This document shows positions 1 through 64,000 of a stretch of 64,000 bases of DNA, one piece after another. A program made the translations under genes and the position numbers. The stretch comes from a virus. The notes beneath the pieces were generated by a model. It was not told where the DNA came from. It was given only the letters and a program-made list of their open reading frames with translations, and searched no databases. Where the stretch lies: positions 33,941 to 97,940 of the IMG/VR virus record IMGVR_UViG_3300032286_001304; one strand, 5' to 3'. How positions within the stretch are numbered: the first letter of the stretch is position 1; each line of letters starts with the position of its first letter.

Positions 1-430
1 AGATATAGAATTTTTGATAAGCCTTTACACAATCAGGTTCTTCTTTTTCTAGTTGTTCCTTAAACTTTCCAAAGCAACGCGCAAATTGAGTTAAACCACT
101 ACTGGAAAAAGAAATTGATTTGTAATGATTTTTAATCCAATCAAGATGTTGCGCCGTGCCATGCTCACGTTTATAACGAATCTTATATTCATCTAATTGC
201 GCCTCAAAATGAGCTAGTCCCCATTCAAAATTATCTTTTGAACAGCGAAGCCATATTGAAGCGGGATGTTTATAATGAGCGTGCTTTGGAGAATTTTTGT
301 ATGGAGCAGTGCCTTCTGGAAAGCAAAAACAGAGCATTTGTAGAGACTCTGTTGGCATTTTAACTATATGCTTATTGCCTAATTGACGAGCAGCGATTTC
401 TGGGTCTTGGTTAATGGCAAATATGTTCAT
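1..430 (-). CDS. Conserved phage protein of unknown function (C-terminus beyond window)
   Basis: The reading frame is open from an ATG at 430 to the window edge, giving about 143 residues. The N-terminus (MNIFAINQDPEIAARQLGNK, then HIVKMPTESLQML) and a later HPASIWLR segment followed by an aromatic and charged helix match a family common in phages, recalled as MNIF...D..AA...CDKHVVKM..ES.QML with HP.S.W. That family is sometimes annotated as a pyrimidine-dimer glycosylase, but I do not consider this proven. I see no catalytic motif I can defend. The gene lies downstream of hldD on the same strand, separated by 61 nt. The upstream stretch holds TTGAC-like hexamers but no promoter with convincing spacing. 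Confidence 0.8.
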   Translation of the reverse strand, partial: MNIFAINQDPEIAARQLGNKHIVKMPTESLQMLCFCFPEGTAPYKNSPKHAHYKHPASIWLRCSKDNFEWGLAHFEAQLDEYKIRYKREHGTAQHLDWIKNHYKSISFSSSGLTQFARCFGKFKEQLEKEEPDCVKAYQKFYI

Positions 431-491
431 GATTGACCTCTAACCTAAGTCAAAACGGACTCAAAAGCAAGCAAATTTTTTAGATTTTTCG

Positions 492-1475
492 CTATTTCAG
501 ACTGATTTCTGCATAAGTTGCTTTGACTGATTCCTCTAGCGAAGTGAATTCTTTCTTGTATCCTAACTGGTTACGGAGTTTTGTCAAGTCCGCAACTGTT
601 CTTGATTGGTATTGTTTTTGTAAATTATCTGGCAATGGTTCATATTTAAATAGATTATCTTTTGGTAATCCTCTTACATCCGCGCAAACTGAAGCTAATT
701 TTTCCCAAGAAGTTCCTTCGCCGGAACCAAGATTATAAATACCAGCTTTGCAATCATTGGTAAGGGTAAAATAAATTACATCGGCCAAATCATTGACCCA
801 TATGAAATCGCGTTCAAATACAGTATTTTTATCATCACGGAATAATACAAAGGGCGGTTTATCCGATAAGAAACGAGTTATCGGAGATGCCATTCTGCGC
901 TCAACCTTGTGGGATTCATCAGCACCAAAACAATTGAAAAATCTGAAACTGTAACATTTATGATTGCCAAAATATTGATTTAAATATTGCTCTATTTCTA
1001 TATCGCACAACTGCTTTGTCTTTCCATACAAGTGCGGAGGTCTTAATCCTTCCGTGCGCTCTGTAAAATCAGAGGAATTACCATAAACCGAAGCCGATGA
1101 AGCAAATATAAATTTAGAGTCTTTCTTTCCATGATGTTGAGAAAAATAAGCCCACATTCTCAAAAGGTCTTTTGTGTAGTAGAAATTTTGATATAAAACC
1201 TTTTCATAATCTTCTGGTTTTGTTGTAGTTGACGATGATGCGCCAAAATGAATGATATGGTCATAATCATCGACTTTGTTTGATATTAAAAGTTCTTTGT
1301 AATCATAAATGCCCTTAATGTCGCATGAAAGGATATTATGCATCTTTGAATGCAGAGTATCTAGTTTTTCATAAATATCTATGTTTATGTAACCTTCTTT
1401 ATTTAAACGCTTTATAACATTACTGGCAATAAATCCTGCGCCGCCTGTGCAAGCGATTTTTATATTTTTATTCAT
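492..1475 (-). CDS. hldD: ADP-L-glycero-D-manno-heptose 6-epimerase (HldD-like)
   Basis: This 327-residue extended short-chain dehydrogenase should interconvert ADP-D-glycero- and ADP-L-glycero-D-manno-heptose in the cytoplasm. It has a Rossmann NADP loop TGGAGFIAS (10-18), the HldD-typical GASSSTTT near 78-85, the catalytic Ser region ASSASVYG (125-132) and YGKTK (150-154, Tyr-x3-Lys). HldD-specific blocks follow: FRFFNCFGADESHK with RMAS, RDFIWVNDLADV and LPDNLQKQYQSRTVADLTKL. The last two blocks are diagnostic compared with general epimerases. Length fits the family (about 310). It overlaps the upstream small gene by 8 nt and follows the nucleotidyltransferase and cupin genes, so it is the last sugar gene of that operon. 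GT9-like transferases elsewhere in the window would use the product. A relaxed-specificity epimerase is the only real alternative. Confidence 0.92.
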   Translation of the reverse strand: MNKNIKIACTGGAGFIASNVIKRLNKEGYINIDIYEKLDTLHSKMHNILSCDIKGIYDYKELLISNKVDDYDHIIHFGASSSTTTKPEDYEKVLYQNFYYTKDLLRMWAYFSQHHGKKDSKFIFASSASVYGNSSDFTERTEGLRPPHLYGKTKQLCDIEIEQYLNQYFGNHKCYSFRFFNCFGADESHKVERRMASPITRFLSDKPPFVLFRDDKNTVFERDFIWVNDLADVIYFTLTNDCKAGIYNLGSGEGTSWEKLASVCADVRGLPKDNLFKYEPLPDNLQKQYQSRTVADLTKLRNQLGYKKEFTSLEESVKATYAEISLK

Positions 1476-1812
1476 GTTTAATAATTGAAAATTTATCGTT
1501 TAAGCTCCATCCACCAGCAAATGCTTTACCATTTTTAATTCTAAGCGTTACAATGCAATCTTCGTCATCACGTTCAATAGCCTGACATTCAGTAGTATAG
1601 AATGTTTCTGTTTTATTTATTTCAACTTGTTCTAATTCTACAACTTCCCCGCCAAACATATCAACCCAATTTTTAGCACCTTCAAAGGTATTCCATTTTG
1701 CCGCATCTTCTATATTTCCTAAATAGGGAGAAGGAAGGTCTTCGCGGGAAAATTCCCCTGTATGATATTGAATATCATCACCAAATTCTGATTTTACCAA
1801 ATAAATTTTCAT
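1468..1812 (-). CDS. Hypothetical protein, 114 aa
   Basis: Not recognised. It is an acidic, soluble 114-residue protein beginning MKIYLVKSEFGDDIQYHTGEF, with an aromatic-rich middle (KNWVDMFGGEV) and a C-terminus ending in a short beta-rich stretch (GGWSLNDKFSIIKHE). No signal peptide or membrane segment is visible. It lies between the nucleotidyltransferase (11 nt upstream) and hldD (8-nt overlap), so it is co-transcribed with heptose genes, but nothing in the sequence ties it to sugar metabolism. Confidence 0.75.
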   Translation of the reverse strand: MKIYLVKSEFGDDIQYHTGEFSREDLPSPYLGNIEDAAKWNTFEGAKNWVDMFGGEVVELEQVEINKTETFYTTECQAIERDDEDCIVTLRIKNGKAFAGGWSLNDKFSIIKHE

Positions 1813-1823
1813 ACTAAATTTTA

Positions 1824-2306
1824 TTATAGTTTTTGTCCAATAGCTATTTTTCCTTGAAAGACACTCATTAATTCTTCGTTTTCTTTCATTTCTAATTTTT
1901 TAATTATATTAGTTGTAGAAATATTATCAATTCTATCTATAATACAAATATTACCACCCCATTCTTTACATTCGGGCCAACCGCGAACATTTTCTGCTTT
2001 GTAATCAGAACCTACAAAAATATATGTAGGTTTTAACATCATGATAATTGGAAGAGGGTCTGATTCAAAGCGAAGAACCTCATCGACAAACTGCGTATTA
2101 TATAAAGCCTCTATGCGTTTTGATTGCGTTAATAGTGGTTCCCGATTTTTCTTTTCACGAATATATTCATCTGAGTTACACGCAACAACAAGATAATCAC
2201 ACATACTTCTTGCTGTTTTAAGGATATGTAAATGTCCATCATGGGGACAGCGACCTTCTGGAGCGTCAAAAACCCCCGCAATGAATCCTATTTTTTTATT
2301 ATTCAT
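1824..2306 (-). CDS. rfaE2: HldE C-terminal-type heptose-1-phosphate nucleotidyltransferase
   Basis: This 160-residue cytidylyltransferase-fold protein is predicted to join heptose 1-phosphate to ATP (or another NTP), giving ADP-heptose. The nucleotide-binding motif HDGH (22-25, HxGH type) sits in a GVFD...HDGHLHIL context. VACNSDEYIR, GSDYK (99-103) and STTNIIKK (130-137) match the HldE C-terminal domain, in which CSTTNIIKKI is characteristic. Length equals the isolated HldE domain II. The kinase half (domain I) is a separate gene about 19 kb away at 21296-22126, so the usual bifunctional HldE is split here. It overlaps the cupin gene by 4 nt. A glycerol-3-phosphate-type cytidylyltransferase is a weaker alternative because of the STTNIIKK block. 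Confidence 0.88.
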   Translation of the reverse strand: MNNKKIGFIAGVFDAPEGRCPHDGHLHILKTARSMCDYLVVACNSDEYIREKKNREPLLTQSKRIEALYNTQFVDEVLRFESDPLPIIMMLKPTYIFVGSDYKAENVRGWPECKEWGGNICIIDRIDNISTTNIIKKLEMKENEELMSVFQGKIAIGQKL

Positions 2307-2680
2307 TTCTTTTGAGAGTCACCAGCTAAAACGCGCAGAGAATCCATTTCATCATGATTTGTAGAGAATTCAAAAACTGTTGAATTAGTAATCGCACGAA
2401 TTTGATGAACTAATAAACGAGGGATTTCCACAATCTCACCCTTTTTCATAATTACTTTAGATTGTTCGGCATTAAGAGGATTAATTGTCATTAACTCAAT
2501 TTCGCCTTCCCATATTAAGAACACCTCACGCTTCTTAACATGTTGATGGGCGGAAAATTGAGCACCCGCATTAAAGCGCAAAATTTTCCCACAAAATTCC
2601 TCATTATTACATATCCAAGATTCTGAACCCCATCTTTTAGGGTGGAAAGTTGGTTTTAGAAAAATAGGTTCAATAGTCAT
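2303..2680 (-). CDS. Single-domain cupin, probably sugar-related
   Basis: This 125-residue cupin has motif 1 G39-x5-H45-x-H47-x4-E52-x6-G59 and a motif 2 around G81...P87...H92, so the metal site (His45, His47, Glu52, His92) is intact. The N-terminal KRWGSESWICNNEEFCGKI resembles small cupins of sugar-nucleotide clusters (type II phosphomannose isomerase C-domain or lyxose-isomerase-like). A role on a sugar phosphate is an inference from that resemblance and from its place as first gene of the operon with rfaE2 and hldD. An isomerase step is missing from the visible heptose pathway, but the classical sedoheptulose-7-phosphate isomerase GmhA is a SIS protein, so I do not assign that reaction. 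Confidence 0.85.
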   Translation of the reverse strand: MTIEPIFLKPTFHPKRWGSESWICNNEEFCGKILRFNAGAQFSAHQHVKKREVFLIWEGEIELMTINPLNAEQSKVIMKKGEIVEIPRLLVHQIRAITNSTVFEFSTNHDEMDSLRVLAGDSQKK

Positions 2681-2686
2681 AGATAA

Positions 2687-2715
2687 ATATGAACATAATA
2701 CCTTAGTTTAGTCAA
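2687..2715 (-). promoter_or_regulatory. Promoter of the cupin-rfaE2-hldD operon
   Basis: Minus strand: -35 TTGACT (2710-2715), 17-nt spacer, -10 TCATAT (2687-2692), then 6 nt to the ATG at 2680. The same geometry recurs at other starts in this window, so transcription would begin at or next to the ATG. Confidence 0.6.
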
Positions 2716-2724
2716 GATTTTTTA

Positions 2725-3270
2725 TTAAGAATTTTTCAACTTATCAACTAACTCTCTTAACTCTTTCATGTAAATTCTTGCTTGTTCATCCCAATCATCA
2801 CTTAACTCTTTCCAATGAAAGAATGTTCCACCCTGTTCAGTCCATTCTTGCCCATTTATAACCTTGTCGTCAATTAAAATATCATATTTATTTCTGCAAA
2901 TTCTGGCTTTGGAGCCAGTCACTATCCATAAACGATTGATTTCTCTAGGCCAAAACTTCCGAATAGTGGAAAACTTTCCAGAAGCAGAACCAGAATCAAG
3001 AGAACTCTTTGTTAAAAATATCCAATCATCTGATAATTCATTAGCTAATTTTACACAGTCATCTGACCAACTATATTTATCCAAAGAAGACCAAAATGCA
3101 TGACCATTTATCTTTTTCCAAAAATACTTTTTACCACCAGCAATTTCATAAAGATTATCTTTAACGAAAGATTTTGATGGATATTCAACATTGAACTGAA
3201 CAGAGGCGGAACGATAAAAATTAATTAGCGTTCCGTCTAAGTCCCAAAACATTCTTATTTTTTTATCCAT
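2725..3270 (-). CDS. HAD-superfamily phosphatase, 5'(3')-deoxyribonucleotidase-like
   Basis: This 181-residue HAD protein has motif I DLDGTLI (10-16), motif II at LTKSS (Thr, about 87-91), a Lys in SKARICRNKYD, and a motif III/IV block ILIDDKVINGQEW followed by QGGTFFHW. That last block is typical of phage and bacterial NT5C-type nucleotidases acting on dNMPs. It sits 6 nt after nrdA, which supports a nucleotide-pool role. It also lies just upstream of the heptose operon, so a heptose-1,7-bisphosphate 7-phosphatase (GmhB) role should be considered. GmhB proteins, however, carry DRDGT and a zinc-binding Cys cluster that is absent here, so I favour the nucleotidase. Confidence 0.8.
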   Translation of the reverse strand: MDKKIRMFWDLDGTLINFYRSASVQFNVEYPSKSFVKDNLYEIAGGKKYFWKKINGHAFWSSLDKYSWSDDCVKLANELSDDWIFLTKSSLDSGSASGKFSTIRKFWPREINRLWIVTGSKARICRNKYDILIDDKVINGQEWTEQGGTFFHWKELSDDWDEQARIYMKELRELVDKLKNS

Positions 3271-3276
3271 TAAGTA

Positions 3277-4923
3277 TTAAGATTCGCAGGATTTGCAGGT
3301 CAAAATAGAACGAACAAGTTCTTGCGCTGGATTAGAGGAACGCTGATAATAAAGTCCCTTTACTCCATTTTCCCAAGCAAAAATCATCAATTGACTTACA
3401 TCTTTAGGTGAAGCTGTATGAGGAATAGTCAAATTAAGACTTTGACCTTGATCAATATGTTTCTGACGAGCACCAGCTTGAATTATAATTTCTTTCTGTG
3501 AGATTTCGCTAAATGTCTTAAATACATCTTTTTCATCTTCAGAAAGAAAATCTAAATGCTGGACGGAGCCACCACGAACAAGAATAGAATCCCAATTTTG
3601 TTTATTATTTTGACTTTTCTTTTCTAATAGTTCAATTAGATATGGATTCTTGTAGGTAAACTTACCCTTAGCCAAATCTTTAACAAAGTAATTGGAATTT
3701 AACGGTTCGATTGATGGACTTACTTGACCAAGAATGAAAGAGCTGGAAGTTGTCGGAGCTATCGCAATAGTAGTAACATTCCTACGACCATATCCTTTTA
3801 GTAACTCCGGTTCTCCAAATTTTTCAGATAGAGTTTTTGTTGCATTATCACACTTTTCTCTTATCACCTTAAAGATAGAAGAATTTAGTGATTTAGCACG
3901 CATTGATTCAAAACCAATCATCTTACTCTGCAAATAAGAATGCCAACCTAGAACGCCAAGACCTAAAGCTCTTTGGTTTTTTGCAAAATTATGAGCAGCA
4001 GACATATGCTTGATTCCATCGGTTTTATTTACGAACTCTTGATTTACTGCATCTAAGAAATAAACTAAGGTTTCAACCGCATCGGTATTTTTTATCTCAT
4101 CCCAATGTAATAGATTTACAGAAGAAAGGACACATACAAAACTTTCGGATTCAGAACTGCTTAAACAAATCTCATTGCAAAGATTAGATGCAAATACTTT
4201 TTTATTCTTATCTTTATAGACTTGTGGAGCATTGTTATTGATATTATCAATAAAGCTAATATATGGGAATCCAGTTTCAAATCTCTTTTTGATAATAGCA
4301 CCCCAAATCTCGCGCTTATCTTTATCTCCAGCAATCATTTCTTTCATCCACTCATCAGTAATTGTGACTGCAAAACTCATTTCTTGAATAGCATTGCCTT
4401 CATCTCTGATTCTTAGGAATTCTTTAATATCAGGATGTTCTACTGGTAAATAGGCAGCAAACGCACCTCTTCTAGCTGAACCTTGAGAAACAACAGTAGC
4501 AATTTTATCAAAAAGCTCCATGAAATGAACTGGGCCGCTTGATTCCCCTCCTACACTAATTTTAGCACCACGATTTCTTAGTTGTCCGAAATATCCAGAA
4601 GTTCCTCCTCCCATCTTTGACATTATTCCAACTTCAGAGGCTTTATCTAAAATGCCCTCCATTGTATCTGGAACAAAAGAACCAAAGCATGAAACTGGAA
4701 GTCCCCGCTTATTTCCAAAGTTAGTCCAAATAGGAGTAGCTAGGGAATAATAACCCTTATGCATATAGGATTCAAATTTATCAGCGAAACCATTGATACC
4801 TAGTATCTTTTCAGCGGCTTCGGATATTTGACGAATTCTTTTTTCTGGACTTACTCCCTTTTCGAGATAGTCTTTTGAAAGAAATTTGCGAGAATCTTCA
4901 TTTAGCCAGTAAATATTATTCAT
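3277..4923 (-). CDS. nrdA: Class I ribonucleoside-diphosphate reductase, large subunit
   Basis: This 548-residue alpha subunit reduces ribonucleotides to deoxyribonucleotides with NrdB. Visible active-site elements are VSCF (Cys79, redox Cys), SNLCNEI (Asn247, Cys249 thiyl site, Glu251), the partner Cys264 in VCVLSS, the GLYYQRS Tyr-Tyr radical-transfer pair near 520, and a C-terminal CKSC pair that would be re-reduced by thioredoxin or glutaredoxin. At 548 aa it is much shorter than E. coli NrdA (about 760). It starts directly in the catalytic domain and lacks the N-terminal ATP-cone, so dATP feedback inhibition through that domain should be absent, as in many phage enzymes. It lies 5 nt downstream of nrdB. 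Confidence 0.97.
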   Translation of the reverse strand: MNNIYWLNEDSRKFLSKDYLEKGVSPEKRIRQISEAAEKILGINGFADKFESYMHKGYYSLATPIWTNFGNKRGLPVSCFGSFVPDTMEGILDKASEVGIMSKMGGGTSGYFGQLRNRGAKISVGGESSGPVHFMELFDKIATVVSQGSARRGAFAAYLPVEHPDIKEFLRIRDEGNAIQEMSFAVTITDEWMKEMIAGDKDKREIWGAIIKKRFETGFPYISFIDNINNNAPQVYKDKNKKVFASNLCNEICLSSSESESFVCVLSSVNLLHWDEIKNTDAVETLVYFLDAVNQEFVNKTDGIKHMSAAHNFAKNQRALGLGVLGWHSYLQSKMIGFESMRAKSLNSSIFKVIREKCDNATKTLSEKFGEPELLKGYGRRNVTTIAIAPTTSSSFILGQVSPSIEPLNSNYFVKDLAKGKFTYKNPYLIELLEKKSQNNKQNWDSILVRGGSVQHLDFLSEDEKDVFKTFSEISQKEIIIQAGARQKHIDQGQSLNLTIPHTASPKDVSQLMIFAWENGVKGLYYQRSSNPAQELVRSILTCKSCES

Positions 4924-4928
4924 AAAAA

Positions 4929-5894
4929 TTAAAATAGTTCGTCGTATGATTTGTTAGATTTGCTATATTCAACAGGACGAGATTTGAAGAAATCTGTCAT
5001 ATTATTTCCTAGCAACTCTTCATAGAACCAATCTGTATTAGATATTAGCTTATTGTCAATATCAAAAACTTCAGAATATCCAATTTGTTTTAAAGATTCA
5101 TTAATTCTAAATTTAATAAATTCTTTTAGAATAGTTTTTGAAATATTCTTTTCTGAAAAATCACCTAACATCCAATCTATAATCCTACATTCAGCAGCAT
5201 ATGCGTCAAGTGCTTCTTCTTTTACTTTTTCTTCAAGTTTAGAATCGAATAAGTCTGGATATTCTTCTCTAAGAACATTTATAATTTTAATACCTACTAA
5301 AGCATGAATATTCTCTTCATTTCTTGTATATCTAACTTGCTGATCTGTATCTTTTAATACATTTTTGTTGCGTGCAAACCAATTTACAATATAGAATTGG
5401 CTAAATAATGAAACATTTTCAACAAAAAGAGTAAATAATATTAAAGCGTAAATATATTGTTTTTTATTATCTTTATAAAATTTATGAGTATATTTTCTTA
5501 GATATTTTACCCTACCTTGAATCCAATCAAGTTTAAGATTTTCTTCAAATATATTTTCTATGCCTAAAACAGTTAAAAGACGCTCATATGCATTATTATG
5601 AATAACTTCTACATTTGCCATAACATAACCCATATCGGCTAGAGATGGATGCGGCAAATTTTCACCTAATTTAGCCCAAAATGTCTTGACTGCTACCTCA
5701 ATTTGTCCAATAGCAGATAATGCTCTAGTAATGACTTCTTTTTCTTCTGGAGATAAATTTACGTTAAAGTCTTGTATATCTTGAGTAAAAGAAAACTCTT
5801 TATCGCTCCAAAATCCATTATGCATTGCATCAATAAATTCTTTTGTCCAAGGATATAAATTAGGTTTGCGTGAAATTTGTTCGTCGAATAGCAT
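4929..5894 (-). CDS. nrdB: Class I ribonucleoside-diphosphate reductase, small subunit
   Basis: This 321-residue ferritin-like radical subunit partners NrdA. Metal ligands can be read as Glu66 (QIEVAVK; Glu where E. coli has Asp), Glu96 and His99 (VEVIH), Glu159 (FVENVSLF), and Glu194 with His197 (EENIH). Tyr103, four residues after His99, occupies the stable tyrosyl radical site, so it looks like a Tyr-radical enzyme. The tail ending KSYDELF is the usual type of peptide that docks on NrdA. nrdB is transcribed first, nrdA and the HAD phosphatase follow. An inverted repeat lies 22-37 nt upstream of the start. Confidence 0.97.
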   Translation of the reverse strand: MLFDEQISRKPNLYPWTKEFIDAMHNGFWSDKEFSFTQDIQDFNVNLSPEEKEVITRALSAIGQIEVAVKTFWAKLGENLPHPSLADMGYVMANVEVIHNNAYERLLTVLGIENIFEENLKLDWIQGRVKYLRKYTHKFYKDNKKQYIYALILFTLFVENVSLFSQFYIVNWFARNKNVLKDTDQQVRYTRNEENIHALVGIKIINVLREEYPDLFDSKLEEKVKEEALDAYAAECRIIDWMLGDFSEKNISKTILKEFIKFRINESLKQIGYSEVFDIDNKLISNTDWFYEELLGNNMTDFFKSRPVEYSKSNKSYDELF

Positions 5895-5915
5895 AAAATT
5901 AAGTTTGTGGGAGCA

Positions 5916-5931
5916 AGATACACTTGTATCT
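5916..5931. promoter_or_regulatory. 16-bp inverted repeat upstream of nrdB
   Basis: The arms AGATACA and TGTATCT are separated by two bases, ending 22 bp before the nrdB start in a 133-bp gene-free gap (5895-6027). No U-tract follows on either strand, so a repressor or activator site is more likely than a terminator. It does not resemble the NrdR box I know. Confidence 0.45.
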
Positions 5932-6027
5932 TTGATTAAAAAAGAAATATTATAATTACTCTTTTTATATTAAAAGTCTATTAATTTTAGTGTAGAAACT
6001 CGTTATTGATTTTTTATAAAAAAATCT

Positions 6028-6279
6028 TTAATTGTTTTTAGTAAATCCAATAAATTTGAATATTTTTCTAAATTCAGATTCAGGCCCACACCAAGTAATT
6101 CCATTTTCATCATCGGTTAAATCTGACCAAGTATAAATTATTGGTTCATCTGTTAAATTATAATTATCTACATCTTCATCAGTTTCTATAAGTAAAACTT
6201 GATGTTTAGTTCCTTTTTTATTTTCCTTTGTTAATGCAAACCATCTTTGACCAACTTTTATCTCCTGATTATTCGACAT
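6028..6279 (-). CDS. Hypothetical protein, 83 aa
   Basis: Not recognised. It is an acidic 83-residue protein starting MSNNQEIKVGQRWFALTKENKK, with an aromatic-rich middle (EPIIYTWSDL, GITWCGPESEF). A compact beta-rich fold is plausible from the alternating pattern. It overlaps the next upstream gene (6269-6463) by 11 nt and lies in the dut-nrd region, which suggests co-transcription but not a function. Confidence 0.7.
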   Translation of the reverse strand: MSNNQEIKVGQRWFALTKENKKGTKHQVLLIETDEDVDNYNLTDEPIIYTWSDLTDDENGITWCGPESEFRKIFKFIGFTKNN

Positions 6280-6463
6280 TATTATTGATTTCTTTTATTT
6301 TACAATTTAAGTAATCCGCTTCTTCGCGTGTGGCATCACGCCAATTATATGCAATAACAAAATCACCTCTATAACTAAAAAATTTTCTTTTTCCAGTTAA
6401 GACCTGTAAAATCTGTTTTCCAAATATATTTTGGCGAAATCCAAATTTAATTATTTTTCTCAT
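6269..6463 (-). CDS. Hypothetical protein, 64 aa
   Basis: Not recognised. The 64 residues have a basic N-terminal half (MRKIIKFGFRQNIFGKQILQ) and an acidic C-terminal half (RDATREEADYLNCKIKEINN). It is packed 2 nt after dut and overlaps the next gene by 11 nt; this tight coupling is the main reason to believe it is translated. Confidence 0.6.
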   Translation of the reverse strand: MRKIIKFGFRQNIFGKQILQVLTGKRKFFSYRGDFVIAYNWRDATREEADYLNCKIKEINNNVE

Positions 6464-6465
6464 AA

Positions 6466-7011
6466 TTAAGAGCCGCTACTTCCAAATCCACCATTACCAC
6501 GCTCTGTTTCATCTAAAGATAAGTATTCAGCAATAGAAACTGAATGTTGCATTGTTACAATTAATTGAGCAATTTTATCTCCAATTTTATAAATTCTATT
6601 TTCATCAATTTCAATTCCAAAATTAGGCCATTTTTCTGGATTTAGAAATATAAAATCTTGAGCCTGTGGAATATATTTATAACGAATCATTAGACTGCCA
6701 GTATATCCAGAATCAATTAAGCCATAACTATTAGATTGAATTAAATTAGTTTTACTAATAGATGAACGTGGTGCTAAATAAGTAAAGTAATCATGGCGTT
6801 CCCTAAGATTAGAAGTAAATGATATTGGCTGAATGCTAATTCCACAATCATATTCAATATAATCAATTCTTTTATACAAATTTGTAAATCCATCCAGTGT
6901 TTCGCCTACAATTTTCATTGAATAGGCATAAACATCTAGTCCAGCATCGCTTTCATTTGCGCGAGTTGGAATTTTTGAATCTTGATAATTTTTTTTTACT
7001 TTTAGTATCAT
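6466..7011 (-). CDS. dut: dUTP diphosphatase
   Basis: This 181-residue trimeric-type dUTPase hydrolyses dUTP to dUMP, protecting DNA from uracil and feeding thymidylate synthesis by the ThyX encoded at 25899-26543. All five motifs are visible: DAGLDVYA (22-29), APRSSIS (80-86), GLIDSGYTG (97-105), GDKIAQLI (144-151) and the C-terminal RGNGGFGSSG (171-180) that closes over the active site. There are extra insertions between motifs 1 and 2 and between 3 and 4, making it longer than the usual 140-150 residues. It lies downstream of a small hypothetical gene and dam. Confidence 0.95.
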   Translation of the reverse strand: MILKVKKNYQDSKIPTRANESDAGLDVYAYSMKIVGETLDGFTNLYKRIDYIEYDCGISIQPISFTSNLRERHDYFTYLAPRSSISKTNLIQSNSYGLIDSGYTGSLMIRYKYIPQAQDFIFLNPEKWPNFGIEIDENRIYKIGDKIAQLIVTMQHSVSIAEYLSLDETERGNGGFGSSGS

Positions 7012-7037
7012 ATTATTTTAATATATTTTATATAATT

Positions 7038-7484
7038 TTATTTATTTTTTTTATTAACTTTTGTTTTTTTATTTTTAATAATATGCATTTTGTTAAATTC
7101 ATCTTCAAGTTCCTTATCAAAAACTAAATCTTTGCATTTATCAATGGCTAATAAGCAAACAAACGCCATAATACATTCTGAAGCTACATAAACAGGTTCG
7201 GATTCTAAAATATGATCTAAATCAAAACCCTCCTTATCTAAATATTTAACTTTTTCTGTTTTTACTACAACACCAAAAAATTTATTTTTCTTAGTTTTAT
7301 TTATACCGATAAATCCAACTCTTGGAGCTATAGAGTTTGGATAAATAACATAACTCAATGTTTCATCTTGTTTTTCACTATCTTTTGGATGATATTCGCA
7401 TTCAAATGGAATATTATTAGTTGTAAAACATTCTAAAATTTTGTTATGATATTTTTCGAGTGATATATTTTTTATATTTAACAT
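7038..7484 (-). CDS. Hypothetical protein with Lys-rich tail, 148 aa
   Basis: Not recognised. The body is a mixed alpha/beta protein with a helical C-terminal half (VASECIMAFVCLLAIDKCKDLVF) and a strongly basic tail of Lys and Asn over the last 15 residues, which could contact nucleic acid. The start is 2 nt after the dam stop codon, so it is presumably translated with dam. A restriction- or methylation-related role would only be a guess from position. Confidence 0.7.
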   Translation of the reverse strand: MLNIKNISLEKYHNKILECFTTNNIPFECEYHPKDSEKQDETLSYVIYPNSIAPRVGFIGINKTKKNKFFGVVVKTEKVKYLDKEGFDLDHILESEPVYVASECIMAFVCLLAIDKCKDLVFDKELEDEFNKMHIIKNKKTKVNKKNK

Positions 7485-7485
7485 A

Positions 7486-8286
7486 TTAATAATTTGTAAT
7501 TAAAATTTCTTTATAATCTTTATTTTTCTTTCTGGCTACCTTTTCATAGTCAAATTCTAAATAATGGACTTTGTATTTAGATTCGATTAAAGACTCTAGT
7601 AATAGAGATTTCTCATCGCATAGGACGCCAGATACGGCGAAGGTTGCCCCAGCCTTATCTGCTTTATTTAGGTAGTTAGATAGATTGATTTCTTTTTCTA
7701 TACTCCAGTAAGCATTATATCCTGCCTCTGTTTGATAGTAAGGAGGGTCACAGTAAATAAAGGTCTTTGAAAGGTCAAATGGATGAACGCTCGAAAAATC
7801 TAAACTTGTATAATATAACTTATTTTTAAACTTCTCAATATGTTCAACCCATTTGTTTATTTTTAATTCTGTATTTTTATTAAAAGTTCTTTTTCCAAAA
7901 GTTTGATTGAAATAGAAAGACTTATTAAAACGCATCATGTTGTTTGTGCAACTCAACATTAACGCGAATAACTTTTCTGGAGATTTTTCTGAATTGTAAC
8001 TATCTCTTAGTGTATGATAAAGATTTTGGTCATCTTTAGCTGGACATAGCAGCTTTACTCTTTCTACAAAAGATTTATCATTAACTAATGAATAATGAAT
8101 TTCTACTAAATTCTTAATTATGTCATTAGCCCAGATTTTTTCATATTTATCTAAAATATTTGTGTAAACAGAACCTCCACCGCAAAATAAATCCAAAAAA
8201 TATGGTTTTGAATAATCAAATTTAGGTAGAATCTGTTCTAAAAGTTTATATTTAGAACCAGTATAATTAAAAGGTGTTTCTATCAT
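7486..8286 (-). CDS. dam: DNA adenine methyltransferase, Dam-type
   Basis: This 266-residue N6-adenine methyltransferase of the D12 class uses S-adenosylmethionine. The order of motifs is Dam-like: FNYTGSK (6-12, motif X), DLFCGGGS (32-39, motif I, AdoMet binding), and the catalytic DPPY (180-183, motif IV). Length matches Dam (about 270). No restriction endonuclease partner is obvious next to it, so it is probably an orphan enzyme that protects phage DNA from host restriction or marks replication. The target sequence cannot be read from the protein. It overlaps the upstream gene by 4 nt. Confidence 0.93.
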   Translation of the reverse strand: MIETPFNYTGSKYKLLEQILPKFDYSKPYFLDLFCGGGSVYTNILDKYEKIWANDIIKNLVEIHYSLVNDKSFVERVKLLCPAKDDQNLYHTLRDSYNSEKSPEKLFALMLSCTNNMMRFNKSFYFNQTFGKRTFNKNTELKINKWVEHIEKFKNKLYYTSLDFSSVHPFDLSKTFIYCDPPYYQTEAGYNAYWSIEKEINLSNYLNKADKAGATFAVSGVLCDEKSLLLESLIESKYKVHYLEFDYEKVARKKNKDYKEILITNY

Positions 8287-8612
8287 GATTTATTTATATA
8301 AATTTTAAATCCAAACTCCATCAAAGTGCAGTGATTTAAGTTATCAATCAAATAATTTACGAACATATCATTGAATGTTCTTTTATCTAAAACTTTAAAA
8401 ATATTTTTATTTATTCTCTTATCATTGAAAACTTTGTAACATATTATAGAAATACATAAATCCTTTTGATATATGAATGATTCATGTGGATAAAAATTAG
8501 CTATATGTTTTTCTTTAGCTTTTTTAGGATTTTCTGCATAACTTAGATAAATATATTGGCTATATCCTTCTCCAGTAGCGCAATGCTCATGATAAGTTAA
8601 ATAATAATGCAT
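8283..8612 (-). CDS. Hypothetical protein, 109 aa
   Basis: Not recognised. The 109 residues are rich in Tyr, His and Lys (MHYYLTYHEHCATGEGYSQY...) and look like a small soluble alpha/beta protein. A 4-nt overlap with dam and a 2-nt gap to the preceding small gene put it in the same operon. No metal-binding pair or catalytic motif is convincing. Confidence 0.7.
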   Translation of the reverse strand: MHYYLTYHEHCATGEGYSQYIYLSYAENPKKAKEKHIANFYPHESFIYQKDLCISIICYKVFNDKRINKNIFKVLDKRTFNDMFVNYLIDNLNHCTLMEFGFKIYINKS

Positions 8613-8614
8613 TT

Positions 8615-8863
8615 TTATTTTTTGGATTTATGAATCAAACATCCTTCACACGGAACCAAATATCCCATTTCTCTTCCTTGTATTGTATCTTCACGATATA
8701 TATTCAGTCCAGTTGCCGAACAACACTCCTGCGTCCCAAAATGTTTAGTGCGTAAAAATATACATATTTTCCCTTTGTTCCAATCAATCGCACAAGTTGG
8801 TTGTCCAAATGGAGTGTAAAAAGCTTTTAATTTTACATTAATTAGTTTTTCTTGTTTTTGCAT
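8615..8863 (-). CDS. Cys-rich hypothetical protein, 82 aa
   Basis: Not recognised. It has six cysteines, including the pair CC (near 47-48) and CEGC (near 73-76) close to the C-terminus, so a small metal-binding or disulfide-containing fold is possible. It overlaps the preceding 60-residue gene by 26 nt; the ATG at 8863 is the only good start. Confidence 0.65.
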   Translation of the reverse strand: MQKQEKLINVKLKAFYTPFGQPTCAIDWNKGKICIFLRTKHFGTQECCSATGLNIYREDTIQGREMGYLVPCEGCLIHKSKK

Positions 8864-9020
8864 GTTTTATGATTATCTTATCAGTATCTTTTATTGCATT
8901 ACCAGCTAATGCTCTAATGACAGACTCGGCTCCTTTGAATGCATATTCCCTTGTCAATTCGGGAACAGTATAAATAAATGTTTTAGTCCCGTTCCTATGT
9001 CTAATGACTTTAAGTGGCAT
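8838..9020 (-). CDS. Hypothetical basic protein, 60 aa
   Basis: Not recognised. It is short and basic (MPLKVIRHRNGTKTFIYTVP... ending KHAKTRKTN), with a central amphipathic helix. It overlaps the polymerase gene by 11 nt upstream and the Cys-rich gene downstream, a coupling pattern seen throughout this phage, which supports translation despite its size. Confidence 0.55.
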   Translation of the reverse strand: MPLKVIRHRNGTKTFIYTVPELTREYAFKGAESVIRALAGNAIKDTDKIIIKHAKTRKTN

Positions 9021-11622
9021 TTTCTAGCTCCTTTCTGACCACACTTGCTTTCAATACGGTCGGAACCTCTTGTTCGACAATTTCTTTAACGAAATATATC
9101 TCATCTGTTTCACTAGTTACTTTTTTGGATAGGTGTATCACGGCGATTGAGTCTTCCTTCAAATTAACGAGTTCGTTCAGCAAGTCAAGCTGGAATAGCA
9201 TCACAACCAAAGAATCTGTGTCATCTTTTATTGTGTATCTGACATAATCTTTTTTATTCTTAGAAATTCTTTTTTCTATTTCTTTTATTTGACAAATACA
9301 TTTATAATCTCCTTGTGGCAGAGCTTTTAATGTTTTTAAATCATGCAATCCGATTATATGTTTACTATAAATAGATTTTAGCGAACCAGAATAAGAAAAT
9401 CCAACATATTCATTTTCAGCAATCCATTTTGTAAGTTCTTCAAATCTTGAATTTCTAATATATTTTTGCCAAAATGGAATATAATTCTTTTTTATTGTAT
9501 CTCTTCTTGATTCTTTTATAAAAGGTTTTCCTTTTAAGTCTTTTAAATCTTCAACACAAGCCTTTATACAAGCCTCTAGGTTATAATTATATTTTTCACC
9601 AATGCTATGAATGATTGGCTTTTCCTTTGGAGTTAAAAGTTTATATAATTCAAGTTGAGCAATTAATTTATTTCTAGTGCTATCTTTGTTATATTCATCA
9701 AAGCAACCAGACATAATTAGGGAAGACGCCAAATTAATTGGAATTCCTGCTTCTGTTATTCCAGAAAATAAAGAGAATTTATTTTCAACAGCAATTTTAA
9801 ATTCATGGATTTTATCAATTGCTTTTCCAGCAACACCCTTTACATTTGAAAGACCAATTCTGATTGCCCCATTTTCAATCACATGGTCATCTTTTGAGCA
9901 AGAAAGAGATGGAGGTAGTAATTTTATTCCTCTATCATCCATTTCCTTTTTTATTCTTGATACATTTATAATTCTATCTTTTGGAGAATCATAACGAGTC
10001 ATCTTCAAGCACGCCCAATAAAACTCGACTGGATATTTTATCTTTAACCATATCGTTTGCGCTGTAATCATCCCATACGAGATGGCGTGACATTTCGCAA
10101 ATTGATACCCACCAGACTCTTCCGCTATTTTTAGAAGAAGATCTACAACAGTTTTTTCTATACCATTCTTTTCGCAAATTTCTTCAATTTCTTTTTTTAC
10201 TTTTGGAATCTCATCAATTTTCTTTTTACCAAGAGTTCTTCTAGCCATTTCAGCTTTATTTGGGTCCATTCCTACATTAATCAACATCTTTAGATATTGT
10301 TCTTGAAACAAACAAATTCCGCCAGTTGGTTTAAGAACATCATCAATTACAGGATGAATAGTTTCATAAACTGAATTATGAACATAATTTAAATATTTCT
10401 TTAATCCGCTTATAGCACCGGGACGACTAATAGCAAGAGCATCTGCAATTTGAATAAAATTCTTTGGTTTTATTTGAATTGCAATTCTTCCTTGAGCCTC
10501 AGACTCAAATTGGAATATTCCATACATATCTTTGGCATCTTGAAGCCATTGATAAATAATATTATCTTCGCAATTTATATCTTCGACCTTGATTCCAGCC
10601 GCTTTACAACAATCATAAACGACAGATGCGGTTTTTAGTCCTAGTTCGTCAAATTTAAGAGTAAGCTCTTGTGCGGTATACATATCACAAGAATTTGAAA
10701 TGGCATATTCCCCTGTTTCTTCACCTTTTGTAAGCTGAAGGGGCATTAAATTAGCTATTTCATCATGTGAAATCAAAACAGCGGAAGCATGGCATCCGAC
10801 TGATTTTTTAAGACCTCTTAACTTTAATGACATCCTGATTACTTCAGAATGATTCTTAGCCCATTGTTTTAACTTTACATTTTCTTTATTTTTGTCATTT
10901 GAAAGGGCATCACCTAAGTCTTCGACTATGCCGAATTGCTTATCGACGAGGTCGCTTACATCATTTGCTTCGCTTTCAGAAGATTCCTCGTAACATTTTA
11001 AGACTTCTTTTAATAGAATCTTTGTAGTTAGGGAGCCAGTAGTTAGAAGTTTAGCCGTTCTATTTGGATATTTTTGATTTAGATATTCAATAACCTCACT
11101 TCTTCTGTAAAAACATAAATCTTGGTCAATATCGGGAGCAAGAGAACCGTCGATGTATTTTATTCCATCAATAAAACTTGTTTTTGCGCGGGCTGGATTT
11201 AGAAATCGGGTAAAGAAAAGTTCATTCTTAATTGAGTCAATCTTAGTAATTCCTACTAAATAACAAACAATACTTGAAGCTACTGAACCACGACCTGGAC
11301 CAGTTGGAATTTCATTTCTACGGCAAAAGTCACAAATATCCCAAACCATCAAGATGTAATCAATAAATCCAAGAGTCTCAATAACATTTAACTCTTCTTT
11401 TATTTGATTGGCATACTTTTGATTTAGCGATTTATCTATTTTGCCAACTATTTTATCACGAAATCCCTTTCTGCATAGTTCGGTTAAAAACTCTTTATTA
11501 GAAACTGATTCTGGCAGACCAACATATTCGTATTGAATCTTTGAAGGTTTGAATTCTGGTAAACGAACTCCGTTAAAAAGAACAGGAATTTCGTATGAAG
11601 TAAATTTTTTGGAAAAAGACAT
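9010..11622 (-). CDS. dnaE: DNA polymerase III alpha (DnaE-type) polymerase module
   Basis: This 870-residue family C replicative polymerase lacks the N-terminal PHP domain. Palm motifs are GPGRGSVASS (108-117) and PDIDQD (163-168), which supply the catalytic aspartates. Conserved downstream blocks include KLLTTGSL, GCHASAVLIS, a finger segment FQFESEAQG and KPTGGICLFQEQ with MARRTLGKKK, then the GYQFAKCHAISYG helix-hairpin-helix lead-in. A C-terminal OB-like region (about 760-850, DYKCICQIKEIEKRISKNKK) follows. The missing PHP-like region and a DnaQ-like exonuclease are separate genes immediately upstream. Together they match the length of a full DnaE. It should be the phage replicative polymerase. 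Confidence 0.95.
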   Translation of the reverse strand: MSFSKKFTSYEIPVLFNGVRLPEFKPSKIQYEYVGLPESVSNKEFLTELCRKGFRDKIVGKIDKSLNQKYANQIKEELNVIETLGFIDYILMVWDICDFCRRNEIPTGPGRGSVASSIVCYLVGITKIDSIKNELFFTRFLNPARAKTSFIDGIKYIDGSLAPDIDQDLCFYRRSEVIEYLNQKYPNRTAKLLTTGSLTTKILLKEVLKCYEESSESEANDVSDLVDKQFGIVEDLGDALSNDKNKENVKLKQWAKNHSEVIRMSLKLRGLKKSVGCHASAVLISHDEIANLMPLQLTKGEETGEYAISNSCDMYTAQELTLKFDELGLKTASVVYDCCKAAGIKVEDINCEDNIIYQWLQDAKDMYGIFQFESEAQGRIAIQIKPKNFIQIADALAISRPGAISGLKKYLNYVHNSVYETIHPVIDDVLKPTGGICLFQEQYLKMLINVGMDPNKAEMARRTLGKKKIDEIPKVKKEIEEICEKNGIEKTVVDLLLKIAEESGGYQFAKCHAISYGMITAQTIWLKIKYPVEFYWACLKMTRYDSPKDRIINVSRIKKEMDDRGIKLLPPSLSCSKDDHVIENGAIRIGLSNVKGVAGKAIDKIHEFKIAVENKFSLFSGITEAGIPINLASSLIMSGCFDEYNKDSTRNKLIAQLELYKLLTPKEKPIIHSIGEKYNYNLEACIKACVEDLKDLKGKPFIKESRRDTIKKNYIPFWQKYIRNSRFEELTKWIAENEYVGFSYSGSLKSIYSKHIIGLHDLKTLKALPQGDYKCICQIKEIEKRISKNKKDYVRYTIKDDTDSLVVMLFQLDLLNELVNLKEDSIAVIHLSKKVTSETDEIYFVKEIVEQEVPTVLKASVVRKELENAT

Positions 11623-11623
11623 G

Positions 11624-12277
11624 TTAAATTTCTAGTAGCCAAATAAGTTTTTTATGTATTTCTACATTTTGGATTATATCATAGTCTGCTGTATGCAAAC
11701 GGCTTTCATCAACCGTGATTCCGAACTCCTTACTCATTGTGCTAATGCTAGTTTTAAGACCTTTCTCAACATAGTCAACAAGTCTATACTGGTGAGCAAG
11801 AAAATTATTCGATGAACTAGTATCTAATTTTATTTGTTTTTTATACGCTTTGCTTAAAGCAATCGTATCGTAAGTTTTAAAAGGTTGATATAGATAATCG
11901 TAAATAGGTTTCATTCCTAATGCTCTGCGCCAAGCATTAAGAATCATTGAATCATAACCAAGAAAATTTTGTGCAGCAATCTTATATTTAGGATTATGGA
12001 GATATGATTCAACTATCTCAAGAATTTCTTTTGGGTCTCTAGCTTTGGACTTGTATTCATCGTAATTGAATTTTGTGATAGCTGCCGCGCCTGCACTCAT
12101 ACGGAGGTTTTCCCACCAAACGAAGTAGTCGTGAAATTCTTTTTGGCCGTCTAAGGTCCAAACGGAAAAAGAAACTTGAAAAGGTTTTGCATAAACAGTA
12201 TTCAGGGACTCTGTTTCCGTGTCCAAGGTTATATACTCTTGTGTTTTATTATATCTTAAAAGTTCAACGCCAATCAT
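11624..12277 (-). CDS. dnaQ: DnaQ-like 3'-5' proofreading exonuclease
   Basis: This DEDDh exonuclease of about 217 residues has ExoI LDTETE (Asp19, Glu21), ExoII AQNFLGYDSM (Asn...Asp) and ExoIII HTADYDIIQN (His and Asp five apart). It would remove misincorporated nucleotides for the polymerase encoded directly after it. I place the start at 12277 because that ATG overlaps the stop of the PHP-like gene as ATGA, the usual coupling signal; an ATG at 12295 in the same frame is possible. In PolC enzymes an exonuclease is inserted inside the PHP domain; here it sits as a separate gene between PHP-like and polymerase parts. Confidence 0.88.
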   Translation of the reverse strand: MIGVELLRYNKTQEYITLDTETESLNTVYAKPFQVSFSVWTLDGQKEFHDYFVWWENLRMSAGAAAITKFNYDEYKSKARDPKEILEIVESYLHNPKYKIAAQNFLGYDSMILNAWRRALGMKPIYDYLYQPFKTYDTIALSKAYKKQIKLDTSSSNNFLAHQYRLVDYVEKGLKTSISTMSKEFGITVDESRLHTADYDIIQNVEIHKKLIWLLEI

Positions 12278-13053
12278 TTTGTTAATTCCTTCCATTTTTC
12301 AAAACTAAAACTATCCGAACATAACCATCTTAGTTCTGGTTTTGAAAATTTACTTCTTTCTTGAATTGCCCTGTAAGTGATATATGAGGAACAATCACTT
12401 GATTTTTCGTAATAGCAAGTTTTTGTGTTTACTATGTTTCCTCCCCATTTTTCAATAACTTCATCAATTAATGGAGCAAAGGGTAAATCTGATTCAATCT
12501 CTTTAAAGAAAACTACATCATCTTTTGGCACGAAACCAAACTCTGGAACAATTGCAGAATCCATTACCAAACGGTTTTTAGCAAGAAAACTATCGACATA
12601 TGGAAAAGCTAATAATAGATTTTCAGTCCATAAGTTACGTAATTGTTTGAAATCATACCTCATTTTATAGTATTTATTCTCACGATTGCTGTAACAACTT
12701 GTATATATTTTGCCTAAATCATTGTAAGCCTTGCCATTTTTAGCAAAAATAATTATCTTATGTTCTTGTTTTAGGCTTTTGTCGGAATGATTGTTTATCG
12801 AATCATCTGTAAGCCACATCTGTAAACCGAAAATTAGTTGTAGATTTAATTTATTTGCATTTTTAAGAGCTTCACGAAAAGATTCAAAATTATTACTTAT
12901 GTAGTAAACTTCTTTAAGCCCAGATTCTTTTGCTAATTTTAAAAAAGACTGTGGGCCATTCTCATCTTTACATTCATCTGGAGACCAAGCAGTTAAAATA
13001 CTAAGCAGACTTGTATGGTCATAAAATAATGGAATTATCTCTTTATTTTTCAT
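12274..13053 (-). CDS. PHP-domain-like N-terminal fragment of DNA polymerase III alpha
   Basis: The 259 residues resemble the N-terminal PHP region of DnaE: an alpha/beta layout with EHKIIIFAKNGKAYNDLGKIYTS, then LLLAFPYVDSFLAKN, and an end NTKTCYYEKSSDCSSYITYRAIQ that matches the DnaE stretch joining PHP to palm. The metal-binding HxH of active PHP domains is degenerate (FYDHTSLLSILTAW at 10-23), so it is probably structural rather than catalytic. It is translationally coupled (ATGA) to the exonuclease gene, which is in turn followed by the polymerase module, so the three products probably form one polymerase. Confidence 0.75.
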   Translation of the reverse strand: MKNKEIIPLFYDHTSLLSILTAWSPDECKDENGPQSFLKLAKESGLKEVYYISNNFESFREALKNANKLNLQLIFGLQMWLTDDSINNHSDKSLKQEHKIIIFAKNGKAYNDLGKIYTSCYSNRENKYYKMRYDFKQLRNLWTENLLLAFPYVDSFLAKNRLVMDSAIVPEFGFVPKDDVVFFKEIESDLPFAPLIDEVIEKWGGNIVNTKTCYYEKSSDCSSYITYRAIQERSKFSKPELRWLCSDSFSFEKWKELTK

Positions 13054-13077
13054 TTAATGAATATCTATTAAGACTCA

Positions 13078-13317
13078 TCACTTCTTATTGAATATTCCGT
13101 CAAAAAAGTCAAGTCCATTTGAGGAGCTTGGTCTACTTTTTATCTTACTCTGGTTTCTCTCCCACTCCTGTCCATTTTTAAATCCAAACTCAGAGCCGTA
13201 TTTAAATGAAGTTTCGACTAGTTTTTTTATTTTAGCTGGATTAAGACAAACATTTTCTTCTCCTAAAAAATTTGGATTAATATCACAAAATTTTTCCCAA
13301 ACTTCTTCTTTATTCAT
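13078..13317 (-). CDS. Hypothetical protein, 79 aa
   Basis: Not recognised. It is a small, mainly helical protein (MNKEEVWEKFCDINPNFLGE...), with a Gly-rich middle (KYGSEFGFKNGQEWERNQ) and a flexible Ser-rich end. I chose the ATG at 13317; a TTG 15 nt upstream would overlap the previous stop. It lies between the PHP-like gene and the DUF1917-like gene. Confidence 0.65.
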   Translation of the reverse strand: MNKEEVWEKFCDINPNFLGEENVCLNPAKIKKLVETSFKYGSEFGFKNGQEWERNQSKIKSRPSSSNGLDFFDGIFNKK

Positions 13318-13322
13318 AAAAT

Positions 13323-13976
13323 TTATTCCCAATATTTAGATATTCTTTTGTCGTCTTTACTTGAATATTTACCTTTTAAAGTATCTTCATTTGTTTTATA
13401 TGGCAATGGTTTTTCAAAACCTAAATCACGCAAGACTTCTCTTACTCGCATAACATCCTTTTCCTCTTTCCAGTCTCTTGTAAAAACACATATAACATAT
13501 TCTTTGCCCTTTTCACCTTTCAATGTAGAAACTTTAGAATATCCACCCAGTAAACCTTGCTCGGTTGCATCCTTAATTTGTTCCCAAGCCTCATTTATAT
13601 ATTCTTTTGGAATAAAGATTAACCACTTTCCTGCGCGAGTAGTATAGTTAGATTTCTTGCCATAAGCATGAATCCAGTATTCGGAAGTGCATTCAGTTGG
13701 AGTATCTTGTCTATTAGAACGAAAATAAGATTTATATGACTGTTTTTTCTTTTGTTTTATAGAAATATTACTGGTTGGCGCGGCAGCAAACATTTCTTTT
13801 TTATTGATTTTTTTACCATTTAAAATATTATCTCCTTTTAGTATATCATCTTCAAATGGACTCGCCATATTATGGGCAACGCAATCCTCAAATACATGAT
13901 CATAATCTAAATCTGGATCGCTTAGTTCATCCCAAACCTGATCTGGCATATCTTCTGGATTAAATGGGTCAATCAT
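13323..13976 (-). CDS. Protein with a putative phosphothreonine-lyase-like (DUF1917/BLES03) domain
   Basis: This protein is about 217 residues from the ATG at 13976, chosen because an earlier ATG at 14072 would overlap the upstream gene by 91 nt. The C-terminal half reads GKWLIFIPKEYINEAWEQIK, then GGYSKVSTLKGEKGKEYVIC, VFTRDWKEEKDVMRVREVLR, DLGF and PYKTNEDTLKGKYS. I recall this pattern from the DUF1917 family (eukaryotic BLES03/C11orf68; bacterial and phage members are often named putative phosphothreonine lyase domain proteins). The N-terminal 100 residues are acidic and low-complexity. Enzymatic activity on phosphoproteins is not established for this family to my knowledge. It sits inside the replication region. 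Confidence 0.6.
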   Translation of the reverse strand: MIDPFNPEDMPDQVWDELSDPDLDYDHVFEDCVAHNMASPFEDDILKGDNILNGKKINKKEMFAAAPTSNISIKQKKKQSYKSYFRSNRQDTPTECTSEYWIHAYGKKSNYTTRAGKWLIFIPKEYINEAWEQIKDATEQGLLGGYSKVSTLKGEKGKEYVICVFTRDWKEEKDVMRVREVLRDLGFEKPLPYKTNEDTLKGKYSSKDDKRISKYWE

Positions 13977-13981
13977 TTTAT

Positions 13982-14359
13982 TTAATAAGGTCGGTCGTCG
14001 TCGCCATTCATCTGTTCGTCCAAATCTCTTTGCTCTTCCGTCATGTTCCAAGGATCGCTCCAAGTCAAGCATTCTTTCTTTTTAAGAGTATGTAACTGCT
14101 CATTTAGAACGTCAACATAATCGCTCCGTCTTTTTATAGCCTTTTTAGTTGATTCTATTGATTCTTTTAGTGTCTTTTTATAATCTGTGGAATAAATTTG
14201 CTCAGATTCGCCCCATTGATCGGGAACAATAATAAAAGATTTTTCCTCCTCATTATAAATATATTGAGCATATTTAGACGGCCCTTCAATTGTTTTTTCT
14301 ACAAAATAACCATCTCCATCACAACGATAGATTTTAATTGGGTATTTAATATTATTCAT
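13982..14359 (-). CDS. Hypothetical protein with coiled-coil segment, 125 aa
   Basis: Not recognised. A beta-rich N-terminus (MNNIKYPIKIYRCDGDGYFV) is followed by a long charged helix (about 60-95, KKTLKESIESTKKAIKRRSD) likely to form a coiled coil, and an acidic end (DEQMNGDDDRPY). It lies 5 nt upstream of the DUF1917-like gene. No catalytic motif is seen. Confidence 0.7.
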   Translation of the reverse strand: MNNIKYPIKIYRCDGDGYFVEKTIEGPSKYAQYIYNEEEKSFIIVPDQWGESEQIYSTDYKKTLKESIESTKKAIKRRSDYVDVLNEQLHTLKKKECLTWSDPWNMTEEQRDLDEQMNGDDDRPY

Positions 14360-14369
14360 TTTGATTATG

Positions 14370-14621
14370 TTAAATTTTCACAATTTCATCTGCCTTAACT
14401 TTAGCCCGTGCTTTTTCGTATTTCTTAAACCATTTTTCAAATTCTGGCCAAACCCAATGCTTAGGAGATGGTTGTATTTTTAATGGTTCGCCATCTTTGC
14501 GTAAAAAGAAGGGGCCACAATAACGATGAAATTCCCAATGAATAGTGCGACCATTTTTAGTCGCGCTACCTTCTCCATCGTGATAATCGACACAGATTCC
14601 GTTAGAGATAAAGCCAGCCAT
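14370..14621 (-). CDS. Small conserved phage hypothetical protein, 83 aa
   Basis: The 83 residues contain HWEFHRYCGPFFLRKDGEPL and a WPEFEKW segment near the C-terminus, a pattern I have seen in short phage proteins without known function. The C-terminal quarter is basic (KKYEKARAKVKADEIVKI). It lies 6 nt after the primase gene. Confidence 0.7.
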   Translation of the reverse strand: MAGFISNGICVDYHDGEGSATKNGRTIHWEFHRYCGPFFLRKDGEPLKIQPSPKHWVWPEFEKWFKKYEKARAKVKADEIVKI

Positions 14622-14627
14622 AATGAT

Positions 14628-15512
14628 TTAACTTAACCACTTTTCTCTCCATTCATCAAGTCCATTCGTATCATTTTTCTCTAAATATTCAAGAAAATCT
14701 TTATATTTAGGAAGTGCAATTAATATTTTTTCTTCATCAAAATAATTTAATAAGACATTTTTAATTTTTTCAGCCGCTTTATTCCCTATATTATCATTAT
14801 CTGGTTCGTTATTTAATGCAATGAGTATTTTGCTTGGGTTATTTTTAATAATAAAAGATAACTGTTTAGAAGAAATTTTTGTTCCAAAGATACACATTGC
14901 ATTTTTAATGCCTTTTTCATGTAAAGCAAGAACATCGGCTGGTCCTTCGACAATAATTATTTTATTTATTTTTCTGATGATTTGTTCATCGCTACAAAAT
15001 ATACTATCATTTATATTTGATAAATGTTTCCATTTTGGAACTTTATTTTCCTTATGCCATTTGGTATATTTAATAAACCTACCAGTAAATGCAACAATTT
15101 TATTATTTTCTATCAAAGGAATAATGACTCTACCAGCAAGTTGACCTGTTAAGGCTACGCCAATTTTGAAATATTTTTGTGTTTCTGCTGAAATTCCTCT
15201 TCCTTCAAAATAAGAATAGTCTTTTATTAATTTATCTAAAATATCAATCGTCCAAGTTTTATTATATTCAATTTTTGGTTGTTCAATAGGGACATCTTTT
15301 ATTACTCCATCTGAACCAATACCAATTAACTGATAAATACCTTTATTATGTGAACTATCAGCAATACAATTATATTTTCCTGAAGATAGTATGCTTAAAT
15401 GATTTTTTGACCTATCTCTACCTTCTAATGCACAAACTGGACATCGACCTATGAAGTCTATTCCATTTTGTCTTATTCCTTCTATTTTTTCTAAATCAAT
15501 AATATGAGCCAT
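14628..15512 (-). CDS. dnaG: DNA primase, zinc-finger plus TOPRIM
   Basis: This 294-residue DnaG-type primase would lay RNA primers for lagging-strand synthesis with the DnaB-like helicase encoded upstream. An N-terminal zinc-binding set Cys24-x2-Cys27 ... Cys49-x5-His55 is followed by a TOPRIM core with EGPADVL (Glu189) and an acidic cluster NNEPDNDNIGNKAA (Asp238, Asp240). The first acidic position of the usual DxDxxG block is shifted, which is worth noting. It is about half the length of E. coli DnaG and has no separate helicase-binding domain. It lies 3 nt after the helicase gene. Confidence 0.9.
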   Translation of the reverse strand: MAHIIDLEKIEGIRQNGIDFIGRCPVCALEGRDRSKNHLSILSSGKYNCIADSSHNKGIYQLIGIGSDGVIKDVPIEQPKIEYNKTWTIDILDKLIKDYSYFEGRGISAETQKYFKIGVALTGQLAGRVIIPLIENNKIVAFTGRFIKYTKWHKENKVPKWKHLSNINDSIFCSDEQIIRKINKIIIVEGPADVLALHEKGIKNAMCIFGTKISSKQLSFIIKNNPSKILIALNNEPDNDNIGNKAAEKIKNVLLNYFDEEKILIALPKYKDFLEYLEKNDTNGLDEWREKWLS

Positions 15513-15515
15513 TGA

Positions 15516-17033
15516 TTAAAATGCAGGTTCACTATCTTCGTTATTATTTTCTGGTTTAAATCCAGCTTTACCATTTTTTACTAACCATTCTGAATATAAA
15601 CCACAATCCTCAACAGCAAAATTATTAATATCAAAATTTATAAAATTTGGTTTATAATAAATTTCTTTTCCATCTTTTACTCTAACATAATCTAAAAAAG
15701 CTGCGCCTTTTTCACCAAGATATCTTGTTTTTGTTGTAATTAGTTTATGTGTCGGTGCTTTTCTTTCTGGAGTTGAATCTGAAAGCATCTCGTCATGCGT
15801 TCTTTTTCTAAGAATACCCATGTAAGATACTAGCCAATTTAATCTATCTGACATACTTAATGAGTTCTCATTATCAGAAATTTCACTTGATGATTTTCCA
15901 TTAGTAATACCAGATCTATTTGTTTGCACCGCTGATAATACTGGACAATCACAATATTCAGCAGTTTCTTTTAGAGATTGTGTTTTATCATAAGCAGCTA
16001 TAAATTCTTGTGTATTTTTCCCATCTCTATCTGCACTTGTTATTTTTAAGTAATCATAAATTATTAAAAATGGATTTCCACGACCAACTTTATTTAAATA
16101 AAATCTTTTTATATACTTTTCTAATTCTGAACTATTTTTATTTCCAATTGATTCAAAATATAGATTTTTATTTTTTTGATTTTGAATTTTATGTATTTCT
16201 TCATTAATCTTTTTTGACCATTTTAAATCAAATTTCCATTTTCCTGAATCCATTAACCAATAGGGGACTCCGATTCTTCCAGAAATATAACGTAAAACAG
16301 CATCTTCTAAAAACATTTCTGAATCTAAATACAATATTTTTAATTCATCTGCTTTATTTGGATTTGCCTCTGGCATCCTACGCATAATATCTAAAAGAAA
16401 TGTGCTTTTATTTCCTCCAGATCTTGCAGCAAAAATACCTAAATTTTTACTTTTAAGTCTTCCAATATTTTCATGAAAAGATTTGTAAGGCATTATTAGA
16501 TCATTTTGATGAATATCTGTATTACTAAAATCCTCAAGAATTCTTGGTAATTCTTCTAAAAGATTTCTTGGCTCTGGATCGTCTCCGCTTAAACTAATTA
16601 AACTTTTTCCTAAATATTTATCTGTTATTTCAATTAATTCTTTAGCTGGTTTTTCTTCGTTATCTAATATTTCTTTTTGAACTTTAATAGAATTCTCATG
16701 AATTGTTCGCACTAAAGTCTTTTTCTTTAGAGCTTTTCCTAAATCTAGGATATTTCTCTTATCTACTGGACGAATTTTGAGTGAAGAACAGTAATCTCCT
16801 ATTTCAATTCCATCTAATGTAATTCCTAATGATTTTAGTTTTTCAGAAACAATTATTTCATCTGGTCTACCTTTATTTTCTATAATATTACTAATTACAG
16901 CAAAAATTGGAGAATTCTGCTTACTGAAATCCTTTGAGTTAATAAAAGGAATTTCTACGTAAGAGTCTGGATATTGTAATAATATTGCTATAATCGACTG
17001 TTCAATTTCTATACTATAAAGTGACTTTGCCAT
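15516..17033 (-). CDS. dnaB: DnaB-like replicative DNA helicase
   Basis: This 505-residue RecA-fold hexameric helicase has an N-terminal helical domain (about 1-110, beginning YSIEIEQSIIAILLQYP, as in DnaB), a linker helix, and a motor domain. The P-loop is ARSGGNKST (203-211), unusual because the canonical G-x4-GK[ST] has Ala first and Asn before the Lys. Walker B is FLIIYDYLKI, and AVQTNRSG with SMSDRLNW corresponds to the H3/sensor region. The C-terminus is acidic. It is the first gene of the helicase-primase operon, with its own promoter and a terminator just upstream. Confidence 0.93.
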   Translation of the reverse strand: MAKSLYSIEIEQSIIAILLQYPDSYVEIPFINSKDFSKQNSPIFAVISNIIENKGRPDEIIVSEKLKSLGITLDGIEIGDYCSSLKIRPVDKRNILDLGKALKKKTLVRTIHENSIKVQKEILDNEEKPAKELIEITDKYLGKSLISLSGDDPEPRNLLEELPRILEDFSNTDIHQNDLIMPYKSFHENIGRLKSKNLGIFAARSGGNKSTFLLDIMRRMPEANPNKADELKILYLDSEMFLEDAVLRYISGRIGVPYWLMDSGKWKFDLKWSKKINEEIHKIQNQKNKNLYFESIGNKNSSELEKYIKRFYLNKVGRGNPFLIIYDYLKITSADRDGKNTQEFIAAYDKTQSLKETAEYCDCPVLSAVQTNRSGITNGKSSSEISDNENSLSMSDRLNWLVSYMGILRKRTHDEMLSDSTPERKAPTHKLITTKTRYLGEKGAAFLDYVRVKDGKEIYYKPNFINFDINNFAVEDCGLYSEWLVKNGKAGFKPENNNEDSEPAF

Positions 17034-17046
17034 GTTATTATCCCTT

Positions 17047-17075
17047 TACTATAGGGCATTTTGAAATAAGGTCAA
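17047..17075 (-). promoter_or_regulatory. Promoter of the dnaB-primase operon
   Basis: Minus strand: -35 TTGACC (17070-17075), then TATAGT-like -10 at 17047-17053 (spacing 16-17), 13 nt before the dnaB ATG. The -35 overlaps the downstream edge of the preceding terminator. Confidence 0.55.
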
Positions 17076-17104
17076 GAAAAAAGCCACGCTTTTTGGCGCG
17101 GCTT
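17075..17104 (-). terminator. Rho-independent terminator after the small membrane protein
   Basis: On the minus strand the hairpin AAGCCGCGC-CAAAAA-GCGTGGCTT (9 bp with one G-U) is followed by a U-tract. It ends the transcript of 17127-17300 and upstream genes and isolates the dnaB promoter. Confidence 0.8.
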
Positions 17105-17126
17105 GAGTATTGAGTTATATTTTTAG

Positions 17127-17300
17127 TTAAAATAATATAGCTCCAGCGATAAAGGTAGCGGCAACTACAATTAAAAAATTTAAAAGTGATATGTTTACTT
17201 TTTTTGTAAAAATATATGTTTTAAATCCACTTGATTGAATATTTGCAACTTCAATTTGCGCTTTATCTACTACTTCATTTACTTTTTCTATGTTTGACAT
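17127..17300 (-). CDS. Small tail-anchored membrane protein, 57 aa
   Basis: A 57-codon frame begins with ATG at 17300, 9 nt after the phosphoesterase gene. The N-terminal 35 residues are polar and helical (MSNIEKVNEVVDKAQIEVAN...). Residues about 36-57 form one hydrophobic helix (ISLLNFLIVVAATFIAGAIL) ending in Phe, so the protein is probably anchored by its C-terminus with the N-terminus inside. No holin features beyond size are visible. A rho-independent terminator follows it. Confidence 0.65.
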   Translation of the reverse strand: MSNIEKVNEVVDKAQIEVANIQSSGFKTYIFTKKVNISLLNFLIVVAATFIAGAILF

Positions 17301-17308
17301 AATTATTT

Positions 17309-18568
17309 TTATTTATAATCTTTATCCTCAATTGGTTGAGAATAAAATACTGCATCTAAGTTATCTTTGCTGCACACCATAGCAAGAGCTTGGCGGGTTG
17401 AACCCACGTAACCGTTTGCTTGGTGAAAATCATCACTACCTGAAATACTTGGAATCGTCCATATTTCTGTTCCTTGGATATTTTGAACTTTATGATGATG
17501 GGTATGACCTATCAACCAAAAACGTCTTTTAGCTGAACCCCATTCTTTTCCATATTCAACAATTCCCATTTGAACCAATTTATCAGATTTAATTTGGTCT
17601 CCATGAGTATAACCGAAAGCAATTTCACCATGACTGTAATACTTACGGAGTTTATCTTCATTATCTACCGTAACATTTTCGTCATTATGATACCAGCATT
17701 CTAAAGCATCACCTAAATGAAACATAGATGATCTATCATGATTTCCTGGCATTACAATAATATGAACAGGGGCGATTTGTTTTAAAATCTCGACTGTTTG
17801 AATTAATAATTTTCTACCTTCTCTAAAAATTTTGCTAAATCTAGTATCAACATCTTGCGGAGTTCCGCGAGTTGTCGTATTTTGTGGAGTATCAATTGTC
17901 AAATAGTCGTTTCCAACTACATACCAAATCTTCTCAATACCACCCTGTCTTTTTGCCTTTGCGACTAAATCAAGTAAAGTCTTAGTATAAACTTCACAAG
18001 CAATTTTTAAATCGTAATTATGTCCAGTTTGTTCTTTATTACAGAGTTTACCTATATGAGCATCTGGGATGTTTACAATTAGAAGTTTTCCATTTTCAAG
18101 AGTTGGGTATTTAATCTTATCTACATTTGGTGCAAAATTCAAAGCATCTTCTCTAAATTCTTCCAAAATATGTTTTAATGCTACTTCTTTTCTTCTTGTG
18201 AACTCAGCTTTAGCTTGAAAATTCTGACCATAAGAATTAGCAATGAAAGATTTAACAATCCATTCTTCCATATTTAATTTACTGACTTCAATTAGCTCAT
18301 CTAATGTATAAATTTGTGGGCTATTTTTAGTTTCTATAACTGCTTTATCTCCTTTTACGCTAACCTGTGGACAAGCTGCTTTTTTTATAAATTCTTTAGA
18401 AGTTTTATTTTCTAATTTAGAAAAAAGCTTTCTATATAGATTATTTCTAGCCGTTTTTTTAAGTCCCCAAATTTTTCCAATTTCTTTTCTAACTTGTGTG
18501 GGTATAGTTGATTTGCTATATTTTTTTATATAACTAACTTTTTCCCTTTCTGTTTTAAGCTTAATCAT
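17309..18568 (-). CDS. Calcineurin-like metallophosphoesterase, phage type
   Basis: In this 419-residue protein the catalytic domain begins near residue 155, after a basic helical N-terminal region that could bind DNA. Metal-site motifs are NIPDAHIGK (D-x-H), VVGNDYL (GN/D), MPGNHDRSS (GNHD), YTHGDQI and GHTHHH, the full set of the calcineurin fold. Related phage proteins are found in replication or recombination regions and may be nucleases or phosphatases of the Mre11/SbcD type; the substrate is not known. Its neighbours are RecA-like and nuclease genes, consistent with DNA processing. Confidence 0.88.
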   Translation of the reverse strand: MIKLKTEREKVSYIKKYSKSTIPTQVRKEIGKIWGLKKTARNNLYRKLFSKLENKTSKEFIKKAACPQVSVKGDKAVIETKNSPQIYTLDELIEVSKLNMEEWIVKSFIANSYGQNFQAKAEFTRRKEVALKHILEEFREDALNFAPNVDKIKYPTLENGKLLIVNIPDAHIGKLCNKEQTGHNYDLKIACEVYTKTLLDLVAKAKRQGGIEKIWYVVGNDYLTIDTPQNTTTRGTPQDVDTRFSKIFREGRKLLIQTVEILKQIAPVHIIVMPGNHDRSSMFHLGDALECWYHNDENVTVDNEDKLRKYYSHGEIAFGYTHGDQIKSDKLVQMGIVEYGKEWGSAKRRFWLIGHTHHHKVQNIQGTEIWTIPSISGSDDFHQANGYVGSTRQALAMVCSKDNLDAVFYSQPIEDKDYK

Positions 18569-18592
18569 AATTTTTTATTAACTAAGTTATAG

Positions 18593-18913
18593 TTACACTA
18601 TTTTAAGTTTAATGTCAACACCTAATTCATCTGGAATTGGTAAGTTTCTGTTTATATGTATTTTAAGTTGTCTCTTGATATCTGATTCTACTGCAAATAA
18701 TTGACTATTTATTTTGAACATAAGTTGATTCAAGTAACATTCTTTTTCATATTCTAGTAATGCATTATCATCATCAGATTGTAAAATAGAATTATAATGA
18801 CGAAAATCTTTCATTCGATTTGATTTGAAATCAAAGCATTTATTAGTATTATTAGCTGTAAGTGGCATTTTAAATTGCCAACCTAAATTAGTAAATTTAT
18901 TAAAATTAATCAT
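18593..18913 (-). CDS. Hypothetical protein, 106 aa
   Basis: Not recognised. A polar N-terminus (MINFNKFTNLGWQFKMPLTA) is followed by a helical stretch (DDDNALLEYEKECYLNQLMF) and a beta-like end (IPDELGVDIKLKIV). A 4-nt overlap with the nuclease-like gene upstream suggests co-expression. Confidence 0.65.
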   Translation of the reverse strand: MINFNKFTNLGWQFKMPLTANNTNKCFDFKSNRMKDFRHYNSILQSDDDNALLEYEKECYLNQLMFKINSQLFAVESDIKRQLKIHINRNLPIPDELGVDIKLKIV

Positions 18914-19326
18914 AAAGTTAAATCAAATATTTCTTTAAACATAGTTTTTGTTAAGTTAATCAAATGCTCATCATTTAGTTCTATAAATTTAAACCCATTT
19001 AATTCAGCTAATTGCATTTTTTCATAATCAGCTTTTATTTTTTTTGAAAATCCAGCTCTTGAGCCATGCATAAATTCATTATATTCCAAATGAACTGCAT
19101 CTGGTGATGTTTCTACAATTATTTTTCTAGATAAGTTTACTAAATCAAATCGCCACAAAGTTCTTGGCAGTCTCATTTCAGATAAAACTATATCATTTTT
19201 CCAGAATGGATAAAAAAATTTTTGAACTTTAAGTTGGGGACCAGATGGTGCTTCATTCCAATTAATAAGTTTATATTGTATTGGATTAAAATTTACATCT
19301 TTCCCCGACTTTAGTTTCCATTTCAT
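18910..19326 (-). CDS. Putative PD-(D/E)XK / Vsr-like endonuclease
   Basis: A nuclease-like core can be read in these 138 residues: LWRFDLVNLSRKIIVETSP (an Asp followed about ten residues later by I-x-V-E), then ADYEKMQLAELNGFKFIEL (D-x2-K, helix, G-F-x-F-I-x-L). The order matches Vsr/DUF559-type and phage Holliday-junction-type nucleases. It lies 1 nt after recA and before the phosphoesterase, so a junction resolvase or recombination endonuclease is a reasonable inference. The motif match is by eye and the family is not certain. Confidence 0.55.
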   Translation of the reverse strand: MKWKLKSGKDVNFNPIQYKLINWNEAPSGPQLKVQKFFYPFWKNDIVLSEMRLPRTLWRFDLVNLSRKIIVETSPDAVHLEYNEFMHGSRAGFSKKIKADYEKMQLAELNGFKFIELNDEHLINLTKTMFKEIFDLTL

Positions 19327-19327
19327 A

Positions 19328-20485
19328 TTAAGAATTCTCTGAAATCATATTTCTTAGTTTGATAAAAAGAAAATCAGTTACATTAGGATTTTCTTCAAGA
19401 AATAATCTTATACTTTCCATTCCTTGGAATTTTTCTGGAATCTCTATCTTAATTTTTTCTTTAACTTCATCTATAATATCTTTATCTACATAAAACCAAG
19501 CTCCAGCTTTTCTAATTTTCTCAAATTGAATAAGAACATCAACAATTTCATATTCTCGCCAGATACTTGTTCCATTTTTTCTACCATATCTAATTGGATA
19601 TGAGACTGGAATATTTGATTTTTCATTACTAGATTTTTTAATAATAATCTTACACCAGTGACCAAGTATTTTATTTTTGATAGGGTCTGGTTTTAATTTT
19701 GGATCTTGCAAAATCAAATCACTCATATATCTCGCTTCAAACTGTAATATCCAGTTAGAAAAGTGAAGTGCGGCATTTCCACCAGTTGCGGAAATTTGTC
19801 TTTGATCTTTTGGTGCATAAGGGTCAATTTCAACCTTTGCTGAAACTTGACCAATCATAAAGCATCTATGACCAAATTTATTCATAGCAGTTGATAAACG
19901 CTGCATGAATTTTTTTGTTAACATTGGAGCACCAGCAACGCGACCAGCAGATTCAATTGGTTTATCCATATCCTGTTCTAGAATAAGGCCATCCATTGAA
20001 TCTAGTAAGAAAAAATATTTATTCTTATGTTCTGGATTTTCTATCACAAGAGATCTCATTAGATTTACGACTGCATCATAAACATTTGTTTCTAGAACAA
20101 AGCAAGTTCCAGATTCCCATTCCTCAAATTTAGAAACGAATTTTAATCCTGATCGTTCTTGCATCTCTTTGCTTAATCTTCCTTCTGCTTTTACTAATAA
20201 TCCATAACCATTTGGAGTAACTTTAAGAAAATTTTTCATTACCTCCAGCCCCGCTGATGTTTTTCCTCCTTCAGTAAAACCAACGAAACGATGTAATCCA
20301 GCCCCAAATCCGCCACCAAGTTGACTATCTAAAATTAAACTTCCACTAGAAACTAGCGGAACATCAATTTCCTCTTGATCGTTATAATGCTTTCCTTCAT
20401 TTTCTTTTAAAATTCTAGATAAAATGTCTTTTGGAGAAGACTGTATTTGCTGATCTTGATCTTCTGTTTTTTTTGCTTTAGCCAT
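19328..20485 (-). CDS. recA: RecA/UvsX-like recombinase
   Basis: The 385 residues have a RecA core: Walker A GFTEGGKTS (69-77), Walker B FFLLDSMDGL, the loop-1 region DKPIESAGRVAGAPMLTKKF, and an L2-like SATGGNAALHFSNWILQF. It would coat single-stranded DNA and promote strand exchange in recombination-dependent replication and repair. The segment LLVKAEGRLS stands where bacterial RecA has the IDAEHALD block, so it is clearly the phage version. The N-terminal 30 residues are charged and unstructured. It is flanked by a nuclease-like gene and a small basic gene. Confidence 0.92.
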   Translation of the reverse strand: MAKAKKTEDQDQQIQSSPKDILSRILKENEGKHYNDQEEIDVPLVSSGSLILDSQLGGGFGAGLHRFVGFTEGGKTSAGLEVMKNFLKVTPNGYGLLVKAEGRLSKEMQERSGLKFVSKFEEWESGTCFVLETNVYDAVVNLMRSLVIENPEHKNKYFFLLDSMDGLILEQDMDKPIESAGRVAGAPMLTKKFMQRLSTAMNKFGHRCFMIGQVSAKVEIDPYAPKDQRQISATGGNAALHFSNWILQFEARYMSDLILQDPKLKPDPIKNKILGHWCKIIIKKSSNEKSNIPVSYPIRYGRKNGTSIWREYEIVDVLIQFEKIRKAGAWFYVDKDIIDEVKEKIKIEIPEKFQGMESIRLFLEENPNVTDFLFIKLRNMISENS

Positions 20486-20523
20486 AAAATTAATGTAATG
20501 TGTTAAATATAGGTTTGAATAAA

Positions 20524-20778
20524 TTATTTATTACGTAGTGATCGCCATTGTTTTTGGCGAATAAACTCTTTTTCAATTACCTTTGCCTCATTTTCACTTA
20601 TCCCATACGAATGCCAATATTCTTTAGCCCAAGTTAATTCTGAATCATGCATAGCTTCTAAAACTTGCATGAATTTTTGCTTCCAAAAATTATCTGATTT
20701 AGCTTTATTTTGAGTGTATTTTAATTTTGGCATTTTTTTATAATTTGTATTTTTAGAATTTTCTTGAGTTGATTTCAT
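20524..20778 (-). CDS. Hypothetical basic protein, 84 aa
   Basis: Not recognised. The N-terminal 30 residues are Lys/Asn/Thr-rich and disordered; the rest is helical and Trp-rich (FWKQKFMQVLEAMHDSELTW, AKEYWHSYGISENEA). The basic charge and position before recA would fit a nucleic-acid-binding accessory protein, but no known domain is visible. Confidence 0.6.
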   Translation of the reverse strand: MKSTQENSKNTNYKKMPKLKYTQNKAKSDNFWKQKFMQVLEAMHDSELTWAKEYWHSYGISENEAKVIEKEFIRQKQWRSLRNK

Positions 20779-20796
20779 ATTTTTAAAATTTAAATA

Positions 20797-21309
20797 TTAC
20801 GATAATAAATCTAATAAATTTTTAGGACGTTTTTTTTCTAAAATAATATCTTCAATTACTTTATTATTTTCTAATAAAACTAATTCTGTTTTAGTTGTCA
20901 AGTCTAAAGCCCATTTTTTATATAGATTTTCTACTTCAGGTCTATTTTCCCAGTAAAGTAAAGATTTTACTTTTATTGCTGGTTTAAAGCCATCTAGCCA
21001 AAAATCCTTATGTGGAAATTTTCTAATAAGTCTTGCTAGAATAATAATTTCTCTCTTAAAATTAACTTTAAGAGATTCGGATTCTATCAAACTTTTTAGA
21101 ATTAATCCTCTTTCTTCTCTTGTTATTTTTATTGGAGGTGGAGTTTTCTCTTTCTTGCTAGATTTCAACAAAGTTATTTTGTCTAATGGAAGTTCGCTAT
21201 CTTCGCGTGCATATTTTTTTCTTCCCCAATAAATTCCCATTAATTTTTGAGTTATTTTATACTGTTCTTCGTTAAATAACACCAAATCGCCTATATTATA
21301 AGATTTCAT
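20797..21309 (-). CDS. Hypothetical protein, 170 aa
   Basis: Not recognised. It begins with a small SH3-like beta segment (MKSYNIGDLVLFNEEQYKIT), a basic linker (KSSKKEKTPPPIKITREER), then a helical region with several Trp and Leu. It overlaps the heptose kinase gene by 14 nt. No catalytic residues can be assigned. Confidence 0.65.
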   Translation of the reverse strand: MKSYNIGDLVLFNEEQYKITQKLMGIYWGRKKYAREDSELPLDKITLLKSSKKEKTPPPIKITREERGLILKSLIESESLKVNFKREIIILARLIRKFPHKDFWLDGFKPAIKVKSLLYWENRPEVENLYKKWALDLTTKTELVLLENNKVIEDIILEKKRPKNLLDLLS

Positions 21310-22126
21310 TTCTTTTTATTGAGCAAGTTCCCTTTTTTGTAACAGAAATAGAAGCTGCTTTATTTGCAAATTTAATTGATTCTTCAATATTATTTTCACT
21401 TTCTATCATTTTTATAACAAAAGCTGCTAATGCAACATCACCAGCACCAACAACATCTCTTACTTCGACTCTTTCTCCAATGAAAGTTAGTCCCTTATTT
21501 ATCCAATGTATTCCCTTATCTCCATCTGTAACTAATAAATTTTTGCAAAATGATTCTGGAAATTTATTTGATAAAAGATTATTTTCATATTCTTTTTTAT
21601 TTATTTTTACAAAATCTATTTCCTTACTCCAGTCAGAAAGAATTTTTTTTGAGTCTAATGCAGTTAATATTCCATATTTTTTTGCTAAAATAGATATTTG
21701 TTCAATCCAATATTCATCAATAAATTGTTTATTATAGTCTGATATTACTATAAATTTGATTGTTTTATGATTAATTAGTATTTCTTCTAATTTTTTAAAT
21801 GTATCTCCACAAAAATATTCATGCTGTTTTGATATAATATCATCATTTTGATCTATTCTAAAAACAACATAATTTGATTTTTTATCAATAAATCTTTTTT
21901 TGATTATAGCAGTTAAATTACTTATAAAGCAAACATTATTTTGTTTTAAACCTAATGAAATTAAATTATTATATACATTTTCCGCCATTCCGCCTTTTAC
22001 ATCCATTCCAACAGGAACTCCAATTAAAGATGGAGCCTCTGGATTTACTCGATTAATATCAACATATTCAAAGATATCTATAGCTTTTTCTCCAATGATA
22101 ATAACTTTTGGCTCAAAATTTTCCAT
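21296..22126 (-). CDS. rfaE1: PfkB-family heptose-7-phosphate kinase (HldE N-terminal type)
   Basis: This 276-residue ribokinase-fold enzyme is predicted to phosphorylate D-glycero-D-manno-heptose 7-phosphate at C1. HldE-domain-I blocks are VNPEAPSLIG (27-36), KGGMAENVYNNLISLG (44-59), an RF...YVVFRID segment, VISDYNK (127-133), FVKINKKEYEN, LLVTDGDKGIHW, and the catalytic DVVGAGD (224-230, Asp230 the general base) with KKGTCS near the end. SPEAP- and SDY-type motifs set HldE kinases apart from fructokinases. It is shorter than the usual 310-330 residues. The nucleotidyltransferase half is encoded separately at 1824-2306. It has its own strong promoter. Confidence 0.88.
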   Translation of the reverse strand: MENFEPKVIIIGEKAIDIFEYVDINRVNPEAPSLIGVPVGMDVKGGMAENVYNNLISLGLKQNNVCFISNLTAIIKKRFIDKKSNYVVFRIDQNDDIISKQHEYFCGDTFKKLEEILINHKTIKFIVISDYNKQFIDEYWIEQISILAKKYGILTALDSKKILSDWSKEIDFVKINKKEYENNLLSNKFPESFCKNLLVTDGDKGIHWINKGLTFIGERVEVRDVVGAGDVALAAFVIKMIESENNIEESIKFANKAASISVTKKGTCSIKRNEIL

Positions 22127-22131
22127 ATAAA

Positions 22132-22160
22132 ATTATACTAATATTAAATTAAATTATCAA
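22132..22160 (-). promoter_or_regulatory. Promoter of the heptose kinase operon
   Basis: Minus strand: -35 TTGATA (22155-22160), 17-nt spacer, perfect -10 TATAAT (22132-22137), then 5 nt to the ATG at 22126. This is the best example of the leaderless promoter geometry in the window. Confidence 0.75.
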
Positions 22161-22170
22161 TTTTAATAAA

Positions 22171-23142
22171 CTAATAGTTTTCTGGATAAAAATGCTTACA
22201 ACCTTTATAAGATTTTTTTTCAACTAATTCTCCAATTTTTATACTAAAATCATTTTCAAAAGAAGTCTTTATAATATCGTTATTTTTATCTAAAAGAACA
22301 TAATAATCTAATGGCTTTTGATGTGGACAAATCCAACCAGATTTAGATGGGCCACAGAGAAATTTAGTTTTTTCATTTAATTTTCCATAATTTGAATCAA
22401 CATCTTTTTCCGAAAAACTATTTATTAATTGTTGAATATGACTTAGATAATATAAATAACCATTCAGAGCTGATTCATCAACTGGCGTATATACTTGGTA
22501 TGGATTCTCAGGAAACTTTAGAAAAATAAACTTAAAGTCCTTCATTTTTACATTTGGATATAAAAGACTAAGAGCAAGTTGATACATTAATGCTTGACCT
22601 GTTTCTAAATCGCTTTTATCTAATTTTTTAGAAGACGATTTGTAATCAGCAGCATAAATCACTAATGAGTTACTTTCTTTGACTAAATGGAATCTATCTA
22701 TAAATCCACGAATACGACAATCTATTCCATCATCTTCTATTTCTAAATCAAATTCTTTTTCTATAAAAGTATGAATAGTATTTTCTGGCCCCCAAAAATC
22801 ACATTTTAGTGCCGTAACTAAGAAACTATCTATCAGTTCTAAATTATCAGGATCGTCTACTTTGTATTTTTTTGCAACTAAGCATACGAATTTCCATAAT
22901 CCAGTTTCATTTCTAACTGTTTTGCTAATTAGGATTCTATCAACTTGTTTCTTTCTTCTTGGTTTATTTAGTAGTTCTAATACATCATGACATGTAGAAC
23001 CGCGAAGACTTCCTGAGTTTCCTTTGTCTGGAATCTTTAATATATAATTACAATAATAACTTTGGCTACAATGTTGGAATTTTTTTATTCTACTTGTAGA
23101 AAGAGCTATTTTATTTTTAAAGTCTTTTGTTCTTACGATCAT
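22171..23142 (-). CDS. RecB/Cas4-type PD-(D/E)XK exonuclease
   Basis: The 323 residues have the RecB-nuclease order: ALSTSRIKKFQHCSQSYYCNY (the S-x-S-x2-x-FxxCxxxY lead), RGSTCHDVLE (His), GFIDRF (Asp), ADYKSSSKK (Asp and Lys of the catalytic D...E-x-K site) and QALMYQLALS (Q-x3-Y). A C-terminal FLCGPSKSGWICPHQ together with the N-terminal Cys could hold an iron-sulfur cluster as in Cas4/AddB-like nucleases, though spacing was only judged by eye. It would degrade or resect DNA ends for recombination, in keeping with RecA and SSB elsewhere. The start overlaps the next upstream gene by 4 nt. Confidence 0.85.
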   Translation of the reverse strand: MIVRTKDFKNKIALSTSRIKKFQHCSQSYYCNYILKIPDKGNSGSLRGSTCHDVLELLNKPRRKKQVDRILISKTVRNETGLWKFVCLVAKKYKVDDPDNLELIDSFLVTALKCDFWGPENTIHTFIEKEFDLEIEDDGIDCRIRGFIDRFHLVKESNSLVIYAADYKSSSKKLDKSDLETGQALMYQLALSLLYPNVKMKDFKFIFLKFPENPYQVYTPVDESALNGYLYYLSHIQQLINSFSEKDVDSNYGKLNEKTKFLCGPSKSGWICPHQKPLDYYVLLDKNNDIIKTSFENDFSIKIGELVEKKSYKGCKHFYPENY

Positions 23143-23474
23143 TCTTTATTTATTAATTTTTTATCAGAAAGTTCTTTTTCATGCTCAATACACCATTTAA
23201 GTTTTTGTTCTGCACGTTCTAATGTTGGAAAAGACCAACCAAAATAACCAAAATCTTCATTACTAGGACCGTATTCAGCAGCTTCAAACTTAATAACTTG
23301 TCCTGTCTTTTTGATCACCATTTCTCCTGCCTCTCTTTCACGTATCTTTATTACTTCGTAAGCTAGGCAACCCTTTCCTTTATCAAGTCGTTGCTTATAG
23401 ATAGCCCAAAATCCTAGTCGTTTTAATTGTTCATAGTAAAATCCATTTTTTTGGAAGTCTTCTAATTTTTTCAT
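23139..23474 (-). CDS. Hypothetical protein, 111 aa
   Basis: Not recognised. It is a soluble alpha/beta protein (MKKLEDFQKNGFYYEQLKRL..., FGYFGWSFPTLERAEQKLKW). I chose the ATG at 23474 rather than 23498 because the promoter 23501-23529 would start transcription near 23494, leaving the upstream ATG outside the message. It overlaps the nuclease gene by 4 nt. Confidence 0.65.
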   Translation of the reverse strand: MKKLEDFQKNGFYYEQLKRLGFWAIYKQRLDKGKGCLAYEVIKIREREAGEMVIKKTGQVIKFEAAEYGPSNEDFGYFGWSFPTLERAEQKLKWCIEHEKELSDKKLINKE

Positions 23475-23500
23475 AATTATTTTATTTGACTCATGCATTC

Positions 23501-23529
23501 TTCTTACACCAATTCCTAAGTTTAGTCAA
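23501..23529 (-). promoter_or_regulatory. Promoter upstream of 23139-23474
   Basis: Minus strand: -35 TTGACT (23524-23529), 17-nt spacer, -10 TAAGAA (23501-23506). The -35 overlaps the last codons of the GIY-YIG gene. Confidence 0.5.
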
Positions 23530-24398
23530 GGTTTGTTTTCAGGAAAATTTCTGGCCGATAAATTATTTAATCGTAAAAAATTATCTACCGCTTTAGCAGC
23601 CTCGATTTCCGTATCAAATGATCCCAAAAATTTTCGACGCTTTTCAAACCATATCATTGCATCATATTTTTTTCGATGTTCTCGAACACCATAATATGGA
23701 GACTTTCTGATTTTTTTTGATCGAAATGATTTTAATTTATCTTCGTCCCAGATATCGCTAGGAAAATTTATTGGCTCTAATTTGTTTCTAATTAAATAAA
23801 AGTCATAAGCGCGGGCGGCAGCCTCTTCTGTTAAATATGTTTCGGTAAGTCTTTTTCCTAAATTGTATATTTCGCATCTCCATTTCGATCCATCTTTAAC
23901 TACGCCCATAAATTTTGATGTTTTTTCTCTATTTCTAGACAGCCCTTTTCTTGTTTTGGAATTAAATTGGCCGCGTTTTGGTCTTTTTAATATTTCTGGA
24001 TTTATTTTTGCCGCTCTTTTATACCCATTCGCAGCATTGATTATATGATCCAAACTTTTGGGAACACCTTTTAATCTTTTACTAATTTTGTCTTTTGTTT
24101 CCTTCAGTAATGACCCACCATTACCACCCTCTAAAATATTATATCCATTTGGCAATCTAGAATTAAAAAACGAAATATAATATTTTTCGCTATTATCTAA
24201 TTGATTTTGATCTGAACAATCGCAAATTTTTTGAATAGAAAAATTTTCTTTTCCATATTTTTTAATAGCCCTAGTTATAGCCATTGTATTTTTATTACTA
24301 TCGGAGCAATGGCGATTCCATCTTTTATACAATGTTTCTATAGTTTGGCCTATGTAAATCTTTCCGTTTATATTATTAGTTATTTTATAAATAATCAT
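23526..24398 (-). CDS. GIY-YIG homing endonuclease with two AP2 DNA-binding domains
   Basis: In this 290-residue protein, residues 1-95 are a GIY-YIG nuclease (MIIYKITNNINGKIYIGQT, Arg in YKRW, YGKENF, Glu in SEKYYI, NGYNILEGGNGG). A basic NUMOD3-like linker follows (KISKRLKG, RGQFNSKTRKGLSRN). Two AP2/ERF-type domains come next: about 165-225 (SKFMGVVKDGSKWRCEI ... EEAAARAYDF) and about 230-290 (SPYYGVREHRKKYDAMI ... EIEAAKAVDNF). It is probably a free-standing selfish endonuclease. It overlaps the SLOG gene as ATGA and its 3' end runs into the promoter of the next gene, as expected for a neat insertion between two phage genes. Confidence 0.92.
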   Translation of the reverse strand: MIIYKITNNINGKIYIGQTIETLYKRWNRHCSDSNKNTMAITRAIKKYGKENFSIQKICDCSDQNQLDNSEKYYISFFNSRLPNGYNILEGGNGGSLLKETKDKISKRLKGVPKSLDHIINAANGYKRAAKINPEILKRPKRGQFNSKTRKGLSRNREKTSKFMGVVKDGSKWRCEIYNLGKRLTETYLTEEAAARAYDFYLIRNKLEPINFPSDIWDEDKLKSFRSKKIRKSPYYGVREHRKKYDAMIWFEKRRKFLGSFDTEIEAAKAVDNFLRLNNLSARNFPENKP

Positions 24399-24916
24399 TT
24401 AATATTGACTTTGCAAAATTTTCTGAGTTTATTTATTTCGTTGTTTTTACCAAGATTAAAAATTTTTATATTATACTTTTTTGCGGTTTTAATTCCCATA
24501 GCGGTTCCTCCAGTTTCTTCGCCATTTGGTGTCCAACAAACAACCAAATCAGCTGGCGTTTTATTTTCTCTACCAAGAATAATCCCAACATTGCGAGCAT
24601 GAAAAATCTTAGAGTTTAAGTTGAGCTTATCCCATGTGGGATGATATTGCGCGGCTAAATCCCAGTTGAGTTGGCCCCATTCCACATGATATTCATATAA
24701 ATCATTATAGCCCGCCCACGGCAAATATAACTCTATTTTTGCGTTTTTAACTTTATTCGCCCCTGAAAATGCGGCCTCATCCGCGCCTTTTGCCCCGCCC
24801 GTTCTGATTATCCAACCTTTACGTGCGAAAAATTCAGAGATTGCGGAAATGGTTTCAAGCACATCTTTAGGTGTTTCGTGTGAACCGATAATCGAAACTA
24901 TTTTAGTCATTATCAA
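24395..24916 (-). CDS. SLOG-superfamily (DprA/YpsA-like) nucleotide-binding protein
   Basis: This 173-residue Rossmann protein of the SLOG group has SIIGSHETP, GWIIRTGGAKGADEAAFSGA (the GGA.GAD loop), LYLPWAGYND, FHARNVGIILG and the GGTAMGIKTAKKY block. These are the features of phage SLOG/DprA-like proteins thought to bind nucleotides or nucleotide-derived ligands. The real role in phages is not known to me. It overlaps the upstream DUF5662 gene by 14 nt. Confidence 0.82.
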   Translation of the reverse strand: MIMTKIVSIIGSHETPKDVLETISAISEFFARKGWIIRTGGAKGADEAAFSGANKVKNAKIELYLPWAGYNDLYEYHVEWGQLNWDLAAQYHPTWDKLNLNSKIFHARNVGIILGRENKTPADLVVCWTPNGEETGGTAMGIKTAKKYNIKIFNLGKNNEINKLRKFCKVNIK

Positions 24917-25406
24917 AATATTCGTAAATAATTTCTTTAACTAGATAATCTGTATCCTCATGTAGTCTTGGCTTAATATTTTTATCATAATTTTCGTTAA
25001 ACCAAACCCACTCTTTTTTTGATTTTGGGTATTTTCCGCTATATGCTTTAGATGCACCAAGCCAATCTGCGACCATTTCTCTTACATACTTTTCTGTCAT
25101 TGGTAGCGGTTCTAAATCCTTATATCCACCGCGATTATGACCTGTAATTGGAATCCATGCTTCCCAATGATGTTTTTGTCTTTGATGATGTAGCCATGCG
25201 TATGTAAAACCTAATGGGTCGGATTTATCACCGAAAAACTGGCGACCATAATAGGGTGCTTCACATGGCAGAAACTTAACCCAATCGTGTATGATTAGTT
25301 GCCAGATTGGAACTTTTAATCTTAATCCAGCATTAAAAACGTAATATTTATGTTTAAGTGTTAAATTTAAGTATTTTATAGTTGGTATTATATTTTTAAG
25401 GTCCAT
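24903..25406 (-). CDS. DUF5662 family protein
   Basis: The 167 residues match the DUF5662 pattern: LKHKYYVFNAGLRLKVPIWQ, LIIHDWVKFLPCEAPYYGRQF, AWLHHQRQKHHWEAWI, and LPMTEKYVREMVADWLGASK followed by Trp-rich ends. Conserved His and Asp residues (HD...HH..HHW) could bind metal, reminiscent of an HD-like fold, but function is unknown. It is common in phage genomes. Confidence 0.85.
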   Translation of the reverse strand: MDLKNIIPTIKYLNLTLKHKYYVFNAGLRLKVPIWQLIIHDWVKFLPCEAPYYGRQFFGDKSDPLGFTYAWLHHQRQKHHWEAWIPITGHNRGGYKDLEPLPMTEKYVREMVADWLGASKAYSGKYPKSKKEWVWFNENYDKNIKPRLHEDTDYLVKEIIYEYFDND

Positions 25407-25632
25407 AATTCAAATAATTTTCTTTATCAACTATAATAAGTTTCATTCCAGCAACTTCTTTTTTGCGCATAATATTATCATGTGCCGCTTGGGTTAAATT
25501 TGAAAGTTCTGTGTAAAATAAACTTTTTAATTTCCACCATTCATTTTCGCCAAGGTAAACAATTTTAGGTGAAATTCTATATTTCACAACAAATTTATGA
25601 GAACCTTGAATAATTTCATCAAGGATATCCAT
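25396..25632 (-). CDS. Hypothetical protein, 78 aa
   Basis: Not recognised. It is a small helical protein (MDILDEIIQGSHKFVVKYRI..., NEWWKLKSLFYTELSNLTQA). It overlaps neighbours on both sides (11 and 14 nt), which supports translation. Confidence 0.6.
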   Translation of the reverse strand: MDILDEIIQGSHKFVVKYRISPKIVYLGENEWWKLKSLFYTELSNLTQAAHDNIMRKKEVAGMKLIIVDKENYLNYGP

Positions 25633-25897
25633 TTACTTTAAAAGATGTTTTTTTGAAATTTGCGGTATCCTTTGAATCAGATATTTTATTTAATTTATAA
25701 TCTCTAAATGCGCGACTTTTAGGACTCCAAAATGCATATTCAGAATTAAAGAATAAAGAGTCATCATCTTGAATGCATTTAGAAGCTGCGGTTAATTCAA
25801 GATAAATACTATGTTTTTCTTTGTATTGATCAGTGATTATATCTATACGCATTCTATCAGATAGCTCTTCAGTATTGATTACGGTTCCGCCGATCAT
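25619..25897 (-). CDS. Hypothetical protein, 92 aa
   Basis: Not recognised. It starts at the ATG at 25897 (a TTG 12 nt upstream is less likely), directly after the thyX stop codon. It is an acidic alpha/beta protein beginning MIGGTVINTEELSDRMRIDI. No motif is assignable. Confidence 0.6.
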   Translation of the reverse strand: MIGGTVINTEELSDRMRIDIITDQYKEKHSIYLELTAASKCIQDDDSLFFNSEYAFWSPKSRAFRDYKLNKISDSKDTANFKKTSFKVNGYP

Positions 25898-25898
25898 A

Positions 25899-26543
25899 TT
25901 AAAACCCAAATGCCTCCATAGTAAATTTAAATGGCTCGCCGGGAATTTCTTTAACTAATCGAAGCATTTCCGTAACAACATCTCTAGTTTCTTTTTGGGT
26001 ATCAGATTTTAATCGCAAATTACAAAGATGGATAAAAGCCTGAAAGCTACCTGTCCAAATAAAAGTTGTTTCTAAACATAATGGTAAAATCGCTCGGGCC
26101 TGCTCTTTTGCTACGCCATTTTCGCATAATTTAGCATAAGTTTTTTGTGCTAAATCTACTACCTTTTGCATTTCTGCTACAAGCTCCTTATTTAGTTCTT
26201 CTGGTAAATCGCCTCCGCTTCCCTGTTTACTATCTTTGGACTGATAACGAAGCTGAGTAGGAATGTCGTAACTATCAGAGAAATCTACATATCTTCCAGA
26301 GATAGAATTTTTTGCAACACCGACCTCATGCTTGAATATTTGACGTTCGCAAAAAATTGAGCATTTAATGCGAAATTGTAAGTGAGCATGGCGAAAGGGG
26401 GAGGTATGTCCATGATTAACGAGATATTTAAGAAGTTTTTCATCTTTTTTATCAAAAACCTCCTTATTTTTTCCGTAGCTGACACGGGCTACATTCGCAG
26501 CCATTAAATCGTCACCAAAATATCCTAATAATTCAATTTTCAT
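25899..26543 (-). CDS. thyX: Flavin-dependent thymidylate synthase
   Basis: This 214-residue ThyX would make dTMP from dUMP with methylene-tetrahydrofolate, FAD and NADPH, completing the route from dut and nrdAB. Family features are HGHTSPFRHAHLQFRIKCSI, the FAD/dUMP loop CERQIFKHEVGVAKNSISGRY (a relaxed form of RHR-x7-S), LPLCLETTFIWTGSFQAFIH and LRLKSDTQKETRDV (C-terminal Arg that binds dUMP). Length is typical. Its promoter has an unusual palindrome in the spacer and a 14-codon frame lies between promoter and gene. Confidence 0.95.
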   Translation of the reverse strand: MKIELLGYFGDDLMAANVARVSYGKNKEVFDKKDEKLLKYLVNHGHTSPFRHAHLQFRIKCSIFCERQIFKHEVGVAKNSISGRYVDFSDSYDIPTQLRYQSKDSKQGSGGDLPEELNKELVAEMQKVVDLAQKTYAKLCENGVAKEQARAILPLCLETTFIWTGSFQAFIHLCNLRLKSDTQKETRDVVTEMLRLVKEIPGEPFKFTMEAFGF

Positions 26544-26554
26544 TAATTTTAAAT

Positions 26555-26599
26555 TTATTTTTTAATATATTTAAAATCAGATATGACAACTACTTTCAT
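26555..26599 (-). CDS. Possible 14-codon leader peptide upstream of thyX
   Basis: An ATG lies 7 nt after the putative -10 and is followed by 13 more sense codons (MKVVVISDFKYIKK) and a stop 11 nt before thyX. Its position matches where other genes here begin relative to their promoters. It may be a leader peptide or simply chance in an AT-rich leader. Confidence 0.3.
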   Translation of the reverse strand: MKVVVISDFKYIKK

Positions 26600-26606
26600 A
26601 TACAGT

Positions 26607-26635
26607 TATGTACCTGATTAATCAGGTAAAATCAA
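26607..26635 (-). promoter_or_regulatory. Promoter of thyX with operator palindrome in the spacer
   Basis: Minus strand: -35 TTGATT (26630-26635), 17-nt spacer, -10 TACATA (26607-26612). A perfect 16-bp palindrome, ACCTGATTAATCAGGT (26612-26627), fills the spacer, which is where a repressor or MerR-like activator would bind. Confidence 0.5.
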
Positions 26636-27693
26636 GGATAAAGTTCAAAAACATTGGGTCGAACTGGAGTTTGACCCGATTCAAGCTCGTAGTCATATTG
26701 TGCCATAATTTCCATGTGTTTTTTGAAAGGCATCCGCTGTGGATTCCATCCAATCAGATTTTGTGCCTTTTTGCTACTACCAACCAGTTTCAAAACTTCA
26801 TTTGGGCGCTTGAGAGAATTGTCAATTTGAATATATTTTTTCCAGTCCAAATTAAAATACCCAAATGAATAATCAAGAAATTGCTCCCCATGATAACAAA
26901 CATCTGAACTTAAAACAACATCCTCTGGTTTGTCTAGTTGCAGTAGATTAAACATGCCTTCCACGCAAAAATCCGCATAAGTTTCATCTCGCCAATGGTC
27001 TATGTTACCGCAAATAATTTTATCCGTTTTGCCTAATGCAATTTTAGCCGCATAACTAGAGCACTTCCGGGCGAAAAACGATGGATGTCTATATATATTA
27101 CTATGATTGAAAGTGAATGCTGTTACGCAAAACATACCATAAGTTTGCCGGAAATACTTAACCCAATTATAGGCAAGATTTTTTGCAATCGAGTATGGGG
27201 AGCGAAATTCTAGGGGGGAATCCTCATTGAAGGGGCAGTTTCGGGGATCGCCGCCAAACATTTCACTAGTAGACGCTTGAAAAAATTTAACCTTTGGACA
27301 AAATTCGTAGCAAGAATCTAAGAGATAAAACACCGATACACCCGTGGCGAAAAGAGTGTAAGTTTCGTTTTTGAAGGAATCTCCTACATGACTTTGGGCC
27401 GCAAGGGAATATAGTTCGTCAGGTTCGCCGTAATTTTTGACAATTTCCCTAATCCCATTACGAACAGAAGAAGCGTCCGTAATATCCATGAATTGGAAGG
27501 ATAGTTTTGATTGGGGGTATTTTGATAAATCTACAGAAAATAGGGAGGAAATTTCCTCTATAATTTGCTTAGTGTTCCTGCGATATGTAAGAATCACATG
27601 ATAATTTTTTGATAGCAGTAGGTGGGTGATGGTTTTTGAATCCATTCCGGTCCCCGTTACCACTGCTAACTTAGATTTATTTTGAATATTCAT
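26632..27693 (-). CDS. gmd: GDP-mannose 4,6-dehydratase-like enzyme
   Basis: This 353-residue extended SDR should convert GDP-mannose (or a GDP-heptose) to the 4-keto-6-deoxy sugar. GMD blocks are SLAAQSHVGDSF (96-107), the Ser/Thr region QASTSEMFGG (139-148), SPYSIAKNLAYNWVKYFRQT (Tyr167-x3-Lys171), FNHSNIYRHPSFFARK, and GNIDHWRDETYADF. The NADP loop is VTGTGMDSKTI (12-22), a variant of TGxxGxDG. Base composition is visibly richer in GC than its neighbours. It would supply the substrate for the ColD-like enzyme at 38359. GDP-heptose dehydratases are in the same family, so the true substrate is open. Confidence 0.87.
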   Translation of the reverse strand: MNIQNKSKLAVVTGTGMDSKTITHLLLSKNYHVILTYRRNTKQIIEEISSLFSVDLSKYPQSKLSFQFMDITDASSVRNGIREIVKNYGEPDELYSLAAQSHVGDSFKNETYTLFATGVSVFYLLDSCYEFCPKVKFFQASTSEMFGGDPRNCPFNEDSPLEFRSPYSIAKNLAYNWVKYFRQTYGMFCVTAFTFNHSNIYRHPSFFARKCSSYAAKIALGKTDKIICGNIDHWRDETYADFCVEGMFNLLQLDKPEDVVLSSDVCYHGEQFLDYSFGYFNLDWKKYIQIDNSLKRPNEVLKLVGSSKKAQNLIGWNPQRMPFKKHMEIMAQYDYELESGQTPVRPNVFELYP

Positions 27694-27695
27694 GA

Positions 27696-28961
27696 TTAAT
27701 TTTTAAATTCTTTCTTTTTTAATGTCCACCCATTATACTCTTTTATCTGGTCCCTTATCAAGAGAAAAAGTTTTTTCTTCGGAATTAGCCCAATCATAAA
27801 TTTCCATAGCTCGCTGGGGCTTTCGGCAGAAATCTCTTCGTTAGTATTTATATTTAAAAGAGATATATAACTATATTGTTTTCTTGGATGACTTTTTAAA
27901 ACGCTTATTAAATCAAATCTTTTATGATTTTTTAGTCGCCCATTAACGATTCTTCTAATTGATGGATCGCCCATCTCAAGTATAAATTGAGATAAATTTG
28001 TTATAGTTATTTCTATTTTATTTTTCTTGTCATATAAAACATATACTCCACATGGTTTTGTTTTATTCTTTAAACAAACAATATCCTCGTCCGTGATACT
28101 CGCGAGTCTCCACCCTTTTCGCTCTACAGCCTTACCCCGTATCAAAAAAGTTACATCTTCGCGCAATAATGGAGGATGAAGGCGAGCAAACTCCGTTGAA
28201 CTTCCTCCATATTTGTAAATTTTGCCATCTGGTCCCTTTAGCTCCATATCTTTTAGCTCTTGGCGCTTAAACCATTTTGAAATATCCATACCTTCTTTGA
28301 TATAATCACCACATGGAGTATTTGTCTTAAATCCATTAATCATTGCAGATAAATAATCTGGATTTAATTTTTTTTCTAAGGCGAATTCAGATATGTTTTT
28401 AAAATAAATAACTTCTTTTGTTTTATAATTAATTAATTTATATTCTTTGTTTGGATTTTTAATTAATTCTAACGGAGTTCCCTTTAGCGCGAAACCCTGA
28501 GATGAAATATTTTGTTTAGAAATAACAACTTTTAGACTTGGGTAAGACAACCCTCTTTCTTTGCAAAAATCTTTTAGATGGAAAATAATATATTCTTTTC
28601 CTTTGTAATCAACAAGATGATGCTCTTGGGATACTGACTCGGATAATTTTCTTTTTGAAATCTCCGAAAACTCAGGAGAATCTCCACCAGTTGTAAAATT
28701 ATAGCCATTGGGAACAAAAGTGTTATGTTTTGCTATATGAAATTTTTCTAATCTTTTCAGTTCTTCTTTTGATTGTACATTTGACTCAAGCAGTTCAACT
28801 TTAAAGTTTTTAGGACCGTATAAATTAACGGCATTTGACAGATATTGATTATGATGCTTTCTATACCAATTTCCATGATACCTTTCTCTTATATTTTTCT
28901 TTATACTCAAACCGATATAAGAATGTCCATTTATTTTGTTGGTAATTTTATAGATAATCAT
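27696..28961 (-). CDS. GIY-YIG endonuclease with a five-fold C-terminal repeat array
   Basis: This protein is about 421 residues from the ATG at 28961, chosen because MIIYKITNKINGHSYIGLS aligns with the start of the other GIY-YIG protein; an ATG at 29030 would add an unrelated 23 residues. Residues 1-95 are the nuclease, ending NGYNFTTGGDSP. A short NUMOD3-like stretch (SEISKRKLSESV) follows. Then come five repeats of about 45-65 residues, each a beta-hairpin plus a helix resembling intron-encoded nuclease repeats: DYKGKEYIIFHLKDFCKERG, NYKTKEVIYFKNISEFALEK, GPDGKIYKYGGSSTEFARLH, YDKKNKIEITITNLSQFILE, INTNEEISAESPSELWKFMI. It is probably selfish, inserted between gmd and a small gene. Confidence 0.88.
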   Translation of the reverse strand: MIIYKITNKINGHSYIGLSIKKNIRERYHGNWYRKHHNQYLSNAVNLYGPKNFKVELLESNVQSKEELKRLEKFHIAKHNTFVPNGYNFTTGGDSPEFSEISKRKLSESVSQEHHLVDYKGKEYIIFHLKDFCKERGLSYPSLKVVISKQNISSQGFALKGTPLELIKNPNKEYKLINYKTKEVIYFKNISEFALEKKLNPDYLSAMINGFKTNTPCGDYIKEGMDISKWFKRQELKDMELKGPDGKIYKYGGSSTEFARLHPPLLREDVTFLIRGKAVERKGWRLASITDEDIVCLKNKTKPCGVYVLYDKKNKIEITITNLSQFILEMGDPSIRRIVNGRLKNHKRFDLISVLKSHPRKQYSYISLLNINTNEEISAESPSELWKFMIGLIPKKKLFLLIRDQIKEYNGWTLKKKEFKN

Positions 28962-29035
28962 TGTTCGCCCTTTATCAAAATTACACCTGAGACGAACACT
29001 TTTATACACAAAAAGAATCCATATATACACTTAAA

Positions 29036-29290
29036 TCAAGTTAATTCCTGTTTATCCACCCATTCTTTTAAGCACTTTAATCCACAGAAATCCCATGCGT
29101 TAGGGCGTTGTAATTCCGCAAACCAAGTTCCCCTCGGAGTTCTTGTTAAATGATACCAGCCACCTTTAAAACTGCCGCCAATTAAGGTTTCGGCATGATC
29201 GCAAGTTTCTTTACCGCAATTATCACAGTTTAAAGTTGTTATTTGAACGAAAGTTTCGACTGTCTTTTTTAAGGTATTAACGTGTTTCAT
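29036..29290 (-). CDS. Small putative zinc-binding protein, 84 aa
   Basis: Cysteine pairs CDNCG (22-26) and CGLKC (about 69-73) could hold one zinc as in a treble-clef or zinc-ribbon fold; between them lies HLTRTPRGTWFAELQ. It overlaps the downstream end of the GMP-reductase-like gene by 4 nt. The function is unknown. Confidence 0.7.
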   Translation of the reverse strand: MKHVNTLKKTVETFVQITTLNCDNCGKETCDHAETLIGGSFKGGWYHLTRTPRGTWFAELQRPNAWDFCGLKCLKEWVDKQELT

Positions 29291-30216
29291 ACTTTTAATT
29301 CAAATGTTCCATTTCCAATAAATTTCGTTAAGCTATCATATCCCGAATAAGAGACGGCGCTTGATATACCTCCCCATAAATCATTCACCAACTCCTCAAG
29401 GGAAAAAATTTCTTGCTCTACGGATAAAACTTTGCCCTCGGAATGTCTTTTAACTTCCCCCTTCTGTTTTATTTGTTGATACTTGCTGGCCCCACCCCAA
29501 AACTTAAATTCTCCATCAATTATATTTTGAGCCTCTTTTGCATTCTTCCAATAGCCTCCTAACATCACGTAATCGGCCCCAGCCCCAAAAGCCTTGGCCG
29601 CATCTCCGGGAGAACGAACGCCGCCATCAGCACAAATTATCTGATCATCGGCATATCGCCCCTCTCGACACTCAATAATCTCGGTTATTTGCCCACGGTT
29701 TACGCCAGTCATTTTAGAGGTATCGCACCCGCTGCCAGAAGCTATGCCTATGCGGCAAAATACATCCCGATAAAGATTTAATCCTTTGGAAGTATGAATG
29801 TTACCTACCATTACGATATAACCTTTATGTAAAAGTTCATTTGTGAATCGAACCACATTATCTAAGTATCCGTTCGCAACATCAACTAAAACATGATTGT
29901 GTTGAAGTTTTTTAACTCTATCCCAGTCATTTAACCCAACGGAAACCCAGCATCTATCAACACGACTATATCGAGAGCGAATTTCATTAAGAATATCCAA
30001 TTGTGATTCTACCGTATCAAATCTATGAAGACAAATAGTTAATCCAAGTCGATAAGCTTCTAATGCAAATGTTTTGCCAATAATGGCTGACATTGGAGAA
30101 ATTATAAAACGATTTAGCTCTCGCGGAACATCTTCGCGAGATTTTACTGTATATTGCGGTTGAGCAATAAGGTTTACGTCGTCATAATAAATTGATTTTG
30201 AATTTAATATTTTCAT
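29287..30216 (-). CDS. guaC: GMP reductase / IMP dehydrogenase family enzyme
   Basis: This TIM-barrel enzyme is about 309 residues from the ATG at 30216; the nine extra residues from an ATG at 30243 are not family-like. Family blocks are YYDDVNLI, SREDVPRE, RFIISPMSAI, VDVANGY, GNIHTSKG, the active-site loop RIGIASGSGCDTSKMTGVNR (catalytic Cys), IICADGGVRSPGDAAKAFGA, and a flap FWGGASKYQQ. There is no CBS insert. VNRGQITEIIEC after the loop is closer to GMP reductase, which makes IMP from GMP, than to IMPDH. It fits the nucleotide-salvage theme but the direction of the reaction cannot be proven by eye. Confidence 0.85.
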   Translation of the reverse strand: MKILNSKSIYYDDVNLIAQPQYTVKSREDVPRELNRFIISPMSAIIGKTFALEAYRLGLTICLHRFDTVESQLDILNEIRSRYSRVDRCWVSVGLNDWDRVKKLQHNHVLVDVANGYLDNVVRFTNELLHKGYIVMVGNIHTSKGLNLYRDVFCRIGIASGSGCDTSKMTGVNRGQITEIIECREGRYADDQIICADGGVRSPGDAAKAFGAGADYVMLGGYWKNAKEAQNIIDGEFKFWGGASKYQQIKQKGEVKRHSEGKVLSVEQEIFSLEELVNDLWGGISSAVSYSGYDSLTKFIGNGTFELKV

Positions 30217-30249
30217 GTATAAATAGCCTGATTTTCCGTGCAATAGAGA

Positions 30250-30564
30250 TTAAGTATGAATAAAAAATATATTAATATAGATAGAATTGTTAATTTGGTC
30301 ACTGACTTGGTTCCTGACTTGGAACTGGACTTTATCCCAGACTTGTTTCCAGACTTGCTCACTGACTTGGCTATGGACTTTATCCCAGACTTGGTCCCTG
30401 ACTTGGATCCAGACTTGGTCCACGACTTTATCCCAGACTTGGTCACGGACTTGATTCCTGACTTGGTCATGGACTTGGATCCTGACTTGGTCCCTGATTT
30501 GGTTCCAGACTTGGTCACTGACTTGGTCACTGACTTGGAGCTCGACTTTATTTTGTAAGTTCAT
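30250..30564 (-). CDS. QV-repeat ORF 6 (last of array), 104 aa
   Basis: This is the last and longest member of the array. It begins MNLQNKVELQV and runs through about 23 four-residue units [D/N]QVx (DQVW, NQVR, DQVH and variants), then ends in a unique tail NNSIYINIFFIHT. Its ATG overlaps the end of ORF 5 by 17 nt. Another frame of the same DNA encodes TKSG repeats, but the conserved MNL-start and NELxK-stop pairs across the array favour the QV frame. Confidence 0.5.
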   Translation of the reverse strand: MNLQNKVELQVSDQVSDQVWNQIRDQVRIQVHDQVRNQVRDQVWDKVVDQVWIQVRDQVWDKVHSQVSEQVWKQVWDKVQFQVRNQVSDQINNSIYINIFFIHT

Positions 30565-30757
30565 TTTGAATTGGAATCCCGACTTGGTCATAGACTTGGT
30601 CCCTGACTTGGTTATAGACTTGGTTCCTGACTTGGACCCTGACTTGGTTATAGACTTGGTTCCAGACTTGGTTATCGACTTGGTTCCAAACTTGGTTCCA
30701 GACTTGGATCTTGACTTGGTCCCTGACGTGTTTCCTGACTTTATTTTCTAAGTTCAT
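30548..30757 (-). CDS. QV-repeat ORF 5, 69 aa
   Basis: It starts MNLENKVRKHV, then about 14 units of [D/N]QVx, ending VGIPIQNELTK. It overlaps ORF 4 upstream and ORF 6 downstream by 17 nt each, the fixed junction of the array. Confidence 0.5.
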   Translation of the reverse strand: MNLENKVRKHVRDQVKIQVWNQVWNQVDNQVWNQVYNQVRVQVRNQVYNQVRDQVYDQVGIPIQNELTK

Positions 30758-30848
30758 TGCGGATTTGGTTCCTGACTTGGTCCCTGACTTGCTCATTGAC
30801 TTGGAACATGACTTGGCCTTGGTCGCGTACTTTATTTTTCAAGTTCAT
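30741..30848 (-). CDS. QV-repeat ORF 4, 35 aa
   Basis: This is the shortest member: MNLKNKVRDQGQVMFQV, then NEQVRDQVRNQIRNELRK. It keeps the conserved start and end of its neighbours and the same 17-nt overlaps, although only about seven units remain. Conservation of the junctions in so short a frame is strong evidence that the start/stop overlaps are selected or copied as a unit. Confidence 0.45.
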   Translation of the reverse strand: MNLKNKVRDQGQVMFQVNEQVRDQVRNQIRNELRK

Positions 30849-31053
30849 TGTGGATTTTATCCCAGACTTGGTTCCTGACTTGGTCCCAAACTTGGTTCCT
30901 GACTTGGCTCAAGACTTGGTCATAGACTTGTTTCCGGACTTGGTCCCTGACTTGGTCATGGACTTGGTCATGGACTTGGTCATGGACTTGGTCATGGACT
31001 TGGTCATGGACTTGGTCATGGACTTGGAGCTCGACTTTATTTCGTAAGTTCAT
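30832..31053 (-). CDS. QV-repeat ORF 3, 73 aa
   Basis: It starts MNLRNKVELQV and contains six identical consecutive DQVH units encoded by identical 12-mers (plus strand about 30950-31025), a recent tandem expansion. It ends QVWDKIHNELEK. The 17-nt overlaps with ORFs 2 and 4 are present. Confidence 0.5.
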   Translation of the reverse strand: MNLRNKVELQVHDQVHDQVHDQVHDQVHDQVHDQVRDQVRKQVYDQVLSQVRNQVWDQVRNQVWDKIHNELEK

Positions 31054-31186
31054 TGCGGATAGGATTCCTGACTTGGTTATAGACTTGGTTCCTGACTTGG
31101 TTCCAGACTTGGTTATCGACTTGGTTCCAGACTTGGATACAGACTTGGTCATAGACTTGGTTCAAGACTTTATTTCGTAAGTTCAT
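31037..31186 (-). CDS. QV-repeat ORF 2, 49 aa
   Basis: It starts MNLRNKVLNQVYDQV and ends QVRNPIRNELTK, with about nine units between. Its end is nearly identical to that of ORF 1 over the last dozen codons, showing duplication of whole blocks as well as of single units. Confidence 0.5.
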   Translation of the reverse strand: MNLRNKVLNQVYDQVCIQVWNQVDNQVWNQVRNQVYNQVRNPIRNELTK

Positions 31187-31361
31187 TGCGGATAGGATTC
31201 CTGATTTGGCTATGGACTTGTTTCCAGACTTGGTTCCTGACTTGGCTCCAGACTTGGCTCCAGACTTGGTTACTGACTTGGCTATGGACTTGTTTCCAGA
31301 CTTGGATACTGACTTGGTCACTGACTTGGAGCTCGACTTTATTTTGAAAAATGTTCTTCAT
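31170..31361 (-). CDS. QV-repeat ORF 1 (first of array), 63 aa
   Basis: It starts MKNIFQNKVELQVSDQV; the variant MKNI replaces MNL because its 5' end abuts the terminator of the DUF6745-like gene. The ATG lies only 2 nt beyond the terminator U-tract, and I see neither a ribosome-binding site nor a promoter. It ends QIRNPIRNELTK. Confidence 0.45.
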   Translation of the reverse strand: MKNIFQNKVELQVSDQVSIQVWKQVHSQVSNQVWSQVWSQVRNQVWKQVHSQIRNPIRNELTK

Positions 31362-31363
31362 AT

Positions 31364-31390
31364 AAAAAGGGAGACCGATAATGGTCTCCC
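31364..31390 (-). terminator. Rho-independent terminator between DUF6745-like gene and repeat array
   Basis: On the minus strand the perfect 8-bp hairpin GGGAGACC-attatc-GGTCTCCC is followed by a U-tract, 7 nt after the stop codon of the DUF6745-like gene. Transcription of the repeat array from that gene would need read-through. Confidence 0.8.
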
Positions 31391-31396
31391 CTTGAG

Positions 31397-32293
31397 TTAA
31401 GCAATGGCTACAATTTTCATTTCCTTACCACCAAATCGCTCCTTAATTGCATCCTTCAGAGTTCGGCAAGTGGGAGATACAGCCTCAACGTGCCAGATAC
31501 CAGTGGTCTGATTCTTCATCTTGAGATAAGGCTGATATTCGAGACCTTCAAAGAGCACCGCCATATCCCAGAGTTCATATTCCGACTTCCACCACCAAGG
31601 CTGTTCTTCTTGGTCATAGTTCTCGTAGGAATCAATCTTCTTGCCGAGGTCGAGCATTCGTTCTACGCCATATTTGCGAACGAACTCAGCCTTTACGTCC
31701 GCATTGGTTTCCTTCTTGAAGAAGTCCATTGAAAGTTCCTCAGCAGGAGTCATCACCAGATATTCTGGAACAGTGACTCCGTTCAGCGAATAGAATCCCC
31801 AGCCTTCATATTCGAGAGCCATACCATTCTCGCAATGAAGACGACCACGAGCATCAGTGATAATCTTTTTTGGTTTCTTGGTCACAACACAAATATCGTC
31901 AAGGGGATAAATCAATCCCAGTTTTGCCGTATCAGACCAAGCCTTAAACTTTTCCTGAAGCTCAGGATTCACTTTTACAATTCCCTCAGTGAAGAAGAAA
32001 TCATAGAACGCAAAGATATGAGCCGAGAATGAACCATCCTGATAAGGAAATACAAACGATTCATCAGAATTAGTATGTTTCTGTATGAAAGCCCAAGCCT
32101 CTTTTGGATTATCCTTAACCACGACCGGAGTAGGATTGACCTTCAGAATAAGTTTCTGATAGTTGTGAATGATCTCAGTGGTCTCGGCAAGACCCAACGA
32201 TACCGTATCCTTACCAATTGCAACCCACTTGGCGGTATAATCCGCCATGCGAGCTTCCTGTTCGGGAGTCAGTTTTTCAAGCTTGTTTGACAT
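31397..32293 (-). CDS. DUF6745-like protein lacking the usual QV repeats
   Basis: The 298 residues start LTPEQEARMADYTAKWVAIG and continue with HIFAFYDFFFTEGI, LIYPLDDICVVTKKPKKI, GRLHCENGMALEYEGWGFYS, LNGVTVPEYLVMTPAEELSM, ETNADVKAEFVRKYGVERML and a C-terminal SPTCRTLKDAIKERFG. This order matches my recollection of the DUF6745 family of bacteria. In those proteins many QVRDQVW-type repeats lie between the N-terminal helix and the FYDFF segment. Here that place holds only about 35 ordinary residues, while the QV repeats form the separate ORF array just downstream. GC content is clearly higher than in surrounding phage genes, suggesting recent acquisition. Function is unknown. Confidence 0.72.
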   Translation of the reverse strand: MSNKLEKLTPEQEARMADYTAKWVAIGKDTVSLGLAETTEIIHNYQKLILKVNPTPVVVKDNPKEAWAFIQKHTNSDESFVFPYQDGSFSAHIFAFYDFFFTEGIVKVNPELQEKFKAWSDTAKLGLIYPLDDICVVTKKPKKIITDARGRLHCENGMALEYEGWGFYSLNGVTVPEYLVMTPAEELSMDFFKKETNADVKAEFVRKYGVERMLDLGKKIDSYENYDQEEQPWWWKSEYELWDMAVLFEGLEYQPYLKMKNQTTGIWHVEAVSPTCRTLKDAIKERFGGKEMKIVAIA

Positions 32294-32311
32294 AATAAAA
32301 GAAGTTAAAGG

Positions 32312-32644
32312 TTAGTCACGAACTTTATTCATACGAGCAGTAAAGGGGTCATACTCCTGCTGGAATCCAAATTCATAAGTGCCAGGAGGAAGAACGATGG
32401 CATCATGCCGTTCGGTCAGGACACAGCGAATTTGAGTCTCAACAGTAGACTCCATGTATTTGGTTTCGCCGTCCTGATAGAAATCCACACCATCAAGAAC
32501 ATCAACAACGTGATGATTGCCGGTAGTTTCCGAATCAGCAACGATGACATGAGTGCCTACATTGGTGAGTTTCTTGGCAGACTTTGGAAGAGCAGAGAGA
32601 AACACGGTGCATTCGCCGTGGAGAATTACTTCATTAGTTTTCAT
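32312..32644 (-). CDS. DUF6745-associated small protein (SETTGNHH type)
   Basis: This 110-residue beta-rich protein has ILHGECTVFLSALPKSAKKL, VADSETTGNHHVVDV (adjacent His), ERHDAIVLPPGTYEFGFQQE and an end YDPFTARMNKVRD. Small proteins with an S-E-x-T-G-x-H-H motif, a LPxGxY turn and an xQREY end frequently lie next to DUF6745 genes, so this is probably the partner in a two-gene module. The HH motif may bind metal. It shares the high GC content of its neighbour. Confidence 0.65.
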   Translation of the reverse strand: MKTNEVILHGECTVFLSALPKSAKKLTNVGTHVIVADSETTGNHHVVDVLDGVDFYQDGETKYMESTVETQIRCVLTERHDAIVLPPGTYEFGFQQEYDPFTARMNKVRD

Positions 32645-32692
32645 TTTTTTTATTTTACTGAATCTTTAATAAGCTGATTATTGCTAATCATA

Positions 32693-32968
32693 TTAGTAAT
32701 CAAATACAAATCCATCTGGAAAGTCAAGCTGATCTTTTAATTTTTCCTTAAAAAGTGCATCATCTGGAAATCCATCATAATCATCGCCAATTTTTTCAGA
32801 GTAAACATAGGAAGATGGGATATATTCATCCTTTTGAACAAACCCCCATTTTAAATTTCCCCATCTGTAACGCAAATAAATCTCATTACCGCATTCCGTC
32901 AAAGCAGACAATTGATATGGAGCCGCCCCGCCTGATTCTGTAATTTCTTTAATTTTTACCTTGTCCAT
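32693..32968 (-). CDS. Hypothetical protein, 91 aa
   Basis: Not recognised. It is an acidic beta-rich protein (MDKVKIKEITESGGAAPYQL..., YRWGNLKWGFVQKDEYIPSS). I chose the ATG at 32968 because it lies 6 nt after the predicted -10; an ATG 15 nt upstream would be inside the promoter. Confidence 0.65.
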   Translation of the reverse strand: MDKVKIKEITESGGAAPYQLSALTECGNEIYLRYRWGNLKWGFVQKDEYIPSSYVYSEKIGDDYDGFPDDALFKEKLKDQLDFPDGFVFDY

Positions 32969-32974
32969 TAGACT

Positions 32975-33003
32975 AATGAACATATATTATTAGCAAAAGT
33001 CAA
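32975..33003 (-). promoter_or_regulatory. Promoter of 32693-32968
   Basis: Minus strand: -35 TTGACT (32998-33003), 17-nt spacer, weak -10 TTCATT (32975-32980), 6 nt to the ATG. It starts immediately after the preceding terminator U-tract. Confidence 0.45.
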
Positions 33004-33004
33004 C

Positions 33005-33033
33005 AAAAAACCCGTAACTTTTCTGGTTACGGG
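33005..33033 (-). terminator. Rho-independent terminator after 33061-33498
   Basis: Minus strand perfect 8-bp hairpin CCCGTAAC-cagaaaa-GTTACGGG followed by six U. Confidence 0.9.
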
Positions 33034-33060
33034 ATCTACTGCGCATGTAGATTAAATATT

Positions 33061-33498
33061 TTATAAACCAATCATTTTATTGAAAAATGTTGCTAATTCT
33101 GGTGTTTTTACGATTTTTATTAAACCAAAAAATAATACAAATAAAATAATTAAAATATATTTATTTAATAGATATTTTTCTATAAAAAGTTTTGTTGAAA
33201 CAATTTTTTTAATTTCAATATCTGATTCTTTATCTGCTTCATTTTTACTTTCTAGTGCATGAATTTGTAGAATTGCATTGCCAATTTTTCCATTTGTATA
33301 TTTTAATTTATCATCAAGTTCAGAAACTTTACCATCTACAATTTCAAGCTTATTAGATTGTTTAATAGTCTGATCAACAAGCCATTCTTGCGTTTGTCCT
33401 ATGACGCTAAGTTGCTCAATAATATACTTATCTTTCTCAGATACCTTTTCCAAGAGGTATTCTGGAACTTTTGATTCAAAAGATGGGCGCGTTAGCAT
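33061..33498 (-). CDS. Coiled-coil protein with C-terminal membrane anchor, 145 aa
   Basis: Residues about 40-95 form a long charged heptad-like helix (KLEIVDGKVSELDDKLKYTN...), followed by one hydrophobic helix at about 115-131 (YILIILFVLFFGLIKIV) and a short end. It is probably a tail-anchored inner-membrane protein. Spanin, holin or superinfection-exclusion roles are possible, but no motif decides. A terminator follows. Confidence 0.7.
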   Translation of the reverse strand: MLTRPSFESKVPEYLLEKVSEKDKYIIEQLSVIGQTQEWLVDQTIKQSNKLEIVDGKVSELDDKLKYTNGKIGNAILQIHALESKNEADKESDIEIKKIVSTKLFIEKYLLNKYILIILFVLFFGLIKIVKTPELATFFNKMIGL

Positions 33499-33587
33499 AT
33501 GGATAAATACACAGAATTATATCAATAATAATAGTTTTTTTTAAAAAAATAAACTATTGATTACTAATTATTAGTAAGAAATTTAAT

Positions 33588-33794
33588 CTAATTTACATTA
33601 GATGCTTTATTTTCTGTATAACTATCGCCAACTGCTTCAAAAATCAAATTTTTAATAAAATCTCCTATCTTGTTATTATTAGGCATTTTATCATTTGTTA
33701 CATTTATGTAATAACGAATAAATTCATTATCTATATTAAATGTGTAGTTAGCTGTTCCATCTTCAAATTCTTTTACTTTTCTTAGTTGTATCAT
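33588..33794 (-). CDS. Hypothetical protein, 68 aa
   Basis: Not recognised. It is a small protein with a beta N-terminal half (MIQLRKVKEFEDGTANYTFN) and a helical C-terminal half (KIGDFIKNLIFEAVGDSYTE). It has its own promoter and stands alone between two gaps. Confidence 0.6.
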   Translation of the reverse strand: MIQLRKVKEFEDGTANYTFNIDNEFIRYYINVTNDKMPNNNKIGDFIKNLIFEAVGDSYTENKASNVN

Positions 33795-33804
33795 AGTGTA
33801 TTAT

Positions 33805-33833
33805 TACATATAAAAATAAACACTATTAGTCAA
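33805..33833 (-). promoter_or_regulatory. Promoter of 33588-33794
   Basis: Minus strand: -35 TTGACT (33828-33833), 17-nt spacer, -10 TATGTA (33805-33810), 10 nt before the ATG. It overlaps the end of the glycosyltransferase gene upstream. Confidence 0.5.
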
Positions 33834-34639
33834 GAAGAAATTTTAATAATAGATGGAATTTTTTGTGAAGTCTTTATATAGTATTCTTTATTAAATTCTA
33901 AGCAATTTTCTGTTTCACTCCATTTAAAACTACATCCGTTTTCACCCCATCTTTTAGTCTGATATATTATCTTGCGCTTACTATTTTCGTTAGATAACCA
34001 TGAATAATGTTTAATATTCACTAATTTAGTAGGAATTGTCTTTGATGGAAGTTCTTTATCTGCGATAGTTATTTCTTTAAAAGAACTTGAATTATTTATG
34101 ATTCCTTTGTAAGAAAAATCATTATCATAGATGCATTCATTAAGTTTATATTCGTTAGTATAAATTTTCCAAATTCTTGGTGGACAAAATTTATCCTCAA
34201 GTATAGTTTTTTTATCAAAGACGTAATTCGTCAATGGAATGCGGAACCAACTACAAAAACGCTCTAATTCAATATATTTTAATATATTACTTATGGATTT
34301 TTCATCATAAATTTCATCTGAATCAACAAGCCACAGATGTGTTATCCCTTGATTTATCAACCATTGAGCAGCAGTATTTCGCGCTTCTTTTTCTGAGACA
34401 TATTCTGGCTGAGTAATTAGATTGTCGATTAATCTACGATTATAATATTCTAATAGAATATCTTGTGTTTTATCTTTAAATTTTTCTTCTTTATACTCTA
34501 AGAATGGAACTGATACGGCGCAAATAAGAAATTCATTTCCATTTAATTTATTGCCTTGTGCATTAATCCAAGGGTAAAGTGAATCATGGATATGTTCCTC
34601 TGTATTGTAGCCGCAGTATATAATGCCGATTTTGCTCAT
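33830..34639 (-). CDS. GT-A-fold glycosyltransferase-like protein
   Basis: The 269 residues have an alpha/beta N-terminal half and the metal-binding motif [11 protein letters not shown] (DxD type, about 120-130), preceded by [18 protein letters not shown]. This arrangement is that of family-2-like transferases. A later [10 protein letters not shown] and the [10 protein letters not shown] region may form the acceptor side. The donor sugar is not predictable. It is the last gene of the long glycosylation operon. Confidence 0.75.
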
Positions 34640-35010
34640 TTTTTGCCCTCAAATATGTTACCAACAACTTCCATTGTTTCGTGAATAAATACAGAATCAT
34701 TTCTCGCAAACCCAAATGAACGATCAAATGAAAACATTGCCATCTCTTCATCCCAAAACACTTCTCCGATAGTTTCTTCTATATCTTCAGCTGGATTCAT
34801 CCATTTGAATTTAATAATATCGCCTTCATATATTTCATTTCCATTTTTATCTTTTAGACCAGTATATTGCTGAAGGACATATTCTTCGCCACCCGAACCA
34901 TTCTGTAAATTATAAACAGATCCTTTTAAATCTATTGTGATATGATAATTGTAATCATATCTAGCAGCAAGTCTATCCCACGCTCTAAATTTTATTTTTC
35001 TATAATTCAT
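34636..35010 (-). CDS. YopX-family protein
   Basis: The 124 residues show the YopX signature: [10 protein letters not shown] at the N-terminus, then [20 protein letters not shown] with IIKF, and an end [12 protein letters not shown]. YopX proteins are common in phages and adopt a beta-barrel fold of unknown function. It has its own promoter and overlaps the glycosyltransferase gene by 4 nt. Confidence 0.92.
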
Positions 35011-35016
35011 AAGATG

Positions 35017-35045
35017 AATAAATCAAGTTATTTAAAAAAAGTCAA
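35017..35045 (-). promoter_or_regulatory. Promoter of the YopX gene
   Basis: Minus strand: -35 TTGACT (35040-35045), 17-nt spacer, -10 TTTATT (35017-35022), 6 nt to the ATG at 35010. Confidence 0.5.
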
Positions 35046-35777
35046 ATCATTTATTGGATTTATGTTAGAAAAATTTATGTATTTTGCGCGACATTGTTCA
35101 TTTTCCCAGTATTCATCTGTAAAATGATATTTCCAAGATGGATAATATAAATCATCTGAATTAGGATGATAGACTAAAATTTTTCCACCAACTGCTAACA
35201 TCAAATGAGGTGGACCAGATTCACTTCCAATATATTTTCCAATTAATTTATAACAAGCTGCCATATTTCTTATATCTAAATCTAGAATTTTTATGACACC
35301 ATCTATATTGTCAGTATTATGAGATAATCCAAAATTTATAGGAGTATAACCAAAATCAATTAAATGTTTTACAAGTAACTTTATTTGTTCATAATTAAAA
35401 CATCTAAGAGATGAAGCTAGATCGCCTCCTTTATTAGAAGTAGTAAAATTTACAGCGATTGGATTTTGTATTCCTTTTACAATATTTTGTGCAAACTCTA
35501 ATTCTTCATCTTTAATAATAATGTATGGAATTGGTGATTTATTACAATTAAAATATTTTAAATGAGCTGCTGACCGATGAATTCTATCATTTGTTTCTGG
35601 ACAATGATCGTAATCTAAATTACTAAATTCAATATCTCCTAGTCCATCAAAAATTTTTGCGACATTTCTGCATACTTTATCATCAGGCAAAATAATTTTT
35701 TTAGCTATTCCATGTTTAAAAAATGGAGTTAACCAAAGATTATCTCCTAAATTACCAATTTTAGAATTTATTGTCAT
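35028..35777 (-). CDS. GT9-like (heptosyltransferase-type) glycosyltransferase
   Basis: This is a 249-residue GT-B protein. N-terminal SKIGNLGDNLWLTPFFKH is the glycosyltransferase-9 start (x-x-GD-x2-x-x-P), and the C-terminal ACYKLIGKYIGSESGPPHLM with LAVGGKILVYHP is the nucleotide-binding half (variant of G-x-DSGxxHLA-xAxxxP). Family members such as WaaC and WaaF transfer heptose from ADP-heptose, whose synthesis enzymes are encoded in this window. It is shorter than the usual 320-350 residues. Actual donor and acceptor are inferred only. Confidence 0.8.
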   Translation of the reverse strand: MTINSKIGNLGDNLWLTPFFKHGIAKKIILPDDKVCRNVAKIFDGLGDIEFSNLDYDHCPETNDRIHRSAAHLKYFNCNKSPIPYIIIKDEELEFAQNIVKGIQNPIAVNFTTSNKGGDLASSLRCFNYEQIKLLVKHLIDFGYTPINFGLSHNTDNIDGVIKILDLDIRNMAACYKLIGKYIGSESGPPHLMLAVGGKILVYHPNSDDLYYPSWKYHFTDEYWENEQCRAKYINFSNINPINDLTFFK

Positions 35778-35798
35778 AATGATGTTATTAGTATATTA

Positions 35799-36692
35799 TT
35801 ATGATAATTTTTCTTTAATTTTGTCAATCACTAAATTAATATCTATATTATCATTGCCTCCATGAGAATAGAAAGAATAATTATTTGGATTATTAGTAGA
35901 TAAAGCAGTTGGATTATTATCGTTACCCCAATGAATTGGCGTAAGGGAGATTTGATTTAGTCTGTAAGCACCGCAAACAAGCGACATTCCTGAGTCAGAA
36001 CCAATTATTAAATCACATTCATTTGCAATTTGAATTTGTTCAAAAAATGATTTTTCATTTATTCTTATGTAATTAGTTTTCAGTTTATTCTTAAAAGAAT
36101 CACTTAAATTCCAATTAGAAAACCAAGATTCATCTTGTTCACCGCCACTTTGGATGACGCAATAATCTAAGTTAATTAGTATTTCTATAAGATTTTCTAA
36201 ATACTTTTTAGTTACCCATCTTTTAGATTCTTTACCAAAATTCGGCATTCCAGTAAAAAAAATAGTTTTTCTATCACCAAATAGTTTTTTAACTGGACTC
36301 CACCATTTTACTAATTTTGGTATCTTTTCCTCTTCGGTTAGTAAAGTCCATTGGTCTTCTGAAAAACCTGCCATCAGAAATGATTCAAGATAAATATTTC
36401 TTTGAGATGGATAAATAGAATCAGGATGTTGTGGATTTAAATCTAATCTATGATTACAAGAATTAAATTTATTAAAATCATTTTTAGATTCTAATCCTTC
36501 ATATCCATCTGTAATAAATATTGAATCTAAATCTGGATGATTTAATAAAAGTGGAGCGAATGAAGACGATTTTTTACCAATTGCCCATGTTATATGAGAA
36601 TTAAGATCATATTTTTTTACTAATCTAGCAGTAGGAAGTGCAGCTAGATTGTCTCCAATCATTGAAGCTCGACCCATGAACCATTTATTCAT
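35799..36692 (-). CDS. GT9-like (heptosyltransferase-type) glycosyltransferase
   Basis: This 297-residue GT-B protein has N-terminal FMGRASMIGDNLAALPTARL, the middle IFFTGMPNFGKESKRWVTKK, and the C-terminal IIGSDSGMSLVCGAYRLNQI (DSG motif of GT9). Next to another GT9-like gene and a family-2-like gene, it probably adds a heptose or related sugar to the same glycan. The acceptor is unknown. Confidence 0.8.
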   Translation of the reverse strand: MNKWFMGRASMIGDNLAALPTARLVKKYDLNSHITWAIGKKSSSFAPLLLNHPDLDSIFITDGYEGLESKNDFNKFNSCNHRLDLNPQHPDSIYPSQRNIYLESFLMAGFSEDQWTLLTEEEKIPKLVKWWSPVKKLFGDRKTIFFTGMPNFGKESKRWVTKKYLENLIEILINLDYCVIQSGGEQDESWFSNWNLSDSFKNKLKTNYIRINEKSFFEQIQIANECDLIIGSDSGMSLVCGAYRLNQISLTPIHWGNDNNPTALSTNNPNNYSFYSHGGNDNIDINLVIDKIKEKLS

Positions 36693-36700
36693 AATAGATT

Positions 36701-37366
36701 TTAACTAAAAAATTTCTCGGAACCTTGAATATTTGGTTCTCCAAGATGAAGAACATTTTTATTAATCCTTCTTAATTTACCAGTATATTCAAAATCTCCA
36801 TTAATACAATCACCCCATAAATTTCTCCAAATCCAATCATGTTCTCCGATTTCATGATTTTCAGAATACCTATTACCAGATTTAACTATAGAACTTTTTG
36901 AATTCCAGATTTGTAAATATCCAAATCCTATTCCTGGATAAGATACAAATTCAGACTCATCTTTTTCCCCACTAAGAACTAATTCAAAATCTTTTTTATT
37001 AGGAATAATTACTCTTCTTGAAGAATAAAAATTTTCAATATCTATAAGTTCTTTTTCTAAGATATTTCTATAATTTTCAGTAAGAGCAATATCACAATCA
37101 ATATGACAAATCCAATCTTGGAATTTAAAATGATCGATACAACTATTTATTGCAGCACCTTTATTAAAATTCTTTCCATTTTTAAAAAAAGAATCAGTTT
37201 CAAAAAAAGTTATATTATTTTCAATACAAAAATCTTTAATATCATAATCTGTATTTTTTGTAATTACAATAAAGTTATTAAAAATTTTTTTTGAGAATAG
37301 ATAAGTTATATTTAACATTCTCAAGGCTGATTTACCAGAACATGTAGTTATAGCATCAATTTTCAT
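36701..37366 (-). CDS. GT-A-fold glycosyltransferase-like protein
   Basis: This protein is about 221 residues from the ATG at 37366, which gives an 11-nt overlap with the previous gene. MKIDAITTCSGKSALRMLNI starts a GT-A Rossmann half, FNKGAAINSCIDHFKFQDWI precedes the DxD motif CHIDCDIAL, and GFGYLQIW plus GEHDWIWRNLWGD resemble the acceptor and catalytic region of family-2-like enzymes that act on small substrates. Donor unknown. Confidence 0.75.
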   Translation of the reverse strand: MKIDAITTCSGKSALRMLNITYLFSKKIFNNFIVITKNTDYDIKDFCIENNITFFETDSFFKNGKNFNKGAAINSCIDHFKFQDWICHIDCDIALTENYRNILEKELIDIENFYSSRRVIIPNKKDFELVLSGEKDESEFVSYPGIGFGYLQIWNSKSSIVKSGNRYSENHEIGEHDWIWRNLWGDCINGDFEYTGKLRRINKNVLHLGEPNIQGSEKFFS

Positions 37367-38345
37367 ATAAAATTTTTTTAAAGGCTGAATAAAAAGTTTC
37401 AATCATTTTTTTATGAGAAAATCTTTTAGCACTTTCCCATACTTTTGTTCTATCTAATTGCAAACATTTATTATAAATATCTAAAATATTATCATTATTA
37501 TTGTTTAAATAATATCCATTTTCTCCTTCGATTAAAAGATATTCAAAACATCCTTTATTATATGCAATAATTGGAGTTCCCATAGCTAAAGATTCTACTA
37601 CGCTTAAATTAAAAGCGGTATTCCATGTATGCGGATATATTGAAAGAGAAGATTTTTTTAAATATTCATTTTTTTCTTTTTCACTTATTAAGCCCAAATA
37701 GAAAGTTGTTTTTTTATCTATATAATCTAAAAGAGGATAATTATCAAATATAGGTCCAGCAAAAATACCTTTTATATTATTTTCTAAACAAAATTTTGCA
37801 GTAAAAATAGAATTTTGATGATTATCATGTCTAGAGCATACGAAAATAGATCCATCTCTTTCTGAATCTATGAATTCATCTGGAACATATTTACCGATAA
37901 CTACTGGAAATCCTTTACCGAATTTAGCTTTTTCATTTGGCCTATATAAAAGAGTGTATGGAGTATAAGGATGTTGAGCACCACAATCTCCCATAAGTGA
38001 CCAATGAACAAGTTTTGATTTTAATTTTCCTATATTAATAAATAAGCAATCATGATGATATAAGAAAATATCAAATTCTTCAGCATTTTTTATAATTTCA
38101 CTTATTCTAATACCATTTCTTAGTCTTATTAAGTCATCTAAAGAAAGAGTTATGCACGCTTTTTTATTTTCATGTTCTTCTAAATTTTCAAAATTAGATG
38201 AACTTCCAAATATATAAAATTCATCTTTTCCATTATTTAAATATTCTTTTGCATATCTTGCAAAACATGCAGCACCTCCATACTTTTTTGCATTTATAGA
38301 ATAATCTTCTGTTTGAATATTTAAATCTAAATAACCTATTTTCAT
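37356..38345 (-). CDS. GT4-like glycosyltransferase
   Basis: The 329 residues have a GT-B fold: N-terminal MKIGYLDLNI with YGGAACFARYAKEYLN, middle SIFVCSRHDNHQNSIFTAKF, and the family-4 donor block LSVVESLAMGTPIIAYNKGC followed by FEYLLIEGENGYYL. The E-x7-E arrangement of GT4 is only partly kept. It is part of the glycosylation operon between the ColD-like enzyme and a GT-A protein. Confidence 0.82.
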   Translation of the reverse strand: MKIGYLDLNIQTEDYSINAKKYGGAACFARYAKEYLNNGKDEFYIFGSSSNFENLEEHENKKACITLSLDDLIRLRNGIRISEIIKNAEEFDIFLYHHDCLFINIGKLKSKLVHWSLMGDCGAQHPYTPYTLLYRPNEKAKFGKGFPVVIGKYVPDEFIDSERDGSIFVCSRHDNHQNSIFTAKFCLENNIKGIFAGPIFDNYPLLDYIDKKTTFYLGLISEKEKNEYLKKSSLSIYPHTWNTAFNLSVVESLAMGTPIIAYNKGCFEYLLIEGENGYYLNNNNDNILDIYNKCLQLDRTKVWESAKRFSHKKMIETFYSAFKKILYEN

Positions 38346-38358
38346 TAAAAATTATTTA

Positions 38359-39597
38359 TTACAATTTTGATAATTCTAAGGCTAATTGTTTAGCTATTTC
38401 CGCTTTAATTCCAGTATGTAATCCAATATAGATTGAATTATAATGTAAGTAATCAGCATTTGGGTAATCTTTAGGATTTCCATATTCTTTAAATGCAGTA
38501 TGACGGAGAAGATTTGAACCTACAAGTCCACGATAACCAACTCCAGCAGCATTTAAATATCCTTTAACTTTTTGAATAAGTTCCTTGTCTGGATATTTTG
38601 GATCACGAATAATTGGTAGAGAAAGAAGCATATGACCACTTTCACTATTAATATGTTGATTTAAATATTTATATACTTTTTTACAGACTTTTGAATCATA
38701 TGAATTAAGGTTAGAATAAAATACTTTACTGATAGAGCGACGATTTTCTTCTGACCATTTTAGAGAACGATCAAAATCTAATGAATGCATGTATGCAATC
38801 AAATTAGTGCTTCGGTAATTAGAACCGACTAAATTAAAATCAAAACTTGGATCTACATCTGGGTTCTTATATTCTTCCGGCATCCCGCGAGTCATGCCAT
38901 GATTACGCGCCATTCTATACCAATTAGCTTCTTCTAAGGTTTGACAGAAAATTAATCCACCTTCCTGCATACCACTTGTAAAATGGCTTGCATAAACAGA
39001 AGTTGATGAAGTTGTAATATTACAAAAATGTCTATTGTAACTATCAAAAGGATGGGTTTTATTAAAAGCTTCCCATGAAAAAGACGATTCACAATTATCT
39101 AATAAAAGTTTTACACCACGTTTTTGACATTCTTTTGCTAGGGTTTCTAAATTGCAAGATTGACCTAGAAGAGTAGTATAAAAAACGGTATCAATATCCT
39201 TATCTTTATCAAGTTTTTCTAAGATTTGTTTTACCGATGGATTCAAATTTACTAAATCTACATCAACAAATACAGGCTTAAAAGAAAAATTAATCCAAAC
39301 ACTGACACTTGAAATCCAATTAACTACATTAAATAAAACTTTATTTTTACCACAATTCCATAAACCTTGTTTTTTAAGTTCTTCTTTTCTATGCAAAGCA
39401 ATTAGTTCATTTGCTTCACTTCCAGATCCAACCATAACAACATATGGAGATCCAGTATATTTAGACCATTTATTTTCATATTTCTCTATCTCAGGGCCAA
39501 GAGTCCATTTATCATTAGTTAAAATAAATTTACTGATTTTGAGTTTATCAAGCACTGTCATGCTTGAATATCCAAGTTGCCAATTATATTTTTTCAT
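38359..39597 (-). CDS. ColD-like PLP-dependent sugar 3-dehydrase (DegT family with His at the Lys site)
   Basis: This DegT/DnrJ/StrS-fold enzyme is about 412 residues from the ATG at 39597; an ATG at 39627 is the alternative. MVGSGSEANELIALH is the cofactor-phosphate region, LLLDNCESS (Asp167) contacts the PLP nitrogen, and SVYASHFTSGMQEGGL covers the cofactor-lysine position. That position holds His205, as in ColD and RfbH-type dehydrases, which use unlinked PMP/PLP to remove a 3-hydroxyl rather than transaminate. With the GMD-like enzyme, the predicted product is a GDP-4-keto-3,6-dideoxy sugar (colitose/abequose-like). No ColC-like epimerase-reductase is visible. A DegT aminotransferase is unlikely without the Lys. 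Confidence 0.82.
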   Translation of the reverse strand: MKKYNWQLGYSSMTVLDKLKISKFILTNDKWTLGPEIEKYENKWSKYTGSPYVVMVGSGSEANELIALHRKEELKKQGLWNCGKNKVLFNVVNWISSVSVWINFSFKPVFVDVDLVNLNPSVKQILEKLDKDKDIDTVFYTTLLGQSCNLETLAKECQKRGVKLLLDNCESSFSWEAFNKTHPFDSYNRHFCNITTSSTSVYASHFTSGMQEGGLIFCQTLEEANWYRMARNHGMTRGMPEEYKNPDVDPSFDFNLVGSNYRSTNLIAYMHSLDFDRSLKWSEENRRSISKVFYSNLNSYDSKVCKKVYKYLNQHINSESGHMLLSLPIIRDPKYPDKELIQKVKGYLNAAGVGYRGLVGSNLLRHTAFKEYGNPKDYPNADYLHYNSIYIGLHTGIKAEIAKQLALELSKL

Positions 39598-39952
39598 TAT
39601 ATCCAAATTTTTTTTCGCTATATTCATTTTTTGGGAAGAATTTATCTTGAAGAGCTTTTTTTAATTGAAATCTTTTATAGTTAAGATTATCTACAATAGA
39701 TGCTGGTAAATTAGAGTTTACCTTTATTTCATCTACTAAGTCAAATATTTTTTCATTACAATCAAGAAGTTCTTTGTATTCAGTAGAGTCAATTATACTT
39801 GATAAAATATTCTCGTTTATTTGATTTGAAATTTCAGATTTTATTTGTAAAAAATTATTAAATGCAGTTACGTTTTTCGTTTTATTATATTTGACTTCAG
39901 ATATCGAAAGAAGATCGAAACAAAAAGCTTCATCTAGTTGTAATTTAATCAT
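39584..39952 (-). CDS. Hypothetical protein in the glycosylation operon, 122 aa
   Basis: Not recognised with confidence. The start MIKLQLDEAFCFDLLSISEV looks like a class of small proteins found beside phage and bacterial sugar genes, and the remainder is helical and charged. It overlaps the ColD-like gene, so it may act with it or with the preceding glycosyltransferase. Confidence 0.65.
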   Translation of the reverse strand: MIKLQLDEAFCFDLLSISEVKYNKTKNVTAFNNFLQIKSEISNQINENILSSIIDSTEYKELLDCNEKIFDLVDEIKVNSNLPASIVDNLNYKRFQLKKALQDKFFPKNEYSEKKFGYNEKI

Positions 39953-39955
39953 ATT

Positions 39956-40747
39956 TTAATTATCTAAAGCATTTAATTCTAAACCTATTTTATCTTCTTC
40001 GTTTAGAAGAGAGCCTATGTGATAGGATCTTGCTTTGTTTGGATAAAAGCAAGATAAACTTTCTTGAGGATTACTAAAATATTTAACTGCGCGTCCAAAG
40101 TCATGTTCAACATGTGGGCCAAAAGAGTTTTGATTTTTAATAATTAATAATGTTGCATTTCGTAAATCGCGGGTTCTAAAAATAGATGGATTTAGAGAAA
40201 AATCAGAATGAACAAAAAAATCATCATCATGATGGCGGGAATATGTATCTATTCCATGTCTTTCCTTTAAATTATTAATTCTTTTAAATTCATCATTAAA
40301 TCTTGGAAATCTAACTTGTAGTATATTTGGATTTTTTTCAAGTAAATTTATTGCTTTATTAATCCATTTAAGCAAATCACCATCTTCAGCACGAATAAGC
40401 CAGTCGTCCTCTAGATGTAAAACATACTGACTCTCAAGAACTTTTGGATTATTATACATTCTAAAGATATCGGATAAATAACCTACTTGATGAGATACAT
40501 CAAAATGCTTCCAATCTTGAACTTCTAAATGGTTATTAAATCCATATAGAGATTTGAGTTCTTCAGCTATTTCATTTCCGAAAGATATTTCTTCATTATT
40601 TGTTACTTTTATATTGCTAAAAAGCGCAGAAAAGTTACCTAATGGAATTTGAGAGTTTAAATCATTTACAGTTTCTCGCCATCTTGTATTTATTCCCCAG
40701 TGTCCTTTTGTAGTTGCAAATAAAGCTATTGCTAATGGTATTTTCAT
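39956..40747 (-). CDS. GT-A-fold glycosyltransferase-like protein
   Basis: The 263 residues begin IPLAIALFATTKGHWGINTR. The acidic metal motif YVLHLEDDWLIRAEDG (about 108-123) is the EDD form seen in family-2-like enzymes, and HHDDDFFVHSDFSLNPSIFR lies in the acceptor half. It is tightly packed in the glycosylation operon. Confidence 0.75.
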   Translation of the reverse strand: MKIPLAIALFATTKGHWGINTRWRETVNDLNSQIPLGNFSALFSNIKVTNNEEISFGNEIAEELKSLYGFNNHLEVQDWKHFDVSHQVGYLSDIFRMYNNPKVLESQYVLHLEDDWLIRAEDGDLLKWINKAINLLEKNPNILQVRFPRFNDEFKRINNLKERHGIDTYSRHHDDDFFVHSDFSLNPSIFRTRDLRNATLLIIKNQNSFGPHVEHDFGRAVKYFSNPQESLSCFYPNKARSYHIGSLLNEEDKIGLELNALDN

Positions 40748-40751
40748 AAAA

Positions 40752-41651
40752 TTAAAATTTTGGCATATTATCCCAACTTTCTTGAGTATGAGAGTCCGTT
40801 ACCGTGTCGTCTTTTAAGATAAAGTATCTATAAAAATCATTTACCTGTTTATGACCATTTATAATTGGTCTAGTTACTTCATTCAAACCATTGCTTAATA
40901 GTTTTTTTACACCATCGGTAGTTCGTGGCAAATTATTATCACGTAATGCTTTTAATAAAGATTTTCTTAAAAATTCTAATTTTGGTAATACATTTATTCC
41001 ACCATGATGCTCTAATCCTAAGAAATTTTGATTTGAATTCGGTTGTAATAAATATTTAATATAATGATTTACAAAATGTTTTGGATCGTTTGCTCTCTTA
41101 ATTGGACGAAGATTTATTCTTATATCAGATTCATTTTTAAACGAAGGATCGTTTGATAACTCTATTATTCTTAAACGATTTTCTTTTTCTAAACAAGGAT
41201 CAATTAAGGTTATCAAAGATTCATGTGGAGTTCCAACATAAATCAAATCTTCGCGATAACGAACTAAGTATGGTTTAACATGATAACGAATAATATCTAT
41301 ATTACTATCATTCATATACTCACACCATCTACTAAGATTTAATGCAAATTTATTTCCAACTCTTTCTAATGTATCAATAATCAATAAAAAGTCGTTATCT
41401 TTAATTCCAGTTTCTCTAAAAATACGATTTCTCGACAAAGAATGATCGCCTGTATATGGGCCAAAGATAATATTACCTGCGCCTAATTCGTTATTTATTT
41501 TTAATAAATATTCTACACCTTTATCAAATTCATTAGAGTCATGAATTAAAGCACAAACTCCACGAATGTAAGGTTTGATTGGATCGACCAATTCAAATAT
41601 GTTTTCATATTCATTTGGTCCAGACATAAAAACTAAGTAAGGTTTATTCAT
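40752..41651 (-). CDS. Probable glycosyltransferase, divergent
   Basis: The 299 residues show a GT-A-like Rossmann half (KPYLVFMSGPNEYENIFELV, VCALIHDSNEFDKGVEYLLK) and an acidic motif FLLIIDTLERVG where a DxD is expected, followed by NLSRWCEYMNDSNIDIIRYH. Later LGLEHHGGINVLPKLEFLRK is unusual. Assignment rests on layout and operon context; a non-enzymatic paralogue is possible. Confidence 0.6.
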   Translation of the reverse strand: MNKPYLVFMSGPNEYENIFELVDPIKPYIRGVCALIHDSNEFDKGVEYLLKINNELGAGNIIFGPYTGDHSLSRNRIFRETGIKDNDFLLIIDTLERVGNKFALNLSRWCEYMNDSNIDIIRYHVKPYLVRYREDLIYVGTPHESLITLIDPCLEKENRLRIIELSNDPSFKNESDIRINLRPIKRANDPKHFVNHYIKYLLQPNSNQNFLGLEHHGGINVLPKLEFLRKSLLKALRDNNLPRTTDGVKKLLSNGLNEVTRPIINGHKQVNDFYRYFILKDDTVTDSHTQESWDNMPKF

Positions 41652-41851
41652 AAAATATTTTTTATTTTTTTGTATTTTTTAATAGCTATTTCTAAATCTG
41701 AATCTTCAAAATAGAATAAATCATTTGATTTGTATTCAGAATACATTTTTGCAAGAATACTCATTAATTGATTAAGTCTTAAATCTGGAGAATTATACCA
41801 AATTTTTTCAATATCTTCTAGAATTGATTTTATACGTTCTTTATTTCTCAT
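41648..41851 (-). CDS. DUF1040-like small protein, 67 aa
   Basis: MRNKERIKSILEDIEKIWYN, then SPDLRLNQLMSI, and an end DLFYFEDSDLEIAIKKY fit the pattern I recall for DUF1040 proteins (RxxxRIxxxLxxIxxxWxxxPDLRLxQLI ... D.FY.ED). Function is unknown. It overlaps glycosyltransferase genes by 4 nt on both sides. Confidence 0.65.
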   Translation of the reverse strand: MRNKERIKSILEDIEKIWYNSPDLRLNQLMSILAKMYSEYKSNDLFYFEDSDLEIAIKKYKKIKNIL

Positions 41852-42648
41852 GATAATAAAAGATTATGAAAGCATATCGGATTATTTTCAAGTTCAGTTT
41901 TTGAAATAATAACATTTTCTTGATTACCAGATCTTAACTCCCAATGTTCTTTCCATAATTTATTATTTATGTTCAATCTATGCTCAAATGAAAGATAACC
42001 AAGATGAACTGTAAATATATAATCACTTAATTGATCAACAAACATCGGATTCAAAACCATTTGATTAACAAAACTATGGCATCTAGCTAACTCTCCATTG
42101 ATATCAATTAACTCACAAGTATCTGACATAGATGTGTTTATTTTTCCATCTCCTCTTTTAGCATGTCGTATTACGCCACGATAAAAACCTGATTTATGCA
42201 TTCTAAATTTTTGTCCAATTTGCTGATCTGATCGAATTTTTTCGATAGATCCATAAACATCAAGAGAAGGAATCATCCAGCAATCAATTTGTGGATTTTC
42301 TAATAATGCTTTTGCATATAATTCCCATTTAGATTTTTGACTAAGTGGAATATACTCATCAGCATCCATCTGGATTTTTACTGGTTTAGTTGTAGCTTGT
42401 AGTGCTTCATTTTTGATTTTTCCATCCATTTCGATATCGTCATAAAGAAAAGATGTTTCAATTATTTTTATATTTTGATTAGCACCAATAAAATCTTTTA
42501 TTATCTGCAAAGTATTATCTTCTGATTTATTTATTGCAATAACTAATTCGCCATCTGAACCAATGAATTCAATAAAATTTTCAATACTTTGCTTCCAAGG
42601 GAAGTTATGTTTTTCTACATGGTAAAGTGAGGTATAAATACTAAACAT
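41848..42648 (-). CDS. Family-2-like glycosyltransferase
   Basis: This 266-residue GT-A enzyme begins MFSIYTSLYHVEKHNFPWKQ, has ELVIAINKSEDNTLQIIKDF (nucleotide side) and the DxD motif KIQMDADEYIPLS (about 91-103). GFYRGVIRHAKRGDGK and YLSFEHRLNINNKLWKEHWE belong to the acceptor half. It resembles bacterial LPS-core or phage glucosyl/heptosyl-type transferases in outline, but the donor cannot be assigned. Confidence 0.82.
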   Translation of the reverse strand: MFSIYTSLYHVEKHNFPWKQSIENFIEFIGSDGELVIAINKSEDNTLQIIKDFIGANQNIKIIETSFLYDDIEMDGKIKNEALQATTKPVKIQMDADEYIPLSQKSKWELYAKALLENPQIDCWMIPSLDVYGSIEKIRSDQQIGQKFRMHKSGFYRGVIRHAKRGDGKINTSMSDTCELIDINGELARCHSFVNQMVLNPMFVDQLSDYIFTVHLGYLSFEHRLNINNKLWKEHWELRSGNQENVIISKTELENNPICFHNLLLS

Positions 42649-42650
42649 AA

Positions 42651-43502
42651 TTAATTTGCTTTATTTTTAAATCTTTCTCTAACTTTGTCAATGTATTCTT
42701 TTTCTCTTTTTGTTACATCTAAACTACCCCAACAATTAAAGCTATGTAGTTTTTCTTTTTCTGGAATTCTACCATCTTCCCATTCACCACGAAACATAAT
42801 AATAAACTCTTCTGATGTTACATTTGGATATGAATTATTCTGAACTTTTGGAGCAATAATAACCCATGCTGCTTTTGTATCAGTTCTATGAACAAAAACT
42901 CCACCATCTCCCATATCTCTTACCGAATAAATTCCAAAATCTTGAAAAAATTTAGGATCTATATGTGCAATTTTTAATCCTCTTTGCTCAAAAATTTCTT
43001 GTAAATAATTTTCATTCCATCTTAATTCATGAAATTCACCCGGACCTCCATTTGGAAATGGACCAAGATTATTAAATACATCTGTTTTCATCATATGTGC
43101 CCTATCTGTCCAAACTCCTCTGCCTGATTGATCGCCGTTTAAGTCTATGCATGAATAGCCATTATCTAATAAACTTTTAAATTGATTAAAAGAATTTTCA
43201 TTTATTGGATATTGTAACCATTGGTCATTTTGAACAAATAAAAAATATTTAGTATCGCAGAATCTAATCAAATCAGTTTGACCATATCCGCCACCTCCAC
43301 CTCTTTTTTTGCTAATTAAAACATCACATAATCCTTCTTTATATATCTGCCAACAATAATCTTCAGAACAGCCATTATCAAGAAGAATTACTTTATGTGG
43401 TATATTTACATAGTTTTTTATAGAATTTAAACATAATCTTGTTTCAAACTCTTTGAGATAATCTAATACTAAAATAGATAACTCAGGATTGTATTCTTTC
43501 AT
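42651..43502 (-). CDS. Family-2-like glycosyltransferase with atypical metal motif
   Basis: This protein is about 283 residues from the ATG at 43502 (an ATG at 43529 overlaps the preceding gene more deeply). ELSILVLDYLKEFETRLCLN, with PHKVILLDNGCSED, is the GT2 start. The usual DxD is replaced by FLFVQNDQWL, and a Gly-rich loop KKRGGGGGYGQTDL precedes it. FGIYSVRDMGDGGVFVHRTD is in the acceptor half. Activity may be metal-independent or lost. Confidence 0.75.
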   Translation of the reverse strand: MKEYNPELSILVLDYLKEFETRLCLNSIKNYVNIPHKVILLDNGCSEDYCWQIYKEGLCDVLISKKRGGGGGYGQTDLIRFCDTKYFLFVQNDQWLQYPINENSFNQFKSLLDNGYSCIDLNGDQSGRGVWTDRAHMMKTDVFNNLGPFPNGGPGEFHELRWNENYLQEIFEQRGLKIAHIDPKFFQDFGIYSVRDMGDGGVFVHRTDTKAAWVIIAPKVQNNSYPNVTSEEFIIMFRGEWEDGRIPEKEKLHSFNCWGSLDVTKREKEYIDKVRERFKNKAN

Positions 43503-44370
43503 ATATTTTAATAATCCTATTAGAAACATTTACTTTGTCAAGCTTTTCTTGAATGTAAGATTGTAATTTTTTAATATCAAAAGAATTTCTATCTTTACGT
43601 AAGAAAAATGATATTGAGTGTGGATTTGGATAATTTCCAAACTCATAAGTGAAAAATTCATTAAAAGTTGTTAAATCATGACAAACAACGGGGATTGCTC
43701 CAGCAAGAACTCCTTCACAAGCTGGTAGTCCCAATCCTTCCCCTAAACTAGTCATTACAACATAATCAACCGAATTATATAAATCATTTAGCTTTTCGTC
43801 AGAAACTATACCTTCATAAGATCCCCATCCGATAGATTCCGAACCAACAATAGCTACTTCAGACTCTTGAAATCCAGCAAAAATTAATGAATTAATACCT
43901 AATTCAACTCGTTTTGATGGATCTCTTAATCGTCCAACCATCATTGCTTTATATTGAGGAAATTTTTTTATTCCATTTATTCTTTGAGAATCATTGATAT
44001 CTTTAGCTGGGTTATATATGATTGATGAATTTATTCTAAGATATCTATATAACTGAGATTGAACATATTTGCTAATGCATGTGACATGATCAGCTTCTAT
44101 TAATTCTCTATATGTAGCATTTAAGTCATAATTAGGAAAACACCACTCTGGAATATCCAGAACATTAAAAATAATTTTGCAATCTTTTTTAAGCTTTCCA
44201 TCTTTTTTATCTTTTATAATCTGAAACCTAGATGGTGATGGATTATTTGAATAAACTAAGTCTGCCTCTGTAATATGCTTTGTTATTTCATGTCCAAGAA
44301 TTATGAATCCATTCTCAATACGAGAAATTTGATCTCCATAAAATCTTGAGCCATCAGTAAAAATTTTCAT
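43483..44370 (-). CDS. GT4-like glycosyltransferase
   Basis: The 295 residues are GT-B: ADLVYSNNPSPSRF, DHVTCISKYVQSQLYRYLRI, MMVGRLRDPSKRVELGINSL (GR...KR donor phosphate binding), and the GT4 donor motif LGEGLGLPACEGVLAGAIPV (E-G-L-G-L-P-x2-E). It is the first gene of the long minus-strand glycosylation operon. No promoter with the usual hexamers is clear just upstream. Confidence 0.85.
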   Translation of the reverse strand: MKIFTDGSRFYGDQISRIENGFIILGHEITKHITEADLVYSNNPSPSRFQIIKDKKDGKLKKDCKIIFNVLDIPEWCFPNYDLNATYRELIEADHVTCISKYVQSQLYRYLRINSSIIYNPAKDINDSQRINGIKKFPQYKAMMVGRLRDPSKRVELGINSLIFAGFQESEVAIVGSESIGWGSYEGIVSDEKLNDLYNSVDYVVMTSLGEGLGLPACEGVLAGAIPVVCHDLTTFNEFFTYEFGNYPNPHSISFFLRKDRNSFDIKKLQSYIQEKLDKVNVSNRIIKIYERIQS

Positions 44371-44397
44371 TTAAAATATTTTGCTATTTAATTTATT

Positions 44398-44577
44398 CTA
44401 ATTATTTATTAATTTATATTCTTCTAATAATTTTAGGATTTTACTCTTACTTAATTCATCTAGATCATCAATTAAAACATGATTCACAATATCCTTCCAT
44501 TTTACCCAAACAACTCCTTTATTTTTAGATAAACCATAAAATTCTAATTTAGTTCCATTTGAGGTCGTAAGTTCCAT
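44398..44577 (-). CDS. Small hypothetical protein, 59 aa
   Basis: The frame begins with ATG at 44577 and encodes MELTTSNGTKLEFYGLSKNK, GVVWVKWKDIVNHVLI, and an acidic helical end DDLDELSKSKILKLLEEYKL. It is not recognised, but it has a well-placed divergent promoter at 44592-44620 and is the first minus-strand gene at the strand switch, so it may be an early regulator. Confidence 0.6.
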   Translation of the reverse strand: MELTTSNGTKLEFYGLSKNKGVVWVKWKDIVNHVLIDDLDELSKSKILKLLEEYKLINN

Positions 44578-44591
44578 TAGTAATAAAACAC

Positions 44592-44620
44592 ATAATTACT
44601 AGTTTTCATAAAAAAGTCAA
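44592..44620 (-). promoter_or_regulatory. Divergent promoter, leftward
   Basis: Minus strand: -35 TTGACT (44615-44620), 17-nt spacer, -10 AATTAT (44592-44597), 14 nt before the ATG at 44577. Back to back with the rightward promoter 44628-44656; the two -35 boxes are 7 bp apart. Confidence 0.65.
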
Positions 44621-44627
44621 ATTTTTA

Positions 44628-44656
44628 TTGACAAATTTATTAAAATAAAGAATACT
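44628..44656 (+). promoter_or_regulatory. Divergent promoter, rightward
   Basis: -35 TTGACA (44628-44633), 17-nt spacer, -10 AATACT (44651-44656), 5 nt to the ATG at 44662, implying a leaderless transcript. Confidence 0.65.
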
Positions 44657-44661
44657 TAGAT

Positions 44662-44859
44662 ATGAAAGTTGAATTCGTATCAGTAGATGAAAAAGAAAAA
44701 CATTATTCTTTAAGGACTTCTGATGGTCATGTCTATTTTGGACTAGATTATCTTAATTGCTGTTTTTTAAAGAGAGTTGGCAATAGATTTGATTTGTATT
44801 TAGATTTGTCTAGAGCAAAAGTTAAGATAGAAAAAAGAAGTCTTAGTAAGAAATTTTGA
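44662..44859 (+). CDS. Small hypothetical protein, 65 aa
   Basis: Not recognised. It is a beta-rich basic protein (MKVEFVSVDEKEKHYSLRTS, HVYFGLDYLNCCFLKR, and a Lys/Arg-rich end). It is the first rightward gene, driven by the promoter immediately before it. The size, basic charge and position at the divergent control region suggest an early regulator, without direct evidence. Confidence 0.65.
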   Translation: MKVEFVSVDEKEKHYSLRTSDGHVYFGLDYLNCCFLKRVGNRFDLYLDLSRAKVKIEKRSLSKKF

Positions 44860-44926
44860 CTTTTTCTTTTTATATCGGTATAATTCAGTGTATCAATTTT
44901 ATCTGTTTTTGCTTAATTTATTTTCC

Positions 44927-44955
44927 TTGACTCAATCAGCAGAAACTTCCTATAA
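44927..44955 (+). promoter_or_regulatory. Promoter of the candidate structured RNA
   Basis: -35 TTGACT (44927-44932), 17-nt spacer, -10 CTATAA (44950-44955; TATAAG with 18-nt spacing). Transcription would begin at about 44961, exactly where the first helix of the RNA starts. Confidence 0.6.
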
Positions 44956-44960
44956 GTAAT

Positions 44961-45630
44961 TATTCCACTATCCATATTCGCTAAAAATTTCTCATAACTA
45001 AAATCTAGTGGAATACTTTAAATTTAGCGCAGAACATTACAAAAAAAATTGGGTCCAATCCCCTATCCCCCGACAATGGTTAAAACTGTAAAGTCGGGGG
45101 TTATTTGCATACACTTGGTAATGATCAAAATCTATTAAGTCCAAGGGTCTTTAGCGGAGACTCAATGGTATGCAATCTTGAAAATTCGTTACGATTCGCG
45201 TCGTCTAAAAAACAGATCAGAGTAAAATCTGATGGGATAGCCCGCCGTGCATTTTGTAATTTTTATGAAATGGCTTGGAGTTGGGTTAAGTTGCCTTTGG
45301 CAGTTTAATCGGTTTTTTCGCACACGTTTCCTTCTGGCTAGAACCCAGAAACCAACTCTGTATTAGATTACATTACGCGATAAGTCTTGCTTCTCCCTAA
45401 GCTATCCAACTCTAATGGTGACATTAGATAGGTGAATAAAAAAACGGGCCTCAAGAAGTTTTGTCTTACAAATTAGCCTCTTATTAATACAGGGGCTAAT
45501 TGTTGTCATTTATTGCCTAAGAAGTTATCATCTTACATTAAAAACGTATTAAAGCGCGAAAGCGCAGCGAATGAATTTCCATAGGAAAATCATGAGCTTA
45601 TCGAACATGTTCTTGTATCTATTAAAAATA
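44961..45630 (+). ncRNA. Candidate large structured non-coding RNA (about 650-670 nt)
   Basis: The 818-bp stretch 44860-45677 has no credible gene but many strong helices. 10-bp helix 44961-44970/45006-45015, with loop 44979-44985 able to pair 45023-45029 as a pseudoknot. 45067-45074/45093-45100 (8 bp). A junction closed by 45105-45112/45168-45175 (8 bp) enclosing 45114-45118/45141-45145 and 45145-45150/45158-45163. 45216-45221/45228-45233. 45278-45284/45352-45358 enclosing a 12-bp arm (45284-45295/45299-45310) and hairpin 45332-45337/45345-45350. GNRA-capped stem 45411-45417/45422-45428 (GUGA). 45471-45480/45492-45501. GAAA-capped GCGC stem 45554-45565. Hairpin 45571-45593. A promoter precedes it. 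Size and complexity recall GOLLD or ROOL phage RNAs, but identity is unproven. I do not see tmRNA, RNase P or tRNA hallmarks. The 3' end is uncertain. Confidence 0.65.
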
Positions 45631-45632
45631 AC

Positions 45633-45661
45633 TTGACATTTTCTAGAAATAAACGAATACT
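45633..45661 (+). promoter_or_regulatory. Promoter of the rightward operon at 45678
   Basis: -35 TTGACA (45633-45638), 17-nt spacer, -10 AATACT (45656-45661), 16 nt before the ATG at 45678. The -10 and following leader (45656-45677) are repeated with one change at 49916-49937. Confidence 0.65.
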
Positions 45662-45677
45662 CAATAAAGATTAAGTT

Positions 45678-45944
45678 ATGCTAACTCCATTTTTACTAAG
45701 CCTCTCTATATATTTTTTCTTCTGGTTAATTAACTATGGTGGACTATTAGGAGATTTTATTCAGTCTAAGATACTGCCAAAACTTCCTGAAAAAGTTCAA
45801 TACGCCATGAAATGTGTTTTTTGTTTCATGTTTTGGGTTTCTATTTTTATAGTTCCATTTAGTTCTCTAGCTTGGTGGATAATTTTTGTGACACCAGTTT
45901 ATGGTTTATTCATAAATTTAACATATCTATCCTTAAATAAATAA
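45678..45944 (+). CDS. Small integral membrane protein, 88 aa
   Basis: Three hydrophobic segments are visible: about 1-25 (MLTPFLLSLSIYFFFWLINY), about 44-62 (KCVFCFMFWVSIFIVPFSSL) and about 63-85 (AWWIIFVTPVYGLFINLTYL). A CVFCFMFW motif resembles the C-x2-C-x-x-FW found in small phage and DUF1360-like membrane proteins. The role is unknown. It is the first gene downstream of the candidate RNA, with its own promoter. Confidence 0.75.
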   Translation: MLTPFLLSLSIYFFFWLINYGGLLGDFIQSKILPKLPEKVQYAMKCVFCFMFWVSIFIVPFSSLAWWIIFVTPVYGLFINLTYLSLNK

Positions 45945-45963
45945 AAAATTAAAAATTATTGTT

Positions 45964-46542
45964 ATGTTGCCACAACAAGTTCAAGAAGCATCTGACTCGG
46001 AATTAGCAAAATTAGTAAAAGATAATCAATCTAACGAAGCAATATCTGAAATAATCAATCGGCATACTGGCATTTATTTATCAGTTGTTAATTCTTTTAA
46101 AATACCATCTTTGCAAAAGAGTGAACTTTTAGATTCAAAAAATACAAATATATATAAATATACATTAAAATTTGATGATACTAAAAATTGCAAGTTATCA
46201 TCTTATCTTTATCAAAGCACATATTTTGATTGCTTAAAAATTTTAGATAGAACTGCAAAAACAGAGGAGATAGATGAAAATCAGTTTTCTGAGTCATTTC
46301 AATTCAATGATGATGAATCTGTTAAAAATATTTCGTTGCAAATAGCCAGAAACGTAGGAGGAAGAGATTTCGAGAAGATAATTGAAGCAAGACATTTTGG
46401 AGATTCTATTGGAAAACTTTCTTGGCATTTAATTCCTGCTAAAATAGGTAAATCTCATGAATGGGCAAGAAATATTTATAATACATACATTGAAAAATAT
46501 AAAGTAGAAATAAAAAACAAATTTAATTATATAAAATTTTAA
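45964..46542 (+). CDS. Divergent sigma-70-like factor
   Basis: The 192 residues show a region-2-like layout: SDSELAKLVKDNQSNEAISE, IINRHTGIYLSVVNSF, a Q/E-L-x-x segment LQKSELLDSKNTNIYKYTLK and FDDTKNCKLSSYLYQSTYFD, which parallels the sigma pattern of FDxxKGxKFSTYxxxxxxxD. After an acidic linker comes a region-4-like helix-turn-helix: GKLSWHLIPAKIGKSHEWAR. It could redirect host RNA polymerase to phage promoters. Identity is low and based on pattern, so this is a tentative assignment. Confidence 0.6.
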   Translation: MLPQQVQEASDSELAKLVKDNQSNEAISEIINRHTGIYLSVVNSFKIPSLQKSELLDSKNTNIYKYTLKFDDTKNCKLSSYLYQSTYFDCLKILDRTAKTEEIDENQFSESFQFNDDESVKNISLQIARNVGGRDFEKIIEARHFGDSIGKLSWHLIPAKIGKSHEWARNIYNTYIEKYKVEIKNKFNYIKF

Positions 46543-46543
46543 A

Positions 46544-47605
46544 ATGAGTCAAATAACATTTAACACGGCCTTAAACTCGCTAAGTTTTGGACAAACATCA
46601 ATTGCTATTCTAAGAGAAGCATACAAGGCAAATTTAGATTGTTGTATATTTCCAATAGGTCAACAAATTGATATTTCCGCACAAGTTCAGGATGAAGGAT
46701 TTAATAAATGGCTTCAACAAACAATTCAGCTATCTCCTAAAAAACAATCTAGGGATAATAGAGTTATTAAACTTTGGCATATAAATGGTTCGCTTGAATC
46801 ATATGGGAAAGAACAAGAATTAATCACTTTTCTAGAAACTGATCAAATTACAGAGTATGAATTAAATACTTTAAAAAATCAAAAAACTGTATGGGTAACT
46901 AGCAAATATACCAAACAAGTAATGGAAGATGCTGGTTTGAATAATGTTAAATATTTACAATTAGGCTTTGATACTCATAATTTCAAAAAATTAAATAAGC
47001 GTTATTATGATGATGGAATTACTGTAATTGGTTTAGGCGGAAAGTTTGAAGACAAGAGAAAAGCCCACGGTCAAACAATCAGAGCATTGTTAGATAATTA
47101 TGGCAATAACCCAAAGTTTATGCTTCACTTTGCGGTTACGAATCCATTCTTTAAACCGGAAGATAACGAACGAATAGTTCAACAACTAACTCAGGGCAAA
47201 AAATATACGAATGTTGTTTGGGTTCCGCTAATGGCTACAAATCAACAATATAATGATTTTCAAAACAGTTGTGATATTTGGTGCGCCACATCTAACGCCG
47301 AAGGTTATGATCTTCCAGCCTATCAAGCACTGTCTCTAGGCAAAAAAGTTGTTGCTGTTAACGCTCACGTTTATCCAGATTACTTAAATAATGAAAATTC
47401 TTTTCTTTTTGAGGCTTCTGGCAAGCAAACTTGTTACGATGGAGTATTTTTCCATAATGGACATCCATTTAATCAAGGTAATTTCTTCAGTTGGAAAACA
47501 GAAGATTTTATAAATAAACTAAACGAAGCTATTAGTTCTCCTAATAAGCCTCAAATAACTCCTAGAACTTATAAAGAAGTTTTTAATGAATTAATTACAA
47601 GTTAA
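46544..47605 (+). CDS. GT4-like glycosyltransferase
   Basis: The 353 residues are GT-B: N-terminal LNSLSFGQTSIAILREAYKA, KTVWVTSKYTKQVMEDAGLN, central VIGLGGKFEDKRKAHGQTIR (GxxxxxKR-type phosphate loop), NVVWVPLMATNQQYNDF and the donor motif ATSNAEGYDLPAYQALSLGK (E-G-x3-P-x2-x-A-L). It follows the sigma-like gene by 1 nt. The target may be the same glycan as in the minus-strand island. Confidence 0.82.
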   Translation: MSQITFNTALNSLSFGQTSIAILREAYKANLDCCIFPIGQQIDISAQVQDEGFNKWLQQTIQLSPKKQSRDNRVIKLWHINGSLESYGKEQELITFLETDQITEYELNTLKNQKTVWVTSKYTKQVMEDAGLNNVKYLQLGFDTHNFKKLNKRYYDDGITVIGLGGKFEDKRKAHGQTIRALLDNYGNNPKFMLHFAVTNPFFKPEDNERIVQQLTQGKKYTNVVWVPLMATNQQYNDFQNSCDIWCATSNAEGYDLPAYQALSLGKKVVAVNAHVYPDYLNNENSFLFEASGKQTCYDGVFFHNGHPFNQGNFFSWKTEDFINKLNEAISSPNKPQITPRTYKEVFNELITS

Positions 47606-47619
47606 GTGTAAATAAATAT

Positions 47620-48405
47620 ATGACAACCCTTCAAGAAATACTAAATAAAGATGATGTTTTTGCCGCTGTTGACTATAAAGACCAATCTCTTTTAGATAAC
47701 GTCAAAAAAGCTGCTGATAAAAAATTTGGAACTAATCGTTCTTATGTAAAGAATCTATGGATTCTACGTGAATATAAAAAGCGTGGTGGTAAAGTAAAGT
47801 ATTCTGGAAAACGTCCATCTAGCGATATTATTAAGAAAAATGTCCAAAAAGATGTTGAACGTATACGTCGCGAAAAAGCAAAAGGTGGAGTTGAAGTAGA
47901 TTTGAGCGGAATTGCCCGCGCTGTTTTTTTTGAACAAGAAGAAATTCTATTGGCCCATTTAATTGAAATAGACGAAGAAGTTCAAGACTTAGCTTCCGAT
48001 TTGATTTATTTATCTTCTACTGATTACGACACCTTTGAAGAATATATTTGCGAGGATGATTTATTTGAGACACAAGCAAAAGATAATTCTGATAAAATCT
48101 CAGAAGTATATAAAAAATATCACGAAATAGTTAATATGGGTTATGAGGCTCTCAAAAAATGGGCCGAAAATCCATGTTCACACGTTGCCTCGTTGAGTCG
48201 TGGCCCTATTAATCGTAATCTACGCTTGCTTTCTAAAAAACGCGATGAGTGGACGATGAGCGATGTTCGTAGCGCGAATAGAACAATTTCTTTTGTTAGT
48301 CGCATGAAAGGCGCGGAACAGGGCAATCCTACTAAAAGTAAAGATGGCAAATCTTGCCCATCTAAACGTGACATTTCTTTAAAAAATTGGGCATATTCTC
48401 CATAA
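47620..48405 (+). CDS. Hypothetical protein, 261 aa
   Basis: Not recognised. The N-terminal 100 residues are basic and helical (KKRGGKVKYSGKRPSSDIIK...), suggesting nucleic-acid binding, the middle is acidic, and the C-terminal part (SVRSANRTISFVSRMKG-like, then SKDGKSCPSKRDISLKNWAY) has an R/K-D-x-S-L-K-N-W-A-Y end seen in some phage proteins of unknown role. It is transcribed with glycosyltransferase and small genes. Confidence 0.75.
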   Translation: MTTLQEILNKDDVFAAVDYKDQSLLDNVKKAADKKFGTNRSYVKNLWILREYKKRGGKVKYSGKRPSSDIIKKNVQKDVERIRREKAKGGVEVDLSGIARAVFFEQEEILLAHLIEIDEEVQDLASDLIYLSSTDYDTFEEYICEDDLFETQAKDNSDKISEVYKKYHEIVNMGYEALKKWAENPCSHVASLSRGPINRNLRLLSKKRDEWTMSDVRSANRTISFVSRMKGAEQGNPTKSKDGKSCPSKRDISLKNWAYSP

Positions 48406-48443
48406 TATGGAATACTATGTTTATGCTTTAAATTTATATAAAA

Positions 48444-48653
48444 ATGCCAATTCCATTCCCGAATAAAAAAGAAAAAAGGTCAGAATTTCTTTCTCGCTGT
48501 ATGGGTGATAAAGTTATGAATGATGAATTTAATAATATATCACAACGATATGCGATTTGTTTTAAAAAATGGGAAGACAAAAAAAAAGCTGCATCTGCAA
48601 TAATTGAATCAAAAGACGATGAAGTAGCATATTTTATGGAGGATAATAACTAA
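48444..48653 (+). CDS. Small conserved phage protein, 69 aa
   Basis: KRSEFLSRCMGDKVMNDEFN, then NISQRYAICFKKWEDKK, fits a short phage family with the pattern E-F-x-x-R-C-M-x(6)-M-x-x-E-F-x(4)-Q-R-x-A-x-C-x-x-x-W, often found near head or structural genes. The conserved Cys residues may bind metal. It ends directly at the next ATG. Confidence 0.7.
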   Translation: MPIPFPNKKEKRSEFLSRCMGDKVMNDEFNNISQRYAICFKKWEDKKKAASAIIESKDDEVAYFMEDNN

Positions 48654-49057
48654 TGCCTGTCTATCTATTTGAGTCAGTAAATAAAGAAGGTTTATATACA
48701 GATATATTCTTTACTTTTAAAGATGCGCCAAGAATAGGCACAATCATTGAACATGAAGAAAAAAAATGGCGAAGGATTCCTACTTTGCCATATACAGCAA
48801 GTGATACACAAGCAATAGATCCATTCGACAATAAAGCTTTTGTAGAAAAAACAGGAAAGATGAAAGGCACTTGGGGAGATATGGAAAAATTTTCTGGTGA
48901 GCTATCAGAAAAGAGAGCTAAATTAGCAGGTGGTGAAGATCCAATCTTAAATAGATACGAAGACCAAAAACAGAAAGCTACTGGATTGGAATCATTTAGG
49001 CGCAAAAAGAATAAAGCTAAAGAAAAATTAGCAAAAAAAGGCATTATTCTAGAATAA
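48653..49057 (+). CDS. Hypothetical protein, 134 aa
   Basis: It is not clearly recognised. The start MPVYLFESVNKEGLYTDIFF resembles FmdB-type zinc-ribbon proteins (MPxYxFEC...), but the cysteines are missing. The C-terminal half is strongly basic and helical (RKKNKAKEKLAKKGIILE). It is coupled to the preceding gene by a 1-nt overlap (TAATG). Confidence 0.65.
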   Translation: MPVYLFESVNKEGLYTDIFFTFKDAPRIGTIIEHEEKKWRRIPTLPYTASDTQAIDPFDNKAFVEKTGKMKGTWGDMEKFSGELSEKRAKLAGGEDPILNRYEDQKQKATGLESFRRKKNKAKEKLAKKGIILE

Positions 49058-49060
49058 TCA

Positions 49061-49089
49061 TTGACAATAGTGGTGGATTGCTAGATAAG
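49061..49089 (+). promoter_or_regulatory. Promoter in front of the SSB gene
   Basis: -35 TTGACA (49061-49066), 17-nt spacer, -10 GATAAG (49084-49089). The -10 lies inside a hairpin-forming inverted repeat (49076-49104). About 120 nt of leader would precede the SSB start. Confidence 0.5.
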
Positions 49090-49104
49090 TTATTATCAGC
49101 AATC
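49076..49104 (+). other. 12-bp inverted repeat overlapping a -10 box
   Basis: Arms GATTGCT-a-GATAA and TTATC-AGCAATC with a GTTA loop and one bulged A. No U-tract follows. Because it covers the putative -10 box, it could be an operator for autoregulation of the SSB gene or an RNA hairpin in the leader. Confidence 0.5.
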
Positions 49105-49214
49105 TATCTCTATAAAATGACTAGAAATAGTGTAATTAATTTTCTAAACAAGTTAAAGTATTGAAAAAAAGTAAATATTGGAACTAGTTAAATAATAAAA
49201 ACAAGTAAAATAAT

Positions 49215-49892
49215 ATGGCATACGGTAAAAAAACTGGTGGTAATTCGGACTACAAACTTCTTGTATTCCGACTAAAAAACAAAGATGAGAACTCTAAAGA
49301 ATTAGTTCCTAATCTTTTTCAAGTTAGCGAAAAAGTAAATGATGAATGGGTAGCCAAAAAAGAAATGGTTTCTAATGTTAGTGGAAATCTAACAAAGCTT
49401 GAACTAGATACCAAAGAATATAATAATGAACCTTACAAAGTTATTAAGTTATTCTTACAGGATGAAGAATCAAAGGAAACTTATCTTATCGACCTAAGAT
49501 ACGGAAGGTTAACAAGAAATCTATTTAACTCTCTACTAGCTTTAGAATCATTTGATAATCTAGAAATTTCTAATTACGCTAAGGAATCTAAATCAGATGG
49601 TAAAACTTATCCAAATATCTCTCTATGGCAACGTGCGGCTGGAGCAGAAAAGGGAACTTTAATTAAGGGTAAATTTAACCTTAAAGAAATTCCACCTGCT
49701 GAAGAAGTAAAAGATAAGAAAGGCAAAGTTATTAAGAGAGACTATGCTGAAGTCGATGATTTCTTTGAAAAGCATCTTAAAGAATTTTCTGAGAAAATAG
49801 GTAAGAATAAGACAACTAAACCAGCAGCACCATCAAAAAAAGTCCAGAAAGATACTGATAATGAAGCTGGAGATGATGATATTCCATTCTAA
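49215..49892 (+). CDS. ssb: Single-stranded DNA-binding protein
   Basis: The body of this 225-residue protein is beta-rich (SDYKLLVFRLKNKDENSKEL ... YKVIKLFLQDEESKETYLID ... NISLWQRAAGAEKGTLIKG), consistent with an OB fold. A disordered Lys/Pro/Ala linker is followed by the acidic tip EAGDDDIPF, the hallmark C-terminal tail of bacterial and phage SSBs that recruits replication proteins. It would protect ssDNA for the DnaE/DnaB/primase replisome and RecA. It is flanked by promoter and terminator, so it is transcribed alone. Confidence 0.82.
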   Translation: MAYGKKTGGNSDYKLLVFRLKNKDENSKELVPNLFQVSEKVNDEWVAKKEMVSNVSGNLTKLELDTKEYNNEPYKVIKLFLQDEESKETYLIDLRYGRLTRNLFNSLLALESFDNLEISNYAKESKSDGKTYPNISLWQRAAGAEKGTLIKGKFNLKEIPPAEEVKDKKGKVIKRDYAEVDDFFEKHLKEFSEKIGKNKTTKPAAPSKKVQKDTDNEAGDDDIPF

Positions 49893-49915
49893 TTTAGAAT
49901 AAAATCTAAATAATC

Positions 49916-49957
49916 AATACTCAATAGAGATTAAGTTCTTTATTGAGTATTTTTTTG
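49916..49957 (+). terminator. Rho-independent terminator after ssb
   Basis: Arms AATACTCAATA (49916-49926) and TATTGAGTATT (49941-49951), 11 perfect bp with a 14-nt loop, followed by a run of T. Confidence 0.85.
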
Positions 49958-49968
49958 TCTAAAATAAA

Positions 49969-49997
49969 TTGACAAATTATTCATCTAAGTAAATAAT
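49969..49997 (+). promoter_or_regulatory. Promoter of the split glycosyltransferase operon
   Basis: -35 TTGACA (49969-49974), 17-nt spacer, -10 AATAAT (49992-49997), 7 nt to the ATG at 50005; predicted leaderless start. Confidence 0.65.
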
Positions 49998-50004
49998 AGT
50001 CGAT

Positions 50005-51915
50005 ATGTCTCAAAAGAAAAGGGTTTTAATTCATACAAATGCACCTTGGCTTAAAACAGGTTTAGCTGAAAATGGAAAAATTCTAGCCAAATATTTATTC
50101 AAAACAAATAAGTATGAATTATTTTATTACTGCTCTCAGACATATGAAAATGATCCACAGCTTCAAACGACACCTTGGAAGTCATTTGGTTGCATTCCCG
50201 CAGACCCTCATATTCAAAGTCAGTTAAATCAAGATCCATCAAAAGCGCGAGATACTGCTTATGGAGCTTATTTTATAGATAAAATTATCAAGGAAAATAA
50301 AATTGATGTCTATATTGGTTCAGATGATATATGGTCATTTAATGGATATGTAGATAAGCCTTGGTGGAATAAAATAAATTCATGTTTACATATAACTGTA
50401 GATTCACTTCCAATTTTAGAGTCCGCAATCGATCAAGCTTCAAAAACAAAGAATTACTTTACTTGGACAAAATTTCCACTAGAAGAATTTCGTCAAAAAA
50501 ATCTTCATAATGTTAAAAATATTTATGGAGTCATGGATACAGAAATATATTCTCCAATAACTAAAGAGAACAAACAGCATTTAAGAAATCTTTTTAACAT
50601 AGACCAAAATACAATTATCTTTGGATATGTTTTTAGAAATCAACTAAGAAAAAGAACTCTACAACTTTTAAAAGCATTTTCTGAGTTTAAGAAAAAGAAT
50701 CCTGATGTAAAAGCTAAAATTCATTTACATACAAGTTTCTCTGAAAATGGACATGGATGGAATATCCCTAAGATGATTAGATATTTCAATATTAAAAATG
50801 AAGATATTCTATGCACTTATGTATGTAAAAAATGCGGAAAATGGATAGTAGCTCCATATCAGGGAGAAGATATAAATTGTCCAATTTGCAAAGCGGAAAA
50901 ATCAATGATTACTCCAACTATTGCCACTGGAGTTCCGCATGAAGAAATGAAATTTCTCTATGGAATATGGGATGCTGGAGTTAGTCCTATGAATTCCGGT
51001 GGTCTAGAATACCATAATTGCAATACTTTACTATGCGGACTTCCTCTTGCATCAACAAATTACTCATCCGGTGAAGATTTTTGTGAACAATCTTTTGTAT
51101 TTCCTATTAATTGGGAAATGGATTTTGAACCAGGAACAAATTTCATAAAAGCGGCCCCATGTATTAAATCAATAGTTGGATTCATGGAAAAGATTTCAAG
51201 AATGACAGAGTCAGAAAGAAAATCAATCGGTGAAAAGGGCAGAACTTGGGCCAAAGCTACCTTCTCAATAGATACAGTTGGTAAACAATGGGAGGAAGTA
51301 ATCGACTCATCTGCTTTTGTTGATTGGGATAATATAAATTTAGAACAACCCAAATCTAATGAAAATTATGTTCTTCCAAATAATTATAAAGAAATTCCTG
51401 ATAATGATTTCGTAAAACTTCTTTATAATAATATCTTAAATAGAGATCCAGATGAAAATGGATTTAAGAACTGGATGACTCAACTTAATAATAAAGCACC
51501 TAGAGAAAAGCTTTATGAATATTTTATAGACGTTGCAAGAAAAGAAAATATAGAAAAGAAAACTATTTCAGCATTTGATTTGATAGATAAGAATAGAAGT
51601 AATAAAAGGCTAATATTTGTAACTCCTCAAAGTGCGGGTGATATATTTATTGTATCTTCAATATTAAAAGCTGTAAAAGAACAGTATTTTAATTACGATA
51701 TATATTTCATGTGCGACCAAAAGTTCCATGAGATACTAGAAGGAAATCCATATATTCATAAAATCTTGCCTTGGATTCCACAATTTGATAATGAAATGTT
51801 TGCTATTGGAGCAGGTCAAACTGAACAACTTTTTCATGCATATTTAAATCCAACAGTTGCAACTCAAGCAAAATTAGCATATCTAGGAAATACTAACCCA
51901 AAATTTAATAAATAA
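50005..51915 (+). CDS. GT4 - zinc ribbon - DUF4214 - GT9 N-half fusion glycosyltransferase
   Basis: In this 636-residue protein, residues about 1-440 are a GT-B transferase (VLIHTNAPWLKTGLAENGKI, NQLRKRTLQLLKAFSEF, MNSGGLEYHNCNTLLCGLPL). Inside it, CKKCGKWIVA...CPICKAE (about 275-300) looks like an inserted zinc ribbon. Residues about 460-515 (FVKLLYNNILNRDPDENGFK, NWMTQLNNKAPREKLYEYF) match DUF4214, a domain often fused to bacterial glycosyltransferases. Residues about 535-636 (RLIFVTPQSAGDIFIVSSIL) are the N-terminal half of a GT9 heptosyltransferase fold. The C-terminal half is the next ORF, which begins in the TAATG overlap, so the GT9 enzyme appears split in two. Confidence 0.85.
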   Translation: MSQKKRVLIHTNAPWLKTGLAENGKILAKYLFKTNKYELFYYCSQTYENDPQLQTTPWKSFGCIPADPHIQSQLNQDPSKARDTAYGAYFIDKIIKENKIDVYIGSDDIWSFNGYVDKPWWNKINSCLHITVDSLPILESAIDQASKTKNYFTWTKFPLEEFRQKNLHNVKNIYGVMDTEIYSPITKENKQHLRNLFNIDQNTIIFGYVFRNQLRKRTLQLLKAFSEFKKKNPDVKAKIHLHTSFSENGHGWNIPKMIRYFNIKNEDILCTYVCKKCGKWIVAPYQGEDINCPICKAEKSMITPTIATGVPHEEMKFLYGIWDAGVSPMNSGGLEYHNCNTLLCGLPLASTNYSSGEDFCEQSFVFPINWEMDFEPGTNFIKAAPCIKSIVGFMEKISRMTESERKSIGEKGRTWAKATFSIDTVGKQWEEVIDSSAFVDWDNINLEQPKSNENYVLPNNYKEIPDNDFVKLLYNNILNRDPDENGFKNWMTQLNNKAPREKLYEYFIDVARKENIEKKTISAFDLIDKNRSNKRLIFVTPQSAGDIFIVSSILKAVKEQYFNYDIYFMCDQKFHEILEGNPYIHKILPWIPQFDNEMFAIGAGQTEQLFHAYLNPTVATQAKLAYLGNTNPKFNK

Positions 51916-53126
51916 TGTCATCTTTAGCAACAACTTATGCAAATGCGTTAGGGCTTCCTCTTAACGAAATGTATGTTAGAAAACAATTTTATCCTCTTGA
52001 TTTTCAGAGCTACATAACGATACAGCCATTCAGTTCAAATCAGAATTCAAAAAATTATGATTATTGGAATGAAGTTTTATCAGTATTATCACCTTTATTA
52101 AATTCTTGTGGTATTAAAATAGTTCAAATTGGCGCAAAAGATGAACCTCCACTAAATGGATGCTTTCATACTATGGGTAAGACTAATTTCCCACAAGCAT
52201 CTTATTTAATAAGTAATGCTTTACTGCATCTTGGCGCAGATTCCTTTGGTCAACATGTTGCTGGTGCATGTGGAATTCCATTGGTAGTTATTTTTGGTTC
52301 AACAAATCCAGATTGTCATGGCGCGAAATGGAAGAAAGACTATATTTTTATTGAATCTCATAGATTTGGAAGAAATCCTTCTTTTGGTAATGAAGGAGAA
52401 AAAACAATTAATCTAATTCCACCAGAAGAAATAATAAATTCTACTATTTCTCTTCTTAAAATAAATGCAAAAATAAATTCTAAATCTACTTATATAGGTC
52501 CAAAATATAACCAAGCAGTTATTGAATGGATTCCTGATGCTCCTCTTGGATCGGAATTCATGAAAGGAATACCTGTTGTTGCCAGACTTGATTGGGGAGG
52601 TAATGAAGAAATTTTTCTGAATACTTTATCTTTAAGAAAATTAAATATATATATTAATTCTGATATTAATATTGATAAATTACATCAATTTAAAGAAAAT
52701 ATAGATCAAATAATTATTGAATTTGATAATAAAAATTTTATTTCCGTAGATTTTATAAGAAGATTAAAGTCATTAGGCGTGAAGATAACCTCTATTTGTT
52801 ATGAACTTGAAGGTGATAAATTAAATGAAAAGAGATTTGAATTCTTCGATCATTGTCAGATTATAAAAATTAATCATAAAACAATTATTGATTTTGAAAA
52901 TAATGTTAGAAAATATCTGAATGATAAGTCATATATATTCAATGAAAATAAAAGAAATATATTTAAGACAAATAAGATAATTTTATCTAAAGGTAAATTT
53001 TATCTATCAAAATATAATTTATCTAATAATTTACCAACAAATGACTTAAATAAAAATTTTTCTAACGTAGTAAATGACAATGAATTTTGGAAAGAACAAG
53101 AACATTTTTACTTTGTTCAAGAATAA
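51915..53126 (+). CDS. GT9 C-terminal half plus extra domain
   Basis: The first 185 of these 403 residues continue the GT9 fold started in the previous gene: YITIQPFSSNQNSKNYDYWN, IKIVQIGAKDEPP, and the donor motif LLHLGADSFGQHVAGACGIP followed by LVVIFGSTNPD (D-S-x-G-x-H...FG-x-T-x-P). The remaining 200 residues, rich in Ile, Asn and Lys, form an alpha/beta region I do not recognise. The ATG overlaps the preceding stop by 1 nt, so both halves are probably made together and associate. The donor is inferred to be ADP-heptose. Confidence 0.82.
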   Translation: MSSLATTYANALGLPLNEMYVRKQFYPLDFQSYITIQPFSSNQNSKNYDYWNEVLSVLSPLLNSCGIKIVQIGAKDEPPLNGCFHTMGKTNFPQASYLISNALLHLGADSFGQHVAGACGIPLVVIFGSTNPDCHGAKWKKDYIFIESHRFGRNPSFGNEGEKTINLIPPEEIINSTISLLKINAKINSKSTYIGPKYNQAVIEWIPDAPLGSEFMKGIPVVARLDWGGNEEIFLNTLSLRKLNIYINSDINIDKLHQFKENIDQIIIEFDNKNFISVDFIRRLKSLGVKITSICYELEGDKLNEKRFEFFDHCQIIKINHKTIIDFENNVRKYLNDKSYIFNENKRNIFKTNKIILSKGKFYLSKYNLSNNLPTNDLNKNFSNVVNDNEFWKEQEHFYFVQE

Positions 53127-53130
53127 TTAC

Positions 53131-53159
53131 TTGACTTTCCATCAGCATTATCTAACCAT
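53131..53159 (+). promoter_or_regulatory. Weak promoter before 53166
   Basis: -35 TTGACT (53131-53136), 17-nt spacer, poor -10 AACCAT (53154-53159), 6 nt to the ATG. Accepted only because the geometry matches the other promoters. Confidence 0.4.
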
Positions 53160-53165
53160 GTAGTA

Positions 53166-53924
53166 ATGACTGCAAAACTAATTACACGTAATGAATATGG
53201 TCTCCGTTCAGATTTAGAATATTCTTTTAGAGAAGATGGCACTATAGATTGGGCCAAGATGCTTCTTCCAAATCATTTTGTCATAAATAAGAGTTATGAA
53301 AATCAAATCGTTGAAAAACTCGGAAAACCACTTTCTGAGGTTATACCAAGTGAAGTTGAAGATCATCAAAAACTAACTCTTCTTGCTGGTTCTAGATATC
53401 TTCTTGATTTGCGTGGATATTCTAAATTGAAATATTCAAGACCTGTTTATGGAAGCAATGGCTCTGTTTCCGTGGAATGTGAAATTACTTTTATTCCAAA
53501 CTTTGAAACAGATATGAAAGAACTTGTTTTTTCAGGAATAGGTGAAGCTACCACAAATAATTCTGGTCCAATAGGAAAAAATAAAAATGGTGAATGGGCT
53601 TATTATTTAGCAGCAATTGCTGAAAATAGAGCATTTGTAAGATGCCTAAGAAATGCTTTAAGAATAACCATTCTAAGCAAAGAAGAAGCTCAGTTTGAAA
53701 CTGTATCTGCCCCTGTTATTCAAAACTCTACAGTAGATCCACATTCAATGTTAAAGGCTATTATGGACTCAAGAAAACCAAAAGTAACTTTTGATTTACT
53801 TAAATCAACAGTAGTTAAATATCATAGCGATAAAATCAAGAGCGATCCAAACAGCTGGAATTCTCTAAAAGATATTCCACCTAATGAAGTATTTACGTTA
53901 ATTGGACTTCTTAAAAAGAATTAA
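53166..53924 (+). CDS. Possible Rad52-like single-strand annealing protein
   Basis: These 252 residues contain DHQKLTLLAGSRYLLDLRGY, VECEITFIPNFETDMKELVF, SGIGEATTNNSGPIG and WAYYLAAIAENRAFVRCLRN with ALRI. The order of a beta-rich core, a glycine turn and a helix AENRAFVRxxRNxLRI is what I recall from phage Rad52/22-type annealing proteins. The C-terminal third is a separate helical domain. Position after ssb supports a recombination role, but the identification is pattern-based and uncertain. Confidence 0.5.
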   Translation: MTAKLITRNEYGLRSDLEYSFREDGTIDWAKMLLPNHFVINKSYENQIVEKLGKPLSEVIPSEVEDHQKLTLLAGSRYLLDLRGYSKLKYSRPVYGSNGSVSVECEITFIPNFETDMKELVFSGIGEATTNNSGPIGKNKNGEWAYYLAAIAENRAFVRCLRNALRITILSKEEAQFETVSAPVIQNSTVDPHSMLKAIMDSRKPKVTFDLLKSTVVKYHSDKIKSDPNSWNSLKDIPPNEVFTLIGLLKKN

Positions 53925-54313
53925 TCAGTAAGAAGAGCATTAAATTGCTCATCAGATAATCCAATTTGATTCTTAATTATTACAGAATATTGAGTAAAAA
54001 TTGGATCATCTGTTCTTAATGATTGAGCAAGCCAAAATTCATCATCAACAGATGGAATTGTAGATAAAAATGTTTTAAAAGAATTCCATTTTCCATAAGA
54101 TTCTAATTTACGTTTTATACTTAGTTTAGATATTTCTTTTGATACTATATTAAGTGGTTCTTGCTCTTGAATTAATTCAAAATCATTTGGATTAACAAGT
54201 GATGATTCTGGTTTAACAGTTACACTATCATCTAATGCATGTAAAATACCATGCTGTCCATCTGTTTTTCTAATATAATTACCATTTGCTTTTTTTATAA
54301 ATATATATTTCAT
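53921..54313 (-). CDS. Tail-fibre-associated hypothetical protein, 130 aa
   Basis: It starts at the ATG at 54313, next to the stop of the LRR gene. MKYIFIKKANGNYIRKTDGQ is followed by a helical C-terminal half WNSFKTFLSTIPSVDDEFWL, AQSLRTDDPIFTQYS and IGLSDEQFNALLTD, which resembles small proteins encoded after phage tail fibres that act in fibre assembly. Convergent with the rightward operon; the stop codons overlap by 4 nt at 53921-53924. Confidence 0.6.
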   Translation of the reverse strand: MKYIFIKKANGNYIRKTDGQHGILHALDDSVTVKPESSLVNPNDFELIQEQEPLNIVSKEISKLSIKRKLESYGKWNSFKTFLSTIPSVDDEFWLAQSLRTDDPIFTQYSVIIKNQIGLSDEQFNALLTD

Positions 54314-54315
54314 AA

Positions 54316-55449
54316 TTAAGTTATTATTGTCCATCCTCCACCTATCAGTAAATCTCTTGCATCAAAAGATGCATTAGTAGGTTGACCACTATTCGTAGAA
54401 CAATTAATAGTTCCAGCATTATTATATATCATATATGCTATATCATTAAATAAAGTATCTAATACTTGACTACTTAAAAGATTATTATATATAGAAATTA
54501 TAGTTAATTGACTAGATTGTAAATTTGAAAATGCATTTAATTGACAATTACTAAGATCAATTGTATTTAAATTTGTTAATCCATTTCCATTAAATTGTTG
54601 AATAGGATTACTATTTAAATCTAATTCTATTAAATTTGTAAGACCAGTTTTATCAAATTGTGTAATATTATTTGACGCTAAAAATAGAGATAATAAATTA
54701 GTTAGATTAGGTGCTGAAAATGAAGATAATCCATTCGCAACAAGACTTAATTGTGTTAATGAATTTAGTCCAGTAGATGAAAAATTTTTAATTTGATTTC
54801 CATTTAAATATAAATGAACTAAAGAAGATAAATTACTTCCATCAAAACTTTTTAATTTATTATTAACTAAATAAAGTGAAGTTAAACTTGTCAAAGAAGA
54901 TACATTTAAACTACTTAATTGATTATTTCCTAAATTAAGATATGTTAAACTAGTTAAAGAAGATGCATCAAAAGTAATAATTCTTTTTGCATATGCATAT
55001 ATATAAAGAATATTTCCATTTCTAACACTTCCATTACTTGTCGTTGACACAACTCCAAAGCATCTCGTTCCACCACCTTCTGGGACTACTACATTAATTT
55101 CAGCACTCGGATTTCCAGAACCTACTACACTATTAAGAGTACCCTTACCGTCAATAAGTCTAGCATAACCAGTAGAAGTTTTTACTACTATAGTTTGTGA
55201 TACAATAGATGTTGTCGCAAAGTGAAAAGTTCCAGCATTACTAGGCCAAACTTCTTTTAATGAGTTAACTAAAGATTCTCCAACTTTAGAGGTTACTGAA
55301 TATGAATTAGTATCTTCTATATTAGCAAGCGAATCCGAGCAATCTAACATTACTTCTCGTAAGTCAGTTGCGGTAATTTTTTCTGGTTTTGCAGACGCAA
55401 AATTAGTATTAATTTTATTTACTAATTCTTGTTTTGTTAAATATGACAT
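54316..55449 (-). CDS. Leucine-rich-repeat tail protein, candidate receptor-binding
   Basis: In this 377-residue protein the N-terminal part (LVNKINTNFASAKPEKITAT, DLREVMLDCSDSL) is a tail-fibre-type attachment segment. Residues about 155-330 hold about nine leucine-rich repeats of 20-22 residues (LTSLTYLNLGNNQLSSLNVS and relatives, with L-x-L-x-x-N-x-L/I and SSL/TNL caps). The C-terminal part ends with GQPTNASFDARDLLIGGGWT. The repeats are close copies with changes on the outer face, as expected for a protein adapting to a variable receptor. It lies after J and the LamG-like gene. Confidence 0.85.
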   Translation of the reverse strand: MSYLTKQELVNKINTNFASAKPEKITATDLREVMLDCSDSLANIEDTNSYSVTSKVGESLVNSLKEVWPSNAGTFHFATTSIVSQTIVVKTSTGYARLIDGKGTLNSVVGSGNPSAEINVVVPEGGGTRCFGVVSTTSNGSVRNGNILYIYAYAKRIITFDASSLTSLTYLNLGNNQLSSLNVSSLTSLTSLYLVNNKLKSFDGSNLSSLVHLYLNGNQIKNFSSTGLNSLTQLSLVANGLSSFSAPNLTNLLSLFLASNNITQFDKTGLTNLIELDLNSNPIQQFNGNGLTNLNTIDLSNCQLNAFSNLQSSQLTIISIYNNLLSSQVLDTLFNDIAYMIYNNAGTINCSTNSGQPTNASFDARDLLIGGGWTIIT

Positions 55450-55463
55450 ATTTTATATTACAC

Positions 55464-56840
55464 TTAAATTAATGGATAAGAGTATAAACCACTATTTTGA
55501 TAATTACTTATTTTATCTAAATCTATTCCACTTTTAGCATATCCTGATATTTCATTATTAGTTTTAGACCCAGACCAAAATCTAAATTCATCAAACTCAA
55601 GATTACCAGTTATGTTTATTTTAGAATAATCTAAATATCCTGTATAGATATTATTTATTGTATTTGTTTGTAATAAATTTCCATTTTTATAAAATTGTAT
55701 TTTTTTATTTTGAGTATATATCGTATCAAAAGAAATATGATATAATAAATTTGGATCGTTATATAAAAATGGATCTGATTGTAATTCTTTAAATTTTAAA
55801 TTATTTATTTCTCCAGATGATTTTGCACCAGACCACATTCTTATTTCATCTAAAAATTTTGCAGAATTATTCCGTCCATTAAAACTATATCCAGCTATAT
55901 CTAATCCGCTTATTGGTAATGAAGCCCCATAATTAAATGATCCAGTTAATGCTGTATAAGTAGCTACTAAAATACCATTTTTATATCCAGAGAAATAATG
56001 GTTACTTCCAACTCTATTTGATGTTATGCAAAAATGATCCCAGTCATTTCCACTTGTAGTAAATCGAAGTCTTGCATTATAATTATGATATAATGATATT
56101 ATATAATATTTTTCAAAAGAAGCAGAAAACTCTTGATGAAAAATTAATGAATTTGTATGATTGATACTTGGATAATTTAATCCTGTCATTGTTCTAGTGG
56201 CCATAAATGACATATTAAGACCAGTAGTTCCAGTCATTTTAAGCAAAAAATCTAATGTAAATGAATCTAAATTAAAACTTTTGTTAAATTGATTATCATA
56301 TGCGGATACTATTATGTTATTCATTCCAGTATAAGAAAGTTGATTATCAATAAATAAACCACTTCCGAAATATCCAGATGATGTTTTAGCTCTAGCATCA
56401 CTATATACTAATTTCGCATTACCTTGTCCAAAAAGATTAACTGGACTGATTCCAGTATTATTAAAATTAAAAGAATAAAATCCAGTAGCTCCTGTTTCTG
56501 AAAAAGAAGTAGGATATCCACGATAATTAATTAAAAATCCACCATTAGAATTACCAGTTCTTTCTATAGATAAATTACTTTGTTCATTTTTAGTAAAATC
56601 AACCTCGTAATTATTTCCAGTTCCATAAAACTCAACTAAAAAATCATCAAATCTATTATCGCTATTACTACCAAAAGATTTTTTAAAATAATCTTTTCCA
56701 CTTAAAATAAATCCACTTTGATAAAATGAAACTGGATCAATTTTTATCTTTTTATTTGCACGCCATTTTCCTGAACTAGATCCATAATCTATGAATGATA
56801 AATCATTAATAGTTTGCGATATATTATTATGCGGATACAT
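55464..56840 (-). CDS. LamG/concanavalin-like tail protein
   Basis: The 458 residues are beta-rich with many Gly, Ser and Asn. FCITSNRVGSNHYFSGYKNG, ILVATYTALTGSFNYGASLP and ISGLDIAGYSF with KFLDEIRMWSGAKSSGEINN is a laminin-G/concanavalin-like sugar-binding module. A second copy of its end, EFDEFRFWSGSKTNNEISGY, lies near the C-terminus, suggesting an incomplete duplicate. Its place just after J suggests a tail-tip component that binds host surface carbohydrate. Confidence 0.8.
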   Translation of the reverse strand: MYPHNNISQTINDLSFIDYGSSSGKWRANKKIKIDPVSFYQSGFILSGKDYFKKSFGSNSDNRFDDFLVEFYGTGNNYEVDFTKNEQSNLSIERTGNSNGGFLINYRGYPTSFSETGATGFYSFNFNNTGISPVNLFGQGNAKLVYSDARAKTSSGYFGSGLFIDNQLSYTGMNNIIVSAYDNQFNKSFNLDSFTLDFLLKMTGTTGLNMSFMATRTMTGLNYPSINHTNSLIFHQEFSASFEKYYIISLYHNYNARLRFTTSGNDWDHFCITSNRVGSNHYFSGYKNGILVATYTALTGSFNYGASLPISGLDIAGYSFNGRNNSAKFLDEIRMWSGAKSSGEINNLKFKELQSDPFLYNDPNLLYHISFDTIYTQNKKIQFYKNGNLLQTNTINNIYTGYLDYSKINITGNLEFDEFRFWSGSKTNNEISGYAKSGIDLDKISNYQNSGLYSYPLI

Positions 56841-56843
56841 ATT

Positions 56844-59800
56844 TTATGTTACCTCGTAACCAAATAATCCTATACTAATTTTTTGTGATGAATTAGCTAA
56901 TGATGTTAAATTATAACCAATTTTTCTAGAAGCTGGAATATTTACAAAAGGAAGTCCTTGCGTTCTATTAGTTTGACCCGCAACTAATCCAAATTCACCA
57001 AGAGAAACAGTGCTTGAATTATCTAGCCCGCAATAATAGAAACTTCCACTTAAATTTGAACTTCCAACGGTTCTACAACTAACTGAATAACCAGTAAAAA
57101 TAAATGGTCTTGATGAAATTAACTCTCCAATCGCAACCCCTGTTTCATCTGGCATTTCATTTAAGAAAAATCCTAAATTAAAATAAGGTCTTTCTCCACT
57201 AACTAGAATTGTATTAGTTATATTACTTTGTGTTATCTTTACTCCACCAACTCCGCTAAAATTAACTCCTCCTTTTAGCATGGATGAGTTTGGAGAACTA
57301 ATTCCTGTTACTAAATAAATAGATTGTGGAACTAGAATAGGACCATAAATAGTAGATCCAGTAATTCCAAAAGTATCAACTAACGAGAACCATGTATAAA
57401 AATCATCGGAAAATGAATTTTTCAAAAATCCTTTTGTGAAATCAAAAGAACTTGTTGCATTAGTAAATGTTGGTATAAAAGAAGGACTTGAATTTAACCA
57501 TAGATAGCAACCACTTATATCTGTATCTAATTTATCTTGATTTATTTCAAATTGCAATCCACCTGGCACTTGATAAAATCCACTATTAATTGGTGGTCTT
57601 GGTGGTGGATTATTAAATACAGTATCAACTGGAGATGTTTGGCCTCCAAATATATCAGTAGAAATTACTCTTGTTTTTATTAATCTTCCAGACAAACCTA
57701 ATCCATTTAAAATATCTTGTGAAGTTCCATATAATCTTGATGTTATATTATTTATTACCTCTGTTTTTAATACGGCATTTGTAGTTGGATTAAGCAATGA
57801 AACTTTATATCCTGAAAAAAATACAGTTTTTGGTGAATAATAGCCACTTATTCCACTTTCTAATTCCCATGAAAATAAAAGATTAGTTCCAAAATATCCA
57901 GTAGTTCCATATGAACCATTTTGTCCTTCATCTAAACTTTTTACATTATATACTGCTGGTGGTCCACCAAGAGGATTATCTGTTAATGAAAATAATATTC
58001 CACCAGTAATAAATGAAGAATAAGATCCCTCATCGCTTATCGCTCCAACTCTATATTGATAATATCCACTATCTTTAAAGTCATCAAGATAACTTAGATT
58101 TGATGTTTCAGCTAAATCATAAAAATCTCCAGTTCCTACTTTTCCTGATATTATATAACCAATAACATTAGAAGAATTAGATCCACTCCATTGTAAATAC
58201 GGATTATATTGAAAACTTCCATTAGTGATTCCACTATAAATAGATACTTTTAGTCCAGAAGGCGGATTTATTGGTTGTAATATTGGTTCTTCATAAAAAA
58301 TATTTTCAGACGAATATCCTGTTGAAGAATTATATACTAAACCAGTATTAGCTTCAACGCCTAAAATCTCAATTATGCCTGGTTGAACTTCGGCTGTTGC
58401 TAAACATCTAAATAAACGAGAATATTCATTATTTTCTCCAGTCGAATTACAATTGACTATCCAAATTGCCCCATTTTGCACTCCATTACTAAAAGCAGAA
58501 GATACAGTAATTTCAAAAGATCCTGAATTATAACTTTGAATATTCTTTGTTTCTGTTTGTGAATTTCTTATTAAAGCAAATTGATCTGATCCAGTTATTC
58601 CAGTTGGAGAATCTACATTAAAAACTGGATTAATTAAACTTAACTCATAAGTCCTTTGATTATTTATTGAAATATCTCTATCTAATTTAATTAATTTATT
58701 TCCACTAGATATTGAAATTATTCTTCCTCCTTGATTTTTATTATTTACAAAATTATCATAAATATTAAAATTATCCCCAGGTCTAATATACATTCCTTCA
58801 AAGGCTGTTTGGAATGTAACTGTTTCAGTTAATAACTTTTCTGAATCTAAAATAAATTGAGAAGCCCTTATAGCCTGACCTCTAGATGTGCAAGCAAAAG
58901 ATTCAATTGCTTTTTCTATATAACCATATTTTTGAATTCCATTTACATCTTCTAATTTTATTATATCTTCTCTATATAATAAATCTGGATCACGCCATTT
59001 TACTTTTATAACAGTAGATCTTGTATTTCTTGCTGTATCAGAATACAAAAATCTTCCATCTATTACATTTGCATTTGTAAAATTATAAACTGTAGGATAT
59101 AACTTAGATGTATTTACCCATATCTTACCATTTCCCCAATACATCATTCCTTGAAAAATAGAAACTAAATCTTGCAATAAATCATAAGCTGATTTAGATC
59201 CTTGAATTACTGTATTACATGTAAATCTTGGTTCTAATCCACCTTTACCATCATCAATCATCTCATCACAATATTTTGCTATTTCATAAAGAGACCATTT
59301 ATCTATTAAGTTTTCATTAAAATAATTTCCTAAACCATATCTTTTATTAGTCAAAAGATCGTAAAAAATCCATGCTGGATTATTAGTCCATTTTTTCTCA
59401 CTTGAGAAAGTTCCATTCCAAATAGCTGGATATATAGCAGCAGTATAACTTCCATTTGTATTTATTTTTGTTGGTGTATATCCTTCTGGAACTAAAATCA
59501 TCAATCCCATAACATCATAAGCTCTTGCTGGAACTTGTGAAAAACTATCACTATTAATATTCATTGCTGCCAAAGCAGTATTTGGATATGAATATCTATT
59601 TATTCCAATAACAGCAATTGAAGATACAAATAATTCATTTGCAGTTCTTTCGCTTACAATATTTTCGCTTTCTCTTACTATTCTTATTTTATAATTTTTC
59701 CAATTTTCAGATAAAGATTTATGAAAAACAGATCTTGTTACAACATATTCAGAATTTGCAATTCCAAGTATAACTCCAACTCTTTCTTTTTCTTCATAAT

Positions 59801-60548
59801 ATGTTTTTGTCTTACTATTATATTTTGTTACAGGTCTAAGCGGAAGAATATCAAATTCTGGACCATTATCTTTAGCTGCTTTTATTGAATATTTTAATTG
59901 TATACCATTTTTATCGCCTTTATCATTAATACTAAATAAAGAAGGGACTCTAAATGTTATTTTTATTCCCTGTATATCAGGAAATTCTTTTTTTTGTATT
60001 AAAGTAACTACATCTTTTGTTCCGCCTAATCCAGCAGGCATCTTAGCAATTCTTGTATTAGATGGAAGTGGTATAAAAACTTCATTTTTTTCATATCCAC
60101 TAATAGGTAATTGATTTTCTGTTCCTAATGTATAATTAAAACTAAAAGCATCAATTCCATTTAGTGGAATTCCAGTTAAATTAAAATTATAACTTCCATC
60201 TAAATTTCTTCCTTTAACTCCATCAAAATACATTGATGTAAGTGGATCTTTTCCATAAGTTCCACTATTAACAAAAAAACCACTTATTGGACCTTCTCCA
60301 ATTAAATCAACTATTTTATAAGTTGATCTAGATAAAAGTGTTGATTTTTTTTCTTTATCATAAAGAATTGTTGCCGCACCAGCATAACCAGTTGACTCTA
60401 AATTAGCATACGTTCCTCCATTCTTGACTAATGAAATAAACTGTTGACTATTTTGATCTATTATCTCTACCCATTCATAATTAATACATTTCCATGTATA
60501 ACCTGGGCGAGCTTGTGGTGCTGTATACCACCAATTACATTCTGCCAT
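56844..60548 (-). CDS. J: Tail tip / host specificity protein J
   Basis: This 1234-residue central tip protein is of the lambda J type. The N-terminal and middle parts carry family features: LSRSTYKIVDLIGEGPISGF, PDIQGIKITFRVPSLF, YDVMGLMILVPEGYTPTKIN, NPAWIFYDLLTNKRYGLGNY, SLYEIAKYCDEMIDDG with EPRFTCNTVI, and FQGMMYWGNGKIW. The C-terminal half has several fibronectin-III-like segments (about 780-1080, PSGLKVSIYSG, PPAVYNVKSLDEG) and a variable Gly/Ser-rich end likely to contact the receptor. It follows I, K, L and M in the lambda order. Confidence 0.95.
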   Translation of the reverse strand: MAECNWWYTAPQARPGYTWKCINYEWVEIIDQNSQQFISLVKNGGTYANLESTGYAGAATILYDKEKKSTLLSRSTYKIVDLIGEGPISGFFVNSGTYGKDPLTSMYFDGVKGRNLDGSYNFNLTGIPLNGIDAFSFNYTLGTENQLPISGYEKNEVFIPLPSNTRIAKMPAGLGGTKDVVTLIQKKEFPDIQGIKITFRVPSLFSINDKGDKNGIQLKYSIKAAKDNGPEFDILPLRPVTKYNSKTKTYYEEKERVGVILGIANSEYVVTRSVFHKSLSENWKNYKIRIVRESENIVSERTANELFVSSIAVIGINRYSYPNTALAAMNINSDSFSQVPARAYDVMGLMILVPEGYTPTKINTNGSYTAAIYPAIWNGTFSSEKKWTNNPAWIFYDLLTNKRYGLGNYFNENLIDKWSLYEIAKYCDEMIDDGKGGLEPRFTCNTVIQGSKSAYDLLQDLVSIFQGMMYWGNGKIWVNTSKLYPTVYNFTNANVIDGRFLYSDTARNTRSTVIKVKWRDPDLLYREDIIKLEDVNGIQKYGYIEKAIESFACTSRGQAIRASQFILDSEKLLTETVTFQTAFEGMYIRPGDNFNIYDNFVNNKNQGGRIISISSGNKLIKLDRDISINNQRTYELSLINPVFNVDSPTGITGSDQFALIRNSQTETKNIQSYNSGSFEITVSSAFSNGVQNGAIWIVNCNSTGENNEYSRLFRCLATAEVQPGIIEILGVEANTGLVYNSSTGYSSENIFYEEPILQPINPPSGLKVSIYSGITNGSFQYNPYLQWSGSNSSNVIGYIISGKVGTGDFYDLAETSNLSYLDDFKDSGYYQYRVGAISDEGSYSSFITGGILFSLTDNPLGGPPAVYNVKSLDEGQNGSYGTTGYFGTNLLFSWELESGISGYYSPKTVFFSGYKVSLLNPTTNAVLKTEVINNITSRLYGTSQDILNGLGLSGRLIKTRVISTDIFGGQTSPVDTVFNNPPPRPPINSGFYQVPGGLQFEINQDKLDTDISGCYLWLNSSPSFIPTFTNATSSFDFTKGFLKNSFSDDFYTWFSLVDTFGITGSTIYGPILVPQSIYLVTGISSPNSSMLKGGVNFSGVGGVKITQSNITNTILVSGERPYFNLGFFLNEMPDETGVAIGELISSRPFIFTGYSVSCRTVGSSNLSGSFYYCGLDNSSTVSLGEFGLVAGQTNRTQGLPFVNIPASRKIGYNLTSLANSSQKISIGLFGYEVT

Positions 60549-60550
60549 AT

Positions 60551-61207
60551 TTATTTGCTATAATCATAATAAAAAGAACCATCTGAATTTTCTACTAAAA
60601 TTGGATTTTTAATAGTTGATTTGCTTGTGCTATCCGCTTGATAATTATCAAGAGATAGCGAGATGGGCATTGGAGCCACTAGCACTCTTCCATAAATTAA
60701 ACCTACTGGTGTATTTTGGGCAATTACAGAAGCGTTTCCTTGAAAAACACTGGAAGTTCTATTATCTTCTTTTTGCATTTTTGGAATTGGCGTCATTAAT
60801 TCAATAATACCTCCAACTATTAATCCAAGTCCAGTAGAAATTAATGCATATCCTATCATTGGATTACCAGTTAAAGAAAGATAAATACCAGCAACAACTA
60901 AAAGTGCTCCAACAATAATTTTTGCAACTGCACCTGACATTTTTATAACTGGAATGATATATATATCAGATTTTCCAGTTCTTCCAGTTAATTCATCGGA
61001 AGATAAAGTATTTTTTTTATTACCAACGCATACTTTGTAATATTTATTTCTACCCTCTGTATCTAAATATTCTAAAAATTTTCCAGCTGTGTTTATTGAA
61101 ATAGCTCTTATTGCTTCAGCTGGACTAGAAACATTAAGATTCCAAAGTTTTCCAAACATTTTTCCTAACTTGCCGCCAAGATGTATTGTTACAAGATTTT
61201 CATTCAT
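60551..61207 (-). CDS. I: Tail assembly protein I (lambda gpI type)
   Basis: The 218 residues have an N-terminal ubiquitin-like part (VTIHLGGKLGKMFGKLWNLN, AEAIRAISIN), a glycine-rich hydrophobic stretch about 90-140 (KMSGAVAKIIVGALLVVAGI, MIGYALISTGLGLIVGGIIE), and NTPVGLIYGRVLVAP near the end, all as in lambda gpI. It acts in tail-tip assembly and is not in the mature virion in lambda. It overlaps K by 8 nt. Confidence 0.92.
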   Translation of the reverse strand: MNENLVTIHLGGKLGKMFGKLWNLNVSSPAEAIRAISINTAGKFLEYLDTEGRNKYYKVCVGNKKNTLSSDELTGRTGKSDIYIIPVIKMSGAVAKIIVGALLVVAGIYLSLTGNPMIGYALISTGLGLIVGGIIELMTPIPKMQKEDNRTSSVFQGNASVIAQNTPVGLIYGRVLVAPMPISLSLDNYQADSTSKSTIKNPILVENSDGSFYYDYSK

Positions 61208-61886
61208 TTAATCTAAATCCTCCTATAAAATTTTCACCTAAACTTCCTATCTCTTCTATTACAGAAAGTTTTCCAATAGGATGATGAAGAATTTTTCCAT
61301 CTCCATAATAAATTGCTAAATGTTTTGCATTACCTCTTTGTGAAAATACAAATAAATCACCAAATTTAAAATCATCAATTTTTTTAGTAAATTTATTTAT
61401 TTCTTTAATCATTATATCAAAATTACTTGTTCTGAATGATTCATCTCTTATATAGTCAGGTAATAAAAAATTTTTTTCTTTTTTATAAAAATCTCTAATT
61501 AAACCATAACAATCATTAAATCCCCATATATATCTCTTACCTTGAAAATCTCCATAATCATAAGATAAAGGAATATATGAATTTATTTTTTTATCTATTT
61601 TAGAATAAACATAAATAGGTAAACATGACTCTTCAGATATTTCTAAATCTTGTTCGCTAAAATTATAATCTGAATTTACATGAGAATGATATATAGCATA
61701 TAAGTTTCTTTTTAAGTTTTTAATATAATCATCAGCAGATACTTCAAAAAAATTTTTTTTATCTAATGCTATATTTTCGCATTTATCTATTTTTGCTTGA
61801 GATCCTTCAAAATAAATAAAACCACCAATTTCTTCATCCGAAGATTCAGCTTGACTAATAATTTCTTGATATATATTATTTGTCAT
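61200..61886 (-). CDS. K: Tail tip peptidase K (JAMM plus NlpC/P60)
   Basis: The N-terminal half of these 228 residues is a JAB/MPN domain (EEIGGFIYFEG, then YAIYHSHVNSDYNFSEQDLE with the H-x-H...S...D metal site). The C-terminal half is NlpC/P60 (YIWGFNDCYGLIRDFY with catalytic Cys, AKHLAIYYGDGKILHHP with His). Lambda gpK has the same two domains and works with I and L in tip assembly and possibly peptidoglycan passage. Confidence 0.93.
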   Translation of the reverse strand: MTNNIYQEIISQAESSDEEIGGFIYFEGSQAKIDKCENIALDKKNFFEVSADDYIKNLKRNLYAIYHSHVNSDYNFSEQDLEISEESCLPIYVYSKIDKKINSYIPLSYDYGDFQGKRYIWGFNDCYGLIRDFYKKEKNFLLPDYIRDESFRTSNFDIMIKEINKFTKKIDDFKFGDLFVFSQRGNAKHLAIYYGDGKILHHPIGKLSVIEEIGSLGENFIGGFRLNE

Positions 61887-62785
61887 ACTAAATATTCTCC
61901 TCTTGATGCTCCTGGAAATCCACCAAATCTTAATACTTGTGGGGCTGGATATCTTTTTCTACATCCAGCAAGATTTTTTGAACAAAAATCAGCTATCCAT
62001 TTATCTGGAGATTGAATTGGTCCATTTTCGATTCCTTTAATTCCATTGTTTTTAGCTACATAAAAAATTGATTCCCCAACTGTTTCCCTTATTTGACTAA
62101 TCAAATAAATATAATCTCCTATATTATAAGTATTAGATTCGCTATATTGACCTCTATTATTAAGTGTAAATCCATAACCACCAACACCCATAACTTTATT
62201 GTTTTTATCAGCAACTGGAATACCAGTATATCCACATGAAGAATCTCTATATTTAAATCCACATATATTTGCAAAAATCATTCTAGTTGGAAGTTTTACA
62301 TTATCTATTTCTAATGGAGTTGCTAATTCAAATTCTACATAATCTTTATTTTCTGTTATTTTTCTATTTATAAAAAATATATCATCAGGATAAGCTGCTT
62401 CTGGATCTGCTAATCCATATGGATTTATTCCATTATCAAAATTTATACCATCTATAAATCTAGCAAAAACTCTTTTTCTTGAAAATTTAGCACCTATTAA
62501 ATTTTGCCCATTAAGAATATAATAAGATACAAATCCGTTTATATTAGCCGCTCTGAGCTTTGGTCTTGGTAAAGAACCTTTTCCATCATATTCAAAACCT
62601 TCTAAAAATACAGGAAAAGCAATATATTCAATTCCATCAAAAGTTATATTTTTATAATTATTTGATGAACCATCATGAAAATACAAAGTTGGACCTCCCA
62701 AACTTGATGCATCTAATTTATATAATGATAATAATGCACTTGGATTAAACTTTGTTGCTTCTAGATTTGTTACTGTTTTGCTCAT
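61883..62785 (-). CDS. L: Minor tail protein L
   Basis: The 300 residues have four conserved cysteines of lambda gpL: ANICGFKYRDSSCGYTG and DFCSKNLAGCRKRYPAPQVL, which bind an iron-sulfur cluster in lambda. The N-terminal half (GIEYIAFPVFLEGFEYDGKG, LPRPKLRAANI) is a tip-ring domain. The C-terminal FGGFPGASRGEYLV is a family signature. Position between M and K matches lambda. Confidence 0.95.
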   Translation of the reverse strand: MSKTVTNLEATKFNPSALLSLYKLDASSLGGPTLYFHDGSSNNYKNITFDGIEYIAFPVFLEGFEYDGKGSLPRPKLRAANINGFVSYYILNGQNLIGAKFSRKRVFARFIDGINFDNGINPYGLADPEAAYPDDIFFINRKITENKDYVEFELATPLEIDNVKLPTRMIFANICGFKYRDSSCGYTGIPVADKNNKVMGVGGYGFTLNNRGQYSESNTYNIGDYIYLISQIRETVGESIFYVAKNNGIKGIENGPIQSPDKWIADFCSKNLAGCRKRYPAPQVLRFGGFPGASRGEYLV

Positions 62786-63522
62786 ACGTCAAATACTTGT
62801 TGAATATCAACAGATATTGAATTTAGATTATAGGAATTAGTTGTTATTTGTGCTGAGTTAGCAATATACCTATTATCAGTATTATTTGTCAAATTATTTA
62901 TTGGAATTAATAAACTAAACCAATCAACACCTGCTTTATTTTCAATAAAAGTAGAAATAGCTCTTGTTTCTCTATCACTTCTATTATCAAAATTTAATTT
63001 CCAATTATAATTTACTGTATTCAAACCATCTCTTTGTCTTTGAGAATATCCATCACCAAATTTTGCTTCATTTTTTATTATTTTTATTTCTTGCGATGAA
63101 GAATAAGATGGTATAAACATAAAACCACTTGTCCAGCAAGGATTAATAGAACAAGTAACTACTCCTCCAGCACCACCATTTCCATATTGATTTTCGTTTA
63201 TAAATTGTATAAAAGAATTTCCACCATTTATCACCATTCCAGTGAAATCTGCTCCATTTGATAATGTTCCATTAACTCTAACTAATGAACCAGCTACAAA
63301 ATTCGGACCAGAGCCAGTTTTTGTAAAATTAACAGTAGTTTTATTATCATCTGTAACGTAAGAAGTTACATTATATGAAAATACATAATTTGGATTCTGA
63401 TTTAACGAGTCCTGCGTTGCATAAAGATAATATGCATCAGAAATAGAAGTTCCTCTGATTACATCAAATTTTTTGTAATTTACAGAACTTGAATATGGAA
63501 AAAATGTATTTTGAACTGGCAT
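62782..63522 (-). CDS. M: Minor tail protein M with N-terminal extension
   Basis: The C-terminal half of these 246 residues (EIKIIKNEAKFGDGYSQRQR, DGLNTVNYNWKLNFDNRSD, FIENKAGVDWFSL) is the lambda M family. The N-terminal 130 residues form an extra beta-rich segment (SSSVNYKKFDVIRGTSISDA, YYLYATQDS) resembling carbohydrate-binding CBM5/12-like or distal tail insertions. It overlaps L by 4 nt. Confidence 0.9.
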   Translation of the reverse strand: MPVQNTFFPYSSSVNYKKFDVIRGTSISDAYYLYATQDSLNQNPNYVFSYNVTSYVTDDNKTTVNFTKTGSGPNFVAGSLVRVNGTLSNGADFTGMVINGGNSFIQFINENQYGNGGAGGVVTCSINPCWTSGFMFIPSYSSSQEIKIIKNEAKFGDGYSQRQRDGLNTVNYNWKLNFDNRSDRETRAISTFIENKAGVDWFSLLIPINNLTNNTDNRYIANSAQITTNSYNLNSISVDIQQVFDV

Positions 63523-63549
63523 TCCTTAATCCTTTTCATTTAATACACT

Positions 63550-64000
63550 TTATTTTGTTCTTCTTATCTGAGAATTTATACCACCAACGCGAGATTGCTG
63601 AACCATCTCATCTTTAACTATATCCCTAACCTGACGAGATAACTTTTGTCCAAAATCTTCACCAAACGGTGAATTTTTTTGCTTGCTTTTATCTTCTTCT
63701 GTTTTTGCTGAAACTTCACCATTATTATTTATATCAATCTTAATATAAACGGATGGATTTGATGCAATCTCTTCTGGAGAACTTTTAGATTTAGATGTTG
63801 AAACTGTTGAAGGCATTTCAGAAACATCACCTCCATCTGCATATCTAGATCTAATTGAGCCAATATTCATGCTGTCGGTAACACTTCCACCCATTGCATA
63901 CATTCTTGGAACTGAAGCTATTTCATTTGTAACACTTCCACCCATTGCATACATTCTTGGAACTGAAGCTATTTCATTTGTAACACTTCCACCCATTGCA
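63550..64000 (-). CDS. H: Tape measure protein, C-terminal end (partial)
   Basis: The frame is open to the window edge. The visible end has tandem 17-residue repeats (MYAMGGSVTNEIASVPR), a disordered Ser/Lys region, and a terminal helix FGQKLSRQVRDIVKDEMVQQ followed by GGINSQIRRTK. Position directly before M in lambda order, glycine-rich repeat and final amphipathic helix suggest the C-terminus of the tail-length protein. The main body is outside the window, so this stays tentative. Confidence 0.7.
   Translation of the reverse strand, partial: AMGGSVTNEIASVPRMYAMGGSVTNEIASVPRMYAMGGSVTDSMNIGSIRSRYADGGDVSEMPSTVSTSKSKSSPEEIASNPSVYIKIDINNNGEVSAKTEEDKSKQKNSPFGEDFGQKLSRQVRDIVKDEMVQQSRVGGINSQIRRTK
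63892..64000 (-). repeat. 51-bp direct repeats in the tape-measure gene
   Basis: Two identical 51-bp units begin at 63892 and 63943, and a third starts at 63994 and continues past the window. They encode a 17-residue in-frame repeat and are identical at the DNA level where visible, so they arose recently. Confidence 0.9.

Follow-up and report, generated by a model that had tools for sequence, protein, structure and literature searches.

In this study, we describe in an unclassified virus that infects bacteria a segment of about 640 nt that, judged by comparison of two related phages and by predicted folding, is a conserved, structured, noncoding RNA read from the plus strand (Table 1). We hold it highly likely that this RNA is real, and very probably it is a new kind of large folded RNA. 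The explanation that we favor, with a probability of roughly 0.6, is a noncoding phage RNA that acts in trans and belongs to a new family, with members so far in two related phages; action in trans is read from its position and size only. The original prediction had placed at this site a large structured noncoding RNA, perhaps of a new class, that resembled the phage RNAs GOLLD and ROOL in size and ornateness. Its conservation, the strand-specific preservation of its base pairs and the lack of a match in Rfam agree with that part of the proposal which concerns a large structured RNA of a class new to Rfam; the likeness to GOLLD and ROOL is one of size, ornateness and phage origin.

Genome context of the gene-free gap

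The window, a stretch of 64 kb, is the right-hand part of a 97,940-bp IMG/VR contig (G000). Because both ends of this contig match a second one (G004, IMGVR_UViG_3300032286_001614, 71,745 bp) at 100%, over 123 bp (G004:71623-71745 with G000:1-123) and 103 bp (G004:1-103 with G000:97838-97940), the simplest reading is that together they make up a single circular phage genome of about 169.5 kb, one half each. The phage encodes a lambda-type tail protein J, a ribonucleotide reductase, a DNA polymerase and a DnaB-like helicase. Its portal protein gave a remote match only (Bacillus phage G) in a search of 50,697 named phage records, in which the capsid protein of a near relative (G002) gave none. 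From reading its 1045-aa translation, a terminase-like gene on G004 (L022 8445-11582, minus strand) carries an apparent intein-like insertion.

The 818-bp gene-free gap that had been predicted in a dense genome is indeed present at 44860-45677 of the window, in a contig that is about 94% coding. It lies between a 65-aa gene (44662-44859) and the gene of an 88-aa membrane protein (45678-45944), all on the plus strand. At an ORF cut-off of 45 aa, the gap accounts for two ORF-free stretches of 369 and 305 bp, which rank second and third in size on the contig and have between them a single short ORF, frameshifted in the homologue described below. The sole larger ORF-free stretch is a tRNA island (Arg, Leu, Met, Gly) on the minus strand to the left of the window (L008, G000:C1 3600-5600; about 1.8 kb ORF-free). 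The window itself holds no tRNA gene, and the four of the phage lie at 3.6-4.7 kb, more than 70 kb from the RNA on the contig. Structured-looking units stand between these tRNAs, several preceded by TTTTTGTTCTTT or a variant, and one ends in a tRNA-like T-arm (ATTGGTTCGATTCCAAT) without a clear anticodon arm; the only Rfam matches in the island are the tRNAs.

As to the neighboring genes, the upstream 65-aa protein, folded as a possible RNA binder, gave a small beta model of low confidence that matched nothing in the PDB, and the 88-aa protein belongs to no recognised family. The 192-aa protein that follows (45964-46542, plus strand) has a poor structure model and matches phage RNA polymerase sigma factors weakly (phrog_351, E 4.6e-4); it is possible that it is a phage sigma factor. 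Glycosyltransferase-like genes lie on both sides of the RNA (39956-53126; e.g., 43483-44370, 46544-47605, 50005-51915, and 51915-53126) and probably modify phage or host surfaces or DNA. No defence-system protein was found adjoining the RNA.

Conservation in a second phage

A single homologue of the RNA was found, in IMGVR_UViG_3300017722_004116 (G001), where the surrounding gene order is kept, with one additional gene after the 88-aa gene (L004:4269-4997). Over 44962-45602, 43 of 638 compared positions differ between the two phages (6.7%), compared with 51 of 203 four-fold degenerate sites (25%) in four flanking genes. The alignment indicates a sharply bounded conserved unit that starts at the proximal promoter and stops at about 45602, since divergence is zero at 44927-44961, 6.7% in the RNA and 40% in the spacer 45603-45622, which is the least conserved part; the segment 44860-44926 differs by 12%. 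The one ORF of any size within the RNA (67 aa, TTG start, 45105-45308) is frameshifted and stopped in G001. Because the RNA is so much better conserved than four-fold sites and its ORF is broken, the comparison indicates that it is not a protein that selection maintains; these two phages display the pattern looked for in a structured noncoding RNA, purifying selection on a sequence that lacks coding capacity.

Scans of IMG/VR with RNA patterns returned G001 only, and protein-based scans (the 88-aa and 192-aa neighbors, DNA polymerase, an alignment of tail protein J, and capsid) yielded no homologue beyond it. The tail protein J and capsid scans led to G002, G004, which is the window's own phage, and two short fragments (G003 and G005), none of which contains the RNA. 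G002 overlaps G001 at 99.9% over 12.7 kb, and these two contigs look like one second phage. No similar DNA was found in INPHARED phages and plasmids. Two MAG matches from a pattern scan of prokaryote genomes were rejected, as they showed no meaningful extension past the pattern.

Table 1. Features predicted in and around the RNA, with pair probabilities (p) and changes in the homologue G001
Feature	Position	Strand	Remarks
Distal sigma-70-like promoter, TTGACT-17-TATAAT	44856-44884	+	11/12 consensus matches; predicted start ~44891; both hexamers retained in G001
Proximal promoter, TTGACT-18-TATAAG	44927-44956	+	Identical in G001; predicted start ~44962
RNA candidate	44962-45602 (~640 nt)	+	Bounded by conservation; folding z -4.2; pair preservation P=0.0002
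5' hairpin, stem 44962-44970/45006-45014	44962-45014	+	Stem p=0.96, joint fold
Candidate closing helix of central domain, 45049-45056/45446-45454	45049-45454	+	p=0.81 in joint fold, 0.30 and 0.14 in single folds; 0 varying pairs
Hairpin CCCCCGAC/GUCGGGGG, inner stem 45076-45080/45085-45089	45067-45100	+	p=1.00; a single pair varies compatibly (U-G to C-G)
Three-way junction, outer stem 45105-45112/45168-45175, arms 45114-45145 and 45146-45162	45105-45175	+	p=0.95, 0.86, 0.91 in joint fold; one compatible change
Hairpin AUCAGA/UCUGAU	45216-45233	+	A-U to G-U and U-A to U-G, both compatible
Hairpin AUUUUGUA/UAUGAAAU	45251-45271	+	Three varying pairs, 3/3 kept
Arm closed by GGAGUUGG/CCAACUCU	45277-45359	+	p=0.79, 0.98, 0.92; three varying pairs kept; encloses 12-bp arm 45284-45310 and hairpin 45332-45350 (loop CUAGAAC)
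Invariant segment	45333-45375		No change in G001
Hairpin UCUAAUG-GUGA-CAUUAGA, GNRA loop	45411-45428	+	Loop GCAA in G001
12-bp hairpin CAAAUUAGCCUCU/AGGGGCUAAUUG	45469-45502	+	p=0.89; stem constant in G001, loop differs in sequence and length
Hairpin GCGC-GAAA-GCGC, GNRA loop	45554-45565	+	p=1.00; loop GUAA in G001
3' hairpin AGC..AUGAAUUUCC/GGAAAAUCAU..GCU	45566-45598	+	p=0.96-0.98; loop AUA to GCA in G001, stem constant
Promoter of the 88-aa gene, TTGACA-17-AATACT	45633-45661	+	10/12 consensus; between RNA and 88-aa gene

Promoters and transcription

The promoter that had been predicted at 44927-44955 is present and is the same in G001, but a closer consensus match upstream (44856-44884) had been missed. 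On the plus strand of the 97.9-kb contig, six of nine TTGAC[A/T] promoter-like sites fall within 44.6-50 kb, a count whose criterion is partly post hoc; generic promoter-like matches near the RNA are no commoner than in shuffles. This clustering suggests that 44.6-50 kb may be a block transcribed early by the host polymerase, and the designation of the gap as a control region would draw on its position in a plus-strand island rich in such sites. One site alone looks like a terminator, the 12-bp arm 45284-45310 and its T run. This arm is more likely internal to the RNA than a terminator, since a kept helix surrounds it and the sequence downstream is about equally conserved.

The main rival to a trans-acting RNA is a cis-acting structured leader, in which the transcript would continue into the 88-aa gene at 45678 and beyond and its structure would regulate those genes. 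It is in line with a leader that the RNA and the 88-aa gene have the same strand and order in both phages and that the 3' edge of the RNA shows no intrinsic terminator. However, the 88-aa gene has its own promoter at 45633, the poorly conserved spacer is unlike that of a leader coupled to its gene, and a leader of about 640 nt would be very long. We consider this explanation unlikely, though it deserves to be taken seriously.

On G004, about seven tandem TTGAC[A/T] promoter-like units occupy an AT-rich 650 bp of the minus strand (G004:C1 53190-53840; L023 13190-13840), and GC-rich segments, GGGGTGGGGCTGGGGC for example, come after several of them; from its sequence, this reads as a promoter array that may give rise to short transcripts.

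Folding and preservation of base pairs

Folding energy no better than that of shuffled sequence had been named as a result that would speak against the RNA. In either phage, none of 20 dinucleotide shuffles folds as well as the whole RNA (z -4.20 for the window and -3.85 for G001); the reverse strand departs less from its shuffles (z -2.83). The signal in 120-nt windows against shuffles is mild only (mean z -1.2 inside the RNA and -0.15 outside). Moreover, we compared the substitutions found in G001 with random placements of the same substitutions, using pairs predicted from the window alone. None of the 81 pairs with p>0.9 is broken, against 6.4 expected (P=0.0002), and the numbers broken are 4 against 9.6 at p>0.7 and 7 against 13.3 at p>0.5 (P about 0.01 each). 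The same test on the minus strand gave P values of 0.03, 0.25, and 0.19, respectively. In a joint fold of the two sequences all 11 varying pairs change to another standard pair, each by a one-sided change with no double changes, a count that is by itself no test because these two sequences themselves served to choose the joint fold.

Most of the elements originally proposed recur in these folds, namely the helix 44962-44970/45006-45014, the multi-helix junction (45105-45175), the arm of 12 bp at 45284-45310 and two GNRA-capped stems, whose loops (45418-45421 and 45558-45561) both differ in G001 and are still GNRA. The proposed pseudoknot (44979-44985/45023-45029) forms 7/7 pairs in the window but 6/7 in G001 and, with one pair lost, is plausible but unsupported. 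The global long-range architecture is uncertain in these models because the candidate closing helix is weak when each sequence is folded alone and the pseudoknot drops a pair in G001. Short loop palindromes (CUAG, UGAUCA) were discarded as kissing sites, as such short ones are expected by chance.

The preservation of pairs also bears on the suggestion that the gap works at the level of DNA, for instance as a replication origin or packaging site, with inverted repeats that mimic RNA stems. The gap is gene-free and conserved, and gene direction and GC skew switch sign there; however, the skew just tracks gene direction, no direct repeats were found at the gap, pairs (G-U allowed) are kept far better on the plus strand than on the minus strand, and GNRA loops, present on one strand, are characteristic of RNA. 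A DNA element is thus quite improbable.

Relationship to known large RNAs

A cmscan search of the 64-kb window with Rfam 15 at gathering thresholds found nothing, and the RNA region of both phages gave chance-level matches only to E=10. The GOLLD model (RF02032) had no match in G000, in a search in which no control genome reached the cut-off, and elsewhere in related contigs it matched fragments of 17-19 positions only, far below the cut-off. Across five contigs the ROOL model (RF03087) matched nothing at E<=10, and its positive controls gave no signal. By cmscan, no match was obtained with the Rfam models of OLE (to E=10) or of group I/II introns, tmRNA, RNase P and HEARO, and ARAGORN found no tmRNA. 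A reverse transcriptase (RVT_1) was found in none of G000, G001 and G004, with a control that gave a signal, and this absence rules out a retron, DGR or group II retroelement RNA. The covariance-model check that had been proposed (GOLLD, ROOL, OLE, tmRNA, RNase P, and introns) therefore points to a class absent from Rfam, and by these comparisons the RNA is new within the libraries searched (Rfam 15, named phages, and plasmids).

It could still be argued that the RNA belongs to a known class (GOLLD, ROOL, OLE, tmRNA, group I/II intron, HEARO or retron RNA) but is too divergent or incomplete to be detected, as its size and ornateness are compatible with GOLLD, ROOL, and OLE (PMC12286853) and models may miss very divergent members. 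The chance-level Rfam matches in both phages, the negative GOLLD and ROOL searches and the missing reverse transcriptase make us doubt this strongly. A decayed protein gene, to which the 67-aa ORF might point and which had been raised as a possible refutation, is effectively refuted by the broken ORF in G001 and by DNA better conserved than the flanking genes, which decay cannot produce.

For the favored trans-acting RNA, we propose that the host RNA polymerase would initiate transcription at one or both sigma-70-type promoters, probably early in infection, and that the transcript would fold into about a dozen stems, two of them GNRA-capped. By analogy with other ornate phage RNAs, it may then act in trans as a compact scaffold, either of a ribonucleoprotein or of an RNA multimer. 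More speculatively, it might represent a novel class among large ornate RNAs, whose sequence and fold have no kinship with those of GOLLD, ROOL, and OLE; it would be made early from host-type promoters and form an RNA-only or RNA-protein particle that serves infection. To our knowledge, few large structured bacterial and phage RNAs have been described. If this one is unrelated to them, it would point to more than one origin of big structured phage RNAs, and an RNA of about 640 nt is a compact object open to direct probing and imaging.

Two large structured phage RNAs were recently found to build RNA-only cages (PMC12286853). These RNAs, GOLLD and ROOL, belong to phages and prophages, often lie near tRNA islands and have no known function (PMC12286853). 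GOLLD is, like the candidate, phage-encoded, highly structured and of similar size class (PMC12286853), but it is frequently, though not obligatorily, near tRNA islands, whereas the candidate lies away from tRNA genes. ROOL, of about 570-660 nt, likewise shares its phage or prophage origin, size class, and intricate structure with the candidate (PMC12286853), which fails the ROOL model. The predicted likeness to both hence stands for size, ornateness, and phage origin, but not for model matches or for proximity to the tRNA island. OLE occurs mostly in Gram-positive extremophiles and anaerobes (PMC12054373), and its next gene encodes a protein that binds it (PMC5643018). While the candidate lacks an Rfam match and its 88-aa neighbor a recognised family, OLE has about 600 nt and a protein-binder gene downstream, and the candidate has about 640 nt and a small membrane-protein gene downstream, whose product is a putative binder.
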